A DNA stretch of 64,000 nt, taken from contig NZ_BDAM01000001.1 in the NCBI RefSeq assembly GCF_001895045.1, positions 744,001-808,000 on the forward strand, given 5' to 3'. A model generated the notes under the pieces. That model did no database searches and was not told where the DNA came from. It saw nothing but the letters and a program-made list of their open reading frames with translations. Source of the DNA: Rhodococcus coprophilus NBRC 100603. GTDB taxonomy: Bacteria > Actinomycetota > Actinomycetes > Mycobacteriales > Mycobacteriaceae. This document shows, piece by piece, positions 1 to 64,000 of the stretch (position 1 is its first letter; every line of letters starts with the position of its first letter). The translations under genes were made by a program, and so were the position numbers.

Positions 1-300
1 CTACTCGCGGAACCGCGGATCCTCATGGTCGACGAGATGAGCCTCGGGCTGGCCCCGCTCGTCGTGGAACAGATGCTGCCCGCCATCCGGGATCTCGCTC
101 GCGACGAGAACATCGCCGTCGTGCTGGTCGAGCAGCACGTCGAACTCGCTCTCGCCGTGTCGGACCGCGCGCTCGTGCTCGGGCACGGCCGCGTCGTCCT
201 CGAGGGCAGCGCGGCGGAACTGCTGGCCGACCGGGATCGTCTCGAGGCAGCGTACTTCGGCGCCGCGGACAGCGAGGCGAAGCAGGACCGAGCAGTCTGA
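1..300 (+). CDS. Branched-chain amino acid/urea-type ABC transporter ATPase, C-terminal part (LivF-like)
   Basis: The 5' end lies outside the window; the frame is open from base 1 and stops at 298-300. The visible 99 residues contain a Walker B segment (LMVDEMSLGLAP), where the D-E pair and the SLGLAP tail are typical of LivF ATPases. An H-loop region (LVEQHVELAL) and the usual short C-terminal extension follow. LivF works with LivG and two permeases to import branched-chain amino acids or related solutes such as urea or amides. The substrate cannot be told from this fragment, and the partner genes must lie upstream of the window. It converges on the next gene with only 6 bp between stops. 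Confidence 0.8.
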   Translation, partial: LLAEPRILMVDEMSLGLAPLVVEQMLPAIRDLARDENIAVVLVEQHVELALAVSDRALVLGHGRVVLEGSAAELLADRDRLEAAYFGAADSEAKQDRAV

Positions 301-306
301 TCCGGC

Positions 307-630
307 TCAGTCCGGTGTCGGCCGGGTCGCCACGTCACCGAAGTAGCGGGCGAGGAACAGCGCCGTGGACGTCGCGCCGACAGCCAGCGCGCCGTACTCG
401 CGTGCCGTCCCGGTGAATCCGCGCAGCAGCGCCCCACCGATCGCGACATTGACGGCACCCCAGACGATGTTCTCGGTCGGAGACGAGAGTCCTACGCCCG
501 GCGGATCCGCGAACGGTGTGGGGAATCGTTCGCCGGTGACACCGCGAACCGAATGCGGAACGGCGTTGATCAGAAACGCTCCGGCCGCCACGCACGCGAG
601 CGTGCCGGCCACACCACGGACATCTACCAT
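307..630 (-). CDS. Small integral membrane protein, unknown function
   Basis: 107 residues. The start is the ATG at 630, preceded by a G-rich ribosome-binding stretch (GGGGGGTTCCGG). An upstream extension is open to 789 but would overlap rlmN and has no better start. About three hydrophobic segments are visible: residues ~5-22 (GTLACVAAGAFLINAV), ~55-70 (NIVWGAVNVAIGGALL) and ~78-95. The tail is short and polar. I do not recognise a named family. The protein is predicted to sit in the cytoplasmic membrane and converges with the LivF-like gene. Confidence 0.6.
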   Translation of the reverse strand: MVDVRGVAGTLACVAAGAFLINAVPHSVRGVTGERFPTPFADPPGVGLSSPTENIVWGAVNVAIGGALLRGFTGTAREYGALAVGATSTALFLARYFGDVATRPTPD

Positions 631-730
631 CCGGAACCCCCCGGTGACCTGTGCATGCGGCCGATCGTACGGAAGCGGCGGATTCGCACCCGCGACACGA
701 TCCCGGTACCGGCCGGCCGCAGCCCCGTTC

Positions 731-1840
731 TCAGCCTTCGGCGGCGAGCTGGCCACACGCCGCGGCAATTTCCTGGCCGCGGGTGTCACGCACCGTGCAG
801 GAGACGCCCTGGGCCTGTACGCGCCGCACGAACTCGCGTTCGACGTGCTTGGGGCTCGCGTCCCACTCGCTACCCGGCGTCGGGTTGAGCGGAATCAGGT
901 TGACGTGCACCAGCGCGCCGAGCGCCTTGTGCAGCTTCTTGCCCAGCAGGTCCGCACGCCACGGCTGGTCGTTCACATCGCGGATCAACGCGTACTCGAT
1001 GGAGACCCGGCGCCCGGTCTTGTCGGCGTAGTAACGCGCGGCGTCGAGCACCTCCTTCACCGACCAGCGGTTGTTCACGGGTACGAGGGTGTCGCGCAGT
1101 TCGTCGTCCGGGGTGTGCAGCGACACGGCGAGCGTCACGCTCAGCCCCTCGTCGGCGAGCTTGCGGATCGCGGGCGCCAACCCGACCGTCGAGACAGTGA
1201 CCGAGCGCTGGGACAAACCGAGACCGTCGGGTGCCGGCGAGGTGATACGACGGACCGCAGCGACGACCCGCTTGTAGTTCGCGAGCGGTTCGCCCATACC
1301 CATGAACACGACGTTGGACAGTCGCCCCGGCCCGCCGGCCACGTCACCGTCGCGAAGCGCGGCCGCGGCCGCACGCACCTGGTCGACGATCTCCGCGGTC
1401 GTCAGGTTACGGTCGAGACCGCCCTGGCCGGTCGCGCAGAAGGGGCACGCCATCCCGCATCCGGCCTGGCTCGAGATGCAGAGTGTCGCGCGGTCGGGGT
1501 AGCGCATCAGCACACTTTCGAGGAGTGTGCCGTCGTGGGCGCGCCACAGCGTCTTGCGGGTCTCGCCCTTGTCGCAGGCGATGTGCTTGACCGCAGTGAG
1601 CAGAGGCGGGAACAGGGCCGTGCCCACCGTGTCCCGCACCGTGGCGGGCAGGTCGGTCATCTTGGCCGGGTCCGCTTCGAGTCGCCCGTAGTACTGGCGA
1701 GCGAGTTGGTCGGCGCGAAACGCCGGCAGACCCAGCTCACGCACCGCCTCACGTCGCTGCTCGGAATCGAGGTCGGCGAGGTGTCGCGGCGGCATGCCGC
1801 GCTTGGGTGCGTCGAATACCAGGGGCAGAGATGAAGCCAT
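731..1840 (-). CDS. rlmN: 23S rRNA (adenine2503-C2)/tRNA (adenine37-C2) methyltransferase, radical SAM
   Basis: 369 residues from the ATG at 1840 (GGGAGAA upstream); an in-frame ATG at 1858 is an alternative. RlmN methylates C2 of A2503 in 23S rRNA, and in many bacteria A37 of some tRNAs, using radical SAM chemistry. The radical SAM cluster motif CGMACPFC gives C128, C132 and C135. The two catalytic cysteines of the family are matched by C121 (seven residues before the cluster) and C362 in the C-terminal AACGQL motif. The [12 protein letters not shown]-binding loop is present. It lies downstream of cdsA-frr-pyrH on the same strand, as in mycobacteria. Confidence 0.96.
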
Positions 1841-2043
1841 AATGATCCATTCTCCCATGAAACCGGAGCGGGCCGGACTCGCCGTTGCTGTGATGCTCGC
1901 CTACCGGCGGGGGGACGGCCGTATGTCGACGCGGCGTCGAGTCCAGCGACGAGGACGCCGGATGGGCACGCCGGGGTGATCACCGAACTCGCGAGGGCGT
2001 TCCACGTCGGCGTGTCGCACTGACGAGCACGACGCGGTCCGGC

Positions 2044-2775
2044 TCAGCGTATTTCGACGCCTACCGGTTTGCGGCGGACGTGGAGGCGATAGCGCACGGT
2101 CAGTGTCGTGCCGGGTGTTTCCCTGATCGCCCGGGATGCCACCTCCGGGCCGAATTCGATACCCAGCACGCGTTCGAGGGCCGCACGGTCCGGAAACGCC
2201 CATTCCGTGTCGACGCGTCGCAGGTCGAATCCCTGGGCGCGGAAGAACGCTTCGACGGCCGGAGGGTCGTAGTGCGGGAGGTCGGCGCGCATCCACTCTC
2301 CGTACGGATGGGCGGTCGCGTCGAGATCGACGACGGCGAGCGCTCCCCCGGGCCGCAGCACCCGCATGGCCTCGAGGATTCCGGCCCCGCATCCGGGGCC
2401 GAAGAAGTAGGCGGTGCGGGCGTGAACGAGGTCGGTGGAGCCGTCCGGCAACGGCAGAGACGCGGCGGATCCTCGCAGAACCCGGACGGTCGACAGATCC
2501 TCGACCCGGCGCCGTGCCGCCGCCACGAGCGGCGGGTGGGGTTCCACACCGGTCACCGTGCGCGCCGCACGGGCGAACATCGGCAGATGGTAGCCGCTGC
2601 CGCATCCCACGTCGACGACATCACGGCCGGTCCAGTCGACCGACTCCCGCAGCGCCGCATAAACGGCGCCGCGGGTGTCCTGGGCCCGGTTCTCCTCTTC
2701 GTAGACCGCGGGCCAGTGCCAGATGTTGGGGCTCGCTATCACGCCCCGGTCGCGGCCGCTGTTGCCGACAGCCAC
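2044..2775 (-). CDS. Class I SAM-dependent methyltransferase
   Basis: 243 residues. A Rossmann-type SAM-binding motif I (VVDVGCGSG, residues ~53-61) is followed by an acidic motif II (GVEPHPP, ~76) and a post-II stretch (ILEAMRVLRPGGALAVVDLD). It therefore belongs to the UbiE/Methyltransf_11 type. The substrate is not evident. The start is a GTG at 2775 whose G overlaps the TAG stop of cdsA (TAGTG), so it is probably translated by coupling with cdsA. About 200 bp without a recognisable feature separate it from rlmN. Confidence 0.85.
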   Translation of the reverse strand: MAVGNSGRDRGVIASPNIWHWPAVYEEENRAQDTRGAVYAALRESVDWTGRDVVDVGCGSGYHLPMFARAARTVTGVEPHPPLVAAARRRVEDLSTVRVLRGSAASLPLPDGSTDLVHARTAYFFGPGCGAGILEAMRVLRPGGALAVVDLDATAHPYGEWMRADLPHYDPPAVEAFFRAQGFDLRRVDTEWAFPDRAALERVLGIEFGPEVASRAIRETPGTTLTVRYRLHVRRKPVGVEIR

Positions 2776-3707
2776 TAGATGAAAGCGGTGAGGATCAGCC
2801 AGGTGACGAATGCGGACGGCAGGATCGAATCCAGCCGATCCATGATGCCGCCGTGGCCCGGCAGGAGTGTGCCCATGTCCTTGATGCCGAGTTCCCGCTT
2901 GACCTGGGATTCGATCAGGTCACCGGCCGTGGCCGTGAAGACCAGGACCACGCCGAGGACGGCACCGACCCACCACGGGCCGTCGAGCAGGAAGGTGACG
3001 GTGAGGATTCCTACGGCCACACAGGCGACCAGCGAACCTCCGAATCCTTCCCAGGACTTCTTCGGGCTGATCGCCGGGGCCATCGTGTGCTTACCGAACA
3101 GCACGCCCGCTGCGTAACCACCGATATCGGACGCCACGCACACCAGCATCAGGCAGAAGACGCGGGCGGCACCCTGATCTTCGAGGACCATCAATGTCGC
3201 GAACGAGGCGAGCAGCGGCAACCACGCCGCGGTGAACACCGCTACCGCGGTGTCCCGGAGATAGTTGTGTGGCTGCGCCGCCAAGCCGCGGTCGAACAGT
3301 CGCCACAACATGGTGACCACCACGGTGCCCGCGAAGGCACCGAGGACGCCGGTGGTGCCGTACGGCCATCCCAGCCAGATGATCGCCTGCCCACCGAGCA
3401 GGAGAGGCACGCGCGGAACCGACACGTCGGCTTCGCGGAGGCGCTTGGTGACCTCCCACGTTGCTATGGCGATCGCCGCCGCGACCACGGCAAGCCAGGC
3501 AGTCGGGGCGAACAGCAGAATTACGATGACAAGTCCGCCGAGCCCGGACCCCACCGCGATCGCGGCAGGGAGGTCTCGGCCGGCACGGGAGGCCGGCTTC
3601 GCGGGTGCGGTACCGGATGTCGAGTCCGAGACTGCGGGGGTGGTGCCGGAGTCGCCTTCGGCACCGAGTGGAAGCTGCGGGGTTGAAGACCCGTCGGCTC
3701 TGCCCAC
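2775..3707 (-). CDS. cdsA: Phosphatidate cytidylyltransferase (CDP-diacylglycerol synthase)
   Basis: 310 residues, GTG start at 3707. It makes CDP-diacylglycerol from CTP and phosphatidic acid, the precursor of phosphatidylinositol, phosphatidylglycerol and cardiolipin. After a polar N-terminus of about 50 residues come several hydrophobic segments. The family signature lies at residues ~267-294: SQVKR, then KD, then GHGGIMDRLDS, with the conserved K-R, K-D and D-R-x-D residues all present. It follows frr by 2 bp, so frr-cdsA-methyltransferase looks like one transcript. Confidence 0.96.
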   Translation of the reverse strand: MGRADGSSTPQLPLGAEGDSGTTPAVSDSTSGTAPAKPASRAGRDLPAAIAVGSGLGGLVIVILLFAPTAWLAVVAAAIAIATWEVTKRLREADVSVPRVPLLLGGQAIIWLGWPYGTTGVLGAFAGTVVVTMLWRLFDRGLAAQPHNYLRDTAVAVFTAAWLPLLASFATLMVLEDQGAARVFCLMLVCVASDIGGYAAGVLFGKHTMAPAISPKKSWEGFGGSLVACVAVGILTVTFLLDGPWWVGAVLGVVLVFTATAGDLIESQVKRELGIKDMGTLLPGHGGIMDRLDSILPSAFVTWLILTAFI

Positions 3708-3709
3708 CG

Positions 3710-4267
3710 TCAGACCTCCATCAACTCGGCTTCCTTGTGCTTGATCAGTTCGTCGATCTGCGCCACGTACTTGGCCGTGGTCTTGTCGAGTTCCTTCTCC
3801 GCGCGGTTGACTTCGTCCTCGCCGGCTTCGCCGTCCTTCTGGATGCGGCCGAGTTCTTCCATCGCCTTGCGCCGGACGTTGCGCACGGCAACCTTCGCGT
3901 CCTCGCCTTTCGACTTGGACTGCTTGACGAGTTCGCGGCGACGTTCCTCGGTGAGCTGCGGCACCGAGATACGGATGATGTGCCCGTCGTTGCTCGGGTT
4001 CACGCCGAGATCGGAGTTGCGGATCGCGGTTTCGATCGCGCCGAGCTGTGACTGCTCGTACGGCTTGACGATGACCATGCGTGCCTCGGGCACACTGATG
4101 CTGGCAATCTGCGTGACGGGCGTCGGCGAGCCGTAGTAGTCCACCACGATGCGGTTGAACATGCCGGGATTCGCGCGTCCGGTGCGGATGCCCCCGAGCT
4201 CGTCCTTGGCCACCGTGACGGCCTTGTCCATCTTCTCCTCGGCTTCGAAGAGGGCTTCATCGATCAC
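3710..4267 (-). CDS. frr: Ribosome recycling factor
   Basis: 185 residues from the GTG at 4267, chosen because a strong GGAGGAA site sits 5 bp upstream and this matches the usual family length; upstream in-frame codons have no such site. RRF acts with EF-G to split post-termination 70S ribosomes. The sequence has the RRF hallmarks: [13 protein letters not shown], the central [13 protein letters not shown] segment, and a helical C-terminal half. It is followed closely by cdsA and preceded by pyrH, the standard actinobacterial order. Confidence 0.97.
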
Positions 4268-4295
4268 GGCAGTTCCTCCATGTTCCGTTGTCCGT

Positions 4296-5030
4296 TCATG
4301 ACCGTACGAGCGTTCCGATCTTCTCACCGTTGACGGCCCGGGCGATATTGCCCTTGGTCAGCAGGTTGAAGACCATGATCGGCATGGAGTTGTCCATGCA
4401 CAGGCTGAAAGCGGTCGCGTCCGCGACCTTGAGGTCCTTCTCGATGACCTCGCGGTGGGTGATCTCCTCGAACATCACCGCATCGGGAACCACCCGCGGG
4501 TCGGCGGAATAGACGCCGTCGACGGCTTTCGCCATCAGCACGACGTCCGCCCCGATCTCGAGCGCGCGCTGCGCGGCGGTGGTGTCGGTGGAGAAGTACG
4601 GCATGCCCATGCCCGCACCGAAGATGACGACGCGGCCCTTCTCGAGGTGCCGGCGGGCGCGAAGCGGGAGATACGGCTCGGCGACCTGCCCCATCGTGAT
4701 GGCGGTCTGCACGCGGGTGTCGATACCCTGCTTCTCCAGGAAATCCTGCAGCGCAAGGGAATTCATGACCGTGCCGAGCATGCCCATGTAGTCGGAGCGA
4801 GCGCGTTCGAGGCCGCGCTGTTGCAGTTCCGCGCCGCGGAAGAAGTTTCCGCCGCCGATCACCACGGCAACTTCCACACCGCTGCGCACGACCTCGGCGA
4901 TCTGCTCTGCCACCGTGGTCACGACGTCGGGATCCAGCCCCACCTTGCCGGTGCCGCCGCCGAACATCTCGCCGCCGAGCTTGAGGAGCACCCGGCGGAA
5001 ACCGGGCCGTTCGTGGGCGTGTTCGGACAT
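4296..5030 (-). CDS. pyrH: UMP kinase
   Basis: 244 residues from the ATG at 5030, with AGGAGAG about 4-10 bp upstream; a longer frame starting at 5051 has no good site. It phosphorylates UMP to UDP in pyrimidine nucleotide synthesis. Amino acid kinase fold motifs are visible: [10 protein letters not shown] near the N-terminus, [10 protein letters not shown], the [18 protein letters not shown]-binding segment and the [11 protein letters not shown] nucleotide loop. It stands 28 bp ahead of frr on the same strand. Confidence 0.97.
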
Positions 5031-5194
5031 GACTCTCCTCTGGTTGCGCATGAATCGGCCCTTTCATCCTGCCTCATCGACCCGGTGGAACCGAGACCGG
5101 GCGCGAGACGACACGCTGTGTCATGACCGTTCGCACGGCGGCGGACCGCCCGTGCGGCGGCCGTGCGCGTGCCGGTGGGCGTGCCCTGACACAC

Positions 5195-5229
5195 CTCGAC
5201 CCCGCCGGCAGAGAGCCGGCGGGGTCGAG
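5195..5229 (-). terminator. Hairpin terminator after tsf
   Basis: A perfect 15-bp inverted repeat (CTCGACCCCGCCGGC and its complement) with a 5-base loop begins 12 bp beyond the tsf stop. No U-tract follows, which is common for actinobacterial hairpin terminators. It separates rpsB-tsf from pyrH. Confidence 0.8.
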
Positions 5230-5240
5230 AAGCAGACATT

Positions 5241-6065
5241 CTAGCTGGCGCCGACCTCGAACCGCACGAAGCGGACGACCGTGGCACCGGCCTCGTCGAG
5301 GATCGCCTTGACGGTCTTCTTCGAGTCCGTGACGGAGGCCTGCTCGGTGAGCACGACATCCTTGAAGTAGCCGTTGACGCGGCCTTCGACGATCTTCGGG
5401 AGCGCAGCCTCGGGCTTGCCCTCGGCCTTTGCGGTCTCCTCGGCGATACGACGCTCGTTGGCGACGATGTCCTCGGGGACCTCGTCACGGGTGACGTACT
5501 TGGCCTTAAGCGCAGCGATCTGCATCGCGGCGGCACGCGCGGCCTCGGCGGCAGCGTCGCCTTCACCGGTGTACTCGACGAGCACGCCGACCGACGGCGG
5601 CAGGTCCGACGCACGCTTGTGCAGGTAGACGGACGTCTGGCCGTCGAACGACGCGACGCGGCGAAGCTCGAGCTTCTCGCCGATCTTCGCGGACATCTCC
5701 TGGACCAGCGCGTCGACCGTCTTGCCGTCGATCTCGACGGCCTTGAGGGCGTCGACATCGGCGGGACGCGCCTGCGCGGCCGCAGTGACGATCGTGTCGG
5801 CGAGAGCCTTGAACTCGTCGTTCTTGGCGACGAAGTCGGTCTCGGAGTTCAGCTCTACGAGGACGCCGTCCTTGGACACGACCAGGCCTTCGGCGGTGGA
5901 GCGCTCGGCGCGCTTGCCCACGTCCTTGGCACCCTTGATGCGCAGCTGCTCGACGGCCTTGTCGAAGTCGCCGTCGTTGTCGGCGAGAGCGTTCTTGCAG
6001 TCCAGCATTCCGGAGCCGGTGAGCTCACGGAGACGCTTGACGTCGGCGGCGGTGTAGTTCGCCAT
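5241..6065 (-). CDS. tsf: Translation elongation factor Ts
   Basis: 274 residues, ATG at 6065 with AGGAGG about 10 bp upstream. EF-Ts exchanges GDP for GTP on EF-Tu. The N-terminal UBA-like domain ([20 protein letters not shown]) is followed by the EF-Tu-contacting TDFVA core motif (residues 76-80) and the dimerisation region. Length is normal for the family. It is cotranscribed with or follows rpsB, with a hairpin in the gap between them and another after the gene. Confidence 0.98.
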
Positions 6066-6144
6066 GGAAGCGAGCCTCCTGTGTCTGTGATGGAAAGTCT
6101 CGGAGTGCGGGCGGCGCAGCGAATGTCCGGGCCGCTCGCGAACA

Positions 6145-6189
6145 GACGGCCCCGACCATGGATCTTGCGATCTACCGGTCGGGGCCGTC
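6145..6189 (-). terminator. Hairpin in the rpsB-tsf gap (terminator or attenuator)
   Basis: A perfect 13-bp stem (GACGGCCCCGACC with its complement) encloses a 19-base loop, starting 9 bp after the rpsB stop. On the transcribed minus strand the loop contains GATCGCAAGATC, which can itself fold as GATC-GCAA-GATC with a GNRA tetraloop. Because tsf follows on the same strand, this could be a partial terminator that sets the rpsB:tsf ratio. Confidence 0.7.
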
Positions 6190-6197
6190 CATCGGGA

Positions 6198-7067
6198 TCA
6201 GGCCTCGGGCGTTGCGTCCGCGGCAGGTGCCTCGGCAGCGGGAGCTTCCGCCGCGGGAGCCTCTGCAGCAGGGGCCTCGGCCTCGGCGGCCGGGGTGGCC
6301 TGCGAGAGCAGTTCCTGCTCCCACTCGGCGAGCGGCTCGGCGCCGGCCTCGGGCTTGGCGTCGGCGTCCGTGCTCTTGCCGGCGCGGGCCTGGAGGCCCT
6401 CGGCGACGGCGGAAGCGACAACCTTGGTCAGAAGCGCAGCCGAACGAATCGCGTCGTCGTTACCCGGGATCGGGTAGTCGACGAGGTCCGGATCGCAGTT
6501 CGTGTCCAGGATCGCGATGACCGGGATGTTGAGCTTGCGAGCCTCACCGACGGCGATGTGCTCCTTGTTGGTGTCGACGATCCACACGGCCGACGGAACC
6601 TTGGCCATATCGCGGATACCACCGAGGGTGCGATCCAGCTTGTTCATCTCACGCGTGAGCATGAGGATTTCCTTCTTGGTGCGACCCTCGAAGCCACCGG
6701 TCTGCTCCATGGCCTCCAGCTCCTTCAGGCGCTGCAGGCGCTTGTGGACGGTGGAGAAGTTGGTGAGCATGCCGCCGAGCCAGCGCTGGTTCACGTACGG
6801 CATTCCGACGCGAGTGGCCTCTTCGGCGATGGATTCCTGCGCCTGCTTCTTGGTGCCGACGAACAGGATCGTGCCACCGTGGGCGACGGTCTCCTTGACG
6901 AATTCGTACGCCTTGTCGATGTACGTCAGCGTCTGCTGCAAGTCGATGATGTAGATGCCGTTGCGGTCGGTGAAGATGAACCGCTTCATCTTCGGGTTCC
7001 AGCGTCGAGTCTGGTGACCGAAGTGGGCGCCGCTGTCGAGCAGCTGCCTCATGGTTACGACAGCCAT
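6198..7067 (-). CDS. rpsB: 30S ribosomal protein S2
   Basis: 289 residues from the ATG at 7067 with AAAGAGAG upstream. The typical S2 start ([19 protein letters not shown]) and [11 protein letters not shown] follow, then the long central coiled-coil segment and the [11 protein letters not shown]-like region (here [13 protein letters not shown]). The C-terminus is extended by about 55 residues of low complexity with repeated EAPAA units, longer than the E. coli protein but common in actinobacteria. The frame is open much further upstream (to 7955), but that part is on the opposite strand from the peptidase gene and is not credible coding. Confidence 0.98.
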
Positions 7068-7370
7068 GGCTGTTGTCTCTCTTTCGTGTCGGTTGATGCG
7101 GGCGATCTTGCGATCCCCGCCCTGGCGTCCACATGCCCGTCGAACCCTTGCGGGACCGATCGACGGCCATCGGGTGTACACCGTACGAACGGGTGACACC
7201 GTGCGCGGACGCGCGAAGTCGATCTGCGAACACAGACCGCCCGACAAGTGTACGTGCCCAGGTGCCGGATCGCTAAACCGGCACGTCGCCCCTGTGGAGC
7301 ACTCCCGCTTTGTCCACAGACCCCGGACCGGGTCTGTCGCTCGGGCGGCTGCGGACGGCACCCTTCCTGC
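7068..7370. promoter_or_regulatory. Divergent upstream region of rpsB and the M23 peptidase gene
   Basis: About 300 bp without a gene. On the minus strand a possible -10 element TACACT (complement of 7247-7252) would give a leader of about 175 nt for rpsB. Near the gene, 7098-7120 can fold into GCGGG-(bulged base)-GATC/GATC-CCCGC with a four-base GNRA-type loop on the transcribed strand. Its 12-base core is identical to the loop of the rpsB-tsf hairpin. The promoter assignment is tentative. Confidence 0.4.
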
Positions 7371-7904
7371 ATGAGTATCGCGGCCGTCCGCCGGATCGTG
7401 TCCCGCAGCGCCTGCCTCGCGGTGCTGGTGTTCACCGTGGGGACCGTCCCGGCCCTGGGCGGCCCCCTCCGGACCGACGGGCCGCCCGCCGGTCCGCTGT
7501 TCGGATGGCCGCTCGAACCCCGGCCCGCCGTCACTCGCGCCTTCGACCCGCCCGACCGGAATTGGCTGCCCGGTCACCGCGGCGTCGACCTGGCCGCGTC
7601 GCCCGGACAGCACGTCCGGTCTGCGGGTGACGGTGTGGTGGTGTTCGCAGGCACCGTCGCGGGGAAGCCTGTCGTGTCCGTCGACCATCCCGGTGGGCTG
7701 CGCACGACGTACGAACCCGTCGTCGCCGCGGTCGTGTCCGGGCGGCGCATCGGGCGCGGCGATCCGATCGGCACGGTCGAGAGCGGTCACGAGGGGTGCC
7801 CGGTCGCGGCGTGCCTGCATTGGGGACTGCGCCGGGACCGGGACGAGTATCTCGATCCCCTCCCCCTCGTGGAGCGGCCGGTGATCCGTCTCCATCCCGT
7901 GTGA
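7371..7904 (+). CDS. Secreted M23-family (LytM/peptidoglycan endopeptidase-like) metallopeptidase
   Basis: 177 residues from the ATG at 7371. An N-terminal signal peptide (RR at 7-8, hydrophobic core [16 protein letters not shown] to about residue 30) directs export. The M23 domain shows zinc ligands H69 and D73 in GHRGVDLAA and H150 in CLHWGLR. Position 148, where HxH peptidases carry the catalytic histidine, is cysteine here. That suggests altered or absent activity, as in other actinobacterial members near rpsB. The same gene sits divergent to rpsB in M. tuberculosis (Rv2891). It is expected to act on or bind peptidoglycan in the cell wall. Confidence 0.85.
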
Positions 7905-7966
7905 CCGGCGTCGAGGACGAGTAGCCGGGGACCACGCTGCCGATTCGCCGATCACCGCCAGGGTGG

Positions 7967-8956
7967 ATGCCGCAGACTCGGTCTATGCCTTCCGCGTCGA
8001 CGGAGCCGTCCCCGATGCTGGCGACCCTCGGCGTGCTGCCGGCCGGGGACGGCTGGGCATTCGAGATGAAATGGGACGGTGTCAGGGCGATCGCGCGGGC
8101 CGGAGCCGACGACTGCCGATTCTCGAGCCGCAACGGCAACGACATCACCGTCTCCTATCCTGAACTGCCCGGCCCGGTGTCGCTCGCCCTGGGCGGCCGC
8201 GAGGCGGTACTCGACGGCGAGATCGTCGCGCTCGATGCGAAGGGAAGACCGTCCTTCCACCGGCTCCAGCGCCGGATGCACGTGCAGCGGCCCACGCCCG
8301 CGCTGCGACGCGAGATCCCCGTGGTGCTGTACCTGTTCGATGTTCTCGCCGTCGACGGCCGGTCGACCACTGCGTTGCCGTACGCCGAGCGCCGGGCCGT
8401 GCTCGACGATCTGGTGCGGCCGAGTCCGCAGGTGCAGATCCCGCCGTACTGGACCGATGTCGACGGCGCGCAGATGCTCGACCTCGCCCGCCTGCACGGG
8501 CTCGAAGGCGTGGTGGCCAAACGCCTCGACTCGACGTATCTGCCCGGGGCGCGGGCGCCGAGCTGGATCAAGTCACCGCTGCGGAACAACACCGAGGTCG
8601 TGGTCGTCGGCTGGCTGCCCGGGTCGGGGTCGGCCACCGGAGGTATCGGTTCCCTGATTCTCGGCGCGCACGACGACGAAGGGCAACTGGTGTACATCGG
8701 GAAGGTCGGCACGGGTTTCACCGCCGCGACCCGGCGGACGCTGCGCGCACAACTCGATTCGCTCGAGCGGACGACGAGCCCGCTGGCAGTCCCGGCACCG
8801 GCTCGCGACACCCGCGATGCGCACTGGGTCGAGCCTGTCCTCGTCGGCGACGTGGAGTTCCGCGAATACGCGGGCGGAAGCCTGCGCCATCCGAGCTGGA
8901 AAGGACTACGGACCGACAAGTCACCGGCCGAGGTCGAGCTACCGGGCAAGCACTGA
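7967..8956 (+). CDS. ATP-dependent DNA ligase (LigD ligase-domain type, stand-alone)
   Basis: 329 residues. It joins DNA nicks through an enzyme-AMP intermediate. Motif I is EMKWDGVR with the adenylated lysine K35. Motif III ([11 protein letters not shown]), motif IV ([13 protein letters not shown]) and motif V (SWIKSP) follow, then an OB-fold ending with [13 protein letters not shown], which is typical of the ligase domain of LigD end-joining enzymes. There is no polymerase or nuclease domain attached, and no ku gene is visible nearby. The start may be the ATG at 7967 or the one at 7985; neither has a strong ribosome-binding site. Confidence 0.88.
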
Positions 8957-9000
8957 GGAGCGCGCCGCGACCCTCGGCCGGACCGGCGACACCTGCATCG

Positions 9001-10410
9001 TCAGCCGCGGCCGGCATGCCGGCCGGACAACGGCGGAAAGTCGTCCGCCACGATCGCGGCAAGCTCGACGAAGGCACGCCGGGTCGCAGGCCGCAACCGC
9101 TCGAGGTCGATCTCGGCTCCCTCTGCCAAGTGTTCGTCGAACGGGACGACATGCAGTGCGCGGCACCGCGCGAGGAAATGCGCAGTCAGCGCATCCATGT
9201 CGATCGTCGACGTGCCCGGACGCGGCGCGCTGATCACCACGACCGTGCGGTCGACCAGATCGTCGTACCCGTGGGCCTGCAACCAGTCGAGGGTCGCGGC
9301 AGCGCTCCGCGCGCCGTCGAGCGCGGGCGACCCCACCAGCACGAGGGCATTCGCCAGATCGAGTACTCCCCGCATCGCGGAGTGCATGATCCCGGTACCG
9401 CAGTCGGTGAGGATGATGTTGTAGAAGACCTGGAGAATGTCGACGACAGCGCGGTAGTCGTCCTCGCTGAACGCCTCCGACACCGCCGGGTCGCGTTCGC
9501 TCGCCAGCACCTCGAGCCGGCTCGGTGCCTGGGAGGTGTGCGCCCGGACATCGGAATAGCGCCGGATCGTGGGCGCTGCCGCGAGCAGGTCCCGGACCGT
9601 GGCGTCGGTCTGCTGCGGGATGCGCTGCGCGAGCGTGCCGAAATCAGGATTCGCGTCGACCGCCACCACACAGTCGCCACGTAACGAGGCGAACGTGGAA
9701 CCGAGCCCGATCGTCGTGGTCGTCTTGCCCACCCCACCTTTGAGGGACAGCACCGCGATGCGGTAATCCCCCGAGATCGGTTGCCGGATTCGTTCCACGA
9801 GATGTTCGTGGCGAGCGCTCCCCGTGGAGTCGCCGGGCTCGAGGAGTCCCTTCGCGAACCGTTGCACACCACGGCGCCACCCGGCCGGCGAAGAACGACG
9901 GGATCGTCGGACCAGCACGTCCGACGCGAGATCGACAGTGGACGGCTGGTGCTCGAACGCGTGAGGGAGCAACGCCGACGGATCGTGTTCACCGGCCTGG
10001 TGCGGCGCCCAGGGTTCCTCGGCCTCGACCACCGGATCGGGACAGTCCTCCCCGGAGGCGTTCACCGGGGATGGTTCGGAAGCCGTGACGGACGGCTCGG
10101 TCTCTTCGGAGCGCGGCATGTCTTCGGATCGCGGCGCTCCGGGCTCCGGGCTCGGTGTCTCTCCCGCGTCGTCCGCCGCACCGGCCGGGGGCAGGAGTGG
10201 CGTTCCGAACGGGACCGACGCGACGGGGCGCTCGGCCGCCTGCACAGCGGTGGCAGCTGTCTCGGGCGTCTCACTCTTCGGTTCGGAGCCTGCCCCCTCC
10301 GGCCGGACCACCCGGCGGAAAGACTTCCGTGCCGGTGGTGGCTCACTTGCGGCAGGCGGCTGGTCCCGCAGCCACGCGGGCAGAGCATGGCCCGGTTCGT
10401 CGCGTCTCAT
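9001..10410 (-). CDS. MinD/ParA-like P-loop ATPase with long proline-rich N-terminal region
   Basis: 469 residues from the ATG at 10410, preceded by GGGGGG at 5 bp; a longer open frame to 10479 lacks a site. Residues 1-200 are Pro/Glu/Ala-rich and probably disordered. The ATPase domain begins near 215, with a deviant Walker A KGGVGKT at 224-230 (lysine signature of the MinD/ParA class), a VDANPDFG motif and an ILTDCGTG motif. The architecture resembles the EspI-type ATPases of ESX secretion loci, but no ESX gene is present here. It could act in secretion, polar positioning or chromosome-related functions. Confidence 0.75.
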   Translation of the reverse strand: MRRDEPGHALPAWLRDQPPAASEPPPARKSFRRVVRPEGAGSEPKSETPETAATAVQAAERPVASVPFGTPLLPPAGAADDAGETPSPEPGAPRSEDMPRSEETEPSVTASEPSPVNASGEDCPDPVVEAEEPWAPHQAGEHDPSALLPHAFEHQPSTVDLASDVLVRRSRRSSPAGWRRGVQRFAKGLLEPGDSTGSARHEHLVERIRQPISGDYRIAVLSLKGGVGKTTTTIGLGSTFASLRGDCVVAVDANPDFGTLAQRIPQQTDATVRDLLAAAPTIRRYSDVRAHTSQAPSRLEVLASERDPAVSEAFSEDDYRAVVDILQVFYNIILTDCGTGIMHSAMRGVLDLANALVLVGSPALDGARSAAATLDWLQAHGYDDLVDRTVVVISAPRPGTSTIDMDALTAHFLARCRALHVVPFDEHLAEGAEIDLERLRPATRRAFVELAAIVADDFPPLSGRHAGRG

Positions 10411-10539
10411 CTGATCCCCCCGAATTCGATGGTGCGGCGCGCACGCTATCAATCCGGGCGGGACTGCGCACGTCCGCACCGGGCGAACCCCTGCGCGGAG
10501 GACAGTTCGCGCGGGCGACGAGGGCCGACGTTCCGGTCG

Positions 10540-11478
10540 TCAGGCCCGTGGATGTGCTTGCTCGTGCACGGCACGCAGCCGCGCGACGGACACGTGCGTA
10601 TAGAGCTGGGTGGTTGCGAGGCTCGAATGCCCGAGCACCTCCTGGACCACTCTCAGATCCGCGCCGCCCTCGAGGAGATGGGTCGCGGCACTGTGCCGGA
10701 GTCCGTGCGGCGCGAGATCGGGGGCTCCGGGAATTGCCGACACCGCGTCGTGCACGACCGTGCGGACCTGGCGCTGGTCGATGCGTCCGCCGCGCTTCCC
10801 GAGTAGCAGCGCCTCGCCGGACGACGGCCGCCCCAGATGCGGGCGGCCGTGACGGAGCCAGGCATCGAGCGCGTCGGCCGCCGGAACGCCGTAGGGCACC
10901 ACCCGCTCCTTGTCACCCTTGCCGAGCACACGTAGCACGCGCCGCTCGCTGTCGACGTCGCCGAGGTCCATCCCGCACAGTTCGCCGACACGGATGCCCG
11001 TCGCGTACAGGACCTCGAGGATGACCCGGTCGCGGAGTGCCGACGGGTCGAGTTCCTGCGCACCCGATTTCGCGGCCTCCATGACCTCGATGGCCTGCTC
11101 GTCGTGCAGCACGGTGGGCAGTGTCCGATGTGCCCGCGCCGACGCGAGTCGCACTGCCGGATCCTGGTCGAGCCGCCCGGTCCGAACCAGCCAGGCCGTG
11201 AACGCCCGCGCCGTCGACGTGCGTCTCGCAATCGTGGTCCGTGCCGCGCCGGCCTCGACCTGCCCTGCGAGCCACGATCGCAGCGTCGCGAGGTCGAGGT
11301 CCGCGATGCGAGCGTCCGGGTTCGTTGCAGCCAGGTGGGCGAGCAGGGACCGGACATCGGTGGAGTAGGCGCGCACGGTGTGGGCGGAGCGGTTGTTCTC
11401 GAGGGCGAGGTGGTCGGCGAAATCGTCGAGGTGCACGGCGAGCGGGGGCGGCAGTTCTCTCGGACCGTCGGTTCGCAT
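10540..11478 (-). CDS. xerC: Tyrosine recombinase XerC
   Basis: 312 residues. It resolves chromosome dimers at dif with XerD. An N-terminal SAM-like core-binding domain (residues ~14-100) is followed by the catalytic domain with the full set R163, K187, H258, R261, H284 and Y293 ([37 protein letters not shown]). Length is usual. It is the M. tuberculosis Rv2894c counterpart. In that species it lies next to viuB and dprA, whereas here accessory genes separate them. Confidence 0.95.
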
Positions 11479-11538
11479 GGGTCTACCGTGCGCGGAGTCA
11501 CCGCACGACGCAACGAGCCACGCCGTTACAGTTCGTTA

Positions 11539-12750
11539 GTGAGTAAAACAATCCCGTTGTCGATGCTCTGCGCGCTCGCGCTGCTGTCGGCGATCGCACC
11601 ACTTTCCACCGATATGTACCTTCCCGGGCTCCCCGTCATGTCCGAAAGCCTCGGCACGACGACGGTCGGTGTCCAGCTCACCCTGACGACGTTCATGGCC
11701 GGTCTCGGCCTGGGACAGCTGATGATCGGGCCGCTCTCCGACGGCTGGGGGCGACGCCGACTGCTCATCATCGGCACGCTCGTCCTGGTGGCGAGCAGCG
11801 CCCTCTGCGCGCTGGCGCCGACGGTGGAGGTGCTGATCGCCGCGCGTCTTGTCCAAGGATTCAGCGGCGGAATCGGAATCGTCCTGGCGCGTGCGGTCAT
11901 CGCCGACCGCGCGCGGGGCGATCAGGCCGCCAAGCTTTTCAGCATCATGATGATCATCGGCGGTATCGCGCCGGTAGCCGCGCCCCTGCTCGGCGGCGCG
12001 CTTCTCGGTCCCATCGGGTGGCGTGGCATCTTCTGGGTTCTCACGGCGCTGGCCGTCGCGATGACCGTTGCGGTGCTGCTCTTCGTCCCGGAAACCCTGC
12101 CGCCGGAGAAGCGGCACGGGGGCGGCTTCTCCGCCATGGCAGGCAACTTCGGGTACGTGCTGTCGCAGCGGCGGTTCGTCGGCTACGCCGCGACCTTCGC
12201 TCTCAGTTTCGGGGCGATGTTCTCCTACATCTCGGCGTCCCCGTTCGTGACGCAGGAGATCCTCGGACTCAGCCCGGGACAGTTCTCTCTCGTCTTCGCC
12301 GTGAATTCCGTCGGTCTCGTCGGCGGTAACATCGTCAACAGCCGTCTGATCGGACGTTTCCCGACGCGGTCGCTGCTGCGCGCCGGCGTCACCACCCTTT
12401 TCTGTGGTGGAGCACTCCTGCTGCTCTCGATCCTGGTCGTCGGGTACACACCGTGGCTGATCCTCCCGCTGATGTTCGTGTGCGTCAGCAGCCTCAGCTT
12501 CATCCTCGGCAACGCCACCGCGCTCGCCCAGTCGCAGGTCCCCAAGGCGGCCGGCACCGGTTCGGCGGTGATCGGCGCGTCCCAATTCGGGCTCGCGGCA
12601 CTCGTCTCGCCCCTCGTGGGACTCGGCGGTGAGGGCACCGCGGTACCGATGGCGATCTCGATCCTCGTGTGCGGGACCCTCGCGTTGACCGCGTTCACCG
12701 TGCTCACCCGGGAGTCGCGCACCGAGCCCGCCTCCGAGCCTGTGCACTGA
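11539..12750 (+). CDS. Bcr/CflA-family multidrug efflux MFS transporter
   Basis: 403 residues from the GTG at 11539 (VSKTIPLSML); the ATG at 11563 is an alternative. Twelve hydrophobic segments are expected. The family-specific first loop TDMYLPGLPVMSESLG lies after TM1, and the MFS motif A region reads GPLSDGWGRRRLLIIG. Members export drugs or small metabolites by proton antiport. The gene is divergent from xerC with a 60-bp gap and ends before a strong hairpin. It interrupts the block that is conserved in mycobacteria, so it is an accessory gene. Confidence 0.9.
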   Translation: MSKTIPLSMLCALALLSAIAPLSTDMYLPGLPVMSESLGTTTVGVQLTLTTFMAGLGLGQLMIGPLSDGWGRRRLLIIGTLVLVASSALCALAPTVEVLIAARLVQGFSGGIGIVLARAVIADRARGDQAAKLFSIMMIIGGIAPVAAPLLGGALLGPIGWRGIFWVLTALAVAMTVAVLLFVPETLPPEKRHGGGFSAMAGNFGYVLSQRRFVGYAATFALSFGAMFSYISASPFVTQEILGLSPGQFSLVFAVNSVGLVGGNIVNSRLIGRFPTRSLLRAGVTTLFCGGALLLLSILVVGYTPWLILPLMFVCVSSLSFILGNATALAQSQVPKAAGTGSAVIGASQFGLAALVSPLVGLGGEGTAVPMAISILVCGTLALTAFTVLTRESRTEPASEPVH

Positions 12751-12822
12751 CTGCACCGCCGACCAGCATCATCAGTTCGGGCTGTTCACGGCAGCGACAA
12801 GTCGGTCTGCTCCCCTGTCTGC

Positions 12823-12858
12823 ACTGCCGGACGCACGCGACACCGTGCGTCCGGCAGT
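12823..12858 (+). terminator. Hairpin terminator after the MFS gene
   Basis: A perfect 14-bp inverted repeat (ACTGCCGGACGCAC) with an 8-base loop, 72 bp past the MFS stop. No U-tract. Confidence 0.75.
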
Positions 12859-12977
12859 CCTGTAGATGCCTGCGGGAGCAGCCGAACGCGTTGGCTCGCG
12901 CGACGTTCGGTGGGCGCCGACGCCGCCTCCAAGATGGGTCCCCGAGCATTGACAGCAGTAAATCCGCATCCCTATCG

Positions 12978-12999
12978 TCTGATAACACACGTAGTCAGA
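12978..12999. promoter_or_regulatory. Imperfect inverted repeat upstream of the carotenoid oxygenase gene
   Basis: TCTGA and TCAGA are spaced by 12 bases, about 40 bp before the start of the oxygenase gene. The AT-richer setting and position suggest a promoter/operator. No regulator gene is adjacent and the identity of any binding protein is unknown. Confidence 0.3.
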
Positions 13000-13036
13000 T
13001 TTCGATCGGTGCCTGAGTTCGACCGAGGGGAGCACA

Positions 13037-14500
13037 ATGACCGCGGCGCGACCCGGCGAAGGCTTGACGCCATATCAGCAGGTCACCGCCCCGCTCCTGG
13101 GCGAGCACGACTATCGCATCACCCAGATCGACGGCGCTCTCCCGCGCGAGCTGACCGGAACGCTCTACCGCATCGGCCCTGGCAGATTTCAGGTCGGACG
13201 CACGCTGCTGCACAACATCTTCGATGGTGACGGCATGATTTCACAGTTCATCCTCGACGGCAGCTCGGTGCGTTTCCGCAACCGCTACGTGCGTACCCGG
13301 CACTTCCGTCACGGCCAGAAGTCGAGCACCATCCGGTTTCGTGGAGTCGGGGATCAGATTCCGGGCGGTTTCCGGGCGAACGTCGGGCGTTTGCCGGAGA
13401 ACGTGGCGAATACGAACGTCGTCAACTTCGCCGGCGAACTGCTGGCGCTGTGGGAACTCGGCAATCCTCACCGGATCGATCCCGACACTCTCGCCACGCT
13501 CGGGAGTACCGACTTCGGTGGTCGGCTCGGATATCTCGGCGCCTTCTCGGCCCACCCGAAGTGGGATCCTGCCACCGGCGACATGTACAACTTCGGTCTC
13601 GATCTGCTTCCGACACCGCGGATCCGCACGTTCCGTGTCGATCGCTGCGGGCGGCTGACCAAACTCGCGAGCATCCCGATGCTCGATCTGCCGTGGAACC
13701 ACGACTTCGCATTGACCCAGAAGTACATGGTGTTCGTCCTCGATCCGATCCTGCCCGACATCGCGAAGATCGCACGGTCGACGACATCGTTCGTCGACTC
13801 CCTGAAATTCAAGCGAGACAAGGGGACTCGGTTCGTGCTGGTCCCCAGGAACGGCGGATCCGTCCGCATCGTGGAGCACGCCGCGCTCCTGCACGTCCAC
13901 GTCACCAACGCCTACGACGACGGAGACGACGTGGTAATCGAGTTCCCTCGCCTGGAAACCGATTGGGAGAAGCTGCGCAACATGACCGGGACGGTCAACC
14001 GAACGGACCGAGGGATTCCCGAGTACCCGGATTCCACGCTCATGCAGTACCGGATCACCGAGTCGGGCCGGATCATCGAAAATCAGCTGACCGACAGATC
14101 CGGTGAGTTTCCGCAGTTCGACTGGCGCCGCGGTACCCGCAAACACCGCTACACCTACTTCGCGGGCAACGGCGGACCGGCGCGACTGTTCAACGCTGTG
14201 GTCAAGGTCGACACAGAGACAGGCGAGACCACCAGCTGCGACCTCGGCCCCAGCTCCGTCGGGGAACCGCTGTTCATCCCCCGAAGCCACGACGCCGCCG
14301 AAGACGACGGCTGGTTGCTGGCACTGAACCACCAGTTGGACGAAGACCGGTCCCAACTGGTCGTCTTCGACGCGCGGGATCTGGACCACGGGCCCCTGGC
14401 CACTGCCTGGCTCGATCACCACATCCCCTGGGGCTTCCACGGCACCTTCAACCGCCGGGTCGCCTCACCCGAGGCGCCGGTGCCGACGCACGTGCCGTGA
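13037..14500 (+). CDS. Carotenoid oxygenase family protein (RPE65/CCD type)
   Basis: 487 residues, ATG at 13037 with GAGGGGAG upstream. Non-heme iron dioxygenases of this family cleave carotenoid, retinoid, stilbene or lignin-derived double bonds. The four iron-binding histidines can be placed at H173 (FSAHPKWD), H222 (LPWNHDF), H288 (LLHVHVTNAY) and H468 (PWGFHGTF), each in its usual context. No carotenoid synthesis genes are nearby, so the substrate is open; plant- or lignin-derived alkenes are equally plausible. It is an accessory gene between xerC and the siderophore-interacting reductase. Confidence 0.92.
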   Translation: MTAARPGEGLTPYQQVTAPLLGEHDYRITQIDGALPRELTGTLYRIGPGRFQVGRTLLHNIFDGDGMISQFILDGSSVRFRNRYVRTRHFRHGQKSSTIRFRGVGDQIPGGFRANVGRLPENVANTNVVNFAGELLALWELGNPHRIDPDTLATLGSTDFGGRLGYLGAFSAHPKWDPATGDMYNFGLDLLPTPRIRTFRVDRCGRLTKLASIPMLDLPWNHDFALTQKYMVFVLDPILPDIAKIARSTTSFVDSLKFKRDKGTRFVLVPRNGGSVRIVEHAALLHVHVTNAYDDGDDVVIEFPRLETDWEKLRNMTGTVNRTDRGIPEYPDSTLMQYRITESGRIIENQLTDRSGEFPQFDWRRGTRKHRYTYFAGNGGPARLFNAVVKVDTETGETTSCDLGPSSVGEPLFIPRSHDAAEDDGWLLALNHQLDEDRSQLVVFDARDLDHGPLATAWLDHHIPWGFHGTFNRRVASPEAPVPTHVP

Positions 14501-14612
14501 CGACAACACCGCGCACGCACCGGCCGTCCTAGGCTCCCGCATCGCCGCGAGCACGGCCCGGCTCCCCTCGCCTCCGGAAACCGGGCCTCGATCCCGTCGA
14601 TCCATGCGTCCT

Positions 14613-15392
14613 TTACCCTTCGGCGGTCGCCAATTCCTGCTTCCAGGTCCGGAATCCTTCTTCGGTACGACCGCGACGCCAGTACCCGGAGATGGAGGCG
14701 CGTGCAGGACTCACGCCCCGGTCCTTTCGCAGGTACGGACGAAGATGCTTCATCACCGTCTCCGCTTCACCGTGCACGAAGACGTGGACGTCCCCGGCCG
14801 GCCACGGAAGCGACTTCACCGCGGCGACGAGCGGCGCGTTACCGTCGATCAGGCCCTGCGGTGCGTCACCGGCGGCCACCCCACGATGCACCCAGTGCAC
14901 CTCGACACCCGCCGGAGCGGCCAAGGGCAATTCGTCCGATACGCCCGCCACCTCGACGAATACCGCCCCCCGAGCGTCGCCGGGCAGCGACTCGAGCGCA
15001 GCAGCGATCGCCGGGAGCGCCGTCTCGTCGCCCGCAAGCAGGTGGAAATGCGCGGCCGGATCGGGCCGGTATCCACCGCCCGGTCCGCGCACTACGACGT
15101 CGGTCCCGGGCTGCACACTGCGCGCCCACGGTCCGGCGACACCCTGGTCACCGTGCACGACGAAGTCGATCCAGATCTCGCGGGCAGCCTCGTCGACCCG
15201 GCGCACCGTGTAGGTGCGTACCGCTGTGTCCTCCCCCGCGGGAAGTTCGATCTTGACGTAGCTGTCGGTGTCGGCTCGCGCGGCGAAGTCGCCGAAGCCG
15301 TCCCCGCCGAGGACGACCCGGACGAAGTGTTCGGCGATCGTCTCCGTGCGCAACACGGTCAGGGTCGTCGATGACGGAGATTTCCGGGCCAC
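14613..15392 (-). CDS. viuB: Siderophore-interacting protein, FAD/NAD(P)H ferric-siderophore reductase
   Basis: 259 residues, GTG start at 15392 with AGGAGG at 5 bp. An N-terminal FAD-binding barrel includes VRTYTVRRVD (RxYT flavin-contact motif). The C-terminal SIP domain has the HLLAGDETALPAIAAAL nucleotide-binding segment and ends with SGYWRRGRTEEGFRTWK, the signature of the family. It releases iron from siderophores in the cytosol by reduction. M. tuberculosis carries viuB (Rv2895c) at the matching place between xerC and dprA. A probable IdeR/DtxR box lies at its promoter, so iron repression is likely. Confidence 0.9.
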   Translation of the reverse strand: MARKSPSSTTLTVLRTETIAEHFVRVVLGGDGFGDFAARADTDSYVKIELPAGEDTAVRTYTVRRVDEAAREIWIDFVVHGDQGVAGPWARSVQPGTDVVVRGPGGGYRPDPAAHFHLLAGDETALPAIAAALESLPGDARGAVFVEVAGVSDELPLAAPAGVEVHWVHRGVAAGDAPQGLIDGNAPLVAAVKSLPWPAGDVHVFVHGEAETVMKHLRPYLRKDRGVSPARASISGYWRRGRTEEGFRTWKQELATAEG

Positions 15393-15399
15393 TGCGCCT

Positions 15400-15418
15400 C
15401 CTGGTAAGGGTTACCTAT
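15400..15418 (-). promoter_or_regulatory. Putative IdeR/DtxR iron box
   Basis: A perfect inverted repeat GGTAA-GGG-TTACC (15403-15415) sits just upstream of the ribosome-binding site of the siderophore-interacting protein gene. By eye the surrounding 19 bases agree with the IdeR/DtxR consensus (TTAGGTTAGGCTAACCTAA) at 12 of 19 positions, including both GG-T and CCTA arms. The placement fits iron-dependent repression. Confidence 0.6.
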
Positions 15419-15491
15419 ATCGGCGCAACCGTACTCCGAGGCGGGGTCCAGCGGGGACGTCACCCCTCGGGACGCTCTAGGCTCGATACCC

Positions 15492-15773
15492 ATGAGCACC
15501 ACCGCGACCGAGATCGCCACCTGGATGACCGACATCATCACCACGGAACACAAGGTCACCCAGACCGACATGGTCGACGCGATCGAGGCCAAGTTCGGAC
15601 CCGAGTGGACCTACGTCAACGACAACGATCACGTGTCGATCGACCGGGCCGTTCTCCGGGAGTTCCGCAAGGCCCACCGCGGTGGCGTGAAGTGGGACCG
15701 GGAGGATCGCGCCTGGTACGTGGACGACACCGCCGCCGCCGAGGGCACCGACTCGGAGACCACCGGGAACTGA
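15492..15773 (+). CDS. Small conserved protein, probable DUF6953 family
   Basis: 93 residues, ATG at 15492. It is soluble and acidic at the C-terminus. The core reads like a small winged-helix-type domain: a helix with ATWMTDII, then a TDMVDAIEAKFGPEW segment and a basic VLREFRKAHRGGVKW stretch, followed by WYVDD. The assignment to DUF6953 is from memory of the pattern and is moderate. Function is unknown. It is divergent from the siderophore-interacting protein gene, so it may share the iron-box region. Confidence 0.65.
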   Translation: MSTTATEIATWMTDIITTEHKVTQTDMVDAIEAKFGPEWTYVNDNDHVSIDRAVLREFRKAHRGGVKWDREDRAWYVDDTAAAEGTDSETTGN

Positions 15774-15989
15774 CACGACACCCCGGCGACGCCGACCCTC
15801 CGGGACGATTCCGCGATACTCCGATTCCCGGACCGGCCGAAACGTCCGAACGACCACGCAGGACAGACTCCGGTGGCCATACTTCCGAGTGTGGATAGTT
15901 CTCGATCGCCTGCGTTCGATCCCTTCACGGCCGCGCCGGCACGGCGCGGCCTGCGCCCGTAGCCGACATCCCCCGGTACTGGAGAGCGC

Positions 15990-17324
15990 ATGGCGGATTC
16001 ACGCGACAAATCGGACGAAGCTCCCGTAGTCGCGCGCGAACTCGCAATCGTCTGCCTGGTCGCTGCTGTTGCCGGCGCGCTGATCGGCTTCGTCGGAGGA
16101 GCGTTCCGATGGTGTCTGCTGAGGGCTGACGCAGCACGGATCGATCTTCTGGGCTGGGCGCACGAGTTGCCCGGACCGGGATGGTTGATCCCGATGGGGG
16201 TCACGGCCGTCTGTGCCGCGATCGCGGCGTTGATAGTGCGCTGGGTGCCGTTCGCATCCGGTAGCGGTATTCAGCATGTCGAGGCCGTCTCCCGCGGCGA
16301 GGTCGACCCACCGCAATTCCGGATATTGCCTGCGACGTTGGTGGGCGGCGTCCTCAGCATCGGGTCGGGTCTCGTGCTCGGACGTGAAGGCCCCATCGTG
16401 CACATGGGCGCAGTCGCAGGGGCCGAGACAGCTCGCCGCGCGGGGATGAACGCCGATCACCAGCGACTCCTGCAGACGTCGGTATCCGGCGCGGGACTGG
16501 CGGTCGCGTTCAATGCGCCCATCGGTGGCGCGCTGTTCGTCTTCGAGGAAGTCATGCACTCGTTCCGGCTCCGGACTGTGGTGCCGGTTCTGGTGTCTGT
16601 CGCCGTCGGGGTCGCGTGCTCCCGTCTTGTCGTCGGAGATTCGCCTGACTTCTCGGTCGGCCCGGTCGATCCCCCCTCGATCACCCTTCTCCCGGTGTTC
16701 GTCGTGTTCGGTCTCCTCACCGGAGTTCTCGGCGCTGCCTACAACCGTGCGGTGATGGGTTCACTGTCCGTTGTGGACGCTCTCCGCTCGGTCCCCTCGG
16801 TGGTGAAGGCCACTGCGATCGGAGGTGCCATCGGCTTGCTCTCCGCAGCCTCACCTCCTGCTACCGGCGGCGGCGACTCCCTGGTGCAGCACGTGCTGTC
16901 GGGCGGCGCGCTCGCGATCCCGCTCGTCGCGTTGTACGTCGCATTGCGCTTCGCCACGGGGCCCGTCTCGTATGCCGCGGGCACTCCGGGAGGTCTGTTC
17001 GCTCCGCTACTCGCACTCGGTGCGCTGTGGGGCGTGCTCTACGCGGGGATCTGCCACGCAATAGTTCCCGGAATCGATTCCTCTGTTGCGGTGCCGATGG
17101 CAATCGTGGGAATGGCCTCGATGTTCAGTGCGACGGTGCGCGCACCCGTCACCGGCGCGGTCCTCGTCATGGAGATGACCGCGACGACCAGCGTCACCGT
17201 CCCGATGCTCGCAGCCGTCGCCGGGGCATTCGCCGTAGCACAGTTGATGGGATCCTCGCCGATCTACGACAGCCTGAGAGAACGCATGCTCGCGCAACTG
17301 CACCACCCCCCACGTGGAGACTGA
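15990..17324 (+). CDS. ClC-family chloride/proton antiporter
   Basis: 444 residues, ATG at 15990. It exchanges Cl- for H+ across the cytoplasmic membrane. Ion-path motifs are GSGIQ (91-95), GREGP (131-135, gating glutamate E133) and GGLFAP in the C-terminal half. E187 in LFVFEEVMHSF matches the internal proton glutamate of E. coli ClcA, so an exchanger rather than a pure channel is predicted. There is no C-terminal CBS domain. It lies immediately before the left dprA fragment, which starts 6 bp after its stop. Confidence 0.92.
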   Translation: MADSRDKSDEAPVVARELAIVCLVAAVAGALIGFVGGAFRWCLLRADAARIDLLGWAHELPGPGWLIPMGVTAVCAAIAALIVRWVPFASGSGIQHVEAVSRGEVDPPQFRILPATLVGGVLSIGSGLVLGREGPIVHMGAVAGAETARRAGMNADHQRLLQTSVSGAGLAVAFNAPIGGALFVFEEVMHSFRLRTVVPVLVSVAVGVACSRLVVGDSPDFSVGPVDPPSITLLPVFVVFGLLTGVLGAAYNRAVMGSLSVVDALRSVPSVVKATAIGGAIGLLSAASPPATGGGDSLVQHVLSGGALAIPLVALYVALRFATGPVSYAAGTPGGLFAPLLALGALWGVLYAGICHAIVPGIDSSVAVPMAIVGMASMFSATVRAPVTGAVLVMEMTATTSVTVPMLAAVAGAFAVAQLMGSSPIYDSLRERMLAQLHHPPRGD

Positions 17325-17329
17325 CATCC

Positions 17330-17752
17330 GGCCCTGGTGAGGTTCACGCACGCCGCCAGCCACCGTCCACCAGAACCACGAGCCCGTCCAGCTCGAGCAA
17401 TGTCAACGCCGCACGCACCTGCTCGACCGGCACACCCGCCGACTCCGCCAAGACCGACGGAGTGCAACTGCCCGTGGCCGGAAAAGCCTCGTACACAAGA
17501 GAACTCTCCCTCGACAAGCCATCGAGATCGCGGCGGAACAACGCATCACGTCCGTCGTCACGCCCGAGCAGCGGACCGCATTCCTCCACGACCTCGTGCG
17601 CACTGCCCACCAGACGCGCTTCACCTTCCCGGATCATCCGGTGGCACCCCTGCGACGATGCGGAGGTCACCGGCCCCGACCGAGCCGTCGAGCCCACGTC
17701 GCCGTGTTGCGGGCGCCGCTACGTCATCCTGCTTCGACCACGACGATGCCCG
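17330..17752 (-). pseudogene. Truncated second copy of the dprA 3' end (left direct repeat)
   Basis: 423 bp nearly identical to 24224-24666 at the 3' end of dprA, in the same orientation. It encodes the last ~110 residues of DprA, ending LVVLVDGGWRRA with the stop preserved at 17344-17346. A ~20-bp deletion near 17680 and loss of everything upstream of about residue 233 make it non-functional. Nucleotide differences from the intact copy are scattered; I judge about 95% identity outside the deletion by eye. It reads straight into foreign sequence at about 17753. Confidence 0.9.
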
Positions 17753-17779
17753 CTGCCGCGGACCTGGTGGGATGAGTGC

Positions 17780-18410
17780 ATGGGAGAGCTACTGAACGGC
17801 GTCGGCATCCGCGGCTTTCGTAGTTTTCATGGAGAACTTCAAATTGGTTTCCCCTCTCCGAAAAGTTGAACCTCATTGCAGGGCAGAACAATAGCGAAAA
17901 ATTAAATGTATTTCGTGTCGTCCGCCGCATGCCTGATTTTCTTGGGAGCCCCCCGCGCGGATTAGATATACCGAGGTCGGCGACCGAAGACACCTTCAAG
18001 ATGGCCATTACTCTGAATAAGCGACGGGACGAATTAGTTGATCAATTGGTTGACTTAGGGGAAGGTCCGAACGCAGAGGTGGCGCGCATGCTAGATCATT
18101 CGTCTGTGTCTTACTGGTGGGGATCTCGTATGGCTAAGGATTGGACAAGCTCGCCACGGACTGTCACCGCGATCGCAGGCAAAATCGCTCCTGGGCGATG
18201 GCGTAAAGGGAAACTGGCTTTCGGCGATATGTTCCTACACGAGACTACCCAATCGGGAGCCCCTTGAGTGTGCGTCTCGGATCCTTGAACACCTGACTAG
18301 CTTTCAGGGTTACGTGGCCAGATGCGTGATTGACGTGAGCCGTCGAATCACGGTTGGTGACAATGACCAGGATGTCGCCGCTTCAATAAACGTGTCAGGT
18401 CTAGTAAAAC
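17780..18410 (+). pseudogene. Decayed AAA/OLD-like P-loop ATPase
   Basis: An ATPase N-terminus is recognisable across at least three frames. MGELLNGVGIRGFRSFHG begins at 17780. After a frameshift near 17850 the sequence continues as LNLIAGQNNSEKLNVFRVV (from about 17864), and a third frame from about 18240 (NREPLECASRILEHLTSFQG) seems to continue it. The expected Walker A GQNNSGKSN is altered to GQNNSEKLN, so the nucleotide-binding lysine loop is damaged as well. Members of this class (RecF/OLD-like) are frequent in defence systems and mobile elements. The base composition is lower in GC than in the neighbours, supporting foreign origin. Confidence 0.7.
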
Positions 18411-18411
18411 G

Positions 18412-18592
18412 TCTGCTTGCACTTCAGTTCCCCGCCCCAGAACGCCCCGGTCAGGTGATGACGAAAGAGGAAGCCGGTGCGAAACCGGCGCGGTCCCGCC
18501 ACTGTAATCGGGAAGCGACCCTCCACTCTGCCACGGCCCATGAGCCGAAAAGCAGGAGGGGAGCGACGATCCGAGAGCCAGGACACTCCCGT
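18412..18592 (+). promoter_or_regulatory. Cobalamin (AdoCbl) riboswitch
   Basis: The hallmarks of the class appear in order. GAAGCCGGTGCGAAACCGGC forms a paired element, followed by GCGGTCCCGCCACTGTAATC, then GGAAGC, and the B12 box AGCCAGGACAC at 18576-18586. About 270 nt separate the B12 box from the lipoprotein start at 18860. Within this stretch TCGGGG...CCCCGA at about 18612-18630 can pair as part of an expression platform. Cobalamin binding is expected to switch the downstream transport operon off. Confidence 0.95.
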
Positions 18593-18859
18593 CATCGCGA
18601 CCTCCTATTCGGGGCGGATTTCCCCGAGAGAGGTGGGCCGTCCACCATGCGCTTCACCGCGCCGTCGCTATGCCCCATAGCAACCTCCGGCGTATCCGGG
18701 CCCGACGACTCTTTCACTGTTCACGCCTGCCGTCTGCCCTAATTCGGCTCGGAACGCTGGCGACCTTGGCTAGGCTTGTCTCGATTCCTCGGCTACTCGA
18801 GCATCTGCCGGCACGAACTAGATCTTCAGTCGACCATTACCGCTCACCTGTGGAGAAAC

Positions 18860-20059
18860 ATGTCCCAACGGCCCATGACCGCCGCGCTTTCCGTGCTCGT
18901 CACTGCAGGTCTCGTCCTGAGTGCGTGCTCGTCCGACACTTCGGGCGCAGACACCGCCATCGACGCACGCGGCTGCATCACCGATTTCGACGCGAACACC
19001 GATTACTTCCCCGACAAGTCGACACTGTCGGACGCGAAGAACTTCACCCTCGAGTACCACGACAGCTACCAGGTACTCACCGTGAACCAGCCGCACCCAG
19101 GCGGAGCACCGGAATCATATGTTCTGGTCAAGTGCGGCGCCCCAGCTCCGGAACTGTCCGGCGACCTCACGGCGGCTCCGAAGATCTCGACGCCGATCAC
19201 CAGCCTGTACTCGGCCTCGACCACGCACCTGCCGCTGATCACCGAGCTCGGCCAACTCGACGTCCTGACCGGTGTCTCGAACGCCGGGTTCGTGTCCGAT
19301 CCCGCGGTGCGTGAGCGGATCGACGCCGGAGAGATCGTCGAGTATGCGCCCGGACAGACGGTGAACACTGAGACGGTTGTCGCCGCGGACCCGGATGTGC
19401 TGATGACCGGCGGCACCGACGATCCGTCGTACGCCAAGCTCCGCGCCGCCGGGATTCCGGTTGTCGCGAACGCCGAATACCTCGAGTCGACCGCCCTCGG
19501 GCGCTCCGAGTGGATCAAGGCGATGGCAGCGCTCACCGGCACCGAAGCACAGGCAGCGGACGTCTACTCGCAGATCCGCAGCGACTACGAGGACGTCTCG
19601 GCGAAGGCGCAGGGCGCCGCGGCCAGCCCGGTACTACCCGGCACGATGACCCAGGGCACGTGGTACATGCCCGCCGGTGGCAGCTACATCGGCGGACTGG
19701 TCCGCGACGCGGGCGGCAGCTACCCGTGGCTGACCAATCCGGCGACCGGCAGCCTGCAACTGAACTTCGAATCGGTGTACGCGCAGGCCGGCAGCGCGCC
19801 GACGTGGTTCGTCACCAATTCGTGGGAGACGACCGCCGACGCCGTCGCCGAGGATCCCCGCTACGGTCGGCTCGCCGCGGCCCGCGACGGCGCGGTGTGG
19901 TCGGCGACGAAGGCGATCGGCCCGACGGGCGGTAACGACTTCCACGAGCGCGGCGTCACCCGCCCCGACCTGGTGCTCGCCGATATTGTCGCGATCCTGC
20001 ATCCGGAACTGATGCCGAACCACGAGTTCGTGTTCTACCGGCAGGTGCCGCGGGCATGA
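18860..20059 (+). CDS. Periplasmic-binding-type lipoprotein of a corrinoid/metallophore ABC importer
   Basis: 399 residues from the ATG at 18860 with GGAGA 4 bp upstream. The lipoprotein signal ends in the lipobox LSAC (C23). The body is a BtuF/FecB-type clustered binding fold, preceded by an N-terminal extension (FDANTDYFPDK...YHDSYQVLTV) that is common in actinobacterial members. It captures the substrate outside the membrane and hands it to the permease. The cobalamin riboswitch upstream points to a corrinoid; the sequence alone cannot exclude a siderophore. Its stop overlaps the permease start (ATGA). Confidence 0.88.
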   Translation: MSQRPMTAALSVLVTAGLVLSACSSDTSGADTAIDARGCITDFDANTDYFPDKSTLSDAKNFTLEYHDSYQVLTVNQPHPGGAPESYVLVKCGAPAPELSGDLTAAPKISTPITSLYSASTTHLPLITELGQLDVLTGVSNAGFVSDPAVRERIDAGEIVEYAPGQTVNTETVVAADPDVLMTGGTDDPSYAKLRAAGIPVVANAEYLESTALGRSEWIKAMAALTGTEAQAADVYSQIRSDYEDVSAKAQGAAASPVLPGTMTQGTWYMPAGGSYIGGLVRDAGGSYPWLTNPATGSLQLNFESVYAQAGSAPTWFVTNSWETTADAVAEDPRYGRLAAARDGAVWSATKAIGPTGGNDFHERGVTRPDLVLADIVAILHPELMPNHEFVFYRQVPRA

Positions 20060-21180
20060 CGACGCTCCTGTCCCCTCCGCCGGCCCCGGTCACCGGGCCG
20101 GCGGACGGGAGCGGGCCGACGCCGGCACCGCGTGCGTTCTCGCGGCGGACCGCGATCACGCTGGCGCTGCTGGCCGCCTTCACGGTCGTGCTGTTCGTGC
20201 TCGCGCTGGCCCTCGGCCCGGTGCGGGTGCCGCTGGCGGACACCGCGCGGGTGCTGATCGGCGCTGCCCCCTCCGACCCGCGCTGGCAGGTGGTGGTGCA
20301 CGAACTGCGCTTGCCTCGTACGATCACCGCCGTCCTCGTCGGCGCGGCGCTCGGTGTCGCCGGCCTGCAGATGCAGACCCTGTTCCGGAATGCGCTCGCC
20401 GACCCGTTCGTTCTCGGAGCGAGTTCCGGGGCGAGTCTCGGTGTCGCGCTGGTCGTCGTCGCCGCGGGAGGCGCGGGCGCGGCGTCGTTCACGTCCGGTT
20501 TCGCGGGAGCGGGACGCGCGGGTGTCGTGGCGGCGGCCGCGACCGGAGCCGCTGTCGTCCTGCTGCTGGTGCTGCTGTTCTCGCACTGGGTGAAGAACGC
20601 CGTGACTCTGCTCCTGATCGGCGTGATGGTCGGCTCCGCCACCACCGCGATCGTGAGCGTCCTGCTGGTCTATGCCGATCCACAACGTGCGCAACACTTC
20701 CTGCTGTGGGGCCTGGGCAGCTTCGCCGCCACCACGTGGGCCGATCTCGTGCTCATGGCCCCGATCGTGCTGGTGTGCATCTGCTTCGCGCTCGCCACGG
20801 TCCGACCCCTCAACGCACTCCTGCTCGGGGAGGGTTACGCCCGAACGATGGGCATCAACGTCCGACGGGCCCGCCTGCTCACCCTGCTCGCGGCCTCGTT
20901 GCTGGCGGGAGTGACCACAGCGTTCTGCGGCCCGATCGGTTTCCTTGGTCTCGCCGTTCCGCACCTGTCCCGCCTCGCCGTCGGTACATCGGACCACCGG
21001 TCGCTGATGCCGACCGTCATCCTCATGGGGTCCGCCGTGGCGCTCGCGTGCGGCATCGTCAGCCAGGTCCCCGGCAGTGACGCAGTTCTTCCGCTCAACG
21101 CCGTCACCGCTCTGATCGGTGCACCGATCGTCGTGACGATCCTCGTCCGCAGCGGCCGCGGCGTCGGAGGTGCACTGTGA
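20056..21180 (+). CDS. FecCD/BtuC-type ABC transporter permease
   Basis: 374 residues, ATG at 20056 within the stop of the binding-protein gene. After a cytoplasmic N-terminus of about 35 residues the first membrane helix begins. The family pattern LRLPRTITAVLVGAALGVAG-LQMQTLFRNALADPFVLG is present (given here in two parts). Ten membrane segments and the GFLGLAVPHLSR cytoplasmic coupling loop follow near residue 295. It forms the dimeric membrane channel of the importer and overlaps the next gene by 4 bp (GTGA), so the operon is translationally coupled. Confidence 0.93.
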   Translation: MTTLLSPPPAPVTGPADGSGPTPAPRAFSRRTAITLALLAAFTVVLFVLALALGPVRVPLADTARVLIGAAPSDPRWQVVVHELRLPRTITAVLVGAALGVAGLQMQTLFRNALADPFVLGASSGASLGVALVVVAAGGAGAASFTSGFAGAGRAGVVAAAATGAAVVLLLVLLFSHWVKNAVTLLLIGVMVGSATTAIVSVLLVYADPQRAQHFLLWGLGSFAATTWADLVLMAPIVLVCICFALATVRPLNALLLGEGYARTMGINVRRARLLTLLAASLLAGVTTAFCGPIGFLGLAVPHLSRLAVGTSDHRSLMPTVILMGSAVALACGIVSQVPGSDAVLPLNAVTALIGAPIVVTILVRSGRGVGGAL

Positions 21181-23024
21181 CCGACATCGTCCTGGACCTC
21201 ACCGACGTCGCCGTCGGCTATCACGCCCGCCGCGCGCTGCGCCCGACCACCACGCGGATCGTCGCGTCGAACATCGACGCCGTCGCACGCCGCGGCGAGC
21301 TCACCGTGCTGCTCGGCCCCAACGGCAGCGGCAAGTCCACGCTGCTGCGCACCCTGTGCGGCCTCCAACCCGCCCTCCGCGGCTCGATCACATTGTCCGG
21401 CAACGACCTGCATGCAATGCCCGCCGCCGAGCTTGCCCGCACGATCGCCGTCGTGCTCACCGACCGCGTCGATCCTGGCATGCTGTCGGCGCGCGAACTG
21501 GCCGGACTGGGCCGCACCCCGCACCTCGGACTCGGCGGCCGAATGAGCGCCCGCGACCACGCCGTGGTCGCGTGGGCGCTCGACGCGGTCGGCGCCACCC
21601 ATCTGGCCGACAGGCCGGCGAGCGAACTGTCCGACGGCGAGCGCCAGCGCGTGCTCACGGCGCGGGCGCTTGCCCAGGAGCCCACCCTGTTGGTCCTCGA
21701 CGAGCCCACCGCGTTCCTCGACGTCCCGTCACGGGTCGCGCTCGTGGAACTGCTTCGCGCAGCAGCCCGGGAACACCATCTGGCGGTGGTGATGTCGACG
21801 CACGACCTCGAGTTGGCGCTGCGTGTCGCCGACCATGTCTGGCTCGTCGACCGCACCGGCCGATTGTCCACCGGCACGCCGGAGCGCCTCGCGCTCGACG
21901 GCCGGATCGGCGACGTCTTCGATTCGCGGTCACTGCGATTCGACGTCGGCTCCGGGGTCTTCACTCTCACGCCCGCACACAAGTCGCCGATCCGGGCGCG
22001 GGTCCGCGCGCCGCAGCCGGCAGCGTCGGCGATCGGGCGGCTACTCGGTCGCGAGGGCGCAGTGGTGGTCGACGACGACCAGCCCGCCGATCTGCTCGTC
22101 GACACAGGCGAGGGTCTCTCGGTTTTCCACGCCGGGAAGGTGCGTCCCGTCGAAGGCCTGGATGCGCTCCCACGTGTCCTACGTGACCTGCCGCGCACCG
22201 ATCTACGCCTCGCCCCAGGCAACGCGGTCACCTCGACACTCGAAACCTTGGCCAGCATCAGCCCGTGCTTCACCGCCACGACGGGCGATCGCGGCCCGAG
22301 CAGATGGCGCCCGGTGCACGACCTCTACGACTACGCCGACGCGCTCGCCGGCGTAGTCGGACACGTAGGCGCCCGGATCGGCACCACCGAATACCGGGTG
22401 GCGGCATCGACGCTGTATCTCGGCTACGCGGCCCGCCTGTGGTCGCTCGCGCTCGGCGGCATCGTCCGCACCGGAATCCTGCCCGACGTCGACCGCCTGC
22501 TGTGGCGTGACGTGGACGGTCGCATCGACCTGCACCTGCCCGATGCCGTCGGCTGGGTGGACGACGATCTGGACGAGCTGGTCGAGGTCGCGCGCGAGAT
22601 GGTCCTGGGCCGCCACATGGAACCGATGATCGCGGCGATCCGCGCCGCCGAGCCCATGTCGGCGCGCCTGCTGCGAGGCAACACCGCGTCGGCGCTGATC
22701 GGCGCAGCCCGAGTACTCGACGGAGAGGCCGGAACAGTCGCCGTGAAACTCGCGGAGACGATCCTCCTCGACCAGCGACTGGTTGACACAGTCGACCGGG
22801 AGGGACCCGGGTTCCGGCGCCGCAGCTGCTGCCTTTTCTATCGCACGCCCGCCTCCGGCTACTGCGAGGACTGCGTGCTCACCCGTCCGAATGCACTCGA
22901 AAAGAAGGAGGAATCGGCATGTCCACCACTCAACCCGAAGGGGTCCAGACCCCGATTATCGTCACCGAAAGCGGAGGGCGCGAACAGCGCTGGCCTATCC
23001 CGGCGGACGAGGAATCGCTGCTGA
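21177..23024 (+). CDS. Fused ABC importer ATPase and FhuF-like 2Fe-2S reductase
   Basis: 615 residues, GTG start at 21177. Residues 1-265 form an importer ATPase: Walker A GPNGSGKS (47-54), signature LSDGE (151-155), Walker B LLVLDEP (171-177) and H-loop H209 (STHD). After a linker domain, residues ~350-566 match FhuF ferric-siderophore reductases and end with the 2Fe-2S motif CCLFYRTPASGYCEDC (C551, C552, C563, C566). The fusion joins the import motor to a reductase on the inner face of the membrane. Under a cobalamin riboswitch, reduction of the cobalt centre of an imported corrinoid is a possible role. The last ~35 codons overlap the next gene, suggesting stop-codon loss or a run-on tail. 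Confidence 0.88.
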   Translation: MTDIVLDLTDVAVGYHARRALRPTTTRIVASNIDAVARRGELTVLLGPNGSGKSTLLRTLCGLQPALRGSITLSGNDLHAMPAAELARTIAVVLTDRVDPGMLSARELAGLGRTPHLGLGGRMSARDHAVVAWALDAVGATHLADRPASELSDGERQRVLTARALAQEPTLLVLDEPTAFLDVPSRVALVELLRAAAREHHLAVVMSTHDLELALRVADHVWLVDRTGRLSTGTPERLALDGRIGDVFDSRSLRFDVGSGVFTLTPAHKSPIRARVRAPQPAASAIGRLLGREGAVVVDDDQPADLLVDTGEGLSVFHAGKVRPVEGLDALPRVLRDLPRTDLRLAPGNAVTSTLETLASISPCFTATTGDRGPSRWRPVHDLYDYADALAGVVGHVGARIGTTEYRVAASTLYLGYAARLWSLALGGIVRTGILPDVDRLLWRDVDGRIDLHLPDAVGWVDDDLDELVEVAREMVLGRHMEPMIAAIRAAEPMSARLLRGNTASALIGAARVLDGEAGTVAVKLAETILLDQRLVDTVDREGPGFRRRSCCLFYRTPASGYCEDCVLTRPNALEKKEESACPPLNPKGSRPRLSSPKAEGANSAGLSRRTRNRC

Positions 23025-23494
23025 AGCTGATACACATCCTGTTCGACGAGTACTGGGACGACATCTGGTTCGGCATCATGATGGAGGGCGCCGCATGGGA
23101 GGTCGCGGCACCGAACGCTTCCAAACGCATCTCGATGTTCGACGGTTACGCGACGATCGACTTCGGCCGCTGGCACTTCCATCTCTGCATCGGCGAACAC
23201 AACGACAGCGGACCGGAACTCGGCCGGATCCGCCGCTGCTCGCGCGCCGAGCTGTACCGCAGCCTCGGCGCCGACGGCACCCCACACTCGTGGGGCGTCC
23301 GCATGTTCAACGGCCGCGACGAACAGATGATGACAGCCATGCTGCCCAACCCATTCCTGACCAAGACACAGCAGATCCGCGACGAACTCGACTTCTCGCA
23401 GCTCCAACTCTGGGACCGCCTGCGCGAGCAGTACCTCGGGCTCGGTCCGGATGAGTTGGACCGCCAAGGCAGGGGCTACCGCCATCAGAGCTAG
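22919..23494 (+). CDS. Conserved hypothetical protein, fourth gene of the riboswitch operon
   Basis: 191 residues from the ATG at 22919, which has a strong AAGGAGGA site 6 bp upstream; it overlaps the fused ATPase-reductase gene by 106 bp in another frame. I do not recognise the family with certainty. It is soluble, with no signal peptide or membrane segment. Aromatic and histidine residues cluster in FDGYATIDFGRWHFHLCIGEH (shown here as 21 residues less the last: FDGYATIDFGRWHFHLCIGE) followed by H, and in RRCSRAELYRSLG and SWGVRMFNG. Co-transcription with the importer implies a role in handling the imported compound. Confidence 0.75.
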   Translation: MSTTQPEGVQTPIIVTESGGREQRWPIPADEESLLKLIHILFDEYWDDIWFGIMMEGAAWEVAAPNASKRISMFDGYATIDFGRWHFHLCIGEHNDSGPELGRIRRCSRAELYRSLGADGTPHSWGVRMFNGRDEQMMTAMLPNPFLTKTQQIRDELDFSQLQLWDRLREQYLGLGPDELDRQGRGYRHQS

Positions 23495-23503
23495 CGATAG
23501 CTC
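23488..23503 (+). terminator. Short hairpin at the end of the riboswitch operon
   Basis: GAGCTA-GCGA-TAGCTC: a perfect 6-bp stem with a GNRA-type tetraloop that includes the stop codon of the 191-residue protein. It is short for a terminator, so confidence is low. Confidence 0.35.
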
Positions 23504-23550
23504 GCGCACTACCTTGCATCGAGCACCCGCGACCGGGGTGGGTGGCCTGC

Positions 23551-24180
23551 TCAGTCGGTCCGCGCCGGATCGTCGACCAGACGTAGTTCGGGGCGAGTGC
23601 TCGGGTCCCCGATGAGCGTGCGGAGCCTGGGCAGCTTGAAGGACAGTTCGCCAGCAAATTCCTTGATGGATACCGTTCGCCTCGGCGAGTTCGAGGGCCC
23701 GCTCGAGGAGAACAGGGACCTCTCCGGGATAGTCGGCGACGGGTTCGGGCCGGCCAGTTCCAGGTTCGTAGCTGCCGGAGCCTCTGGTAGGCGCGCCGGT
23801 AGGTTGCACCACTCACCGCACCGACCTCGCGGCACCGGTAGATCAGGGGGTCGACCGAGTACACCCCCTTGCTCGCCGAGTTGTGCGAGCGCGTTGAGGT
23901 CGAGTCGGCCCGGCAAGAGTGGGGTGATCTGGGCGGAAGGCGTGAGCAGCTCTGCGGCGAAACGATCTGCCTCCCTTTTCTGCGGGTCCCCGGCGACACG
24001 GTCCCCGTGCATGACCAGATGCCCAAGTTTCGTACGCCGCCGGTGAAGCGGTGCCGGTAGACGTCGTAGGCACGCCCTCCTCCCAGCGCAGTCACCTGGG
24101 CACGACTGAAGATCGAGTTGGCGCGCAGTTCGGTGTTTGAGATTCGAAAAATGACTGCGCGAGATTCCACAGATCGTGAT
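23551..24180 (-). pseudogene. Decayed ImmA/IrrE-type metallopeptidase
   Basis: Pieces of the family appear in several frames on the minus strand. LGHLVMH (24007-24027), the second half of the HELGHLVMH zinc motif, is preceded by T-K in place of H-E. Next come GDRVAGDPQKREADRFAAEL and ALAQLGEQ. A shifted frame then gives DPLIYRCREVGAVSGATYRR, and the remainder ends SIKEFAGELSFKLPRLRTL. Loss of the zinc-binding HE pair and at least two frameshifts mark it as a relic. Intact relatives cleave phage or ICE repressors or act in toxin-antitoxin-like modules. It lies just inside the right edge of the island. Confidence 0.75.
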
Positions 24181-24223
24181 ACTTCGCCATCACGTCCTGC
24201 GGATTCATCAGCGAATAATGAAG

Positions 24224-24666
24224 GGCCCTGGTGAGGTTCACGCCCGCCGCCACCCGCCGTCCACCAGAACCACGAGCCCGTCCAGCTCGAGCAGGGACAA
24301 GGCAGCCCGCACCTGCTCGACCGGCACACCCGCCGACTCCGCCAAGACCGACGGAGTGCAACTGCCCGTGGCCGGAAAAGCCTCGTACACAAGAGAACTC
24401 TCCCTCGACAAGCCATCGAGATCGCGGCGGAACAACGCGTCACGTCCGTCGTCACGCCCGAGCACCGGACCGCATTCCTCCACGACCTCGTGCGCACTGC
24501 CCACCAGACGCGCTTCACCTTCCCGGATCATCCGGTGGCAACCCTGCGACGATGCGGAGGTCACCGGACCCGGCACCGCCATCACGGGCTTGCCGAGCCG
24601 CCGAGCCCACGTCGCGGTGTTGCGGGCGCCGCTGCGCCATCCTGCTTCGACCACGACCGTGCCCGC
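24224..24666. repeat. Right direct repeat: intact dprA 3' end
   Basis: 443 bp matching 17330-17752 in direct orientation, 6,894 bp apart start to start. Both copies begin at GGCCCTGGTGAGGTTCACGC, just past the dprA stop. This copy is continuous with full-length dprA. It differs from the left copy by a ~20-bp segment missing there and by scattered substitutions. Confidence 0.9.
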
Positions 24667-25365
24667 AGAGAGCGCCGCGATCAGCCGATTGCGCGCCAGG
24701 AACCGGTACCGGGCAGGCGTGGTCCCCGGCGGGTATTCGCTGACGACGAGACCCGCCTCCGACACCGAGCGGAGCAACGCGGAGTGCGCTGCGGGATAGG
24801 CGCGGTCGACGCCGCAGGCAAGGACGGCCAGCGTCGTTCCCCCGACCCCCAGCGCCGCTCGGTGCGCGGCAGCATCGACCCCGAACGCCGCACCGGACAC
24901 CACTGTCCACCCGTCGACGGCAAGATCCCCGGCGACCTGCGCGGTCACGTGTTCGCCGTATCCGCTCGCCGCGCGGGTGCCCACGATGCCCACGGACCGG
25001 TCGGTCAGTTCGTCGATTCTTCGCTCCCCCCACACCCACAGCGCGAGAGGCGGCGCGTCGGCGTCGACGGTGGTGGTCAGCAACTCGAATCCGAGTAGGT
25101 GCCAGGCCGGCCACTCCTCGTCGTCAGGCGTGACCAGGCGCCCTCCCGATCGTGCGAGCCTGCCGAGATCCTCCGCCGCCGTGTCGAGGTGCGCCCGCGC
25201 GGCAAGCCGGGACGACAACCGTCCGCCCGCGCCGCCCTGACGAACCGCCTCGGCCACCTCGACCACACCATGTTCCCCGATCGCCGCGGACAACGACCGG
25301 GACGCGCCCTGCCCCACCGTGGACAGATACGCCCAGGCGAGACGTCTCTCGTCGGCCGCGCTCAC
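24238..25365 (-). CDS. dprA: DNA-processing protein DprA (single-stranded DNA loader of RecA)
   Basis: 375 residues from the GTG at 25365, which overlaps the yifB stop (GTGA). DprA binds incoming single-stranded DNA and loads RecA during transformation-like uptake. The Rossmann-like DNA-binding core has SVGIVGTRAASGYG (124-137), VVSGAAFGVDAAAH (155-168), GTTLAVLACGVDRAYP and GTVVVEAGWRSGARNTA. A C-terminal winged-helix-like DML1 domain follows. The last 143 codons are the part duplicated at 17330-17752. Although the region has been rearranged, this copy appears intact. Confidence 0.93.
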   Translation of the reverse strand: MSAADERRLAWAYLSTVGQGASRSLSAAIGEHGVVEVAEAVRQGGAGGRLSSRLAARAHLDTAAEDLGRLARSGGRLVTPDDEEWPAWHLLGFELLTTTVDADAPPLALWVWGERRIDELTDRSVGIVGTRAASGYGEHVTAQVAGDLAVDGWTVVSGAAFGVDAAAHRAALGVGGTTLAVLACGVDRAYPAAHSALLRSVSEAGLVVSEYPPGTTPARYRFLARNRLIAALSAGTVVVEAGWRSGARNTATWARRLGKPVMAVPGPVTSASSQGCHRMIREGEARLVGSAHEVVEECGPVLGRDDGRDALFRRDLDGLSRESSLVYEAFPATGSCTPSVLAESAGVPVEQVRAALSLLELDGLVVLVDGGWRRA

Positions 25366-26870
25366 ACCAGGCCCCTGTCGCGGAACTGCAGTGCTGTCGC
25401 GACGTGCACCTCCGACGGAGAGGCCGCACCCGCGAGATCGGCCAGCGACCACGCGACGCGCAACGCCCGGTCGGCGCCTCTCGCGGTGATCGCACCCTTC
25501 CGCAGCGCTCGTTCGACGGGCCGCAACGCCGCCGGTGGGAGCCGGAACTTCTGCCGCAGAGCAGGTCCGGGGACCTCGGCGTTGGTCGACCAGCCGAACT
25601 CCGCCCATCGTTGACGTGCAGCATCGCGCGCATTCGCGACCCGCGCGCGGACGTCGTCGGTGCTTTCTCCCGTCTCGTCCATCAACGCGCTCGTCGCGAC
25701 GGATTCCATGCGGATGCGCAGATCGACGCGGTCGAGCAACGGGCCCGACAGTCGCCCGAGGTATCGGCGCCGCGCCGTGGGTGTGCACACGCAGTCGGCG
25801 TCGCGCGCTGGGGCACACGGACACGGATTCGCGGCGAGGACCAGTTGGAATCGTGCCGGGTATCGTGCCACGCCGTCACGCCGCGCAATCCGGACTTCGC
25901 CGTCCTCGAGGGGTGTCCGCAGCGCTTCGAGTGTTTTCGTGCCCATCTCGGCAACTTCGTCGAGGAAGAGGATTCCGCGGTGTGCTCGGCTTACCGCACC
26001 CGGCTTCGCCATCCCGGTCCCACCACCGATCAGCGAGCTCACGGAGGCGGTGTGGTGCGGTGCGATGAAGGGGGGTTCCGTCACCAGAGGACGGTCGGCG
26101 GTGAGCGTGCCGGCCACCGAGTGGATCGCGGTCACTTCGAGGGCGTGCTTCTCGGTGAGCACGGGAAGAATTCCCGGGAGACGCTGTGCGAGCATCGTTT
26201 TGCCGATCCCCGGCGGACCGGTGAGCATGAGATGATGCGCCCCCGCAGCGGCCACTTCGAGGGCGCGGCGCGCCTCGTACTGCCCGACGACTTCGCTCAG
26301 GTCCCCGCGGACCGCACGCGGAGGGGCGCGACGCTCGCCGGGACGCTCGAGAGCACCGTCACCCTGCAACCAGCGCACGAGGTCCGCGAGGGTATCGGCG
26401 CCGTAGATCTCGATCCCCCCCACCAGCGCAGCCTCGATCATCGTCGCGGTGGGCACCACCACCCTCCGCCACCCGTGATTCATCGCAGTCACGACCGCGG
26501 GCAGCACTCCCCGGATCGGCCGCAGCCTGCCGTCCAGTGCGAGTTCACCGAGCAGAACGGTCTTCTCGAGGAGATCGAGAGGGACGACGTCGGCGGCGTT
26601 GAGCACCGCGCACGCAAGACCCACGTCGTAGACGCTGCCGACTTTGGGCAGCGTCGCCGGCGACAACGCCAGCACGACTTTCGAATCCGGCCATGCGGCA
26701 CCAGAATTGGACACCGCGGCCCGCACCCGATCGCGCGACTCCTGGAGTGCGGTGTCGGGCAGACCGACCATGGTCACGCCGGGTAACCCCCGCCCGATAT
26801 CCGCTTCGATCTCGACGACCTGCCCGTCGACACCCGAGACCGCCACCGACCAGGCTCTACCCAGCGCCAT
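25362..26870 (-). CDS. YifB/ComM-family Mg chelatase-like AAA+ ATPase
   Basis: 502 residues from the ATG at 26870, which shares one base with the yraN stop (TGATG). The N-terminal ChlI-like/Lon-type domain (residues 1-170) is followed by an AAA+ module with Walker A GPPGIGKT (218-225), a Walker B GILFLDEV and a C-terminal Mg_chelatase_C helical domain. ComM homologues act as helicases that promote branch migration in natural transformation. Its operon with yraN and dprA is conserved and suggests a role in processing incoming DNA. Confidence 0.93.
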   Translation of the reverse strand: MALGRAWSVAVSGVDGQVVEIEADIGRGLPGVTMVGLPDTALQESRDRVRAAVSNSGAAWPDSKVVLALSPATLPKVGSVYDVGLACAVLNAADVVPLDLLEKTVLLGELALDGRLRPIRGVLPAVVTAMNHGWRRVVVPTATMIEAALVGGIEIYGADTLADLVRWLQGDGALERPGERRAPPRAVRGDLSEVVGQYEARRALEVAAAGAHHLMLTGPPGIGKTMLAQRLPGILPVLTEKHALEVTAIHSVAGTLTADRPLVTEPPFIAPHHTASVSSLIGGGTGMAKPGAVSRAHRGILFLDEVAEMGTKTLEALRTPLEDGEVRIARRDGVARYPARFQLVLAANPCPCAPARDADCVCTPTARRRYLGRLSGPLLDRVDLRIRMESVATSALMDETGESTDDVRARVANARDAARQRWAEFGWSTNAEVPGPALRQKFRLPPAALRPVERALRKGAITARGADRALRVAWSLADLAGAASPSEVHVATALQFRDRGLV

Positions 26871-27226
26871 CACAGCACCTGCCGCAGGTGGGTGATGACG
26901 GGCGCGTAGCCGCGCTGGAGCAGCACTGTCACGACATCCACCCGGATGTGCGTCCACCGCCTGCTCTGCGCGGCGAGCCACATGCCCGCGAGACGCCGGA
27001 TCCGTTCGGTCTTACCTCGGGTGACGGCTTCGGCGGGCGTGCCGTACCCGAGACCCGACCGGGTCTTGACCTCCACGAATACGAGGACCGCGCCGTCCTG
27101 CGCGATCAGATCGAGTTCCCCGTACCGCGTGCGCCAATTGCGTTCGAGCACCACCATTCCGGCGGACTCGAGGAATTCTGCGGCGAGGTCTTCCCCGCGT
27201 TTCCCCAGATCCCGATTACGTCCCAT
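26870..27226 (-). CDS. YraN/UPF0102 family nuclease-like protein
   Basis: 118 residues, ATG at 27226. It has a Holliday junction resolvase-like/endonuclease fold: GKRGEDLAAEFLE at the N-terminus, then GELDLIAQDG and VFVEVKTRS, the D-(x)n-E-x-K type metal-binding arrangement. Members are conserved beside dprA-yifB or rnhB. The biochemical role is not firmly established. It is the first gene of yraN-yifB-dprA. Confidence 0.88.
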   Translation of the reverse strand: MGRNRDLGKRGEDLAAEFLESAGMVVLERNWRTRYGELDLIAQDGAVLVFVEVKTRSGLGYGTPAEAVTRGKTERIRRLAGMWLAAQSRRWTHIRVDVVTVLLQRGYAPVITHLRQVL

Positions 27227-27321
27227 GCCCGGCTCCTCCCCCTGCGTGCACCTACTGTGCAGCGAGGGGGTCGCGAGGCAACGGAAACAAGGGCCCCGAG
27301 GCGTGATCTGTGGATGAGGAC

Positions 27322-27341
27322 GGGCGTTGTGGACAACGCCC
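27322..27341 (-). terminator. Hairpin after the DUF2469 gene
   Basis: GGGCGTTG-TGGA-CAACGCCC: an 8-bp perfect stem (9 with the inner T-A) and a 4-base loop, 10 bp past the DUF2469 stop on the minus strand. It separates this gene from yraN. Confidence 0.6.
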
Positions 27342-27350
27342 TCGGGCCTG

Positions 27351-27665
27351 CTATCCCAGCTTGTCGGGCAACCTCAACTCGGGCTTGTCGAGTTCTTCGA
27401 TGTTGACGTCCTTGAAGGTGATCACCCGGACGTGCTTGACGAACCGCGCGGGGCGGTACATGTCCCAGACCCAGGCATCGGACATGCGTACCTCGAAGTA
27501 CACCTCTCCGCTCGCGTTGTGCGGGAGCAACTCGACCGCGTTGGCGAGATAGAACCGTCGCTCGGTCTCCACGACGTACGCGAACTGACCGACGATGTCC
27601 CGGTACTCCCGGTACAGCGAGAGCTCCATCTCGGTTTCGTACTTTTCGAGATCCTCGGCACTCAT
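27351..27665 (-). CDS. DUF2469 family protein
   Basis: 104 residues from the ATG at 27665 with GGAGGA upstream; an open extension to 28028 overlaps rnhB and is rejected. The sequence begins MSAEDLEKYETEMELSLYRE and includes FAYVVETERRFYLAN and YFEVRMSDAWVWDMYRPARF, characteristic of this actinobacteria-specific family (M. tuberculosis Rv2901c). It is a soluble protein of unknown function, always near rnhB and lepB. Confidence 0.9.
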   Translation of the reverse strand: MSAEDLEKYETEMELSLYREYRDIVGQFAYVVETERRFYLANAVELLPHNASGEVYFEVRMSDAWVWDMYRPARFVKHVRVITFKDVNIEELDKPELRLPDKLG

Positions 27666-27702
27666 CGCTTTCGGTGTCCTCCCAGTCCGGTGTGTCCTGT
27701 CA

Positions 27703-28410
27703 TCATCCCGCATCTGCCTCGTCGATGAACAATCGCCGCCGGAACGGGGTGTCGCCGGACACCGCCGCGACGTTTGCCCACGACCGTCGGTGCTCGTGGC
27801 ACGGGCCGCGTTCTTGCAGCGCCGCGATGTGGGCGGGTGTGTTGTAGCCCTTGTGTACCGCGAAACCGTACCCCGGTATCTCGCGATCGAGGTCCACCAT
27901 GATCCGATCTCGCGTGACCTTGGCGAGAATACTGGCGGCCGCGATACAGGCGGCGGCGCCATCTCCGCCGATGACCGGAAGCGACGGAACCGGCAGACCG
28001 GGCACCCGGAATCCGTCGGTGAGCACATAACCGGGTGCGAGGGACAAGCCCGCGACGGCGCGTCGCATGCCTTCGATGTTGGCCACGTGGATACCGATCG
28101 CGTCGATCTCCGCGGCCGGTACCTCGATCACATTCCACGCGAGTGCCCTACGCGTGATGACCGCGTACAACTCTTCGCGAGTCTTCTCGGTGAGCTTCTT
28201 CGAGTCGTCGAGCCGGTCGAGCGACGGGTGCGGCTTCGGGCCGAGAATGCAGGCCGCGATGACCAGCGGGCCGGCGCACGGACCTCGCCCGGCCTCGTCG
28301 ACTCCGGCCACGGGACCGAGTCCGCACCGCACGAGGGCGGATTCCATCGTCCGCAGGCCTGCGGACCTGCGGATCACCGGACGAGGGGGCCAATTGTCCA
28401 GAACGGTCAC
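27703..28410 (-). CDS. rnhB: Ribonuclease HII
   Basis: 235 residues from the GTG at 28410, which overlaps the lepB stop (GTGA). It cleaves RNA in RNA-DNA hybrids and initiates removal of misincorporated ribonucleotides. The catalytic D38-E39 lies in VDEAGRGP, with [11 protein letters not shown] and the [21 protein letters not shown] segment downstream. Length is normal. It is translationally coupled to lepB. Confidence 0.95.
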
Positions 28411-29270
28411 GAGGGGATTATCTCCGGAGAATCGATCAGACCCCACCGTCCGGGGGGCAGCACGATGAACTGGGCCTTGCCGATCACGTTGTCCAGGGGA
28501 ACGGCACCCTGGTATTCGTCGCCGACGTGATACCGCGAGTCCGCGGAGTTGCTGCGGTTGTCGCCCATGACCCATACCGCGTCCTCGGGGACGGTGATCG
28601 GTCCGAAGCACCGGCCGGACGGTACGTCGGTGTCGCAGTCGACCACACCGGGCGTGAACGGGTAGTCCATCTGCACATAGGGCTCGTCGAGCGGTTTTCC
28701 GTCGACGAGGACGCGGCCCTGGTCGTCGCAGCACTCGACCGTTTGACCCCCGACTGCGATGACGCGCTTGACGAGGTCGTTCTCGTCGGGCGGCACGACA
28801 CCGATCAGCGAGCCGACCTCCTGCAGGCCGCGCAGAACGACATTGTCGGAGCGAGTCGAGGTGTATCCCGCCGACCACGAGTCGGGTCCCTTGAACACGA
28901 TGACGTCGCCGGGCCGGGGATCGGTGAAGCGGTAGCTGATCTTCTCGACGACGATCCGGTCGCCGGTACACCCCGGGCATCCGTGGAGCGTGGGCTCCAT
29001 CGACTCGGACGGGATGAGGTAGACGCGGGCGACGAAGGTCTGGAGCAGGAAACTCAGTGCCAGCGCCACCACGATGAGAATCGGGAGTTCGCGCCAGAAG
29101 GACTTTTCCTTCTTTGTGTCCTTGTTGTCGTCCTTGCGGGAGAATCCACCGCCCGGATCGGCGTCGTCGCGCCGGTGGTGTGCACCGGAGGTTCGGTGGT
29201 TGCGGGCGACGGCGTCGTCGCTGTAACGGTGCGCACCCGGACCGGCCGGATCGTGCGGGGAATCTGCCAC
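28407..29270 (-). CDS. lepB: Signal peptidase I
   Basis: 287 residues, GTG at 29270. A cytoplasmic N-terminus of about 60 polar residues precedes one transmembrane segment ([20 protein letters not shown]). Catalytic serine S90 is in [10 protein letters not shown] and the general-base lysine K168 in [11 protein letters not shown]. Box E is [11 protein letters not shown]. It removes signal peptides from exported proteins at the outer face of the membrane. It is the first gene of lepB-rnhB. Confidence 0.97.
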
Positions 29271-29309
29271 GACGACAGCCTAGCGTCTGTCCACACGCTC
29301 TCCGAACGG

Positions 29310-29349
29310 CGACAACCCGGCACGGACGAATGTCCGTACCGGGTTGTCG
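29310..29349 (-). terminator. Hairpin terminator after rplS
   Basis: CGACAACCCGG pairs with CCGGGTTGTCG, and after one mismatch ACGGAC pairs with GTCCGT around the loop GAAT. This gives 17 paired positions, 24 bp beyond the rplS stop. Confidence 0.8.
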
Positions 29350-29373
29350 AACGCGTGGTTCAGCGCGTGGAGA

Positions 29374-29715
29374 TCAGCGCTTTTCCTTGATCTTCGCAGC
29401 CTTGCCGCGCAGGTCGCGCAGGTAGTACAGCTTGGCGCGACGCACGTCACCGCGGGTGAGGACGTCGATCTTCGCAATGTTGGGGCTGTGGACCGGGAAG
29501 GTGCGCTCGACACCGACGCCGAACGACACCTTGCGCACGGTGAAGGTCTCGCGGACGCCGCCGCCCTGACGCCGGATCACGACGCCCTTGAAGACCTGCA
29601 CGCGCTCCTTGGAGCCCTCGATAACCTTGACGTGCACGTCGAGCGTGTCGCCGGGACGGAAGTCCGGGATGTCGTCGCGCAGCGACTTTGCGTCCAGAAA
29701 GTCCAGGGTGTTCAT
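29374..29715 (-). CDS. rplS: 50S ribosomal protein L19
   Basis: 113 residues, ATG at 29715. The conserved N-terminus ([21 protein letters not shown]), the [19 protein letters not shown] segment and the [24 protein letters not shown] region (quoted here in part) define L19, which sits at the 30S-50S interface. It is followed by a strong hairpin and preceded by the gene for a membrane protein. Confidence 0.98.
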
Positions 29716-29811
29716 CGGTTACATCCTCTTTTTTGCTCGAGCAGAGGAACCTGGCGGCGACCACCGTGAGGCGGGCTCGACCGGTTCATACCCAGGTCAG
29801 GTAGGCGTGCC

Positions 29812-30708
29812 CTAACGGGGCAACCCGTCAATTGTGCCAGACGACGCCGCCGGAGGCGAAATCGACGGCGGTGGCAGCGCGGGATGGACCTCCCGGTCGA
29901 GGACCTCCTCGGCCATGACCTTCGAATTCTCCACACTTCCGCGCACCGTCTCGAGTGTCGGAGCCCCCGCCACAAGATTCTGCACGACGACCTTCGCCCG
30001 AACGACGGGGCGACGTACTTTCCGTTCCCGCGCGAGCGACCGAGCCATCTTGCGCGAGTCGGGTCCGTACCGCGCCCGTGCCCACGGTGCCGCCGGACGC
30101 GACAACCGGAGCGCACCGACCCACAGCAGCGGAGCGAAGAACAAGCCCACCAGCCCTGTCCAGATCTTTCCTTTGGACAGGACGACCATCGCCAGCAGCA
30201 GGTCGATCACCGCACCCACCACCAGCAGCCCGCGGCTGATCAGGTCTCCGGTGTCCTCGAAATTGGCGGCGTCCCCGAGGTCGAGCGGCCGGAGCCCGAC
30301 GAGCAACATGCCCGTCACGGCGACCGCGACGAATACCGCATCGACCGAGACGCGGCCTTCTTCGTCCCAATACACGTCGTTGAGGTAGAAGATCAGCGCG
30401 AACTCGTCCAGGGTCAACGCGGCGCCTACCCCGAACAGCGTCGCGAAGACGACGCCGGCCGCCCGGCTCCCGTCCTCGTAGAAGCCGATCAGGCCACCTC
30501 CGGCGATCACCATGGTCACCACGCCGAACACCACGTGATGCACGTGGTGTCCGCCGGGACTGATGTTGCCGGGCCACCACCGCACGTTCGCGCGGATCAT
30601 TCGCACGCTCACCCGGATGAACAAGAAGGCCACCACGAAACCGATGAGGAAGCACAGCAGCGGAAATCGTCCCTGCTCGACGATTTCCCTGCGGAACCAG
30701 TCGATCAT
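29812..30708 (-). CDS. Multi-pass membrane protein with HHVHH motif
   Basis: 298 residues from the ATG at 30708; the frame is open upstream to 31020 but overlaps tex. Six or so membrane segments follow a short N-terminus. A histidine cluster (GGHHVHHVVFG) precedes TM2, and FALIFYLNDVYW lies in a loop. The last 90 residues are cytoplasmic, basic then Pro-rich, ending in SGTIDGLPR. This looks like a conserved actinobacterial membrane family but I know no function. The histidines could bind a metal. Confidence 0.75.
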   Translation of the reverse strand: MIDWFRREIVEQGRFPLLCFLIGFVVAFLFIRVSVRMIRANVRWWPGNISPGGHHVHHVVFGVVTMVIAGGGLIGFYEDGSRAAGVVFATLFGVGAALTLDEFALIFYLNDVYWDEEGRVSVDAVFVAVAVTGMLLVGLRPLDLGDAANFEDTGDLISRGLLVVGAVIDLLLAMVVLSKGKIWTGLVGLFFAPLLWVGALRLSRPAAPWARARYGPDSRKMARSLARERKVRRPVVRAKVVVQNLVAGAPTLETVRGSVENSKVMAEEVLDREVHPALPPPSISPPAASSGTIDGLPR

Positions 30709-30805
30709 CCCGGTCACCGCACGACCGGCAGCCACTCCATACAACTCAGCATCGCAGGTGCGGGGCCACGCCGCGGAACAACGCGACCCCGCACCGGGAT
30801 ACGAA

Positions 30806-33184
30806 CTACTTCCCGAATCCGGCTCGTCGCAGCGCCTCGGCCATGGACCCGGCGGCCGGAGCTTCGCTGCGCCGGCCCGACTGCCCGTCGCGGTTCCGGC
30901 CGCCCTGTCCGTTGCCCCGCGTCTGGCTGTCGCCCCGGCCCTGAGTGTTGCCCCGGCTCTGGCCGCCGGCCGGTCCCCCGCGGCGTGCGCCGCCCCGGGG
31001 CGGACGCCCGTCGGACGCATCGGGCGTGGTCGAGGGCAGTTCGTCGTCGAGGCGGAGGGTCAGAGCGATGCGCTGTCTCGGCACGTCGACCTCGAGGACC
31101 TTCACCTTGACCACTTCGCCGGACTTGACGACGTCGTGCGGATCCTTGACGAAGCTGCGCGACATCGCCGACACATGCACCAGACCGTCCTGGTGCACTC
31201 CGACGTCGACGAACGCACCGAATGCGGCGACGTTGGTGACGACACCTTCGAGCACCATCCCGGGCTTCAGGTCGCCCACCTTCTCGACGCCCACCGCGAA
31301 GGTAGCGGTCTTGAACTCCGGGCGGGGGTCGCGTCCGGGCTTTTCGAGTTCCCCGATGATGTCGGTGACCGTCGGCAGCCCGAACTTGTCGTCGACGAAG
31401 TCGTCCGGACGCACCGTACGGAGCGTTGCGGTGTTGCCCAGCAGTTCGCGCACGGCCGTCCCGCTGCGTTCGGCGATCCGTCGCACCACGGGGTAGGCCT
31501 CGGGGTGCACGGCGGACGCGTCGAGCGGGTCCTCACCGTTGGGAATGCGGAGGAATCCGGCGCACTGCTCGAACGCCTTGGGACCGAGCCGCGCGACGTC
31601 CTTGAGCGCCCGGCGGCTGGGGAAGGGACCGTTCTGGTCGCGGTGCGCCACGATGCTCTCGGCGAGCGACGACGTGACACCCGAGACGCGCGAGAGCAGC
31701 GGCACCGACGCAGTGTTGACATCGACCCCCACCGCGTTCACCGCATCTTCGACGACCGCTCCGAGGGACCGGGCGAGCATCGTCTCCGAGACGTCGTGCT
31801 GGTACTGCCCCACGCCGATGGACTTGGGATCGATCTTGACCAGTTCGGCGAGCGGATCCTGCAGGCGCCGGGCGATCGATACCGCGCCGCGGATCGACAC
31901 GTCGAGGTCGGGCAGTTCCTGTGAGGCGTACGCCGAGGCCGAGTACACCGAGGCCCCGGCCTCGGACACCACGATCTTCGTGAGACCGGGCGTGCCGAGC
32001 TTCGCGATCAGTTCGGTGGCGAGCGCGTCGGTCTCCCGCGACGCCGTGCCGTTACCGATGGCGATCAGTTCGACGCCGTGCCTCGCGACGAGTTGGGCGA
32101 GGGTCGCCAGCGACTGGTCCCGTTTGTTGTGGGGCTGGTGCGGGTAGATCGTGGCATGGTCGACGACCTTGCCGGTGGCGTCGACCACTGCGACCTTGGT
32201 GCCGGTGCGGAAGCCGGGGTCCAGGCCCATGGTGGGACGGGACCCGGCGGGTGCGGCGAGCAGAAGATCCTTGAGGTTTGCCGCGAAGACGTCGACGGCA
32301 TCCTTCTCCGCGGACTGCTTGAGCCGCATCCGGAGATCGACACCGAGCGAGACCTGCAGGCGGGTCCGCCACGCCCAGCGCACGGTGTCGAGCAACCAGC
32401 GGTCGGCGGCCCGGCCGCGGTCGGCGATACCGAAACGTGCGGCGATGCGGCCCTCGAAGTACGACGGCTCCCCCGGCTCGGGCTCGTCGGCATCGGGAAC
32501 GAGCGTCAGGGAGAGCACCTCTTCCTTTTCGCCACGCAGCATCGCGAGGATGCGGTGGGACGGAAGCTGGGTGAACGGCTCGGAGAATTCGAAGTAGTCC
32601 GCGAACTTCGCGCCGTCGGTCTCCTTGCCCGGGCGGACGGCCGCTTTCATGCAACCGCGGCTCCACATCGCCTCGCGAAGTTCACCGACGAGGTCGGGGT
32701 CCTCCGCGAAACGCTCGACGAGGATGGCACGTGCACCGTCGAGTTGCTCTGCGGAGAACCCGGCGGGATCGGTGCTCGGGTCCGAGTAGAGGGCGTCGGC
32801 GACGGGTTCGTGGCCGGCTTCCCGCGCGATCTGCGCTTTCGTGCGCCGCTTGGGCTTGTAGGGCAGGTAGATGTCCTCGAGCCTGGCCTTGGTGTCCGCG
32901 AGGCGGATCTGGGCGCGCAGGTCGTCGTCGAGTTTGCCCTGGGCATCGATGGATTCGAGGATCGCGGCTCGGCGCTCGTCGAGTTCGCGCAGGTACCGCA
33001 GCCGCTCTTCGAGGGTGCGGAGCTGAGCGTCGTCGAGTCCGCCGGTTGCCTCCTTGCGGTAGCGCGCGACGAAGGGCACGGTGGCGCCGCCGTCGAGCAA
33101 GGCCACTGCCGCGGACACCTGGTGTTCGCGGACGTCGAGTTCGTCGGCGATTCGCCGGATGACGGTGTCGGGTTCGGTTGTCAC
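30806..33184 (-). CDS. tex: Tex-family RNA-binding transcription accessory protein
   Basis: 792 residues from the GTG at 33184. The N-terminal helix-turn-helix region and YqgF-like RNase H-fold domain (GLDPGFRTGTKVAVVD) are followed by helix-hairpin-helix repeats (SLAESIVAHRDQNGPF). An S1 RNA-binding domain lies at about residues 640-710 (GMVLEGVVTNVAAFGAFVDVG, quoted as GMVLEGVVTNVAAFGAFVDV). The C-terminal ~75 residues are rich in Arg-Gly and Gln-Gly, beyond the usual Tex end, and probably add RNA binding. Tex affects transcription and ribosome-related RNA processes. Confidence 0.95.
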   Translation of the reverse strand: MTTEPDTVIRRIADELDVREHQVSAAVALLDGGATVPFVARYRKEATGGLDDAQLRTLEERLRYLRELDERRAAILESIDAQGKLDDDLRAQIRLADTKARLEDIYLPYKPKRRTKAQIAREAGHEPVADALYSDPSTDPAGFSAEQLDGARAILVERFAEDPDLVGELREAMWSRGCMKAAVRPGKETDGAKFADYFEFSEPFTQLPSHRILAMLRGEKEEVLSLTLVPDADEPEPGEPSYFEGRIAARFGIADRGRAADRWLLDTVRWAWRTRLQVSLGVDLRMRLKQSAEKDAVDVFAANLKDLLLAAPAGSRPTMGLDPGFRTGTKVAVVDATGKVVDHATIYPHQPHNKRDQSLATLAQLVARHGVELIAIGNGTASRETDALATELIAKLGTPGLTKIVVSEAGASVYSASAYASQELPDLDVSIRGAVSIARRLQDPLAELVKIDPKSIGVGQYQHDVSETMLARSLGAVVEDAVNAVGVDVNTASVPLLSRVSGVTSSLAESIVAHRDQNGPFPSRRALKDVARLGPKAFEQCAGFLRIPNGEDPLDASAVHPEAYPVVRRIAERSGTAVRELLGNTATLRTVRPDDFVDDKFGLPTVTDIIGELEKPGRDPRPEFKTATFAVGVEKVGDLKPGMVLEGVVTNVAAFGAFVDVGVHQDGLVHVSAMSRSFVKDPHDVVKSGEVVKVKVLEVDVPRQRIALTLRLDDELPSTTPDASDGRPPRGGARRGGPAGGQSRGNTQGRGDSQTRGNGQGGRNRDGQSGRRSEAPAAGSMAEALRRAGFGK

Positions 33185-33305
33185 GACGATCGACCCTACA
33201 TTTATCCTTGCGACGCTCCCCCGGCGCCACATCGGGCCGGATGAGGGAGCATCGATATCGGACGCGCTGGTTCCGCGCGCCGCACAATGGCATACAGGAG
33301 TATCG

Positions 33306-34319
33306 ATGAATCGGGGTCGCCGGACCGGTGCGAGGTCGTACGCAACGGTGCTGCTCGCAGCAGCAACGGTAGTGGCGTGTGGATCGCAATCCGGCGGGTC
33401 GACGGAGATCATGCCTGTCCTGACGGCACTCGGGCCGGGTGTGACCGGTCTCGGCGCCGATGCGGCCGCCGATGCCGCAATGCTGGGTTCGGCGTCGCTC
33501 GACGCGGAGTCGCTGAGGATGCGGATCGACGCGGCCGCTGCTCTCGCGGAGCGCCGAGGCGCGCAGATGACCATCGCCGTGCTGGATCGCAGCACCGGCG
33601 CGCGCACGGTCGGTGGCGTGGACCAGCCGATCGAGACGGCGTCGGTGGTGAAACTGTTCGTCGCCGACGATCTCCTCTTCCGTGAGTCGACCGGTGAGGT
33701 GACGCTCAGCGAGGACGACTACGACCTCATCGAGGACATGCTGAGGTCGTCGGACGACACTGCCGCGAATCTGTTGTGGGAGCAGCACGGCGGTTCGGAG
33801 ATCGTCGAACGAGTAGCCGAGCGTCACAACCTGACCGGGACGACCCCTCCCTACTCGTCGTGGTGGTGGAACACGACGACCACGGCGTCGGATCTGCTCA
33901 CCTGGTACGACGACGTACTCGGCGGACGCGGCGGTCTCGACGCCGAGGCGAGCGCGCGGATCATCGGATATCTGACAGACTTCACTTCCAACGGTTCCGA
34001 CGGGTACGACCAGACCTTCGGGTTGCCCGAGGGGTTGCCCGGGGTGACCGGTCTCGGCGTGAAGCAGGGATGGATGTGCTGCGTCAGCGGTGAGTGGGTG
34101 CACTTGTCCACCGGTTTCTTCGGCGACGACCATCGATTCGTCGTTGCTGTGACGTCGCGGGAAGAGGTCACCTACGAGGAGGACGACCCGATGTTCGGCA
34201 TGGGGATTCTTCCGGACCTGGCGCTCTACGACGTGACATCCGACGGCAGTGCCCGTCATGCGCGAGAGACGGTCTCCCTCGCCGTGGAGACGGCGTTGGG
34301 AACCTCGACCGACCGATGA
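33306..34319 (+). CDS. LppW-like lipoprotein with beta-lactamase/DD-peptidase fold
   Basis: 337 residues from the ATG at 33306 (CAGGAG upstream). The signal ends in lipobox VVAC (C25). The serine-hydrolase core has SVVK (S113, K116), SDD at 149-151 in place of the class A SDN, and KQG at 253-255 in place of KTG. The tyrosine/tryptophan-rich YSSWWWN segment lies between. It is most like mycobacterial LppW (Rv2905), which occupies the same place opposite trmD. It may bind or hydrolyse cell-wall peptides or beta-lactams; activity is uncertain because two catalytic motifs vary. Confidence 0.82.
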   Translation: MNRGRRTGARSYATVLLAAATVVACGSQSGGSTEIMPVLTALGPGVTGLGADAAADAAMLGSASLDAESLRMRIDAAAALAERRGAQMTIAVLDRSTGARTVGGVDQPIETASVVKLFVADDLLFRESTGEVTLSEDDYDLIEDMLRSSDDTAANLLWEQHGGSEIVERVAERHNLTGTTPPYSSWWWNTTTTASDLLTWYDDVLGGRGGLDAEASARIIGYLTDFTSNGSDGYDQTFGLPEGLPGVTGLGVKQGWMCCVSGEWVHLSTGFFGDDHRFVVAVTSREEVTYEEDDPMFGMGILPDLALYDVTSDGSARHARETVSLAVETALGTSTDR

Positions 34320-34323
34320 CAGT

Positions 34324-34344
34324 CCGGGCGGCATCGCCGCCCGG
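34324..34344. terminator. Bidirectional hairpin between lppW-like gene and trmD
   Basis: CCGGGCGGC-ATC-GCCGCCCGG: a perfect 9-bp stem with a 3-base loop, between the two convergent stop codons. It can serve both genes. Confidence 0.8.
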
Positions 34345-34347
34345 TGA

Positions 34348-35091
34348 TCAATTCGCGTCGGGGAGCAGATCGGGCCGTCGTTCGCGGGTGCGGGCGAGCG
34401 ATTGTTCCCGGCGCCAGGCGGCGACCTTCGCGTGGTCGCCCGAGAGCAGAACCGGCGGTACGTCGAGCCCGCGCCAACTGGCCGGCCGCGTGTAGCTCGG
34501 TCCTTCGAGGAGCCCGTCGGAGAACGAATCTTCTTGGTGCGACTGCTGATTGCCGAGAACGCCGGGAAGGAGCCTGACCACAGCCTCGACCATGACGAGG
34601 ACTGCTACCTCCCCACCGATGAGCACGTAGTCCCCGATGCTCACTTCTTCGACGCGCACCCGGCGTGCGGCGTCGTCGAAGACTCGCTGATCGATGCCTT
34701 CGTACCGTCCGCACGCGAAGACGATGCGTTTTTCCTGCGACCAGCGCTGGGCGGTCGCCTGGTCGAACCGGCGTCCCGCGGGAGTCGGCACGACGAGCAG
34801 GACGTCGGGGTCCGTTTCACGGTCCGGTCCGGCCTCACATTCGGCTCCGGCTTCACCGTCACGGGCGGCCAGCACGTCGTCGAGCGCCGGGCCCCAGACG
34901 GTCGGTTTCATGACCATGCCCGGACCGCCGCCGTACGGTGCGTCGTCGACGGCCTTGTGGACGTCGTGCGTCCAGTCCCGGAGGTTGTGGATGCCCACGG
35001 AGATCAGGCCTTTGTCGATGGCCTTGCCGAGGAGGGCGGCGCGCATCGGCGCGAGATATTCGGGAAAGATGGTGACGACATCGAGTCGCAC
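34348..35091 (-). CDS. trmD: tRNA (guanine37-N1)-methyltransferase
   Basis: 247 residues, GTG at 35091. A SPOUT-class trefoil-knot enzyme: [13 protein letters not shown] start, [39 protein letters not shown] and the C-terminal [19 protein letters not shown] tRNA-binding region are all typical. It methylates G37 to prevent frameshifting. A ~15-residue acidic insertion ([15 protein letters not shown]) lies before the knot. It follows rimM by 4 bp, as in other bacteria. Confidence 0.97.
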
Positions 35092-35095
35092 GGAA

Positions 35096-35689
35096 CTACC
35101 TGTCTCCCTTGCCGTCCCGCTGTGATGCCTTCGACGGGGGTTCCCCGAAGTCGGGGTCGAGCAGCCCCTCGGGCGGATCGATCTCGATGACGCCGTCCGC
35201 GATCGACACGGTCGGCACGATTTCGGTGACGAACGGGATCAGCAGTTCCGAGCGGTCGTCGTCGGCGGGGTTGAGCGAGAGCAGTTCCCCGGCCGCGGTG
35301 TGCAGTACTTCGCGGACGGTGCCCACCACTGTGCCCCCGTCGGGCCTGCCCTCGACGATGCGCACGGTCAATCCTTCGAGTTCGTGATCGTAGAACTCGT
35401 CGGGATCGCCGGACGGTGGCAGGTCGTCGCTGTCGACGACGAACAGGGTTCCGCGCAGGGCATCGGCCGTGGTGCGGTCGACCACCCCGCTCAGGCGCAG
35501 CAGAAGCCGCCCGGAATGCTCCCGGGCGGCTTCCACCGTGTAGTTCTGCAGGTTCTTCTCGCGGGGTTTGCGTCCTCGCAGGACCGCACCCACGGCGAAG
35601 CGCTCTTCGGGTTCGTCGGTACGAACCTCGACGACCACCTCACCTTTGATGCCGTGCGACTTGGCCACACGACCCACTACGAGCTCCAC
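35096..35689 (-). CDS. rimM: 16S rRNA processing protein RimM
   Basis: 197 residues, ATG at 35689. It assists maturation of the 30S head by binding S19. The N-terminal domain ([15 protein letters not shown]) and the PRC-barrel ([28 protein letters not shown]) are both present. The C-terminal tail is acidic then basic. It is part of rpsP-khpA-rimM-trmD. Confidence 0.95.
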
Positions 35690-35698
35690 CTGCGACGC

Positions 35699-35941
35699 CT
35701 ATCGGTCGGTGTCGACGACGTCGACGCGAATGCCCCGGCCACCGATGCCGGTGACGAGGGTCCGCAGTGCGGTAGCGGTACGCCCGCCCCGGCCGATCAC
35801 CTTGCCGAGATCGTCGGGATTGACGTGGACCTCGACGGTGCGTCCCCGTCGACCCGTGATCAGGTCGACGCGAACGTCGTCGGGGTTGGCGACGATTCCA
35901 CGAACGAGATGCTCGACGGCGTCGGCGACCACGGTGCTCAT
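35699..35941 (-). CDS. khpA: KH-domain RNA-binding protein KhpA
   Basis: 80 residues, ATG at 35941, sharing one base with the rpsP stop. A single type II KH domain with the GxxG loop in VIGRGGRTA, between VHVNPDDLG and LRTLVTGI. It is a small RNA chaperone-like protein; in firmicutes it partners with KhpB. Always between rpsP and rimM in actinobacteria (M. tuberculosis Rv2908c). Confidence 0.93.
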   Translation of the reverse strand: MSTVVADAVEHLVRGIVANPDDVRVDLITGRRGRTVEVHVNPDDLGKVIGRGGRTATALRTLVTGIGGRGIRVDVVDTDR

Positions 35942-36375
35942 TACTCGGCGGCCTCGGTGGACTCGGCCTCGGTGGCCTCTTCCTTGGCAGCCTTCTTCTT
36001 CTTCGGGGTGGTCGCGGCGGCGGCCGGCTCGTTCTCGGCCTGGGCGAGAGCGGCCTGGAACAGCTCGAGCTTGGACGGCTTGGGCTCTGCCTTCTTCAGC
36101 GTGCCCTCGGCGCCCGGCAGGCCCTTGAACTTCTGCCAGTCACCGGTGATCTTCAGAAGATTGAGGACGGGCTCGGTCGGCTGTGCGCCGACACCCAGCC
36201 AGTACTGTGCGCGCTCCGAATCGATCTCGATCAGCGAGGGCTCTTCCTTGGGCTGGTACTTGCCGATCGTCTCGATCGCCCGGCCGTTACGGCGGGTACG
36301 CGAGTCGGCGACGACCACGCGGTACTGCGGGTTGCGGATCTTGCCGAGACGGGTGAGCTTGATCTTCACAGCCAT
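35941..36375 (-). CDS. rpsP: 30S ribosomal protein S16
   Basis: 144 residues from the ATG at 36375 (AAGGAGAAACAGCC upstream). The first 80 residues are a standard S16 ([33 protein letters not shown]). A ~60-residue actinobacterial C-terminal extension rich in Lys, Ala and Glu follows. It is the first gene of rpsP-khpA-rimM-trmD. Confidence 0.97.
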
Positions 36376-36546
36376 GGCTGTTTCTCCTTCGAAGCGCGCA
36401 AGGCGCATGTCACGTGCAATTCGGACGACGTGCCCTTTTGGCACGCCCGGTTTTGCCTCTAACCTGTGACCGCCGCGCGGTACGTAACCGGATGCGACGA
36501 CAGCGGTCCATTCTGCCAGATCGCCGAGCCAGGACGAAACCGGTGG

Positions 36547-37668
36547 TCACGCGAGTGCCGGACTCCGTCCGACGACCGCTCCCCGGAGGACGACGAGGTC
36601 CGGGGACGCCGCCGCGGGGTCCCGGCGCGGGTCGTCGGTGTAGACGACGAAGTCGGCGGGAGTTCCCGGTTCGAGACTGGGGTGACCGAGCCACGTGCGG
36701 GCAGCCCAGCTCGCGGCAGCGAATGCTTCGGTCGGGTCGAGACCCACCCGGCCGAGGGCAACGATCTCGTCCGCGATCCGGCCGTGCCGGACGTGTCCCC
36801 CGGCGTCGGTCCCGGCATAGATGGGGACGCCGGCCTCGTGGGCGGCGCCGATCGTGTCGGCGACTCGCGCGTGCAGGTCGCGCATGTGTGCCGCATAGAC
36901 GGGGAAACGCGTTGCGGAGTCTGCGATCTCAGGAAAGTTCTCGATGTTGACGAGGGTCGGGACCAGCGCGATGCCACCGGCGGCCATGGTCGCGATCGTA
37001 TCGTCGGTCAGGCCCGTGCCGTGCTCGATGCAGTCGATTCCTGCTGCGAGCAGACCCGGCAACGCGTCTTCGCCGAACACGTGCGCTGTGACACGGGCAC
37101 CTTCGCGGTGTGCCGCAGCGATCGCGTCGACGAGAATCGCGTCGCTCCACAGCGGCGCAAGGTCGCCGGTTCCCCGATCGATCCAGTCGCCGACGAGTTT
37201 GACCCAGCCGTCGCCGGCCCGGGCTTGTCGCGCGACCTCGGCGGGGAGTCGGGTTTCGTCGTCGAGTTCCACCGGCAGGCCCCGGATGTAGCGCTTCGGG
37301 AGCGCGATGTGCCGGCCTGCCCGCACGATGCGCGGCATTTCCGGGTCGTCGTCGAAGCTGCGGGTGTCGGCGGGCGATCCGGCATCCCGGAGCAGCAGAA
37401 CCCCCGCGTCCCGTTCGACGACGGCCTGCGCGCGGGCGCCCGCTACGTCTTCGATTCCCCCGCCGTAGCGGATACCGACATGGCAATGCGCATCGACGAG
37501 CCCGGGCAGGACCCAGCCGCCGACCGAAATCGTCTCCGCGCCGGGAATCGGCTCGGACGAGAACATTCCGTCCGAGCCGACCCATAGTTCGACGGGCTCG
37601 CCGTCGAGCGTCTTGCCCCGGACCACGAAAGGCTCGCCGATCTCCGGCGCCCCGCTCCCCGCTGTCAC
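36547..37668 (-). CDS. Metal-dependent amidohydrolase family protein
   Basis: 373 residues, GTG at 37668. It has the imidazolonepropionase/prolidase-like amidohydrolase layout: metal ligands in VDAHCHVG, a KLVGD lysine position, THVF and IEHGTG histidines, and GTDAGGHV aspartate. The cyclic amide substrate is unknown. It corresponds to M. tuberculosis Rv2915c next to ffh. Its stop-to-rpsP distance is about 170 bp. The start lies 5 bp after the ffh stop, so the two are probably cotranscribed. Confidence 0.88.
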   Translation of the reverse strand: MTAGSGAPEIGEPFVVRGKTLDGEPVELWVGSDGMFSSEPIPGAETISVGGWVLPGLVDAHCHVGIRYGGGIEDVAGARAQAVVERDAGVLLLRDAGSPADTRSFDDDPEMPRIVRAGRHIALPKRYIRGLPVELDDETRLPAEVARQARAGDGWVKLVGDWIDRGTGDLAPLWSDAILVDAIAAAHREGARVTAHVFGEDALPGLLAAGIDCIEHGTGLTDDTIATMAAGGIALVPTLVNIENFPEIADSATRFPVYAAHMRDLHARVADTIGAAHEAGVPIYAGTDAGGHVRHGRIADEIVALGRVGLDPTEAFAAASWAARTWLGHPSLEPGTPADFVVYTDDPRRDPAAASPDLVVLRGAVVGRSPALA

Positions 37669-37673
37669 GGGAG

Positions 37674-39242
37674 TTACTTCTTCGGCATCTTGAACTGCGA
37701 GAAGTCGAATCCTTCGAGGCCCGGAGGCAGCTCGTCGAGTCCCTTCGGCATCTTCGACAGATCGGGCATGCCACCCGGCAATCCGCCGGGCAAGCCCGGG
37801 AATCCACCGGGCAAGCCGCCCCGCACCTTCGGCGGGGTGGGGCCGCGCCCGCCCTTCTTGCCCTTCTTGCCCTTCTTCGACCGCTGGTTCTTGCGGCCAC
37901 CTATGCCCATCTGGCCGGCCATCGCCGTCATCATCTTGCGGGCTTCGAAGAAACGATCGACGAGCTGGTTGACGTCGGAGACCTTCACGCCGGAGCCGTT
38001 GGCGATGCGGAGGCGGCGCGAGCCGTTGATGATCTTCGGGTTGGCCCGCTCGGCGGGGGTCATACCGCGGATGATCGCCTGGATACGGTCGAGTTGCTTC
38101 TCGTCGACGTTGGCCAGCGCGTCCTTCATCTGTCCCGCGCCGGGAAGCATGCCCAGGAGATTCGCGATGGGCCCCATCTTCCGCACGGCCATCATCTGGT
38201 CGAGGAAGTCTTCGAGGGTGAGCTCGCCCGAACCGATCCTGTTGGCGGTTGCTTCGGCCTGCTCGGCGTCGAAAACCTGCTCGGCCTGCTCGATGAGCGT
38301 CAGAACGTCGCCCATGCCGAGGATGCGGCTCGCCATGCGCTCGGGGTGGAAGACGTCGAAGTCTTCGAGCTTCTCGCCGGTGGATGCGAACATGATCGGC
38401 TGGCCGGTCAGCTCACGGACGCTGAGTGCGGCACCGCCGCGCGCGTCGCCGTCGAGCTTGGTGAGCACCACGCCGCTGAATCCGACCCCTTCGCGGAAGG
38501 CCTCTGCGGTGCTGACCGCGTCCTGACCGATCATCGCGTCGAGGACGAACAGCGTCTCGTCGGGATGAACCGCGTCGCGGATCCCGGCCGCCTGGGCCAT
38601 CAGTTCCTCGTCGATACCGAGGCGGCCGGCGGTGTCGACGATGACCACGTCGTACTGCTTGGTCTTCGCCTCGGCGATGCCCTGCTCAGCCACCGCGACG
38701 GGGTCCGCCGCCGTGATACCGAGGGCGTTCTCGCCACCGCCGATGGAGGTGCCGGGGTGAGGCGCGAACACCGAGACCCCTGCGCGCTCACCGACCACCT
38801 GCAGCTGGGTGACGGCGCCCGGGCGCTGCAGGTCGCATGCGACGAGCAGCGGGGTGTGGCCCTGATCCTTGAGCCACTTGGCGAGCTTGCCGGCCAGGGT
38901 GGTCTTACCCGCGCCCTGCAGACCGGCGAGCATGATGACCGTCGGGGGGGTCTTCGCGAACCGCAGCCGGCGAGTCTCGCCGCCGAGGATCTTGACGAGT
39001 TCCTCGTTGACGATCTTGACGACCTGCTGAGCGGGGTTGAGGGCACCGTGTACCTCGGCACCCTTGGCGCGTTCCTTGATCTTCTTGATGAACTCGCGCA
39101 CGACGGGCAGCGCGACGTCGGCTTCGAGGAGCGCGAGGCGGATCTCGCGGCACGTCGCGTCGATGTCTGCGTCGGACAGGCGTCCCTTGCCCCGCAGGTC
39201 CTTCAGGACCCCTGTCAACCTGTCGGAAAGGGATTCGAACAC
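37674..39242 (-). CDS. ffh: Signal recognition particle GTPase Ffh
   Basis: 522 residues, ATG at 39242. N-domain (1-90), G-domain with P-loop GLQGAGKT (107-114), DTAGRLGID and TKLDGDARGG, and a methionine-rich M-domain binding 4.5S RNA (FLDQMMAVRKMGP...MTPAERANP, GSGVKVSDVNQL). The C-terminus is extended by ~70 residues with lysine clusters and GGLPGG-type repeats, common in actinobacteria. It targets membrane proteins to the translocon with FtsY (43903-45447). Confidence 0.97.
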   Translation of the reverse strand: MFESLSDRLTGVLKDLRGKGRLSDADIDATCREIRLALLEADVALPVVREFIKKIKERAKGAEVHGALNPAQQVVKIVNEELVKILGGETRRLRFAKTPPTVIMLAGLQGAGKTTLAGKLAKWLKDQGHTPLLVACDLQRPGAVTQLQVVGERAGVSVFAPHPGTSIGGGENALGITAADPVAVAEQGIAEAKTKQYDVVIVDTAGRLGIDEELMAQAAGIRDAVHPDETLFVLDAMIGQDAVSTAEAFREGVGFSGVVLTKLDGDARGGAALSVRELTGQPIMFASTGEKLEDFDVFHPERMASRILGMGDVLTLIEQAEQVFDAEQAEATANRIGSGELTLEDFLDQMMAVRKMGPIANLLGMLPGAGQMKDALANVDEKQLDRIQAIIRGMTPAERANPKIINGSRRLRIANGSGVKVSDVNQLVDRFFEARKMMTAMAGQMGIGGRKNQRSKKGKKGKKGGRGPTPPKVRGGLPGGFPGLPGGLPGGMPDLSKMPKGLDELPPGLEGFDFSQFKMPKK

Positions 39243-39335
39243 CGAATGCGCTCCTGGGCTATGACGAAGATGCGGACAATGCTGCGAACCAGGGTAACCG
39301 CTCCCGATGCGCGAGCATCGAGTGCGGCTACCCAG

Positions 39336-39351
39336 CCGGTGGGATCACCGG
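39336..39351 (-). terminator. Short hairpin after glnD
   Basis: CCGGTG-GGAT-CACCGG: 6-bp stem, 4-base loop, 4 bp beyond the glnD stop. Short, so only a candidate. Confidence 0.4.
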
Positions 39352-39355
39352 TCGT

Positions 39356-42224
<2,869 letters not shown>

Positions 42225-42286
42225 CTACTGCGATCACTGCCCGCTGTCTTGGTCTTCTTATCACTTCGGTGCGTTGGAGAAGTCGG

Positions 42287-43594
42287 TCACTTCAACGCGG
42301 TGGCGAAGTCGTACGCGGATTCCGCGTGCTCTCCTTCGTCGATTCCACGGGCTTCTTCCTCTTCCGTCACTCGCCAGCCGAGAGGCTTGAGGGCGAACGC
42401 GATGATGAGGGTGACCACTGCGGTGAACACGAGGGCGACGACCGCAATGACGATCTGGATGACGAGCTGCTTGTAGTCGCCACCGTAGAACAGGCCGGTC
42501 TCGGTTCCGAGGAATCCGATGGCCACCGTGCCCCAGAGGCCGGACACGAGGTGCACACCGACGACGTCGAGCGAGTCGTCGTAGCCGAACTTGTACTTCA
42601 GGCCGACGGCCAGGGCGGACAGCACACCTGCGACGACGCCGAGGGCGATCGAGCCGACGGGGCTCAGCGAACCGGCAGCAGGGGTGATGGCCACGAGGCC
42701 TGCGACCGCACCCGACGCGGCACCGAGGCTGGTGGCCTTACCGTCACGCAGTCGTTCTGTGAGGAGCCAGCCGAGGATTGCTGCGGCGGTGGCGGTGGTG
42801 GTGTTGACCCAGGCGAGGCCTGCGGTTCCGTCCGCGGCGAAGGCCGAACCGGCGTTGAAGCCGAACCAGCCGAACCACAGCAGGGCTGCGCCGAGCATGA
42901 CGAACGGGAGGTTGTGCGGGCGGAAGGCGGTGCGGCCGAAGCCGGTGCGCTTGCCGACGACCAGTGCGAGGACGAGCGCTGCGATACCGGCGTTGATGTG
43001 GACCACGGTGCCGCCGGCGAAGTCGATCGGGGAGACCGTGGCGACGAGGCCGCCTTCTCCGTCGTCGGAGGTGCCGAAGAGCTTGGCTGCGAGGCTGTCT
43101 TCCGAACCCGAGAGCAGGCCGCCACCCCACACCATGTGGGCGAGGGGGAAGTACGCGCAGGTCACCCAGATCGCTGCGAACACCATCCAGGTACCGAACT
43201 TGACGCGCTCGGCCAGCGCACCGCTGATCAGCGCGGTGGTGATGATCGCGAAGGTCACCTGGAAGCCGATATCGATGATCTGCGGGTAATTGCCGAGGCC
43301 GGCGAGGAATTCACCGTTCTCGTCGTAGATCGCCCCCTGCAGACCGAAGTGCTGGAACGGGTTGGCGAAGATGCCGCCGATGTCCTCGGAGCCGTAGGAC
43401 ATCGACCAGCCCCACAGCACGTAGACGACGCCGATCACGGCCATCGCCCCGAACGACATCATCATCATGTTCAGGACAGATTTCGCCCGGGACATTCCGC
43501 CGTAGAAGAACGCCAGACCCGGTGTCATCAACAGCACGAGTGACGCTGCCATCAGCATCCATGCTGCGTCCCCGGTGTTCACCACTTCCTCCAC
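42287..43594 (-). CDS. amtB: Ammonium transporter Amt
   Basis: 435 residues from the GTG at 43594, chosen for the AGGGAGG site 6 bp upstream. Eleven membrane segments are expected. Conserved features are TPGLAFFYGGMSRAKSVLN, FGTWMVFAAIWVTCAYFPLAH, the pore-region DFAGGTVVHINAG with its first histidine, and GVHLVSGLWGT with the second. It conducts ammonium/ammonia and is gated by PII. It heads the operon and is preceded by putative GlnR sites. Confidence 0.96.
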   Translation of the reverse strand: MEEVVNTGDAAWMLMAASLVLLMTPGLAFFYGGMSRAKSVLNMMMMSFGAMAVIGVVYVLWGWSMSYGSEDIGGIFANPFQHFGLQGAIYDENGEFLAGLGNYPQIIDIGFQVTFAIITTALISGALAERVKFGTWMVFAAIWVTCAYFPLAHMVWGGGLLSGSEDSLAAKLFGTSDDGEGGLVATVSPIDFAGGTVVHINAGIAALVLALVVGKRTGFGRTAFRPHNLPFVMLGAALLWFGWFGFNAGSAFAADGTAGLAWVNTTTATAAAILGWLLTERLRDGKATSLGAASGAVAGLVAITPAAGSLSPVGSIALGVVAGVLSALAVGLKYKFGYDDSLDVVGVHLVSGLWGTVAIGFLGTETGLFYGGDYKQLVIQIVIAVVALVFTAVVTLIIAFALKPLGWRVTEEEEARGIDEGEHAESAYDFATALK

Positions 43595-43660
43595 TTGCAA
43601 CCTCCCTGTTGGTCGCGCCGAACGGCGCGTCGTCATCGAGAGAAAGCTTGGTTGTGCCAT

Positions 43661-43730
43661 GTTTCATCGGAAGCGCCGCACTGTTTCGAGGGTGTGAACG
43701 ACGATCCGGTGCGTGTTTCATCTGTGTTTC
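43661..43730 (-). promoter_or_regulatory. Putative GlnR-binding array upstream of amtB
   Basis: On the minus strand four GAAAC elements occur (complements of 43661-43665, 43683-43687, 43715-43719, 43726-43730). The distances are 22, 32 and 11 bp, close to whole multiples of 11. TTCAC-n6-GAAAC (complement of 43683-43698) and GAAAC-n6-GAAAC resemble the GTnAC-n6-GAAAC layout of actinobacterial GlnR boxes. The array lies 67-136 bp before the amtB start, as expected for nitrogen-limitation activation. Confidence 0.6.
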
Positions 43731-43847
43731 GAGGACGGCCGGGACCGCCGATCCCAACCGGACAAACCCGGCCGGAGCCGGAATTCGGGCGTATTCGGAG
43801 CCACCGGACCCGCGTGCCGGAGTCGCGTGTCGAGAGCACAACGAAAG

Positions 43848-43883
43848 CTGTGGCCGCTCCCCTGTCGAGGGGAGCGGCCACAG
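43848..43883 (-). terminator. Hairpin terminator after ftsY
   Basis: A perfect 15-bp stem (CTGTGGCCGCTCCCC) with a 6-base loop, starting 20 bp beyond the ftsY stop. No U-tract. Confidence 0.85.
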
Positions 43884-43902
43884 AAGGAACGCGACGGGAC
43901 GG

Positions 43903-45447
43903 TCAGCCGAGCAGCGCGTCGACGAACGCCTCGGGCTCGAAGGGGGCGAGGTCGTCGGCGCCCTCTCCCAGACCGACGAGCTTGACCGGCACACCGAGTT
44001 CGTGTTGCACCTGGAACACGATGCCGCCCTTGGCGGTGCCGTCGAGCTTGGTGAGAACGACTCCGGTGATGTCGACGACGTCGGCGAACACCCGGGCCTG
44101 CATCAGGCCGTTCTGGCCGATGGTGGCGTCGAGAACGAGAAGCACCTCGTCGACTGCCGCCTTCTTCTCCACGACCCGCTTGACCTTGCCGAGTTCGTCC
44201 ATCAGACCGATCTTGGTGTGCAAACGCCCGGCCGTGTCGATCAGGACCGCGTCGACACCGTTTTCGATGCCTTTCGCGACCGCATCGAACGCTACGGCGG
44301 CGGGGTCCGCGGAATCCTTGCCGCGCACGACTTCGGCACCGACGCGCTCGGCCCAGGTCTGCAACTGGTCTGCCGCAGCCGCACGGAAGGTGTCGGCGGC
44401 ACCGAGGAGCACCCGGCGGCCGTCGGCGACCAGCACGCGAGCGAGCTTGCCGGTGGTGGTCGTCTTACCCGTGCCGTTGACACCCACGACGAGCAGCACG
44501 GCGGGATGGTCCTCGTGCGGCAGCGCACGGATCGAACGATCGAGTTCGGGGCGCAGTTCGTCGACGAGGACACTGCGCAACAGAGCGCGGGCCTCAGCCT
44601 CGGTGCGCACCGTGTTCAGCGCGATCTCCTCACGCAACCGGTCGACGATCTTGGTCGTGGTCGCGGCACCGAGGTCGGCGACGAGCAGCGTGTCCTCGAT
44701 CTCTTCCCAGGAGTCCTCGTCGAGGTCGCCGCCGCCGAGCAGGCCGAGCAGGCTCTTACCGACAGCGGACTGCGAGCGGGCGAGGCGGCCGCGGAGCCGG
44801 ACGAGCCGGCCGGCGGTGGGTTCGATCTCGTCGAGTGCGGGCTCTGCCGCTGCCGGTGCGGCCGCGGGTTCGGCGATCGTGTCGGTCGACGGCTGCGTCA
44901 CCACGACAGGCTCGACGGGCTCCGCTGTCTCAGGCGCCGCCGTCTCAGGCGCCGCCGTCTCGGGCGCTGCCGTCTCGGGTGCTGCGGTTTCCGGCTCTGT
45001 TTCGGGGGCGGGAGCGACCTCGGGTGCGGGAGCGGTCTCGGCAACAGGCTCAGCCGCGGGCGCGGTCTCGGGTACCGCTGGGGTCTCGGTAGCAGGCTCA
45101 GCTGCGGGCGCGGCCTCGGGCGCGGGAGCGGGCTTCGGCGGCGCGGCCGGAGCCTCCGTCACCTCCTCCGGCAAGGGCACGGTGCGCGGTGCGGGTGCCT
45201 TCTTCTCCGGCGCGGGCCGCTCGACTGGTTGCGGCGGCGCGGTGGCCGACGGCCCCTGGGTGAAACTGAACCCGGTCTGCGCCTTGTAACCGCCGGAGCG
45301 GTCCTTGGCTTCGGCGGTGTCGAGCTGAGGCGTGTCCTTCACCTGCAGCGACACCTGCCGACGCCGGTACAGCGTCAAGCCGACGACGAGCGCAACGAGT
45401 ACAACCGCCAGTGCGGCCGCGATAATTATCCAAGCTCCGGTACTCAC
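43903..45447 (-). CDS. ftsY: SRP receptor FtsY
   Basis: 514 residues, GTG at 45447. One N-terminal transmembrane helix (WIIIAAALAVVLVALVVGL) anchors the protein. An acidic Pro/Ala/Glu-rich linker of ~170 residues contains tandem ETAAP units. The NG GTPase domain follows: GVNGTGKTTT, DTFRAAAADQL, DTAGRLHTK and TKLDGTAKGG. It receives SRP-ribosome complexes at the membrane. The 15-bp DNA repeats behind ETAAP (around 44924-44990) may vary in copy number between strains. Confidence 0.96.
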   Translation of the reverse strand: MSTGAWIIIAAALAVVLVALVVGLTLYRRRQVSLQVKDTPQLDTAEAKDRSGGYKAQTGFSFTQGPSATAPPQPVERPAPEKKAPAPRTVPLPEEVTEAPAAPPKPAPAPEAAPAAEPATETPAVPETAPAAEPVAETAPAPEVAPAPETEPETAAPETAAPETAAPETAAPETAEPVEPVVVTQPSTDTIAEPAAAPAAAEPALDEIEPTAGRLVRLRGRLARSQSAVGKSLLGLLGGGDLDEDSWEEIEDTLLVADLGAATTTKIVDRLREEIALNTVRTEAEARALLRSVLVDELRPELDRSIRALPHEDHPAVLLVVGVNGTGKTTTTGKLARVLVADGRRVLLGAADTFRAAAADQLQTWAERVGAEVVRGKDSADPAAVAFDAVAKGIENGVDAVLIDTAGRLHTKIGLMDELGKVKRVVEKKAAVDEVLLVLDATIGQNGLMQARVFADVVDITGVVLTKLDGTAKGGIVFQVQHELGVPVKLVGLGEGADDLAPFEPEAFVDALLG

Positions 45448-45459
45448 GCCCCCATACTG

Positions 45460-48400
45460 TCAGGCTTGCGCCTCTTCCTCCGGTTCGGGGACGGATGTCG
45501 GGACGTTCTGACCGCGCATCCGCTGCGAGATGACACGGGTGATGCCGTCGCCGCGCATGCTGACGCCGTAGAGAGCGTCGGCGACTTCCATCGTCGGCTT
45601 CTGGTGGGTGATCACGATCAACTGGGATTTCTCCCGCAACTGTTCGAAGAGACCGATGAGCCGACGGAGATTGGTGTCGTCCAGCGCCGCCTCGACCTCG
45701 TCCATGACGTAGAACGGCGACGGCCGAGCGCGGAAGATCGCGACGAGCATCGCCACGGCGGTCAGCGACTTCTCGCCACCGGACAGCAACGACAGGCGCT
45801 TGACCTTCTTGCCCGGGGGCCGGGCTTCGACCTCGATGCCTGTGGTGAGCATGTTGCCGGGCTCGGTGAGCACCAGCCGGCCTTCACCGCCAGGGAACAG
45901 TTTCGCGAACACCTGCTCGAATTCACGCTCGACGTCCACGTACGCCTCGGTGAAGATCTGCAGGATTCTCGCGTCCACGTCTTCGACGACGGCCAGCAGA
46001 TCCTTGCGCGCGTTCTTCACGTCCTCGAGCTGCGTAGCGAGGAAGTTGTACCGCTCTTCGAGTGCGGCGAACTCTTCGAGTGCGAGGGGATTGACCTTGC
46101 CCAGAGTGTTGAGGTCTTTTTCGGCGCGTTTGGCGCGACGTTCCTGGGTGGTCCGGTCGTACGGCATGGGCTGCGGCGCGACCACCTGCTCACCTCGTTC
46201 GCGAGCCTGCTCGTACTCTGCGATCTCGACGTCGGTCGGGGGCAGGGGCACGTCGGGCCCGTACTCCTCGACGAGGTCGTCGAGCGCGATGCCGTACTGC
46301 TCGAGGATCGTCTGCTCGAGCTGCTCGATGCGCAGCGCCGCCTGGGCGCGGGCGACCTCGTCCCGGTGCACGGAGTCGGTGAGCTGGTCGCGCTGCGTGG
46401 TGAGTTCCCGGACGAGCGAGCGCGCATGCTCTAGCTTCTCGGTGCACTCGGTGCGCATGCGGGTGAGCTCTTCCCTGTGAGCGAGGGCCTCCGCGACGAC
46501 CGTTTCGAGGTGTGCCGAGACGCGGCTACCGGCGTCCGCGACCGCCGCCGCGACCGCCGCGGCCTGGCGCCGACTCCGGCGGGCACGCTCGGCCCGGGCG
46601 CGCGCCTCGCGCTCGGCTTGTGCCGCGCGGCGCAGGGAATCCGCCTTGCCCCGAAGCGATTCCGCGCGTTCCTCGGCGGTGCGGGCGGCGAGCCGGGCCT
46701 CGACCTCCACCGCGCGCACCTCGGCCAGGGCCGCAGCGGTCATCTCCCGCTCGGCCGCCGTCGAGTCCGTGCCGCTGCCGTCACCCGAGCCGGACTGTTC
46801 GTCCTCGGCGAGCCGCAAGCGTTCTTCGAGTTCGACCAGCTTCTCGCGCGCGGTGTCGCGTTCCTTCTCCGCCGCGGACCGCTGCGCGGCGAGCCGCTCC
46901 GATTCGGCGTGCGCGGTGCGCGCAACCTGTCCGAGCCGTCCGAGCTGCTCGTACACCGCAGTCATGGCGGCATCGGATTCGTTGAGGGCGGCGAGCGTCT
47001 GTTCGACGTGCTCGGCGCGATCCTTCTGCTCGGTGAGCGCCCCGGCGAGCGCTGCGGAGAGTTCTTCGGACCGGCGCACCGCCCGGTCGAGCGCCGCGCG
47101 GGAGGTGTCGACGGCCGCCTGGATCTCGAGGGTGCTCGGGGCACGATCCGAACCGCCGATCACCCACCCGGAACCCGCGAGATCTCCGCCACGGGTCACC
47201 GCTCGCAGGTCGGGACGCTGGGCACACACCTCCGCCGCGGCATTCAGATCGGCGACGACGACGGTGCGGGCGAGCAATGCATCGATCGCACCACGCAGGT
47301 CGGAAGGGCAATCGACGACGTCTCGCACCCAGCGCGCGCCGGCGGGGGGTTCGCCCACGTCACCAGGTCCGGAAGCGTTCTCGGCGACGAACGCGACCCT
47401 CCCCTGGTCGGCTGACGCGAGCGCGGCGACCGCGGCGTTCGCGGACCGCACCGACGCCACCGCGAGCGCATCGGCCGCCGGCCCGAGCGCGGCCGCGACC
47501 GTGGCCTCGTAACCGGGCGATACCTGAAGTCTCTCGGCGAGCGGCCCGAGCAGGGCGCCCGCAGGATCGTTGTCCAGCAACCAGGCCGCACCGTCCTTGC
47601 GTTCGAGCCCCATCGACAGTGCGTCGATACGGGCCTCGAGCGAGGCGACTTCCTTGCCTGCCGCACGTTCGGCTTGCTGCAGTTCGGTGACGCGCTCGTC
47701 GGCAAGTCGCTGCGCCGCGACCGCCCGCTCGTGTTGCGCGTCGGCGTCGATCTCCCCTGCGTCGAGGTCGTCGATGCGACCCTGCGCGGTTTCGAACTCC
47801 GCCTGCGCTTCGACGCCGCGCAGTCGTGCTTCCTCGATTGCGACGGTCAACCGCGCGATCTCCGAATCGATGGAGTCGGCGCGTGTGCGGAACGTGTCGA
47901 CCTGCCCGGCGAGGCGAGCGAGGCCCTCGCGCCGGTCGGCGATGGCACGCACCGCCGCCATGTGGGCGCGTTCGGCGGCGACGGCGAGTTCTTCCTGCGC
48001 GGCGAGTTGTTCCCGCGCGGCCTCGAGGGTTCCGTGCGCGATCTCCACGGCTTCGACGAGTTCCGCCTCCTCGGCCGCGATGCGGTCGGCGCGCGCTTCC
48101 ATCTCGTCCGGATCCTGCCCCGAGCGGTCCTCCGGTTCGCTGTGCAGGTGGCGGGCCCGCTCCTGCGCGACCCGCACGGTCGCGGACACACGCTCGGCAA
48201 GCGCGGACAGCCGGAACCACGCCTGCGACGCCGCTTCCGCGCCGGGGGTGAGCTGGGCGAGCGACTGCTCGTGGTGGGCGAGTTCGATGTTGGCGTCGTC
48301 GAGCGCGGACAGAATGTGGTCGAGGCGCTCCCGGATGGTGCGTTCCTGCTCGTCCTGACCGGCGAGTTCGGCGCGCCGGGTGACGAGGTCGTCGGCCGCG

Positions 48401-49086
48401 AGCCGTAGCCGCGCGTCGCGCAGGTCGGCCTGGATCGTCTGGGCACGCCGGGCGACCTCGGCCTGCCTCCCCAGCGGTTTGAGCTGGCGACGCAGTTCTG
48501 CCGTGAGGTCGGTGAGCCGGGCGAGGTTCGCCTGCATCGAGTCGAGCTTGCGGACCGCTTTCTCCTTGCGGCGGCGGTGTTTGAGCACACCAGCCGCTTC
48601 TTCGATGAAGGCCCGGCGGTCCTCGGGCCGCGACTCGAGGATGGCGGCGAGTCGTCCCTGCCCCACGATGACGTGCATCTCGCGCCCGATACCGGAGTCC
48701 GAGAGCAGTTCCTGCACGTCCATGAGCCGGCAGGAACTGCCGTTGATCTCATATTCGCCGGCTCCGTCACGGAACATGCGCCGGGTGATGGAGACCTCGG
48801 AGTATTCGATGGGCAGCGCGCCGTCGCTGTTGTCGATCGTGAGGGTCACCTCGGCGCGGCCCAGCGGGGGTCTGCCCGCGGTGCCCGCGAAGATCACGTC
48901 CTGCATCTTGCCGCCGCGGAGCGCCTTGGCACCCTGCTCGCCCATTACCCAGGTCAGAGCGTCGACCACATTCGATTTTCCGGACCCGTTGGGTCCGACG
49001 ACGCAGGTGATACCTGGCTCGAAACGCAGAGTCGTCGACGACGCGAAGGACTTGAAGCCCTTCAGCGTCAGACTCTTCAAATGCAT
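45460..49086 (-). CDS. smc: Chromosome segregation protein SMC
   Basis: 1,208 residues, ATG at 49086. The N-terminal head has Walker [10 protein letters not shown] (32-40) and a [16 protein letters not shown]-type Q-loop segment. Two long coiled coils flank a hinge near residues 510-660 ([26 protein letters not shown]). The C-terminal head has signature [11 protein letters not shown] and Walker [14 protein letters not shown]. It loads at origins with ScpA/ScpB to organise the chromosome. It follows acyP by 22 bp and precedes ftsY by 12 bp. Confidence 0.97.
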
Positions 49087-49108
49087 GGGAAAGAACCTTA
49101 CCGGCGAA

Positions 49109-49390
49109 TCAGCGCTCGACGAATCCGTTGAGCCCGCCCCGCGCAGGTTCCCAGCTGTCGACGACGAGGTTGACCTCGCCCGGAGTGCCAGGAGAGCGGA
49201 GCAACTCGAGGAGCCGCTCGAGTGCGGCGCGCTCGCCCTCGGCGATGACGAGGACCCGTCCGTCGACGTGATTGGTCGCGTGACCGACCAAACCTAGTTC
49301 GAGCGCGCGTGCTCGTGTCCACCAACGGAATCCGACGCCCTGGACGCGTCCGTGAACCCACGCGGTCAGCCGCTGCGGTGTCTCGGTCAC
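49109..49390 (-). CDS. acyP: Acylphosphatase
   Basis: 93 residues, GTG at 49390. The active-site loop [11 protein letters not shown] contains the phosphate-binding arginine, and the catalytic asparagine is in [10 protein letters not shown]. It hydrolyses acyl phosphates such as acetyl or carbamoyl phosphate. It lies between smc and the OsmC gene on the same strand, as in M. tuberculosis. Confidence 0.95.
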
Positions 49391-49397
49391 GACGTGC

Positions 49398-49835
49398 CTA
49401 CGCGTCCGGTGTCACGGTCAGCGTCACCTTCGTGCCTTGTTCGAGGGTGCGTCCGACGGTGCATACCTTGGCGATGGAACGTTCGACGAGGGCGATCAGG
49501 CGTTGCTGCGCGTCGGCGTCGAGCTCCGACAGGTCCAGTTCGATCTTCTCGGCCAGGTGCGGGTACACCTCGTTCTCGCGGTCGGCGGCACCCGAGACGC
49601 GGATCGTGGCGTCGTAGTCGTCGCCGAGCCGGCGGGAGAGCGGGAAGTCCGAGCTCATGCCCGAGCACGCGGCGAGAGCGATCTTCAGCAGCTCGCCGGG
49701 GGTGAATACACCGTCGACGCCTTCAGAGCCGATGGCCACCTCCGCGCCGCGCGAGCTGCGGCCGGTGTAGCGACGGGTGCCGGTGCGCTCCACCCACAAT
49801 TCGGTGGGCGGAGTATCAGGAGTCGAATCAGCCAT
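49398..49835 (-). CDS. OsmC/Ohr family thiol peroxidase-like protein
   Basis: 145 residues from the ATG at 49835. The two reactive cysteines of the family are in ALAACSGMSSDFPL and IAKVCTVGRTLEQG, with TGRSSRGAEVAIGSEG at the N-terminus. OsmC proteins reduce organic hydroperoxides with lipoyl or thiol reductants. It starts 193 bp from mutM and runs toward acyP with a 7-bp gap, so it likely heads an OsmC-acyP-smc-ftsY unit. Confidence 0.88.
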   Translation of the reverse strand: MADSTPDTPPTELWVERTGTRRYTGRSSRGAEVAIGSEGVDGVFTPGELLKIALAACSGMSSDFPLSRRLGDDYDATIRVSGAADRENEVYPHLAEKIELDLSELDADAQQRLIALVERSIAKVCTVGRTLEQGTKVTLTVTPDA

Positions 49836-50028
49836 AGACCGAATCTTTCCATGTGCGGCCGACAGGGACGGCACGCAGGACCGCTTACCCGTTCCTCGCT
49901 CTACGAGAGCCGGCTACGGCGGCGGGGTTTTCGGGGCGCATTGCCGGACGATCCACCGACAGATCGCTTCTACGACATACTTGCCGGTCGTTACGAGGCG
50001 GGCATATCGGCTCAGCGGTCGAGCGCGG

Positions 50029-50904
50029 TCAGCGTTTCCCGTACTGCCGAACAAGCGGTTTACGCTGGCAGGAGGGGCAGAAATGGCTCGAACGGTTCAT
50101 GAACGATTCCCGTTCGATGGGGCTGCCACAACGGCGGCACGCCAGCCCTTCCCGGCCGTAGACGTCGAGCGACCGCTCGAAGTAACCGGACTCACCGTTC
50201 ACATTCACGTACAGGGCGTCGAAAGACGTTCCGCCGTGGTCGAGCGCCTCCCCCATCACCTCGTGTGCCGCGTCGAGGACCGATCTGAGCTTCGGCCCGG
50301 ACAGGCTGTCGGTCAGGCGCCTGCCGTGGATCTTCGCGCGCCACAGCGCTTCGTCGGCGTAGATGTTCCCGATTCCGGAGACCACGGTCTGGTCGAGTAG
50401 CGCGCGTTTGATCTCGGTGTGCTTGCCGCGCAACACTTTTACGACAGCCGACGGGTCGAACCGCGGGTCCATGGGGTCGCGTGCGATGTGCGCGACGGGC
50501 AGCGGGAGCAGCTCCCCCTCGACTTCGAGCAGGGGCGCGAGCGCCCACCCCCCGAACGTCCGCTGGTCGATGAAACGCAGGTCTGCACCATTGTCGAGGA
50601 CCGCCCGGATGCGCAGGTGCTTCTCCTGAGGGACCGCCGGGGGTTGCACGAGCATCTGCCCGCTCATCCCGAGATGCACGACGACCGCGAGGTCACCGGG
50701 ATCGAGCACGAGCCACAGGTACTTGCCGCGTCGCTCCGCCGCGGTGATGCTCCGGCCGGTCAGTTGCAGTGCGAGATCGCGCGGTCCCGGCTCGTGCCGG
50801 CGGACCGCACGCGGGTGCAGCACCTCGACGGATTCGATGGTCGCGCCCAGGACGTGTGCTTCGAGGCCACGGCGTACCACCTCCACCTCGGGAAGTTCGG
50901 GCAC
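50029..50904 (-). CDS. mutM: Formamidopyrimidine-DNA glycosylase (MutM/Fpg)
   Basis: 291 residues from the GTG at 50904, 4 bp past the rnc stop; the start is set by the catalytic P2-E3 (PELPEVE), which becomes N-terminal after Met removal. It excises 8-oxoguanine and nicks the AP site. Other features are GRGKYLW-like [16 protein letters not shown], the [17 protein letters not shown] helix-two-turn-helix and a C-terminal zinc finger (CRRCGSP, FCPSC). Confidence 0.96.
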
Positions 50905-50908
50905 GTGG

Positions 50909-51682
50909 TCAGGCGTCCTCGGAAGAAGGGTCCGTCTCTGTGGCGTCGTCGGCGGGCCGGTCGGACAGGGCCTGCCACGCCGTGGAGGCTGCCTTCTGCT
51001 CGGCTTCCTTCTTGGTCCGGCCGATGCCGACACCGAGGGGGGTGCCGCCGATGATGGCGGTGGCGGTGAATTCCTTGTCGTGATCGGGGCCGGTCGCCGT
51101 GATCTCGTACACGGGCACACCCAGGCCGCGTTCCGCGGTGAGTTCCTGGAGGCTCGTCTTCCAGTCGAGACCGGCACCGAGGCGGGGGCCGCGTTCGAGG
51201 AGATCGCTGAACAAGCGCAGCACGACCTCGCGGGCGACGTCGATGCCGTGCTGCAGATGCACGGCGCCGAGCAGGGATTCCATGCCGTCGGCGAGAATGC
51301 TGGCTTTGTCCTTGCCCCCGGTGAGTTCTTCACCCTTGCCGAGGAGGAGATGCGCTCCGAGTCCGCCGGGGCCGAGATTGCGGGCGACCTCCGCGAGAGC
51401 ATGCATGTTCACGACGCTCGCGCGGATCTTTGCGAGTTCACCCTCGGACTTTTCCGGGTGGGTCAGATACAGCTTTTCCGTGACGGCGAGTCCGAGGACC
51501 GCGTCGCCGAGAAACTCGAGACGTTCGTTGGTGGGCAGACCACCGTTCTCGTAGGCGTACGAGCGGTGCGTCAGCGCCAGGATCAATAATTCGGGTTCCA
51601 AAGTCACGCCGAGGGCGACGAGGAGAGGTGTGTATTTCTCCTCGTCGCCCACGGGTGGTGTATTGGTCGACTTGCTCGTCAC
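50909..51682 (-). CDS. rnc: Ribonuclease III
   Basis: 257 residues, GTG at 51682. The RNase III signature [11 protein letters not shown] (53-63) and the acidic cluster near [12 protein letters not shown] form the active site. A double-stranded RNA-binding domain ([31 protein letters not shown]) follows. It processes rRNA precursors. A short acidic tail ends the protein. It is linked to rpmF upstream and mutM downstream. Confidence 0.96.
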
Positions 51683-51695
51683 GTGAGTACCGATA

Positions 51696-51878
51696 CTAGA
51701 CGGGCGCGGTCACCTGACGGCCGTTGTACGTACCGCACGACGGGCACGCCACGTGGGGCAGCTTCTTCTCGCCGCAACCGCGGTTCGGGCAGGTGACGAG
51801 CGTCGGCGCAGTGGTGTTCCACTGGCTGCGCCGCGACCGGGTGTTGGAACGCGACATTCTGCGCTTGGGGACGGCCAC
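51696..51878 (-). CDS. rpmF: 50S ribosomal protein L32, zinc-ribbon form
   Basis: 60 residues, ATG at 51878. [20 protein letters not shown] is the L32 N-terminus. [19 protein letters not shown] supplies a four-cysteine zinc ribbon, so this is the zinc-containing form rather than the zinc-free one induced by Zur. It lies 2 bp past the YceD gene and 13 bp before rnc. Confidence 0.97.
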
Positions 51879-51880
51879 GT

Positions 51881-52489
51881 CTACTTCTCCTCGTTGTTCA
51901 TGCTGTCGATTTCACTGCTGGGTTCTTCGGAGCCTGCACCGAACTTGGCTGCCAACCCAGCCCAGCGAGGATCCATTGTGTCATGCCCGTGCCCGGATTC
52001 CGCAATCGCCAGGCGAATACCGCATTCGGGGCACAAGCCCGCACAGTCGTCGCTGCACAGCGGCTGGAGCGGAAGCTCCAGGCCCACCGCATCGACGAGG
52101 ACGGGTTCGAGGTCGATCAGGTCGTCTTCGACCCGGTAGACCTCATCTTCTTCGGAGGTCTGATCCGTGACGCTGTTCGGGTAGGCGAACAGCTCGGTGA
52201 GAAACAGATCCACAGGTTCGGTGAACTGCTCGAGGCAACGCGAGCACTCACCGACAGCCTCGGACCGAACTGTACCCGTCACCAGAACACCTTCTGACAC
52301 CGCCTCCATCCGGAGATCGAGTGCGATGTCGGTGCCCGGCTCGATGGCGATCAGGTCGAGCCCGATCCGAGATGGGGACGGAACGACGCGCTCTACCGTA
52401 CGCATGGAGCCGGGGCGCCTGCCCAGGGAGAGCGTATCCAGAACCAGACCGCCCTCTGGTCGAGGCGCGTTGGTATGGCGGGAGGACAC
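51881..52489 (-). CDS. YceD/DUF177 family protein
   Basis: 202 residues, GTG at 52489. The family pattern is a C-x-R-C-L cluster ([10 protein letters not shown]) followed by a second group ([13 protein letters not shown]). It is strictly linked to rpmF. DUF177 proteins affect 23S rRNA accumulation in some bacteria and plants. The N-terminal ~25 residues before VERVVP are poorly conserved, and the ribosome-binding site is weak. Confidence 0.9.
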
Positions 52490-52541
52490 GAGAACTCACT
52501 TTCGGATAGACGGCGCTGCCAAGTGATTGGGCAACCGCTCT

Positions 52542-52570
52542 ATAATACGCGATCCCGCTGCCGGCAGGAA
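52542..52570 (-). promoter_or_regulatory. Possible promoter of yceD-rpmF-rnc-mutM
   Basis: On the minus strand TATTAT (complement of 52542-52547) could be a -10 element about 55 bp upstream of the YceD start, with a weak -35 (TTCCTG, complement of 52565-52570) at 17-bp spacing. An isolated AT-rich patch in otherwise GC-rich sequence supports the call. Confidence 0.4.
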
Positions 52571-52587
52571 ACCGTCCGGTGCCTCGC

Positions 52588-53346
52588 TCAGCGACGCCGG
52601 GCCGCGCGGTGGTCGGCTTCGGCGTAGTCGGGGACGCCGGAGGTGCGCAACTGCTGACGCCCGCGCCCGACCGACCGCAGGGTGCCGCCGAGCAGTTCTT
52701 CGAATTCGGCGAGCTTGCTGTCGATGTACTCGTCGCATTCGGTGCGCAGCCGGTCCGATTCGGCGTGTGCCGAGTCGATGACCCGAGCAGATTCTGCGTG
52801 AGCAGCCTGCACCACTTCGGTCTGCGACACCAGGCGTGCCTTCTCGGCCTCACCGTCGGCCACCGACCGCTCGTACGATGCCTGTCCGGCTTCGACCATG
52901 CGCTCGGCATCGGCGTGCGCCCGGCCCGTGAGGACCTCGTACTGCTGCTTGCCGTCGGCGATGAGATCGTCCACCTCGACCTGCGCGTCCCGGACCAGTT
53001 CGTCGGCGTGCGCACGGGCCTCCCCGACCATGCGATCGGCCTGCGCCTTCGCATCGGCGAGCATCCGGTCGGCATCCGCACGCGCGTTCTCGAGCAGGAT
53101 CCGGGCCTCTTCGTCGGCGTCGCCGACGGTCTTGTCTGCTTGCGCACGCGCGTCGTCGATCAGCTTGTCGCGATGATCCAGGACGTCCTGCGCGTCGTCG
53201 AGTTCAGGCGGCAGCGCGTCGCGGACGTCGTCGAGAAGCTCGAGTACGTCGCCGCGCGGAACCACACAACTCGCGGTCATCGGGACGCTGCGCGCCTCTT
53301 CGACGATCGCGACCAGTTCGTCGAGTGCCTCGAATACCCGGTACAC
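52588..53346 (-). CDS. SepIVA-like DivIVA-family coiled-coil septation protein
   Basis: 252 residues, GTG at 53346. A short N-terminal DivIVA-like domain (MYRVFEALDELVAIVEEARS) leads into long heptad-rich helices with repeated ADADRMLADAKAQADRMVGE-type segments. It corresponds to M. tuberculosis Rv2927c (SepIVA), an essential septum and cell-wall-precursor-site factor. It lies between yceD and coaD. Confidence 0.88.
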   Translation of the reverse strand: MYRVFEALDELVAIVEEARSVPMTASCVVPRGDVLELLDDVRDALPPELDDAQDVLDHRDKLIDDARAQADKTVGDADEEARILLENARADADRMLADAKAQADRMVGEARAHADELVRDAQVEVDDLIADGKQQYEVLTGRAHADAERMVEAGQASYERSVADGEAEKARLVSQTEVVQAAHAESARVIDSAHAESDRLRTECDEYIDSKLAEFEELLGGTLRSVGRGRQQLRTSGVPDYAEADHRAARRR

Positions 53347-53485
53347 GTTCTACCCCAATCACTCGCTTCACCCGGTCGCTGCGACCGCGCCTCGTCCAGT
53401 CTGCCGCAGCGCGGCCCCGGGCTGTGTTCCCCGCGCCGGTGTGTCGAGAAACCGCGAGAAACCGAGAAGAGAGTGAGAAAGGCCG

Positions 53486-53989
53486 CTAGCGGCCGCCGTT
53501 ACGCGCGGCGGCGCGTTCCGCGATGCGGGCAAGCAACCGCTCGTGAACGGACGCCGGCAGCATGTCGCCGACATCCCCTCCGTAGGTCGCGACCTCTTTG
53601 ACGAGGGAACTCGAGAGATAGCTGAACGCGGGGTTGGTCGCCACGAACAAGGTGTCGACCCCGGTGAGCTTGTGGTTCATCTGGGCCATCTGCAGTTCGT
53701 AGTCGAAGTCGTTGGCGCCGCGCAGACCCTTGACGATCGCGGAGATGCCGTTCGCCTGCGCGTAGTCGACAAGCAGCCCTTGCCACGAATCGACCGTCAC
53801 GTTGCCGAGGTGGGAGGTGGCTTCCGACAGCATCTCGAGCCGCTCCGGCACCGTGAACATTCCCTGCTTGTTCGGGTTGATCACCACGGTGACCACGACT
53901 TCGTCGAACTGGAGGGAGGTCCGTCCGATGACGTCGAGGTGCCCGTTGGTGATCGGGTCGAAGGATCCTGGGCAGACCGCGCGGCTCAT
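53486..53989 (-). CDS. coaD: Phosphopantetheine adenylyltransferase
   Basis: 167 residues from the ATG at 53989, which overlaps the rsmD stop (ATGA). It makes dephospho-CoA from phosphopantetheine and ATP. The nucleotidyltransferase motif is GSFDPITNGHLDVIGR (T/HxGH variant TNGH), and the second motif is SYLSSSLVKEVA. The stop codon lies within the palindrome GGCCGCTAGCGGCC (53481-53494). Confidence 0.97.
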   Translation of the reverse strand: MSRAVCPGSFDPITNGHLDVIGRTSLQFDEVVVTVVINPNKQGMFTVPERLEMLSEATSHLGNVTVDSWQGLLVDYAQANGISAIVKGLRGANDFDYELQMAQMNHKLTGVDTLFVATNPAFSYLSSSLVKEVATYGGDVGDMLPASVHERLLARIAERAAARNGGR

Positions 53990-54552
53990 GACCCAGCACC
54001 GTAGCAGGTGGCGATTTCGATGCGGCTCTCCCCGTATCGGCGGGTGCGCGCCGGCTCGAATGCCTCCGGCCACACCGTTTCCGGCGATCGTGACGACCGC
54101 TCGAGCACCACGACCGAGCCCTCCCCCACCCATCCACCGGCGAGGAGCGCGTCGAGGATCCCGGCAATCTGCTTCTCGTCCACCGCGTACGGCGGGTCGG
54201 CGAGGACCAGGTCGTAGACCCGGTCGGCCGGAGTCGCGAGCACCGTCGCGACCGGCGCGGTCCGCAGCACCGCGCCCGGCATCCGGACGGTCGCGATGTT
54301 CTCGCGGATCACCGCAGCCGCCTTGGCATCGGATTCGACAAGGACGGCGTGCGCGGCACCCCGCGACAGCGCCTCGAGGCCGAGGGCGCCCGACCCGGCG
54401 AACAGGTCGAGGACCGCGGCACCGTCGAGATCCATTCGCGCGTCGAGGGAACTGAAGAGTGCTTCGCGCACCCGTTCCGATGTGGGCCGGGTTCCGCGGG
54501 GCGGCACTTTCAGGCGCCGCCCCCCGGCACTCCCGGCTACGATGCGCGTCAC
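53986..54552 (-). CDS. rsmD: 16S rRNA (guanine966-N2)-methyltransferase
   Basis: 188 residues, GTG at 54552, overlapping the pyc stop (GTGA). MTRIVAGSAGGRRLKVPPRG opens the protein. SAM motif I is VLDLFAGSGALGLEA and the catalytic DPPY is in VLADPPYAVD. Together with coaD it forms the usual coaD-rsmD pair. Confidence 0.95.
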   Translation of the reverse strand: MTRIVAGSAGGRRLKVPPRGTRPTSERVREALFSSLDARMDLDGAAVLDLFAGSGALGLEALSRGAAHAVLVESDAKAAAVIRENIATVRMPGAVLRTAPVATVLATPADRVYDLVLADPPYAVDEKQIAGILDALLAGGWVGEGSVVVLERSSRSPETVWPEAFEPARTRRYGESRIEIATCYGAGS

Positions 54553-57500
54553 TCGGCGCTGTCCCCCGTCGACACCTCCACGAGCAGGTCACCGCCCTCG
54601 ACCTGCTGGACGGCACCGATCGCGACGCGGGTCACCCGACCACCGCGCGGCGCGGTGATGGCCGCCTCCATCTTCATCGCCTCGATGGTCGCGACCGTGT
54701 CGCCGGCGGCAACAGTGGCGCCCTCGGCCACCACCAGAGTCACCATGCCCGCGAACGGCGCCGCGACGTGACCCGGATGGTTCCGATCGGCCTTCTCCGC
54801 AGCGGGCACCGCGGAGGCGATGGAACGGTCGCGGACCGCCACCGGACGCAACTGACCGTTGAGGATGCACATCACCGTCCGGAAGCCACGCTCGTCGGGG
54901 TCCGAGATCGCTTCGAGACCGATGAGCAGTTCGACACCCTTGTCCAGGCGCACCCGATGCTCGTCACCCTGCCGCAGGCCGTAGAAGAACTGGTTCGCCG
55001 ACAACTCGGTGGTGTCGCCGTACTGCTCGCGGTGGTTCTCGAACTCCTTGGCGGGGCCGGGGAACAACAGCCGGTTGAGGGTGCGACGCCGCTCGAGCGA
55101 GGATCCGGACAGACCCTTCTCCTCGTCCGCGGTGAGCGGGGTCTCGGGCTTCGCGTCGGCTCGGCCGGCCAGCGCCTTGCTGCGGAACGGCTCCGGCCAT
55201 CCGCCTGCCGGGGTGCCGAGATCGCCGCGGAGGAATCCGATCACCGAATCCGGGATGTCGAACTTGCCCGGGTCCGCCGCGAACTCCTCGACCGAGACGC
55301 CCGCACCGACGAGGTGCAAGGCGAGGTCGCCGACGACCTTCGACGACGGGGTCACCTTGATGAGCCGCCCGAGCAGCCGGTCGGCGCCGGCGTAGGCCGC
55401 TTCGACGTCCTCGAATCGGTCGCCGAGCCCCAGCGCGATGGCCTGCTGACGCAGGTTCGACAGCTGACCGCCCGGAATCTCGTGGGTGTAGACGCGGCCC
55501 GTCGGCGCAGGCAGACCCGACTCGAACGGCTTGTAGACCTTGCGGAGCGCCTCCCAGTACGGCTCGAGATCGCACACCGCTTGCAGGTCCAGACCCGTGT
55601 CGAACTCGCTGTTCGCCGCAGCCGCCACGATGGCCGACAACGCCGGCTGGCTCGTGGTTCCGGCCAGCGCCGCCGACGCACCGTCGACCGCGTCGGCGCC
55701 CGCGTGCCACGCCGCGAGGTAGGTCGCGAGCTGACCGCCCGGAGTGTCGTGGGTGTGCACATGGACCGGCAGGTCGAAGTTCTTACGTAGCGCCGACACC
55801 AGCGTCGCCGCGGCCGGTGCGCGCAGCAGTCCGGCCATGTCCTTGATCGCGAGCACATGCGCGCCCGCGTCGACGATCTGCTCGGCCAGCTTCAGGTAGT
55901 AGTCGAGGGTGTAGATGTTCTCGTTCGGATTCGACAGGTCGCCGGTGTACGACATCGCTACCTCGGCGAGCGTCGTACCGGTCTCGCGGACGGCGTCGAT
56001 CGCCGGACGCATCTGATCGACGTTGTTGAGCGCGTCGAAGATCCGGAAGATGTCGATGCCGGTCGCCGCGGCTTCCTGGACGAAGGCGCGGGTCACCGCT
56101 TCGGGATACGGGGTGTAGCCGACGGTGTTGCGGCCGCGCAGCAGCATCTGCAGGTTGATGTTGGGGATCGCTTCGCGCAGCGCCGCCAGCCGCTCCCACG
56201 GATCTTCGTGCAGGAACCGCAGCGCCACGTCGTACGTCGCGCCGCCCCACGCCTCGATGGAGAGAAGCTCGGGCGTCATCCGGGCGACATGCCCGGCGAC
56301 GGTGAGCAGGTCCTTGCTGCGCACGCGGGTGGCGAGCAGCGACTGGTGCGCGTCACGGAAGGTGGTGTCGGTGACGCCGAGGGCCTTCTGCTCGCGCAGT
56401 GCGCGGGCGAAACCCTCGGGACCGAGCTCGAGGAGCCGCTGTCGCGAACCCGCGGGCGGCGGGGTGCTCAGGTCGATCTCGGGGAGCTTGTCGTGCGGAT
56501 AGACCGTCGTCGGCCGCTCACCGTGCGGTTTGTTGACGGTGACGTCGGCAAGGTAGGTGAGGATCTTCGTTCCACGGTCTGCCGACGAGCGCAGCGTCAG
56601 TAGCTCCGGGCGCTGCTCGATGAAGGAGGTGTTGATCCGTCCCGCCCGGAAGTCCTCGTCGACGAGGACGGCCTGCAGGAACGGGATGTTGGTGGACACG
56701 CCGCGGATGCGGAATTCCGCGACGGCACGGCGGGCGCGCGCGACCGCGGCCTCGAAGTCGCGGCCACGGCACGTGAGCTTGACCAGCATCGAATCGAAAT
56801 GGGCCGAGATCTCCGCGCCGACCGACGTGCCACCGTCGAGGCGGATGCCCGCGCCGCCGGGGGTCCGGTAGCCGGTGATGCGGCCGGTGTCGGGCCGGAA
56901 GCCGTTGGCCGGGTCCTCGGTGGTGATGCGACATTGGAGCGCGGCACCGCGGATGGTGATCTTGTCCTGGCTCAGCCCCAGGTCGTCCAGCGATTCGCCG
57001 GCCGCGACGCGCAGCTGCGCCTGCACCAGGTCGACGTCGGTGATCTCCTCGGTGACCGTGTGCTCGACCTGGATGCGGGGGTTCATTTCGATGAACACGT
57101 GATGGCCGCGCTCGTCGACGAGGAATTCGACGGTGCCGGCGCACTGGTAGCCGATCTCGCGGGCGAACGCGACCGCGTCGGAGCAGATGCGCTCACGCAG
57201 GGCCGGGTCGAGGTTCGGTGCGGGCGCCAGCTCGATCACCTTCTGGTGCCGCCGCTGCAACGAGCAGTCGCGCTCGTAGAGATGGATGACGTTGCCGTAC
57301 GTGTCGGCGAGGATCTGCACCTCGATGTGCCGCGGGTTGATCACGGCCTGCTCCAGGAACACGGTGGGGTCACCGAACGCGGCATCGGCTTCCCGCGACG
57401 CCGCTTCGATCGCCTCCCGCAGCTGTTCCGGCTCGGCGACGCGACGCATTCCGCGGCCGCCACCACCGGCCACTGCCTTGACGAAGATCGGGAAGTGCAT

Positions 57501-57950
57501 GCTCTCCGACGCGGCCACCAGCGCGTCGACGTCGGCCGACGGCTCGGACGACGCGAGCACCGGCAGGCCGGCCGCCTTCGCCGCGGCGATCGCGCGGGCC
57601 TTGTTGCCGGTCAGCTCGAGGATCTCGGCGGACGGGCCGACGAAGGTGATTCCGGCCTTTGCGCACGCCGCTGCAAGATCAGGGTTCTCCGAGAGGAATC
57701 CGTAACCGGGGTAGATCGCGTCGGCACCCGCGGCTACTGCGGTCTCGACGATCCGGTCCACCGACAGGTAGGTCCGGACGGGATGCCCTTCCTCCCCGAT
57801 CTGGTAGGCCTCGTCGGCCTTCAGCCGGTGGAGCGAGTTGCGGTCTTCGTACGGAAATACCGCGACAGTTCCGGCGCCCAGTTCGTAGGCGGCACGAAAC
57901 GCCCGGATTGCGATCTCGCCACGGTTGGCGACAAGCACTTTGGAGAACAT
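54549..57950 (-). CDS. pyc: Pyruvate carboxylase
   Basis: 1,133 residues from the ATG at 57950 (MFSKVLVANRGE). It carboxylates pyruvate to oxaloacetate. The biotin carboxylase domain (1-450) has the GGGGRGMRR ATP loop and the FIEMNPRIQVEHTVTEE segment. The carboxyltransferase domain starts about 540 (DTTFRDAHQSLLATRVRS). The biotinyl domain has the modified lysine in EAMKMEA near the C-terminus. It is coupled to rsmD. M. tuberculosis pca (Rv2967c) has the same neighbours. Confidence 0.97.
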   Translation of the reverse strand: MFSKVLVANRGEIAIRAFRAAYELGAGTVAVFPYEDRNSLHRLKADEAYQIGEEGHPVRTYLSVDRIVETAVAAGADAIYPGYGFLSENPDLAAACAKAGITFVGPSAEILELTGNKARAIAAAKAAGLPVLASSEPSADVDALVAASESMHFPIFVKAVAGGGGRGMRRVAEPEQLREAIEAASREADAAFGDPTVFLEQAVINPRHIEVQILADTYGNVIHLYERDCSLQRRHQKVIELAPAPNLDPALRERICSDAVAFAREIGYQCAGTVEFLVDERGHHVFIEMNPRIQVEHTVTEEITDVDLVQAQLRVAAGESLDDLGLSQDKITIRGAALQCRITTEDPANGFRPDTGRITGYRTPGGAGIRLDGGTSVGAEISAHFDSMLVKLTCRGRDFEAAVARARRAVAEFRIRGVSTNIPFLQAVLVDEDFRAGRINTSFIEQRPELLTLRSSADRGTKILTYLADVTVNKPHGERPTTVYPHDKLPEIDLSTPPPAGSRQRLLELGPEGFARALREQKALGVTDTTFRDAHQSLLATRVRSKDLLTVAGHVARMTPELLSIEAWGGATYDVALRFLHEDPWERLAALREAIPNINLQMLLRGRNTVGYTPYPEAVTRAFVQEAAATGIDIFRIFDALNNVDQMRPAIDAVRETGTTLAEVAMSYTGDLSNPNENIYTLDYYLKLAEQIVDAGAHVLAIKDMAGLLRAPAAATLVSALRKNFDLPVHVHTHDTPGGQLATYLAAWHAGADAVDGASAALAGTTSQPALSAIVAAAANSEFDTGLDLQAVCDLEPYWEALRKVYKPFESGLPAPTGRVYTHEIPGGQLSNLRQQAIALGLGDRFEDVEAAYAGADRLLGRLIKVTPSSKVVGDLALHLVGAGVSVEEFAADPGKFDIPDSVIGFLRGDLGTPAGGWPEPFRSKALAGRADAKPETPLTADEEKGLSGSSLERRRTLNRLLFPGPAKEFENHREQYGDTTELSANQFFYGLRQGDEHRVRLDKGVELLIGLEAISDPDERGFRTVMCILNGQLRPVAVRDRSIASAVPAAEKADRNHPGHVAAPFAGMVTLVVAEGATVAAGDTVATIEAMKMEAAITAPRGGRVTRVAIGAVQQVEGGDLLVEVSTGDSAE

Positions 57951-58110
57951 TGGACGACGGTACCGCGACGTAACAATCGAATCGGGTCGCCGGTTCCACA
58001 TGCTGGGAAAGTGCGGCTACCTGTGACGACTGGAACAATTCAGTCGCCTCAGACTTAACACCGCGGCAATCGGGCGGGTGCCCCCGGAGTAACCTCTCAC
58101 GCCGCTGCCG

Positions 58111-58146
58111 GCGCCGGTGCGCAAACCGAAACACGCACACCGGCGC
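58111..58146 (-). terminator. Hairpin after recG
   Basis: GCGCCGGTG pairs with CACCGGCGC around an 18-base loop, 16 bp beyond the recG stop. Confidence 0.55.
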
Positions 58147-58161
58147 ACGGGGTCCGCGGCT

Positions 58162-60465
58162 TCAGGCTTTGTCCAGGTATTCGAGGCGCTCGTGGTCGAG
58201 GGCGGAGGTCACCATGCTCGCCAGACCCGGATGCTCACGTAGCCCGGGATCCTGCTCGGTGACGGCGCGCGCGAACGCCCGGGCCGCTTCGATGACGTCC
58301 ACGTCGTCGACGAGCGAGAGCAGGCGCAGAGTGGTCACCGTGCCCGACTGGGCCTTGCCCAGCACGTCGCCCTCTCGGCGCAACTGCAGGTCCAGTTGAG
58401 CGAGCTCGAAACCGTCGGTCGTGCCCGCGACCGCCTCGAGGCGCGTCATCGTGGGCGATCCCGGCTTCGTGTCCGTCACCAGCAGGCACAACCCCTGATG
58501 ACCACCTCGGCCGACGCGTCCGCGGAGCTGATGGAGCTGACTGACGCCGAACCGGTCGGCGTCCACGATCACCATCACGGTCGCGTTCGGTACGTCGACA
58601 CCGACCTCGACCACCGTGGTGCACACGAGCACGTCGAGGGCACCGTCGTTGAACGCACGCATCGCGGCGTCCTTCTCCTCGGCGGGCAGGCGGCCGTGCA
58701 ACAACCCCACGTTCAGGTCGCGCAGCGGACCCGACGCGAGCATCTCGTGAAGTTCGAGCACGGACGTGGTCTCGGGTGGTTCCTGCGCACCGGACTTGCC
58801 CTTGCGTCCCTTCGGCGGCGGTTCGGGTGCCCCGTCCGGGTCGAGCTCGAGGTCGTCGGCGTCTCCGTCACCGATCCTCGAGCACACCACATAGGCCTGC
58901 CTGCCGTCCGCCACCTCTTCGCGGATGCGCTCCCACGCCCTGGTGACCCAGCTCGGGTGCACCTTCGCCGGCACCACTCTGCTCACGATCGGGGAACGCC
59001 CGCGCGGCAGTTCCCGAAGTGTGGAGACTTCGAGGTCGCCGAGCACCGTCATCGCGATGGTGCGCGGGATGGGGGTCGCGGTCATCACCAGCACGTGCGG
59101 CGACGTACCGTCGCGACCACGCGAGCGGAGGGAGTCGCGCTGTTCGACACCGAACCGATGCTGTTCGTCGACCACGACGAGGCCGAGATCGAAGAATTCG
59201 ACGCCCTCCTGGATGAGCGCGTGTGTGCCGATGACGATTCCCGCGTCTCCCGTGAGCGCTTCGTTGAGTGCCTTCCGTTTGCGGGCGGTGTTCATCGACC
59301 CGGTGAGAAGCGTGACGCGCGTCGCGAGTTCGTGGGCGCCGAGTTCGCCCGCCGACGCCAGGTCGCCGAGCATCGCGGTGAGCGACCGTGCGTGCTGCGC
59401 GGCGAGCACCTCGGTGGGCGCGAGCAACGCGCACTGGTGACCCGAGTCGATCACTTGGAGCATCGCGCGCAACGCCACGATGGTCTTGCCCGAGCCCACC
59501 TCGCCTTGCAGCAGTCTGTTCATGGGATGGGGCCGCGACAGGTCGGCCGCGATCTCGTCGGCGACCTCGATCTGGCCCGCGGTGAGTTCGAACGGCAGGC
59601 GGCCGTCGAACTCGTCTGCCAGTCCCCCGCCGCGACGCGAGCAGACAGGTGCCGAACGTAACTCCACGTCGTGCCGGCGTTGCGCCAGCGCCAGTTGCAC
59701 CGCGGCTGCTTCGTCGAACTTGAGCCGGTCGCGGGCACGGTCCACTTCTTCTTTGGTATCCGGCAGGTGGATCGAGCGCAGAGCCTCGTCGAGCCCGATG
59801 AACCCTTGCTCGCCCAGCACCCAGTCCGGCAACGGATCGTCGACCGGATCGAGTTGGTCGAGGACTTGGCGTACGCAACGCATGACCGTCCACGACTCGA
59901 CGTCGCGAGTCGCCGGGTACATCGGGATCAGTGCGCGGTCGAACACCGACATGTCCACGCCGTCGGCGTCCTGGGCGGTTCGTGCGAGACCGGCGAGTGC
60001 GCCGGCGCCGCGCACGCGGGCGGGTGCCGCCGAGACCAGATCTTCGGCGTTGCGCGGCTCGGGCAGCACCACGTAGCTGGGGTGTGTGAGGCTCCACTTG
60101 TCGCGGAAGTACTTGACGGTGCCGGAGAACATCGCGCGCACGCCCGGCTTGATGTTGTGCTTCACGCGGTGAGGATTGAAGAAGGTGACGTCGATGGTGT
60201 GCCGGTCGGAGCGCAGCCGGACCGCGAGCCGTTTGCCCGCGCGCGACTTCATCGGTACTTCCTGCGCCGATTCGACGCGCGCGATGATCGTGATGTGCTG
60301 GCCCTCGACGGGACTGCTCTCTCCCAGTTCCGCGCCTTGCGTGGCGTAGCGGTGCGGGTAGTGCCGCAACAGGTCCTCGACCGTGCTCATCCCGAAGGCC
60401 TCGGACAAGGCGTCCGCCGTCTTGCGGCCGAGAAGATGATCGAGCCGGTCCGCGAGTGTCGCCAC
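58162..60465 (-). CDS. recG: ATP-dependent DNA helicase RecG
   Basis: 767 residues from the GTG at 60465 (AAGGGA upstream). It reverses stalled forks and migrates branches. The N-terminal wedge/OB domain (PVEGQHITIIARVESAQEVP) is followed by helicase motifs: Walker A GEVGSGKTIVAL, DEQHRFG, TATPIPRT and GRVGRGG. The DNA-translocation hairpin (TRAP) motif region follows. A short charged insertion (PPPKGRKGKSGAQEPP) lies in the second helicase domain. Confidence 0.96.
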   Translation of the reverse strand: MATLADRLDHLLGRKTADALSEAFGMSTVEDLLRHYPHRYATQGAELGESSPVEGQHITIIARVESAQEVPMKSRAGKRLAVRLRSDRHTIDVTFFNPHRVKHNIKPGVRAMFSGTVKYFRDKWSLTHPSYVVLPEPRNAEDLVSAAPARVRGAGALAGLARTAQDADGVDMSVFDRALIPMYPATRDVESWTVMRCVRQVLDQLDPVDDPLPDWVLGEQGFIGLDEALRSIHLPDTKEEVDRARDRLKFDEAAAVQLALAQRRHDVELRSAPVCSRRGGGLADEFDGRLPFELTAGQIEVADEIAADLSRPHPMNRLLQGEVGSGKTIVALRAMLQVIDSGHQCALLAPTEVLAAQHARSLTAMLGDLASAGELGAHELATRVTLLTGSMNTARKRKALNEALTGDAGIVIGTHALIQEGVEFFDLGLVVVDEQHRFGVEQRDSLRSRGRDGTSPHVLVMTATPIPRTIAMTVLGDLEVSTLRELPRGRSPIVSRVVPAKVHPSWVTRAWERIREEVADGRQAYVVCSRIGDGDADDLELDPDGAPEPPPKGRKGKSGAQEPPETTSVLELHEMLASGPLRDLNVGLLHGRLPAEEKDAAMRAFNDGALDVLVCTTVVEVGVDVPNATVMVIVDADRFGVSQLHQLRGRVGRGGHQGLCLLVTDTKPGSPTMTRLEAVAGTTDGFELAQLDLQLRREGDVLGKAQSGTVTTLRLLSLVDDVDVIEAARAFARAVTEQDPGLREHPGLASMVTSALDHERLEYLDKA

Positions 60466-60511
60466 TGCCGTCCCTTCCGCTTTCCGTGTGGTGGCCCGCG
60501 TGGCGCACCGA

Positions 60512-62194
60512 CTACTCGACGCCGAGCTGCAGCAGGTCGCTGCGCTGGCCACCCCGGTACACCACGACCTCCAGTGCGGGATGGCGGTGATCGAGGTGCT
60601 CGGTCAGTTGCTCGGCGAGTCCGGCGGGAGCGTCGGCGCCGACCAGCATCGTCACGAGCTCTCCACCCGCGGCGAGGATCTTGTCGAGCAGCGCCACTCC
60701 CGCTGCCACCAGATCATGCTCGATGACCACGACATCATGGCCCGACAAGCCGAGGCTGTCGCCCGGCTCGCATTGTCCCACCCAGGTCAGGGCACGTTCC
60801 CGGGCAACTCGCAATGATCCCCATCGGACGGCTGCCGCCGCTTCGGACATCGCGAACGCGTCGTCGACGGTTGCTCGCCCGGGGTCGTGGACGGCGAGCG
60901 CGGCCAGGCCCTGCACCATCGACGAACTCGGCAGGAACATCACGTTCCGGTTCTCGGACCGGGCCTGCGCGCCCACGGCGACGACGTCCTGTGCCGGCAG
61001 GGAACCGTTGGGCAGCACGAGCACGTCTCCGCTCGGCAGCGCCCGCACCGCGTCGAGCAGCCGTCCCGGACCGAAGTCGGTATCGACGTGCAGCACCGAG
61101 GCGCCCTCGCTCTCGAACAGTTCCCGCGCGCCGTGACCGGCCACGACGGCGAGCACCGCGCGTTCACCGGTGGCCGGTGTCCGGCGCGGGACAACCGCGG
61201 CGGGCGTGTGGGACGGCACCGCGCAGTCCCCGTCGTTCGTGGCCCCGAGCGCGAAACACGTGATGTCGATACGGATGAGGGAGCCTGCGGCGAGCCCCGC
61301 TTCCACGGCGGCGCCGGGATCGCAGCAGTGGACGTGCACCGACCAGGATCCGGCACCGTCCCCGACGACGGCCACCGAGTCGCCGAGGGCGTCGAGGCGA
61401 ACCCGGAGTACGTCGATGTCCTCGGGCTCCGCACGTTCGACGACGTACATGACTTCGTAGTCCTGTTGTGTCTCTGTGCGCGGGGCGGAGAGACGGTCGC
61501 CGGAGGACGCCGCGACGGGCGGCGCCGGGGTCCGGGTGATCTGGAGGCGGCGCTGGGGCCGTTGCCCGGTGGTGATCTCGACGAGGCAGTCGAGCAGGAT
61601 CACCAGTCCGAGTCCACCGGCATCGACCACTCCCGCCTCGGCCAGAACGTCGAGTTGTGCCGGTGTCTGCTGGAGGGCGTCCGCTGCTGCGTCGGCCGCC
61701 GCGACCGTGACGTCGCACACGGTGGTGTCGGTGCTGCGGGCCGCCTTCTCGGCGCCTTCCGCCGCAGCCTCGAGGACACTGACGATGGTGCCCTCTTCGG
61801 GTGTGCTCAGCGCCTTCATCACCAGTTTCGACGCCCGGCGCAGAGCATCTGCGAGTCCGCGGCCGTCGATGGTCGTATGCCCGGCCACCGCGTCGGCGAC
61901 ACCCCGCAGGGCCTGGGCGACGATGACGCCGGAGTTTCCGCGCGCGCCGAGGAATGCGCCCCGGGCGAGACGCTCCGACACGTCCGACGCGGTGAGCGCA
62001 CCGTCCACCGGACCCCCGATGTTCTCGACGGCGGATTGGAGGGTGAGCACCAGATTGGTTCCGGTATCCCCGTCCGGAACGGGGAAGACATTGAGGGTGT
62101 TGATCTCGTGGCGCCGCTCTTCGAGGGCTTGGAGCGCGATCTCGGCCCATCGCCGCAGCGCGCGCCCGCCGACCGTGTCCCCGACCTCGAGCAC
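60512..62194 (-). CDS. DAK2/YloV-family protein (FakA-like fatty acid kinase)
   Basis: 560 residues if it starts at the GTG at 62194; an ATG at 62275 is possible but lacks a site. The DhaL-like ATP-binding domain has NVFPVPDGDTGTNLVLTLQS (metal-binding aspartates) and GARGNSGVIVAQ; the C-terminal half is the FakA middle and C-terminal domain (VHVHCCDPGAA, VVIEHDLVAAG). In firmicutes FakA phosphorylates fatty acids bound by FakB. M. tuberculosis has a counterpart next to recG and rpmB. No fakB is visible here. Confidence 0.88.
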   Translation of the reverse strand: MLEVGDTVGGRALRRWAEIALQALEERRHEINTLNVFPVPDGDTGTNLVLTLQSAVENIGGPVDGALTASDVSERLARGAFLGARGNSGVIVAQALRGVADAVAGHTTIDGRGLADALRRASKLVMKALSTPEEGTIVSVLEAAAEGAEKAARSTDTTVCDVTVAAADAAADALQQTPAQLDVLAEAGVVDAGGLGLVILLDCLVEITTGQRPQRRLQITRTPAPPVAASSGDRLSAPRTETQQDYEVMYVVERAEPEDIDVLRVRLDALGDSVAVVGDGAGSWSVHVHCCDPGAAVEAGLAAGSLIRIDITCFALGATNDGDCAVPSHTPAAVVPRRTPATGERAVLAVVAGHGARELFESEGASVLHVDTDFGPGRLLDAVRALPSGDVLVLPNGSLPAQDVVAVGAQARSENRNVMFLPSSSMVQGLAALAVHDPGRATVDDAFAMSEAAAAVRWGSLRVARERALTWVGQCEPGDSLGLSGHDVVVIEHDLVAAGVALLDKILAAGGELVTMLVGADAPAGLAEQLTEHLDHRHPALEVVVYRGGQRSDLLQLGVE

Positions 62195-62402
62195 CAGCTC
62201 ACACCCCTCTACGTCGCTGTTCGTCCTCTGCCGGAAAGAGTAGCCGGGGGTCGTGCATACGTCCGGTTTGGTCATCGGCGGCTGAGTTCGCTAAGCTGAT
62301 CGGGTTGCCTCGCACGGGTGACTCGTGTTCCCCGTGTTTGCAGGACGCAGAGCAAGACCCGAGAAGATGCATTATCCACTAGACACACAAGGAGTTCGCG
62401 AC

Positions 62403-62591
62403 ATGGCTGCCGTCTGCGACGTATGCGCCAAGGGCCCCGGCTTCGGGAAGTCGGTCTCGCACTCGCACCGGCGTACCAATCGTCGCTGGAACCCGAACAT
62501 CCAGAGCGTCCGCGCTCAGGTTGCCCCGGGCAACACCCGCAAGATCAACGTGTGCACCTCCTGCCTCAAGGCAGGTAAGGTCACCCGCTGA
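62403..62591 (+). CDS. rpmB: 50S ribosomal protein L28, zinc-binding form
   Basis: 62 residues, ATG at 62403 with AAGGAG upstream. [20 protein letters not shown] and [10 protein letters not shown] supply the two CxxC pairs of the zinc-containing form. It is the first plus-strand gene after the minus-strand run, divergent from the DAK2 gene. Confidence 0.96.
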
Positions 62592-62608
62592 TCTCGGTCG
62601 AGCTGCAG

Positions 62609-62647
62609 ACGAAGGCCCCCCGCGCGTAAAGCGCAGGGGGCCTTCGT
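62609..62647 (+). terminator. Hairpin terminator after rpmB
   Basis: ACGAAGGCCCCC pairs with GGGGGCCTTCGT, with an inner GCGC/GCGC stem around GTAAA. It starts 17 bp beyond the rpmB stop. Confidence 0.85.
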
Positions 62648-62678
62648 CGTTCGCATCGGTGCCGGATATTGTGCCGGG

Positions 62679-63473
62679 ATGAGTGAAAATCAACAGTCCC
62701 TCGTACACATCGAGGACGGAGTGCTCCGGATCGCCGTGGCCACCGCCGAACACGGCACTTCCCTGTCGCCCGCCGGGATGGAGCAGGGCACCGCAGCGCT
62801 TCGGGCCGCCGGCCCCGAGATCGGCGCGGTCCTCCTCGTCGGTGAGGGCAGCAACTTCTGCGCGGGCGGCAACGTTCGCGGCTTCGCAGGTGCCGAAGAC
62901 CGGGGCGCACACCTTCTCGACATCGCGAACCTGTTCCACGATTTCATCCGGGAGATCGACGCGATCGGCGTACCGGTCGTCGCCGCCGTGCACGGCTGGG
63001 CCGCCGGGGCCGGCATGAGCATCGTCCTGCATGCCGACGTCGCCCTCGCCGGGCCCGGAACCAAGATGCGTGCGGCCTACCCGTCGATCGGATTCTCGCC
63101 CGACGGCGGTATGTCGTGGACGCTGCCCCGGATCGTGGGTCCCGCGCGTGCCCGGGAGATCATCATGACCGACGCGGTGATCAACGCCGACGAAGGCGTC
63201 CGGCTCGGGCTCCTCAGCAGGTTGGTGGCCGACGACGAGATCGGGAGCGAGGCGCTGCGCGTCGCCCGGACCCTCGCGCACGGCCCGACGCAGTCGTACG
63301 CGGCGATCCGCAGGCTCGTCGCCGAGTCGGATTCCCGATCGCTCTCCGACCACCTCGACGCGGAAGCCGCGGCGATCTCCGCAGCCGCCACCACACCCAC
63401 GGGCATCGAGGGCGTCGACTCGTTCGTCGAGAAGCGCCGCCCCGACTGGGCCGCCGCGCGCGCCCGCTCCTGA
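62679..63473 (+). CDS. Enoyl-CoA hydratase/isomerase family protein
   Basis: 264 residues, ATG at 62679. It has the crotonase fold: oxyanion-hole motifs CAGGNVRGF and GWAAGAGMSI, an ALAGPGTKMRAAYPSIGFSPDGG active-site segment (quoted in part: AAYPSIGFSPDGG), and a C-terminal helical tail. The exact acyl-CoA substrate is unknown. It is accessory relative to the mycobacterial order, lying between rpmB and ung. Confidence 0.88.
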   Translation: MSENQQSLVHIEDGVLRIAVATAEHGTSLSPAGMEQGTAALRAAGPEIGAVLLVGEGSNFCAGGNVRGFAGAEDRGAHLLDIANLFHDFIREIDAIGVPVVAAVHGWAAGAGMSIVLHADVALAGPGTKMRAAYPSIGFSPDGGMSWTLPRIVGPARAREIIMTDAVINADEGVRLGLLSRLVADDEIGSEALRVARTLAHGPTQSYAAIRRLVAESDSRSLSDHLDAEAAAISAAATTPTGIEGVDSFVEKRRPDWAAARARS

Positions 63474-63483
63474 CCGATCGCGC

Positions 63484-63524
63484 CGGAACCGGTGGTCAGG
63501 CCAGTCGCCAGTCCACCGGTTCCG
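63484..63524. terminator. Convergent hairpin between the enoyl-CoA hydratase gene and ung
   Basis: CGGAACCGGTGG pairs with CCACCGGTTCCG around a 17-base loop; the right arm lies inside the end of ung. It may terminate both genes. Confidence 0.6.
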
Positions 63525-64000
63525 CGCCCTGCTCGACGAGCAGGGCATTCGCCCGGCTGAACGGGCGGGAGCCGAAGAACCCGCGCGACGCCGACAGCGG
63601 CGACGGGTGCGCCGATTCCACGGTGGGCACGTCACCGAGCATGGGCTTCAGGGTCGCGGCATCGCGACCCCACAGGATGGCGACGAGCGGAGTTCCCCGC
63701 CCCACGAGTGCGCGAATCGCCTGTTCGGTGACCGTCTCCCAGCCCTTACGGCGGTGTGAGGCGGCTTCCCCCGGAGACACGGTGAGGACCCTGTTGAGCA
63801 GCAGCACGCCGCGCCGCGTCCAGGGCGAGAGATCGCCGTTCGGAGGCTGGGGCAGCCCGAGGTCGTCGGTGTACTCGCGGTAGATGTTGGCCAGGCTCCG
63901 TGGAATGGGACGGGTGTCCGGGTCCACCGAAAAACTCAGCCCCACAGCATGTCCCGGCGTCGGATACGGATCCTGCCCGACGATGAGAACCCGCACGTCG
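63496..64000 (-). CDS. ung: Uracil-DNA glycosylase, C-terminal part
   Basis: The N-terminus lies beyond the right edge; 168 codons are visible. The water-activating loop [11 protein letters not shown], the uracil-binding and Leu-intercalation loop [14 protein letters not shown], and [15 protein letters not shown] are intact. It removes uracil from DNA. The stop is at 63496-63498. Confidence 0.95.

What the first reader, a model, noticed from the sequence alone, without database searches (positions are those of the whole stretch)
18412..23494. Cobalamin-riboswitch operon with an importer ATPase fused to an FhuF-like reductase
A clear AdoCbl riboswitch precedes four tightly coupled genes: a BtuF/FecB-type lipoprotein, a BtuC-type permease, and an ATPase whose C-terminus is an FhuF 2Fe-2S domain (CC-x10-C-x2-C, C551-C566). 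The fourth gene is a 191-residue unknown protein. FhuF domains are known to reduce ferric siderophores in the cytosol. Placing one on the motor of a B12-regulated importer suggests coupled uptake and one-electron reduction of a metal centre. Candidates are Co(III) to Co(II) of a corrinoid, or a cobalt- or iron-chelate taken up when B12 is low.
Basis: partly seen in the sequence, partly recalled or inferred. Interest (0 to 1): 0.8.

Follow-up and report, generated by a model that had tools for sequence, protein, structure and literature searches.

The report
B12 importer with built-in reductase
A soil bacterium carries a vitamin-B12-controlled uptake system whose motor protein is fused to an iron-sulphur protein; the same pairing recurs next to B12 genes in other bacteria, suggesting that B12 is chemically reduced as it enters the cell.

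Summary
A cobalamin riboswitch (18436-18608) precedes a FecB/BtuF-type lipoprotein, a BtuC-type permease, an ABC ATPase fused to an FhuF 2Fe-2S domain, and a fourth gene, which is Pfam DUF7676. The fusion is not a one-off: of 66 relatives with both parts, 38 are fused and 28 separate; a riboswitch lies upstream in 36 of the 38. DUF7676 recurs while its 2Fe-2S partner changes: FhuF in actinobacteria, a probable C-terminal ferredoxin domain in cyanobacteria. In Ca. Contendobacter one gene string reads BtuC-BtuD-CbiZ-CobD-FhuF-adenosyltransferase-DUF7676. The cyanobacterial gene order matches an Anabaena cluster published as a cobalamin importer, whose ferredoxin-like gene was left unstudied. Best reading: a corrinoid importer whose FhuF and DUF7676 parts reduce and hand on incoming corrinoid. 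Regulation is inferred from the RNA family, cargo from homology; the chemistry is untested. Cobalt-chelate uptake is the main rival, because FhuF relatives also sit beside cobalt transporters. The window copy is a Prescottella-type operon on a ~6.9-kb insertion at dprA. Nine paper searches found none linking FhuF or DUF7676 to B12.

The parts
18436..18608 (+). cobalamin riboswitch aptamer (RF00174)
   Evidence: Rfam cmscan 69.8 bits, E 3.6e-15
18860..20059 (+). substrate-binding lipoprotein (FecB/BtuF-like, Peripla_BP_2), 399 aa; lipobox-like LSAC at residue 23 (read by eye)
   Evidence: PF01497 82.6 bits; 88% identical to R. hoagii homologue, dN/dS 0.17
20056..21180 (+). BtuC/FecCD-type permease, 374 aa
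   Evidence: PF01032 254 bits; best solved relatives HmuU, a second hemin permease and BtuC; dN/dS 0.08
21177..21941 (+). ABC ATPase domain of the fusion protein, residues 1-255
   Evidence: ABC_tran 101 bits; Walker A, signature and Walker B residues invariant in 7-sequence cross-phylum alignment; dN/dS 0.17
21960..22193 (+). about 80-residue C-terminal appendage of the ATPase, present also in unfused ATPases
   Evidence: R288, L290, R292, G294 invariant in the 7 actinobacterial, gammaproteobacterial and cyanobacterial ATPases aligned
22194..22904 (+). FhuF-like 2Fe-2S domain of the fusion protein; Cys551, 552, 563, 566
   Evidence: PF11575 32.2 bits; profile match to FhuF 7qp5 E 2.3e-9; cysteines invariant in 38 of 38; dN/dS 0.31
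22917..23021 (+). 35-codon tail of the fusion ORF overlapping the next gene; fused relatives end before or near this point
22919..23494 (+). DUF7676 protein, 191 aa, conserved H86-x-H88-x-C90
   Evidence: PF24724 224 bits; H, H, C invariant in 12 cross-phylum sequences and in 60; dN/dS 0.11
17330..17629 (.). left copy of dprA 3'-end direct repeat flanking the inserted segment
   Evidence: 300 nt, 96% to 24224-24523; DprA_WH match
24224..24523 (.). right copy of the repeat, at the 3' end of dprA (24238-25824, minus strand)
   Evidence: DNA_processg_A 224 bits; uninterrupted site in G014

Best explanation
This is a riboswitch-controlled corrinoid (B12-type) importer with its own reductive processing module. 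When cellular B12 falls, the riboswitch lets the operon be expressed (inferred from the RNA family). The lipoprotein captures a corrinoid and passes it to the BtuC-type permease, driven by the ATPase. The FhuF domain, fused to the ATPase, sits at the cytoplasmic exit and supplies single electrons from its 2Fe-2S cluster. DUF7676, with a conserved HxHxC motif, is the likely corrinoid-handling partner: it would bind the incoming Co(III) corrinoid, which is reduced to Co(II) and stripped of its upper ligand, and pass it to an adenosyltransferase. Shown: a riboswitch by sequence and structure model, gene order, fusion, conservation, and recurrent linkage to B12 genes. Inferred by homology: corrinoid as cargo. 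Inferred only: reduction, the roles of FhuF and DUF7676, and hand-over.
For: Riboswitch upstream in the window, in 8 of 8 plasmid loci searched (three phyla; a ninth fetched plasmid locus, L162, was not searched), and in 64 of 69 named loci with a recognisable first gene. In G083 a riboswitch (57.4 bits) lies 45 nt before a stand-alone FhuF. DUF7676 recurs with a swapped 2Fe-2S partner: FhuF in actinobacteria, a probable fused TRX-like ferredoxin in cyanobacteria, DUF1636 in two Azospirillum loci. L152 Ca. Contendobacter: BtuC-BtuD-CbiZ-CobD-FhuF-adenosyltransferase-DUF7676. Two receptors next to DUF7676 match BtuB best among solved structures (Diaphorobacter E 2e-31; Trichormus E 7e-26). Anabaena cluster of matching gene order: btuB2 mutant 50-fold and btuD mutant about 4-fold lower 57Co-cyanocobalamin uptake (PMC10878165: abstract, passages, section 9). 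M. shimoidei (L105) keeps riboswitch and operon with no match for CobH, CobK or CobN but four B12-binding-domain matches, three above cut-off. FhuF of E. coli: about -0.36 V at pH 7.4 (PMC8068687, passages).
Against: No biochemistry; no structure (prediction switched off); DUF7676 has no PDB relative at E up to 10. The Anabaena btuF mutant had wild-type uptake, and the alr4030-DUF7676 match rests on gene order. NCBIfam BtuF, BtuC and BtuD cut-offs are not reached. FhuF relatives sit beside CbtA cobalt transporters in 12 loci, and FhuF-DUF7676 beside CbiM, CbiN, CbiQ and an ATPase in L119, which fits cobalt too. The CobH marker of B12 synthesis is in 43 of 46 and 47 of 47 DUF7676 genomes tested, odd for a pure scavenging system. 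The three genes missing in M. shimoidei may be one cluster loss or a draft gap. L155 and L158 have DUF7676 without an annotated 2Fe-2S neighbour, L153 had no match to my FhuF, ferredoxin or DUF1636 queries, and L145 and L147 lack FhuF. L152 showed no riboswitch, though its operon starts at the very edge of the fetched stretch. Of 39 FhuF loci, 13 had no riboswitch within 6 kb.
Confidence: 0.55

Rival explanations
1. Cobalt-chelate importer: the system brings in a Co(III) chelate, FhuF reduces it to labile Co(II) as E. coli FhuF does for ferric siderophores, and the cobalt feeds de novo B12 synthesis.
For: FhuF beside CbtA in 12 loci, all with a riboswitch within 6 kb; FhuF-DUF7676-riboswitch-CbiM-CbiN-CbiQ-ATPase in L119; CobH in 43 of 46 and 47 of 47 genomes tested against 84 of 296 in a phylum sample.
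Against: BtuB-like receptors; CbiZ-CobD-FhuF-adenosyltransferase-DUF7676 string; cobalamin uptake by the Anabaena cluster; M. shimoidei keeps the operon with no CobN, CobH or CobK match. The phylum comparison is confounded: the nine same-family genomes listed all have CobH.
Confidence: 0.2
2. General corrinoid reductase, only loosely tied to transport: FhuF and DUF7676 supply reduced corrinoid for adenosylation in both salvage and de novo synthesis, and the fusion merely fixes stoichiometry.
For: FhuF or DUF7676 occur away from a BtuFCD-type importer: L119 beside cobalt-transporter genes, L129 DUF7676 near CobD, a G114 FhuF match next to a tetrapyrrole methylase, FhuF beside the adenosyltransferase in L152.
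Against: In 69 of 80 named loci a binding protein or receptor gene lies with DUF7676, and in 38 of 66 FhuF is fused to the importer ATPase.
Confidence: 0.18
3. The FhuF domain is a redox or Fe-S sensor that gates the ATPase rather than an electron donor to cargo.
For: Fusion to the motor and relatively fast evolution of the FhuF part (dN/dS 0.31).
Against: Separate genes in 28 of 66 loci; in cyanobacteria the probable ferredoxin domain is fused to DUF7676, not to the ATPase.
Confidence: 0.04
4. Ordinary ferric-siderophore importer that has come under B12 control.
For: FecBCD/FhuF family membership.
Against: Recurrent riboswitch control and B12 gene neighbours; BtuB-like receptors.
Confidence: 0.03

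Closest known systems
Anabaena sp. PCC 7120 alr4027-btuB2-alr4030-btuF-btuC-btuD (PMC10878165; abstract, passages and section 9 read)
   Same: Cobalamin riboswitch, BtuFCD-type importer and a ferredoxin-like gene in one cluster; gene order as in Trichormus L159, where that gene is DUF7676 with a probable C-terminal TRX-like ferredoxin domain; cobalamin uptake lowered in btuB2 and btuD mutants.
   Different: Ferredoxin fused to DUF7676 (in L159) rather than FhuF fused to the ATPase; outer-membrane receptor present; no alr4030 mutant appears in the parts read.
E. coli BtuCD-F
   Same: Type II importer architecture and proposed cargo class.
   Different: NCBIfam BtuF, BtuC and BtuD cut-offs not reached; no FhuF or DUF7676 parts in that system (recalled).
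E. coli FhuF, ferric-siderophore reductase (PMC8068687, passages read)
   Same: C-C-x10-C-x2-C cluster motif; profile match E 2.3e-9 to solved FhuF 7qp5.
   Different: Here fused to an importer ATPase and B12-controlled; E. coli FhuF is distant in sequence (long branch).
BtuM (PMC6072759, abstract read)
   Same: B12 uptake protein that also changes its cargo (decyanation).
   Different: A membrane transporter that uses a cysteine ligand on cobalt; no FhuF or DUF7676 (recalled).
CblC/MMACHC and CobR (recalled, not read here)
   Same: Cytosolic corrinoid reduction before adenosylation is the proposed job.
   Different: No sequence relation was looked for.

Membership tests
Cobalamin riboswitch (RF00174) | Match to the curated covariance model above its gathering score | tested here: met
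   69.8 bits against 31.5
Cobalamin riboswitch (RF00174) | Ligand-dependent control of the operon | not testable with these tools
   needs a reporter assay
FecCD/BtuC-type importer (type II ABC importer) | FecCD permease, Peripla_BP_2 binding protein and ABC ATPase encoded together | tested here: met
   PF01032, PF01497, PF00005 over cut-off
BtuFCD equivalogs of NCBIfam | Curated cut-offs for BtuF, BtuC, BtuD | tested here: not met
   BtuF 13.1 of 234, BtuC 188.8 of 334, BtuD 103.8 of 281 bits
BtuFCD equivalogs of NCBIfam | Transport of corrinoid | not testable with these tools
   inferred from the Anabaena cluster
FhuF family | C-terminal 2Fe-2S motif CC-x10-C-x2-C (PF11575) | tested here: met
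   32.2 bits against 20.5; invariant in 38 of 38
FhuF family | Larger FhuF domain (PF06276) | tested here: inconclusive
   13.8 bits, below 25.2, for the single protein; the alignment profile matches FhuF 7qp5 at E 2.3e-9
FhuF family | Ferric-siderophore reductase activity | not testable with these tools
   biochemical
DUF7676 (PF24724) | Match above gathering score | tested here: met
   224 against 27 bits
BtuM-like cargo-modifying transporter (works-like only) | Chemical change of B12 during uptake | not testable with these tools
   hypothesis of this report

The most novel reading that the evidence does not exclude
FhuF-type proteins are not only ferric-siderophore reductases: many actinobacterial FhuF relatives are corrinoid reductases. 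With DUF7676, a new corrinoid-handling family (HxHxC), they form the reductive step between B12 import and adenosylation. Fusion to the importer ATPase makes a transporter that reduces its cargo as it leaves the membrane.
Probability: 0.45. Interest if true: 0.82.

Novelty: new variant of a known kind. Interest (0 to 1): 0.64.

Why it matters
To my knowledge (recalled), few genes are assigned to the reduction of imported corrinoids before adenosylation in aerobic bacteria; a 2025 review says that a decyanation step in M. tuberculosis remains unconfirmed (PMC12713380, passages). The recurrent pairing of a B12-controlled importer with exchangeable 2Fe-2S proteins and one unstudied family gives concrete candidates that can be tested by single-gene deletion or with purified proteins. 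It would also widen the meaning of FhuF annotations, which are usually read as iron genes.

Tried and rejected
Considered and set aside: (1) an assembly artefact or chance fusion - rejected, since 38 of 66 relatives are fused and the parts are under purifying selection. (2) Iron regulation - not supported by the riboswitch survey, but iron boxes were not searched. (3) A structural relative for DUF7676 by profile - none at E up to 10. (4) A riboswitch just upstream of the stand-alone FhuF of the window genome: model R1 gave 28 bits but Rfam found none, so it is not claimed, although one search counts that locus among its 26 of 39. (5) Phylum-wide DUF7676 by even sampling: 1 of 296 genomes, the window genome itself; in its family 22 of 401 genomes, 4 of 30 genera. 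(6) A co-occurrence test of B12 prototrophy - confounded by lineage. (7) An FhuF tree to separate B12-linked from iron-linked FhuF: only one known siderophore FhuF was in it and 13 of 58 other rows had no B12 link in the fetched stretch, so it cannot decide. (8) Paper searches: 9 ran. 'FhuF + cobalamin riboswitch' gave one paper with unrelated mentions; 'DUF7676' none; 'DUF1636 + cobalamin' none; 'alr4030' two papers, of which only PMC10878165 was read in part. Passages of PMC2667541, PMC4531530 and PMC8305020 held nothing on the fusion.

Limits: 40 of 50 FhuF places were fetched (the window copy and nine others not). One of the 40 (L066) gave no FhuF alignment. The 26 of 39 counts a riboswitch on either strand and on either side. 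The search for related loci kept 80 of 169 confirmed DUF7676 places. In one search, 11 of 80 loci had no recognisable first gene, and L151 was counted as lacking although its riboswitch lies upstream of its receptor match. R1 was trained on 17 riboswitches that include 8 of the named loci (these 8 were found by Rfam first). Of 14 plasmid hits nine were fetched and eight searched for riboswitches. In one search rows under 250 bits or 250 residues were dropped and stop signs were written as X. CbtA was checked by Pfam in one member, CobW in one; the others are in their BLAST clusters. CobH was tested in the genomes of all named loci except L107 (not held), and a few genomes were reached twice. 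Trees are quick searches with long branches (E. coli FhuF, L152).
Full report
WHAT IS THERE. The window lies in a 4.55-Mb genome (contig C1, 744001-808000). Named relatives identify its neighbours: loci L108, L111 and L124, from Rhodococcus sp. 105337, R. gordoniae and Rhodococcus sp. CH91, lie on contigs of the same lengths as those of same-genus genomes G014, G015 and G008. The genome is therefore taken to be a Rhodococcus. The operon reads: cobalamin riboswitch 18436-18608, lipoprotein 18860-20059, permease 20056-21180, ATPase-FhuF fusion 21177-23024, DUF7676 gene 22919-23494. The first three genes overlap by four bases each; the fusion ORF runs 106 nt into gene 4. In the 38 fused relatives the fusion ends between 63 nt before and 21 nt past the start of the DUF7676 match, so the window's last 35 residues are probably read-through without function. 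Compared with the R. hoagii copy, dN/dS is 0.17, 0.08, 0.17, 0.31 and 0.11 for lipoprotein, permease, ATPase, FhuF core and DUF7676: the parts are maintained, and FhuF changes fastest.

THE FhuF PART. FhuF_C matches over cut-off at residues 548-568, while PF06276 does not reach its cut-off. An alignment of 38 sequences has all four cysteines invariant, and its profile finds the solved FhuF 7qp5 at E 2.3e-9. The ATPase keeps its catalytic motifs, and an about 80-residue appendage between ATPase and FhuF is shared with unfused ATPases from Streptomyces, cyanobacteria and a gammaproteobacterium.

HOW COMMON. A search with the FhuF half found matches in 48 of 151 related genomes. I fetched 40 of the 50 places. 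The whole five-part system is present in other Rhodococcus genomes with ATPase and FhuF as separate neighbouring genes, and fused in the Prescottella group and Dietzia. It is patchy: DUF7676 is in 22 of 401 genomes of the window's family and 1 of 296 in a phylum sample. A DUF7676 scan of named genomes gave 169 confirmed places, of which 80 were kept. Of 66 loci with both parts (65 named plus one plasmid), 38 are fused and 28 separate. On a permease tree the two states need at least three changes. Of 69 named loci with a recognisable first gene, 64 have a riboswitch upstream, including 36 of 38 fused and 27 of 27 separate ones. A 65th, L151, has one upstream of its receptor match that the script missed. 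The two Pseudonocardia loci without a riboswitch also lack FhuF. In the broader FhuF set, 26 of 39 loci have a riboswitch match within 6 kb, on either strand and either side (one of these, L053, is not confirmed by Rfam); 13 have none. Given 1 to 10 such elements per genome, my rough arithmetic expects about one in a hundred by chance. In G083 the riboswitch lies 45 nt before a stand-alone FhuF.

WHAT TRAVELS TOGETHER. Outside actinobacteria, DUF7676 sits between a TonB receptor and the importer genes in Diaphorobacter, Azospirillum, Paracoccus, Trichormus, Nostoc and Acaryochloris (there with one inserted gene and no ATPase match in the stretch), and follows a receptor in Methylocella. These seven, plus a Rhodococcus plasmid, have a riboswitch: 8 of 8 loci searched. 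Of 11 further named loci searched with Rfam, 8 have one; L145, L147 and L152 do not (the L152 operon begins at the edge of its stretch). In the two cyanobacterial proteins scanned, DUF7676 carries a C-terminal TRX-like 2Fe-2S ferredoxin match, E 1.3e-4 and 5e-4, just under Pfam's cut-off. In two Azospirillum loci the operon ends in DUF1636. So the 2Fe-2S partner is exchanged while DUF7676 stays. Exceptions: L155 and L158 show no annotated 2Fe-2S neighbour, and L153, L145 and L147 gave no match to my FhuF, ferredoxin or DUF1636 queries. H86, H88 and C90 of DUF7676 are invariant in 12 cross-phylum sequences. L152 (Ca. Contendobacter) is the most telling neighbourhood: permease, ATPase, CbiZ, CobD/CbiB, FhuF, Cob_adeno_trans (PduO-type, recalled) and DUF7676. 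L119 has FhuF-DUF7676 followed by a riboswitch and CbiM, CbiN, CbiQ and an ATPase. L129 has DUF7676 near CobD, with two genes between. Further FhuF genes lie beside CbtA in 12 loci, all with a riboswitch within 6 kb.

SUBSTRATE. For corrinoid: the two receptors tested beside DUF7676 match E. coli BtuB best among solved structures. The Anabaena cluster with the same gene order as Trichormus L159 takes up 57Co-cyanocobalamin; its btuB2 mutant is about 50-fold and its btuD mutant about 4-fold lower, while its btuF mutant is unaffected (PMC10878165: abstract, passages, section 9). The identity of alr4030 with the DUF7676-ferredoxin gene is my inference from gene order. M. shimoidei (L105) has an intact riboswitch and fused operon with no match for CobH, CobK or CobN, but four B12-binding-domain matches, three above cut-off; these absences may be one event or a draft gap. 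For cobalt: the CbtA and CbiM-N-Q neighbourhoods, and the CobH marker of B12 synthesis in 43 of 46 and 47 of 47 DUF7676 genomes, a few reached twice. The phylum figure, 84 of 296, is not a fair baseline, because the nine same-family genomes listed there all have the gene.

MECHANISM. E. coli FhuF has a potential of about -0.36 V at pH 7.4 (PMC8068687, passages), low enough to reduce Co(III) corrinoids (established chemistry, recalled). Reaching Co(I) would need help. I therefore propose Co(III) to Co(II) reduction and removal of the upper ligand, with DUF7676 as binding partner and an adenosyltransferase as acceptor. None of this is shown. BtuM is a precedent for a B12 uptake protein that alters its cargo (PMC6072759, abstract).

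ORIGIN OF THE WINDOW COPY. The operon is flanked by a 300-nt direct repeat (96%) of the dprA 3' end, 6,894 bp apart. Rhodococcus sp. 105337 (G014) has one uninterrupted copy of that site, with the two window flanks overlapping by 443 bp. The window permease groups with those of R. hoagii and Rhodococcus sp. OK519 (SH-aLRT 99) and then Prescottella defluvii (86), apart from a Rhodococcus group (100). The native Rhodococcus-type operon of G014 (C1, about 364486-369173) is missing from the corresponding place in the window genome with a clean junction. The simplest reading is replacement of a native separate-gene operon by a Prescottella-type fused one. An independent loss and gain cannot be told apart from this.

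VERDICT. It is a new variant of a known kind: a B12 importer with a recurrent redox module that I found unremarked in the nine paper searches made here.

Noticed in passing
window 17330-24523: Operon sits on a ~6.9-kb segment flanked by a duplicated dprA 3' end; the site is uninterrupted in Rhodococcus sp. 105337.
   Followed up: yes
window 17866-18267 (+) and 23551-24012 (-): Two short ORFs inside the segment that look by eye like remnants of an ATPase and of an ImmA-like peptidase; Pfam finds no family in either.
   Followed up: partly
L154:8658-13766: Second riboswitch-controlled two-permease FecBCD importer in Rhodococcus sp. PD04, ending in a TRX-like 2Fe-2S ferredoxin gene with a weak CbiX match.
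   Followed up: partly
L047, L050, L051, L054-L058, L061, L062, L064, L065: FhuF-like genes beside CbtA cobalt transporters, each with a riboswitch match within 6 kb.
   Followed up: partly
L145 and L147 (Pseudonocardia): Importer-DUF7676 operon without an FhuF match and without a detected riboswitch.
   Followed up: no
L035 and L036 (G055, G089): Prescottella-group genomes keep an FhuF match beside the CobW-cluster gene, but no importer or DUF7676 match in the fetched 20 kb.
   Followed up: no
L107:5346-6531: Two DUF7676 genes in tandem (Mycolicibacter acidiphilus).
   Followed up: no
L070:10350-10896 (G001): DUF7676 match split between two frames.
   Followed up: no
L044:9892-11258 (G114) and L048:7101-8253 (G044): An FhuF match (with one in-frame stop) next to a tetrapyrrole methylase, and an FhuF gene beside a pyridoxamine-phosphate-oxidase-like gene.
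   Followed up: no
L129:2867-7510 (Mycolicibacter engbaekii): DUF7676 without an importer match nearby, flanked by a CobD/aminotransferase pair and a dienelactone-hydrolase-like gene on one side and a nitrile hydratase beta subunit on the other, in a genome with no match for CobH, CobK or CobN.
   Followed up: partly
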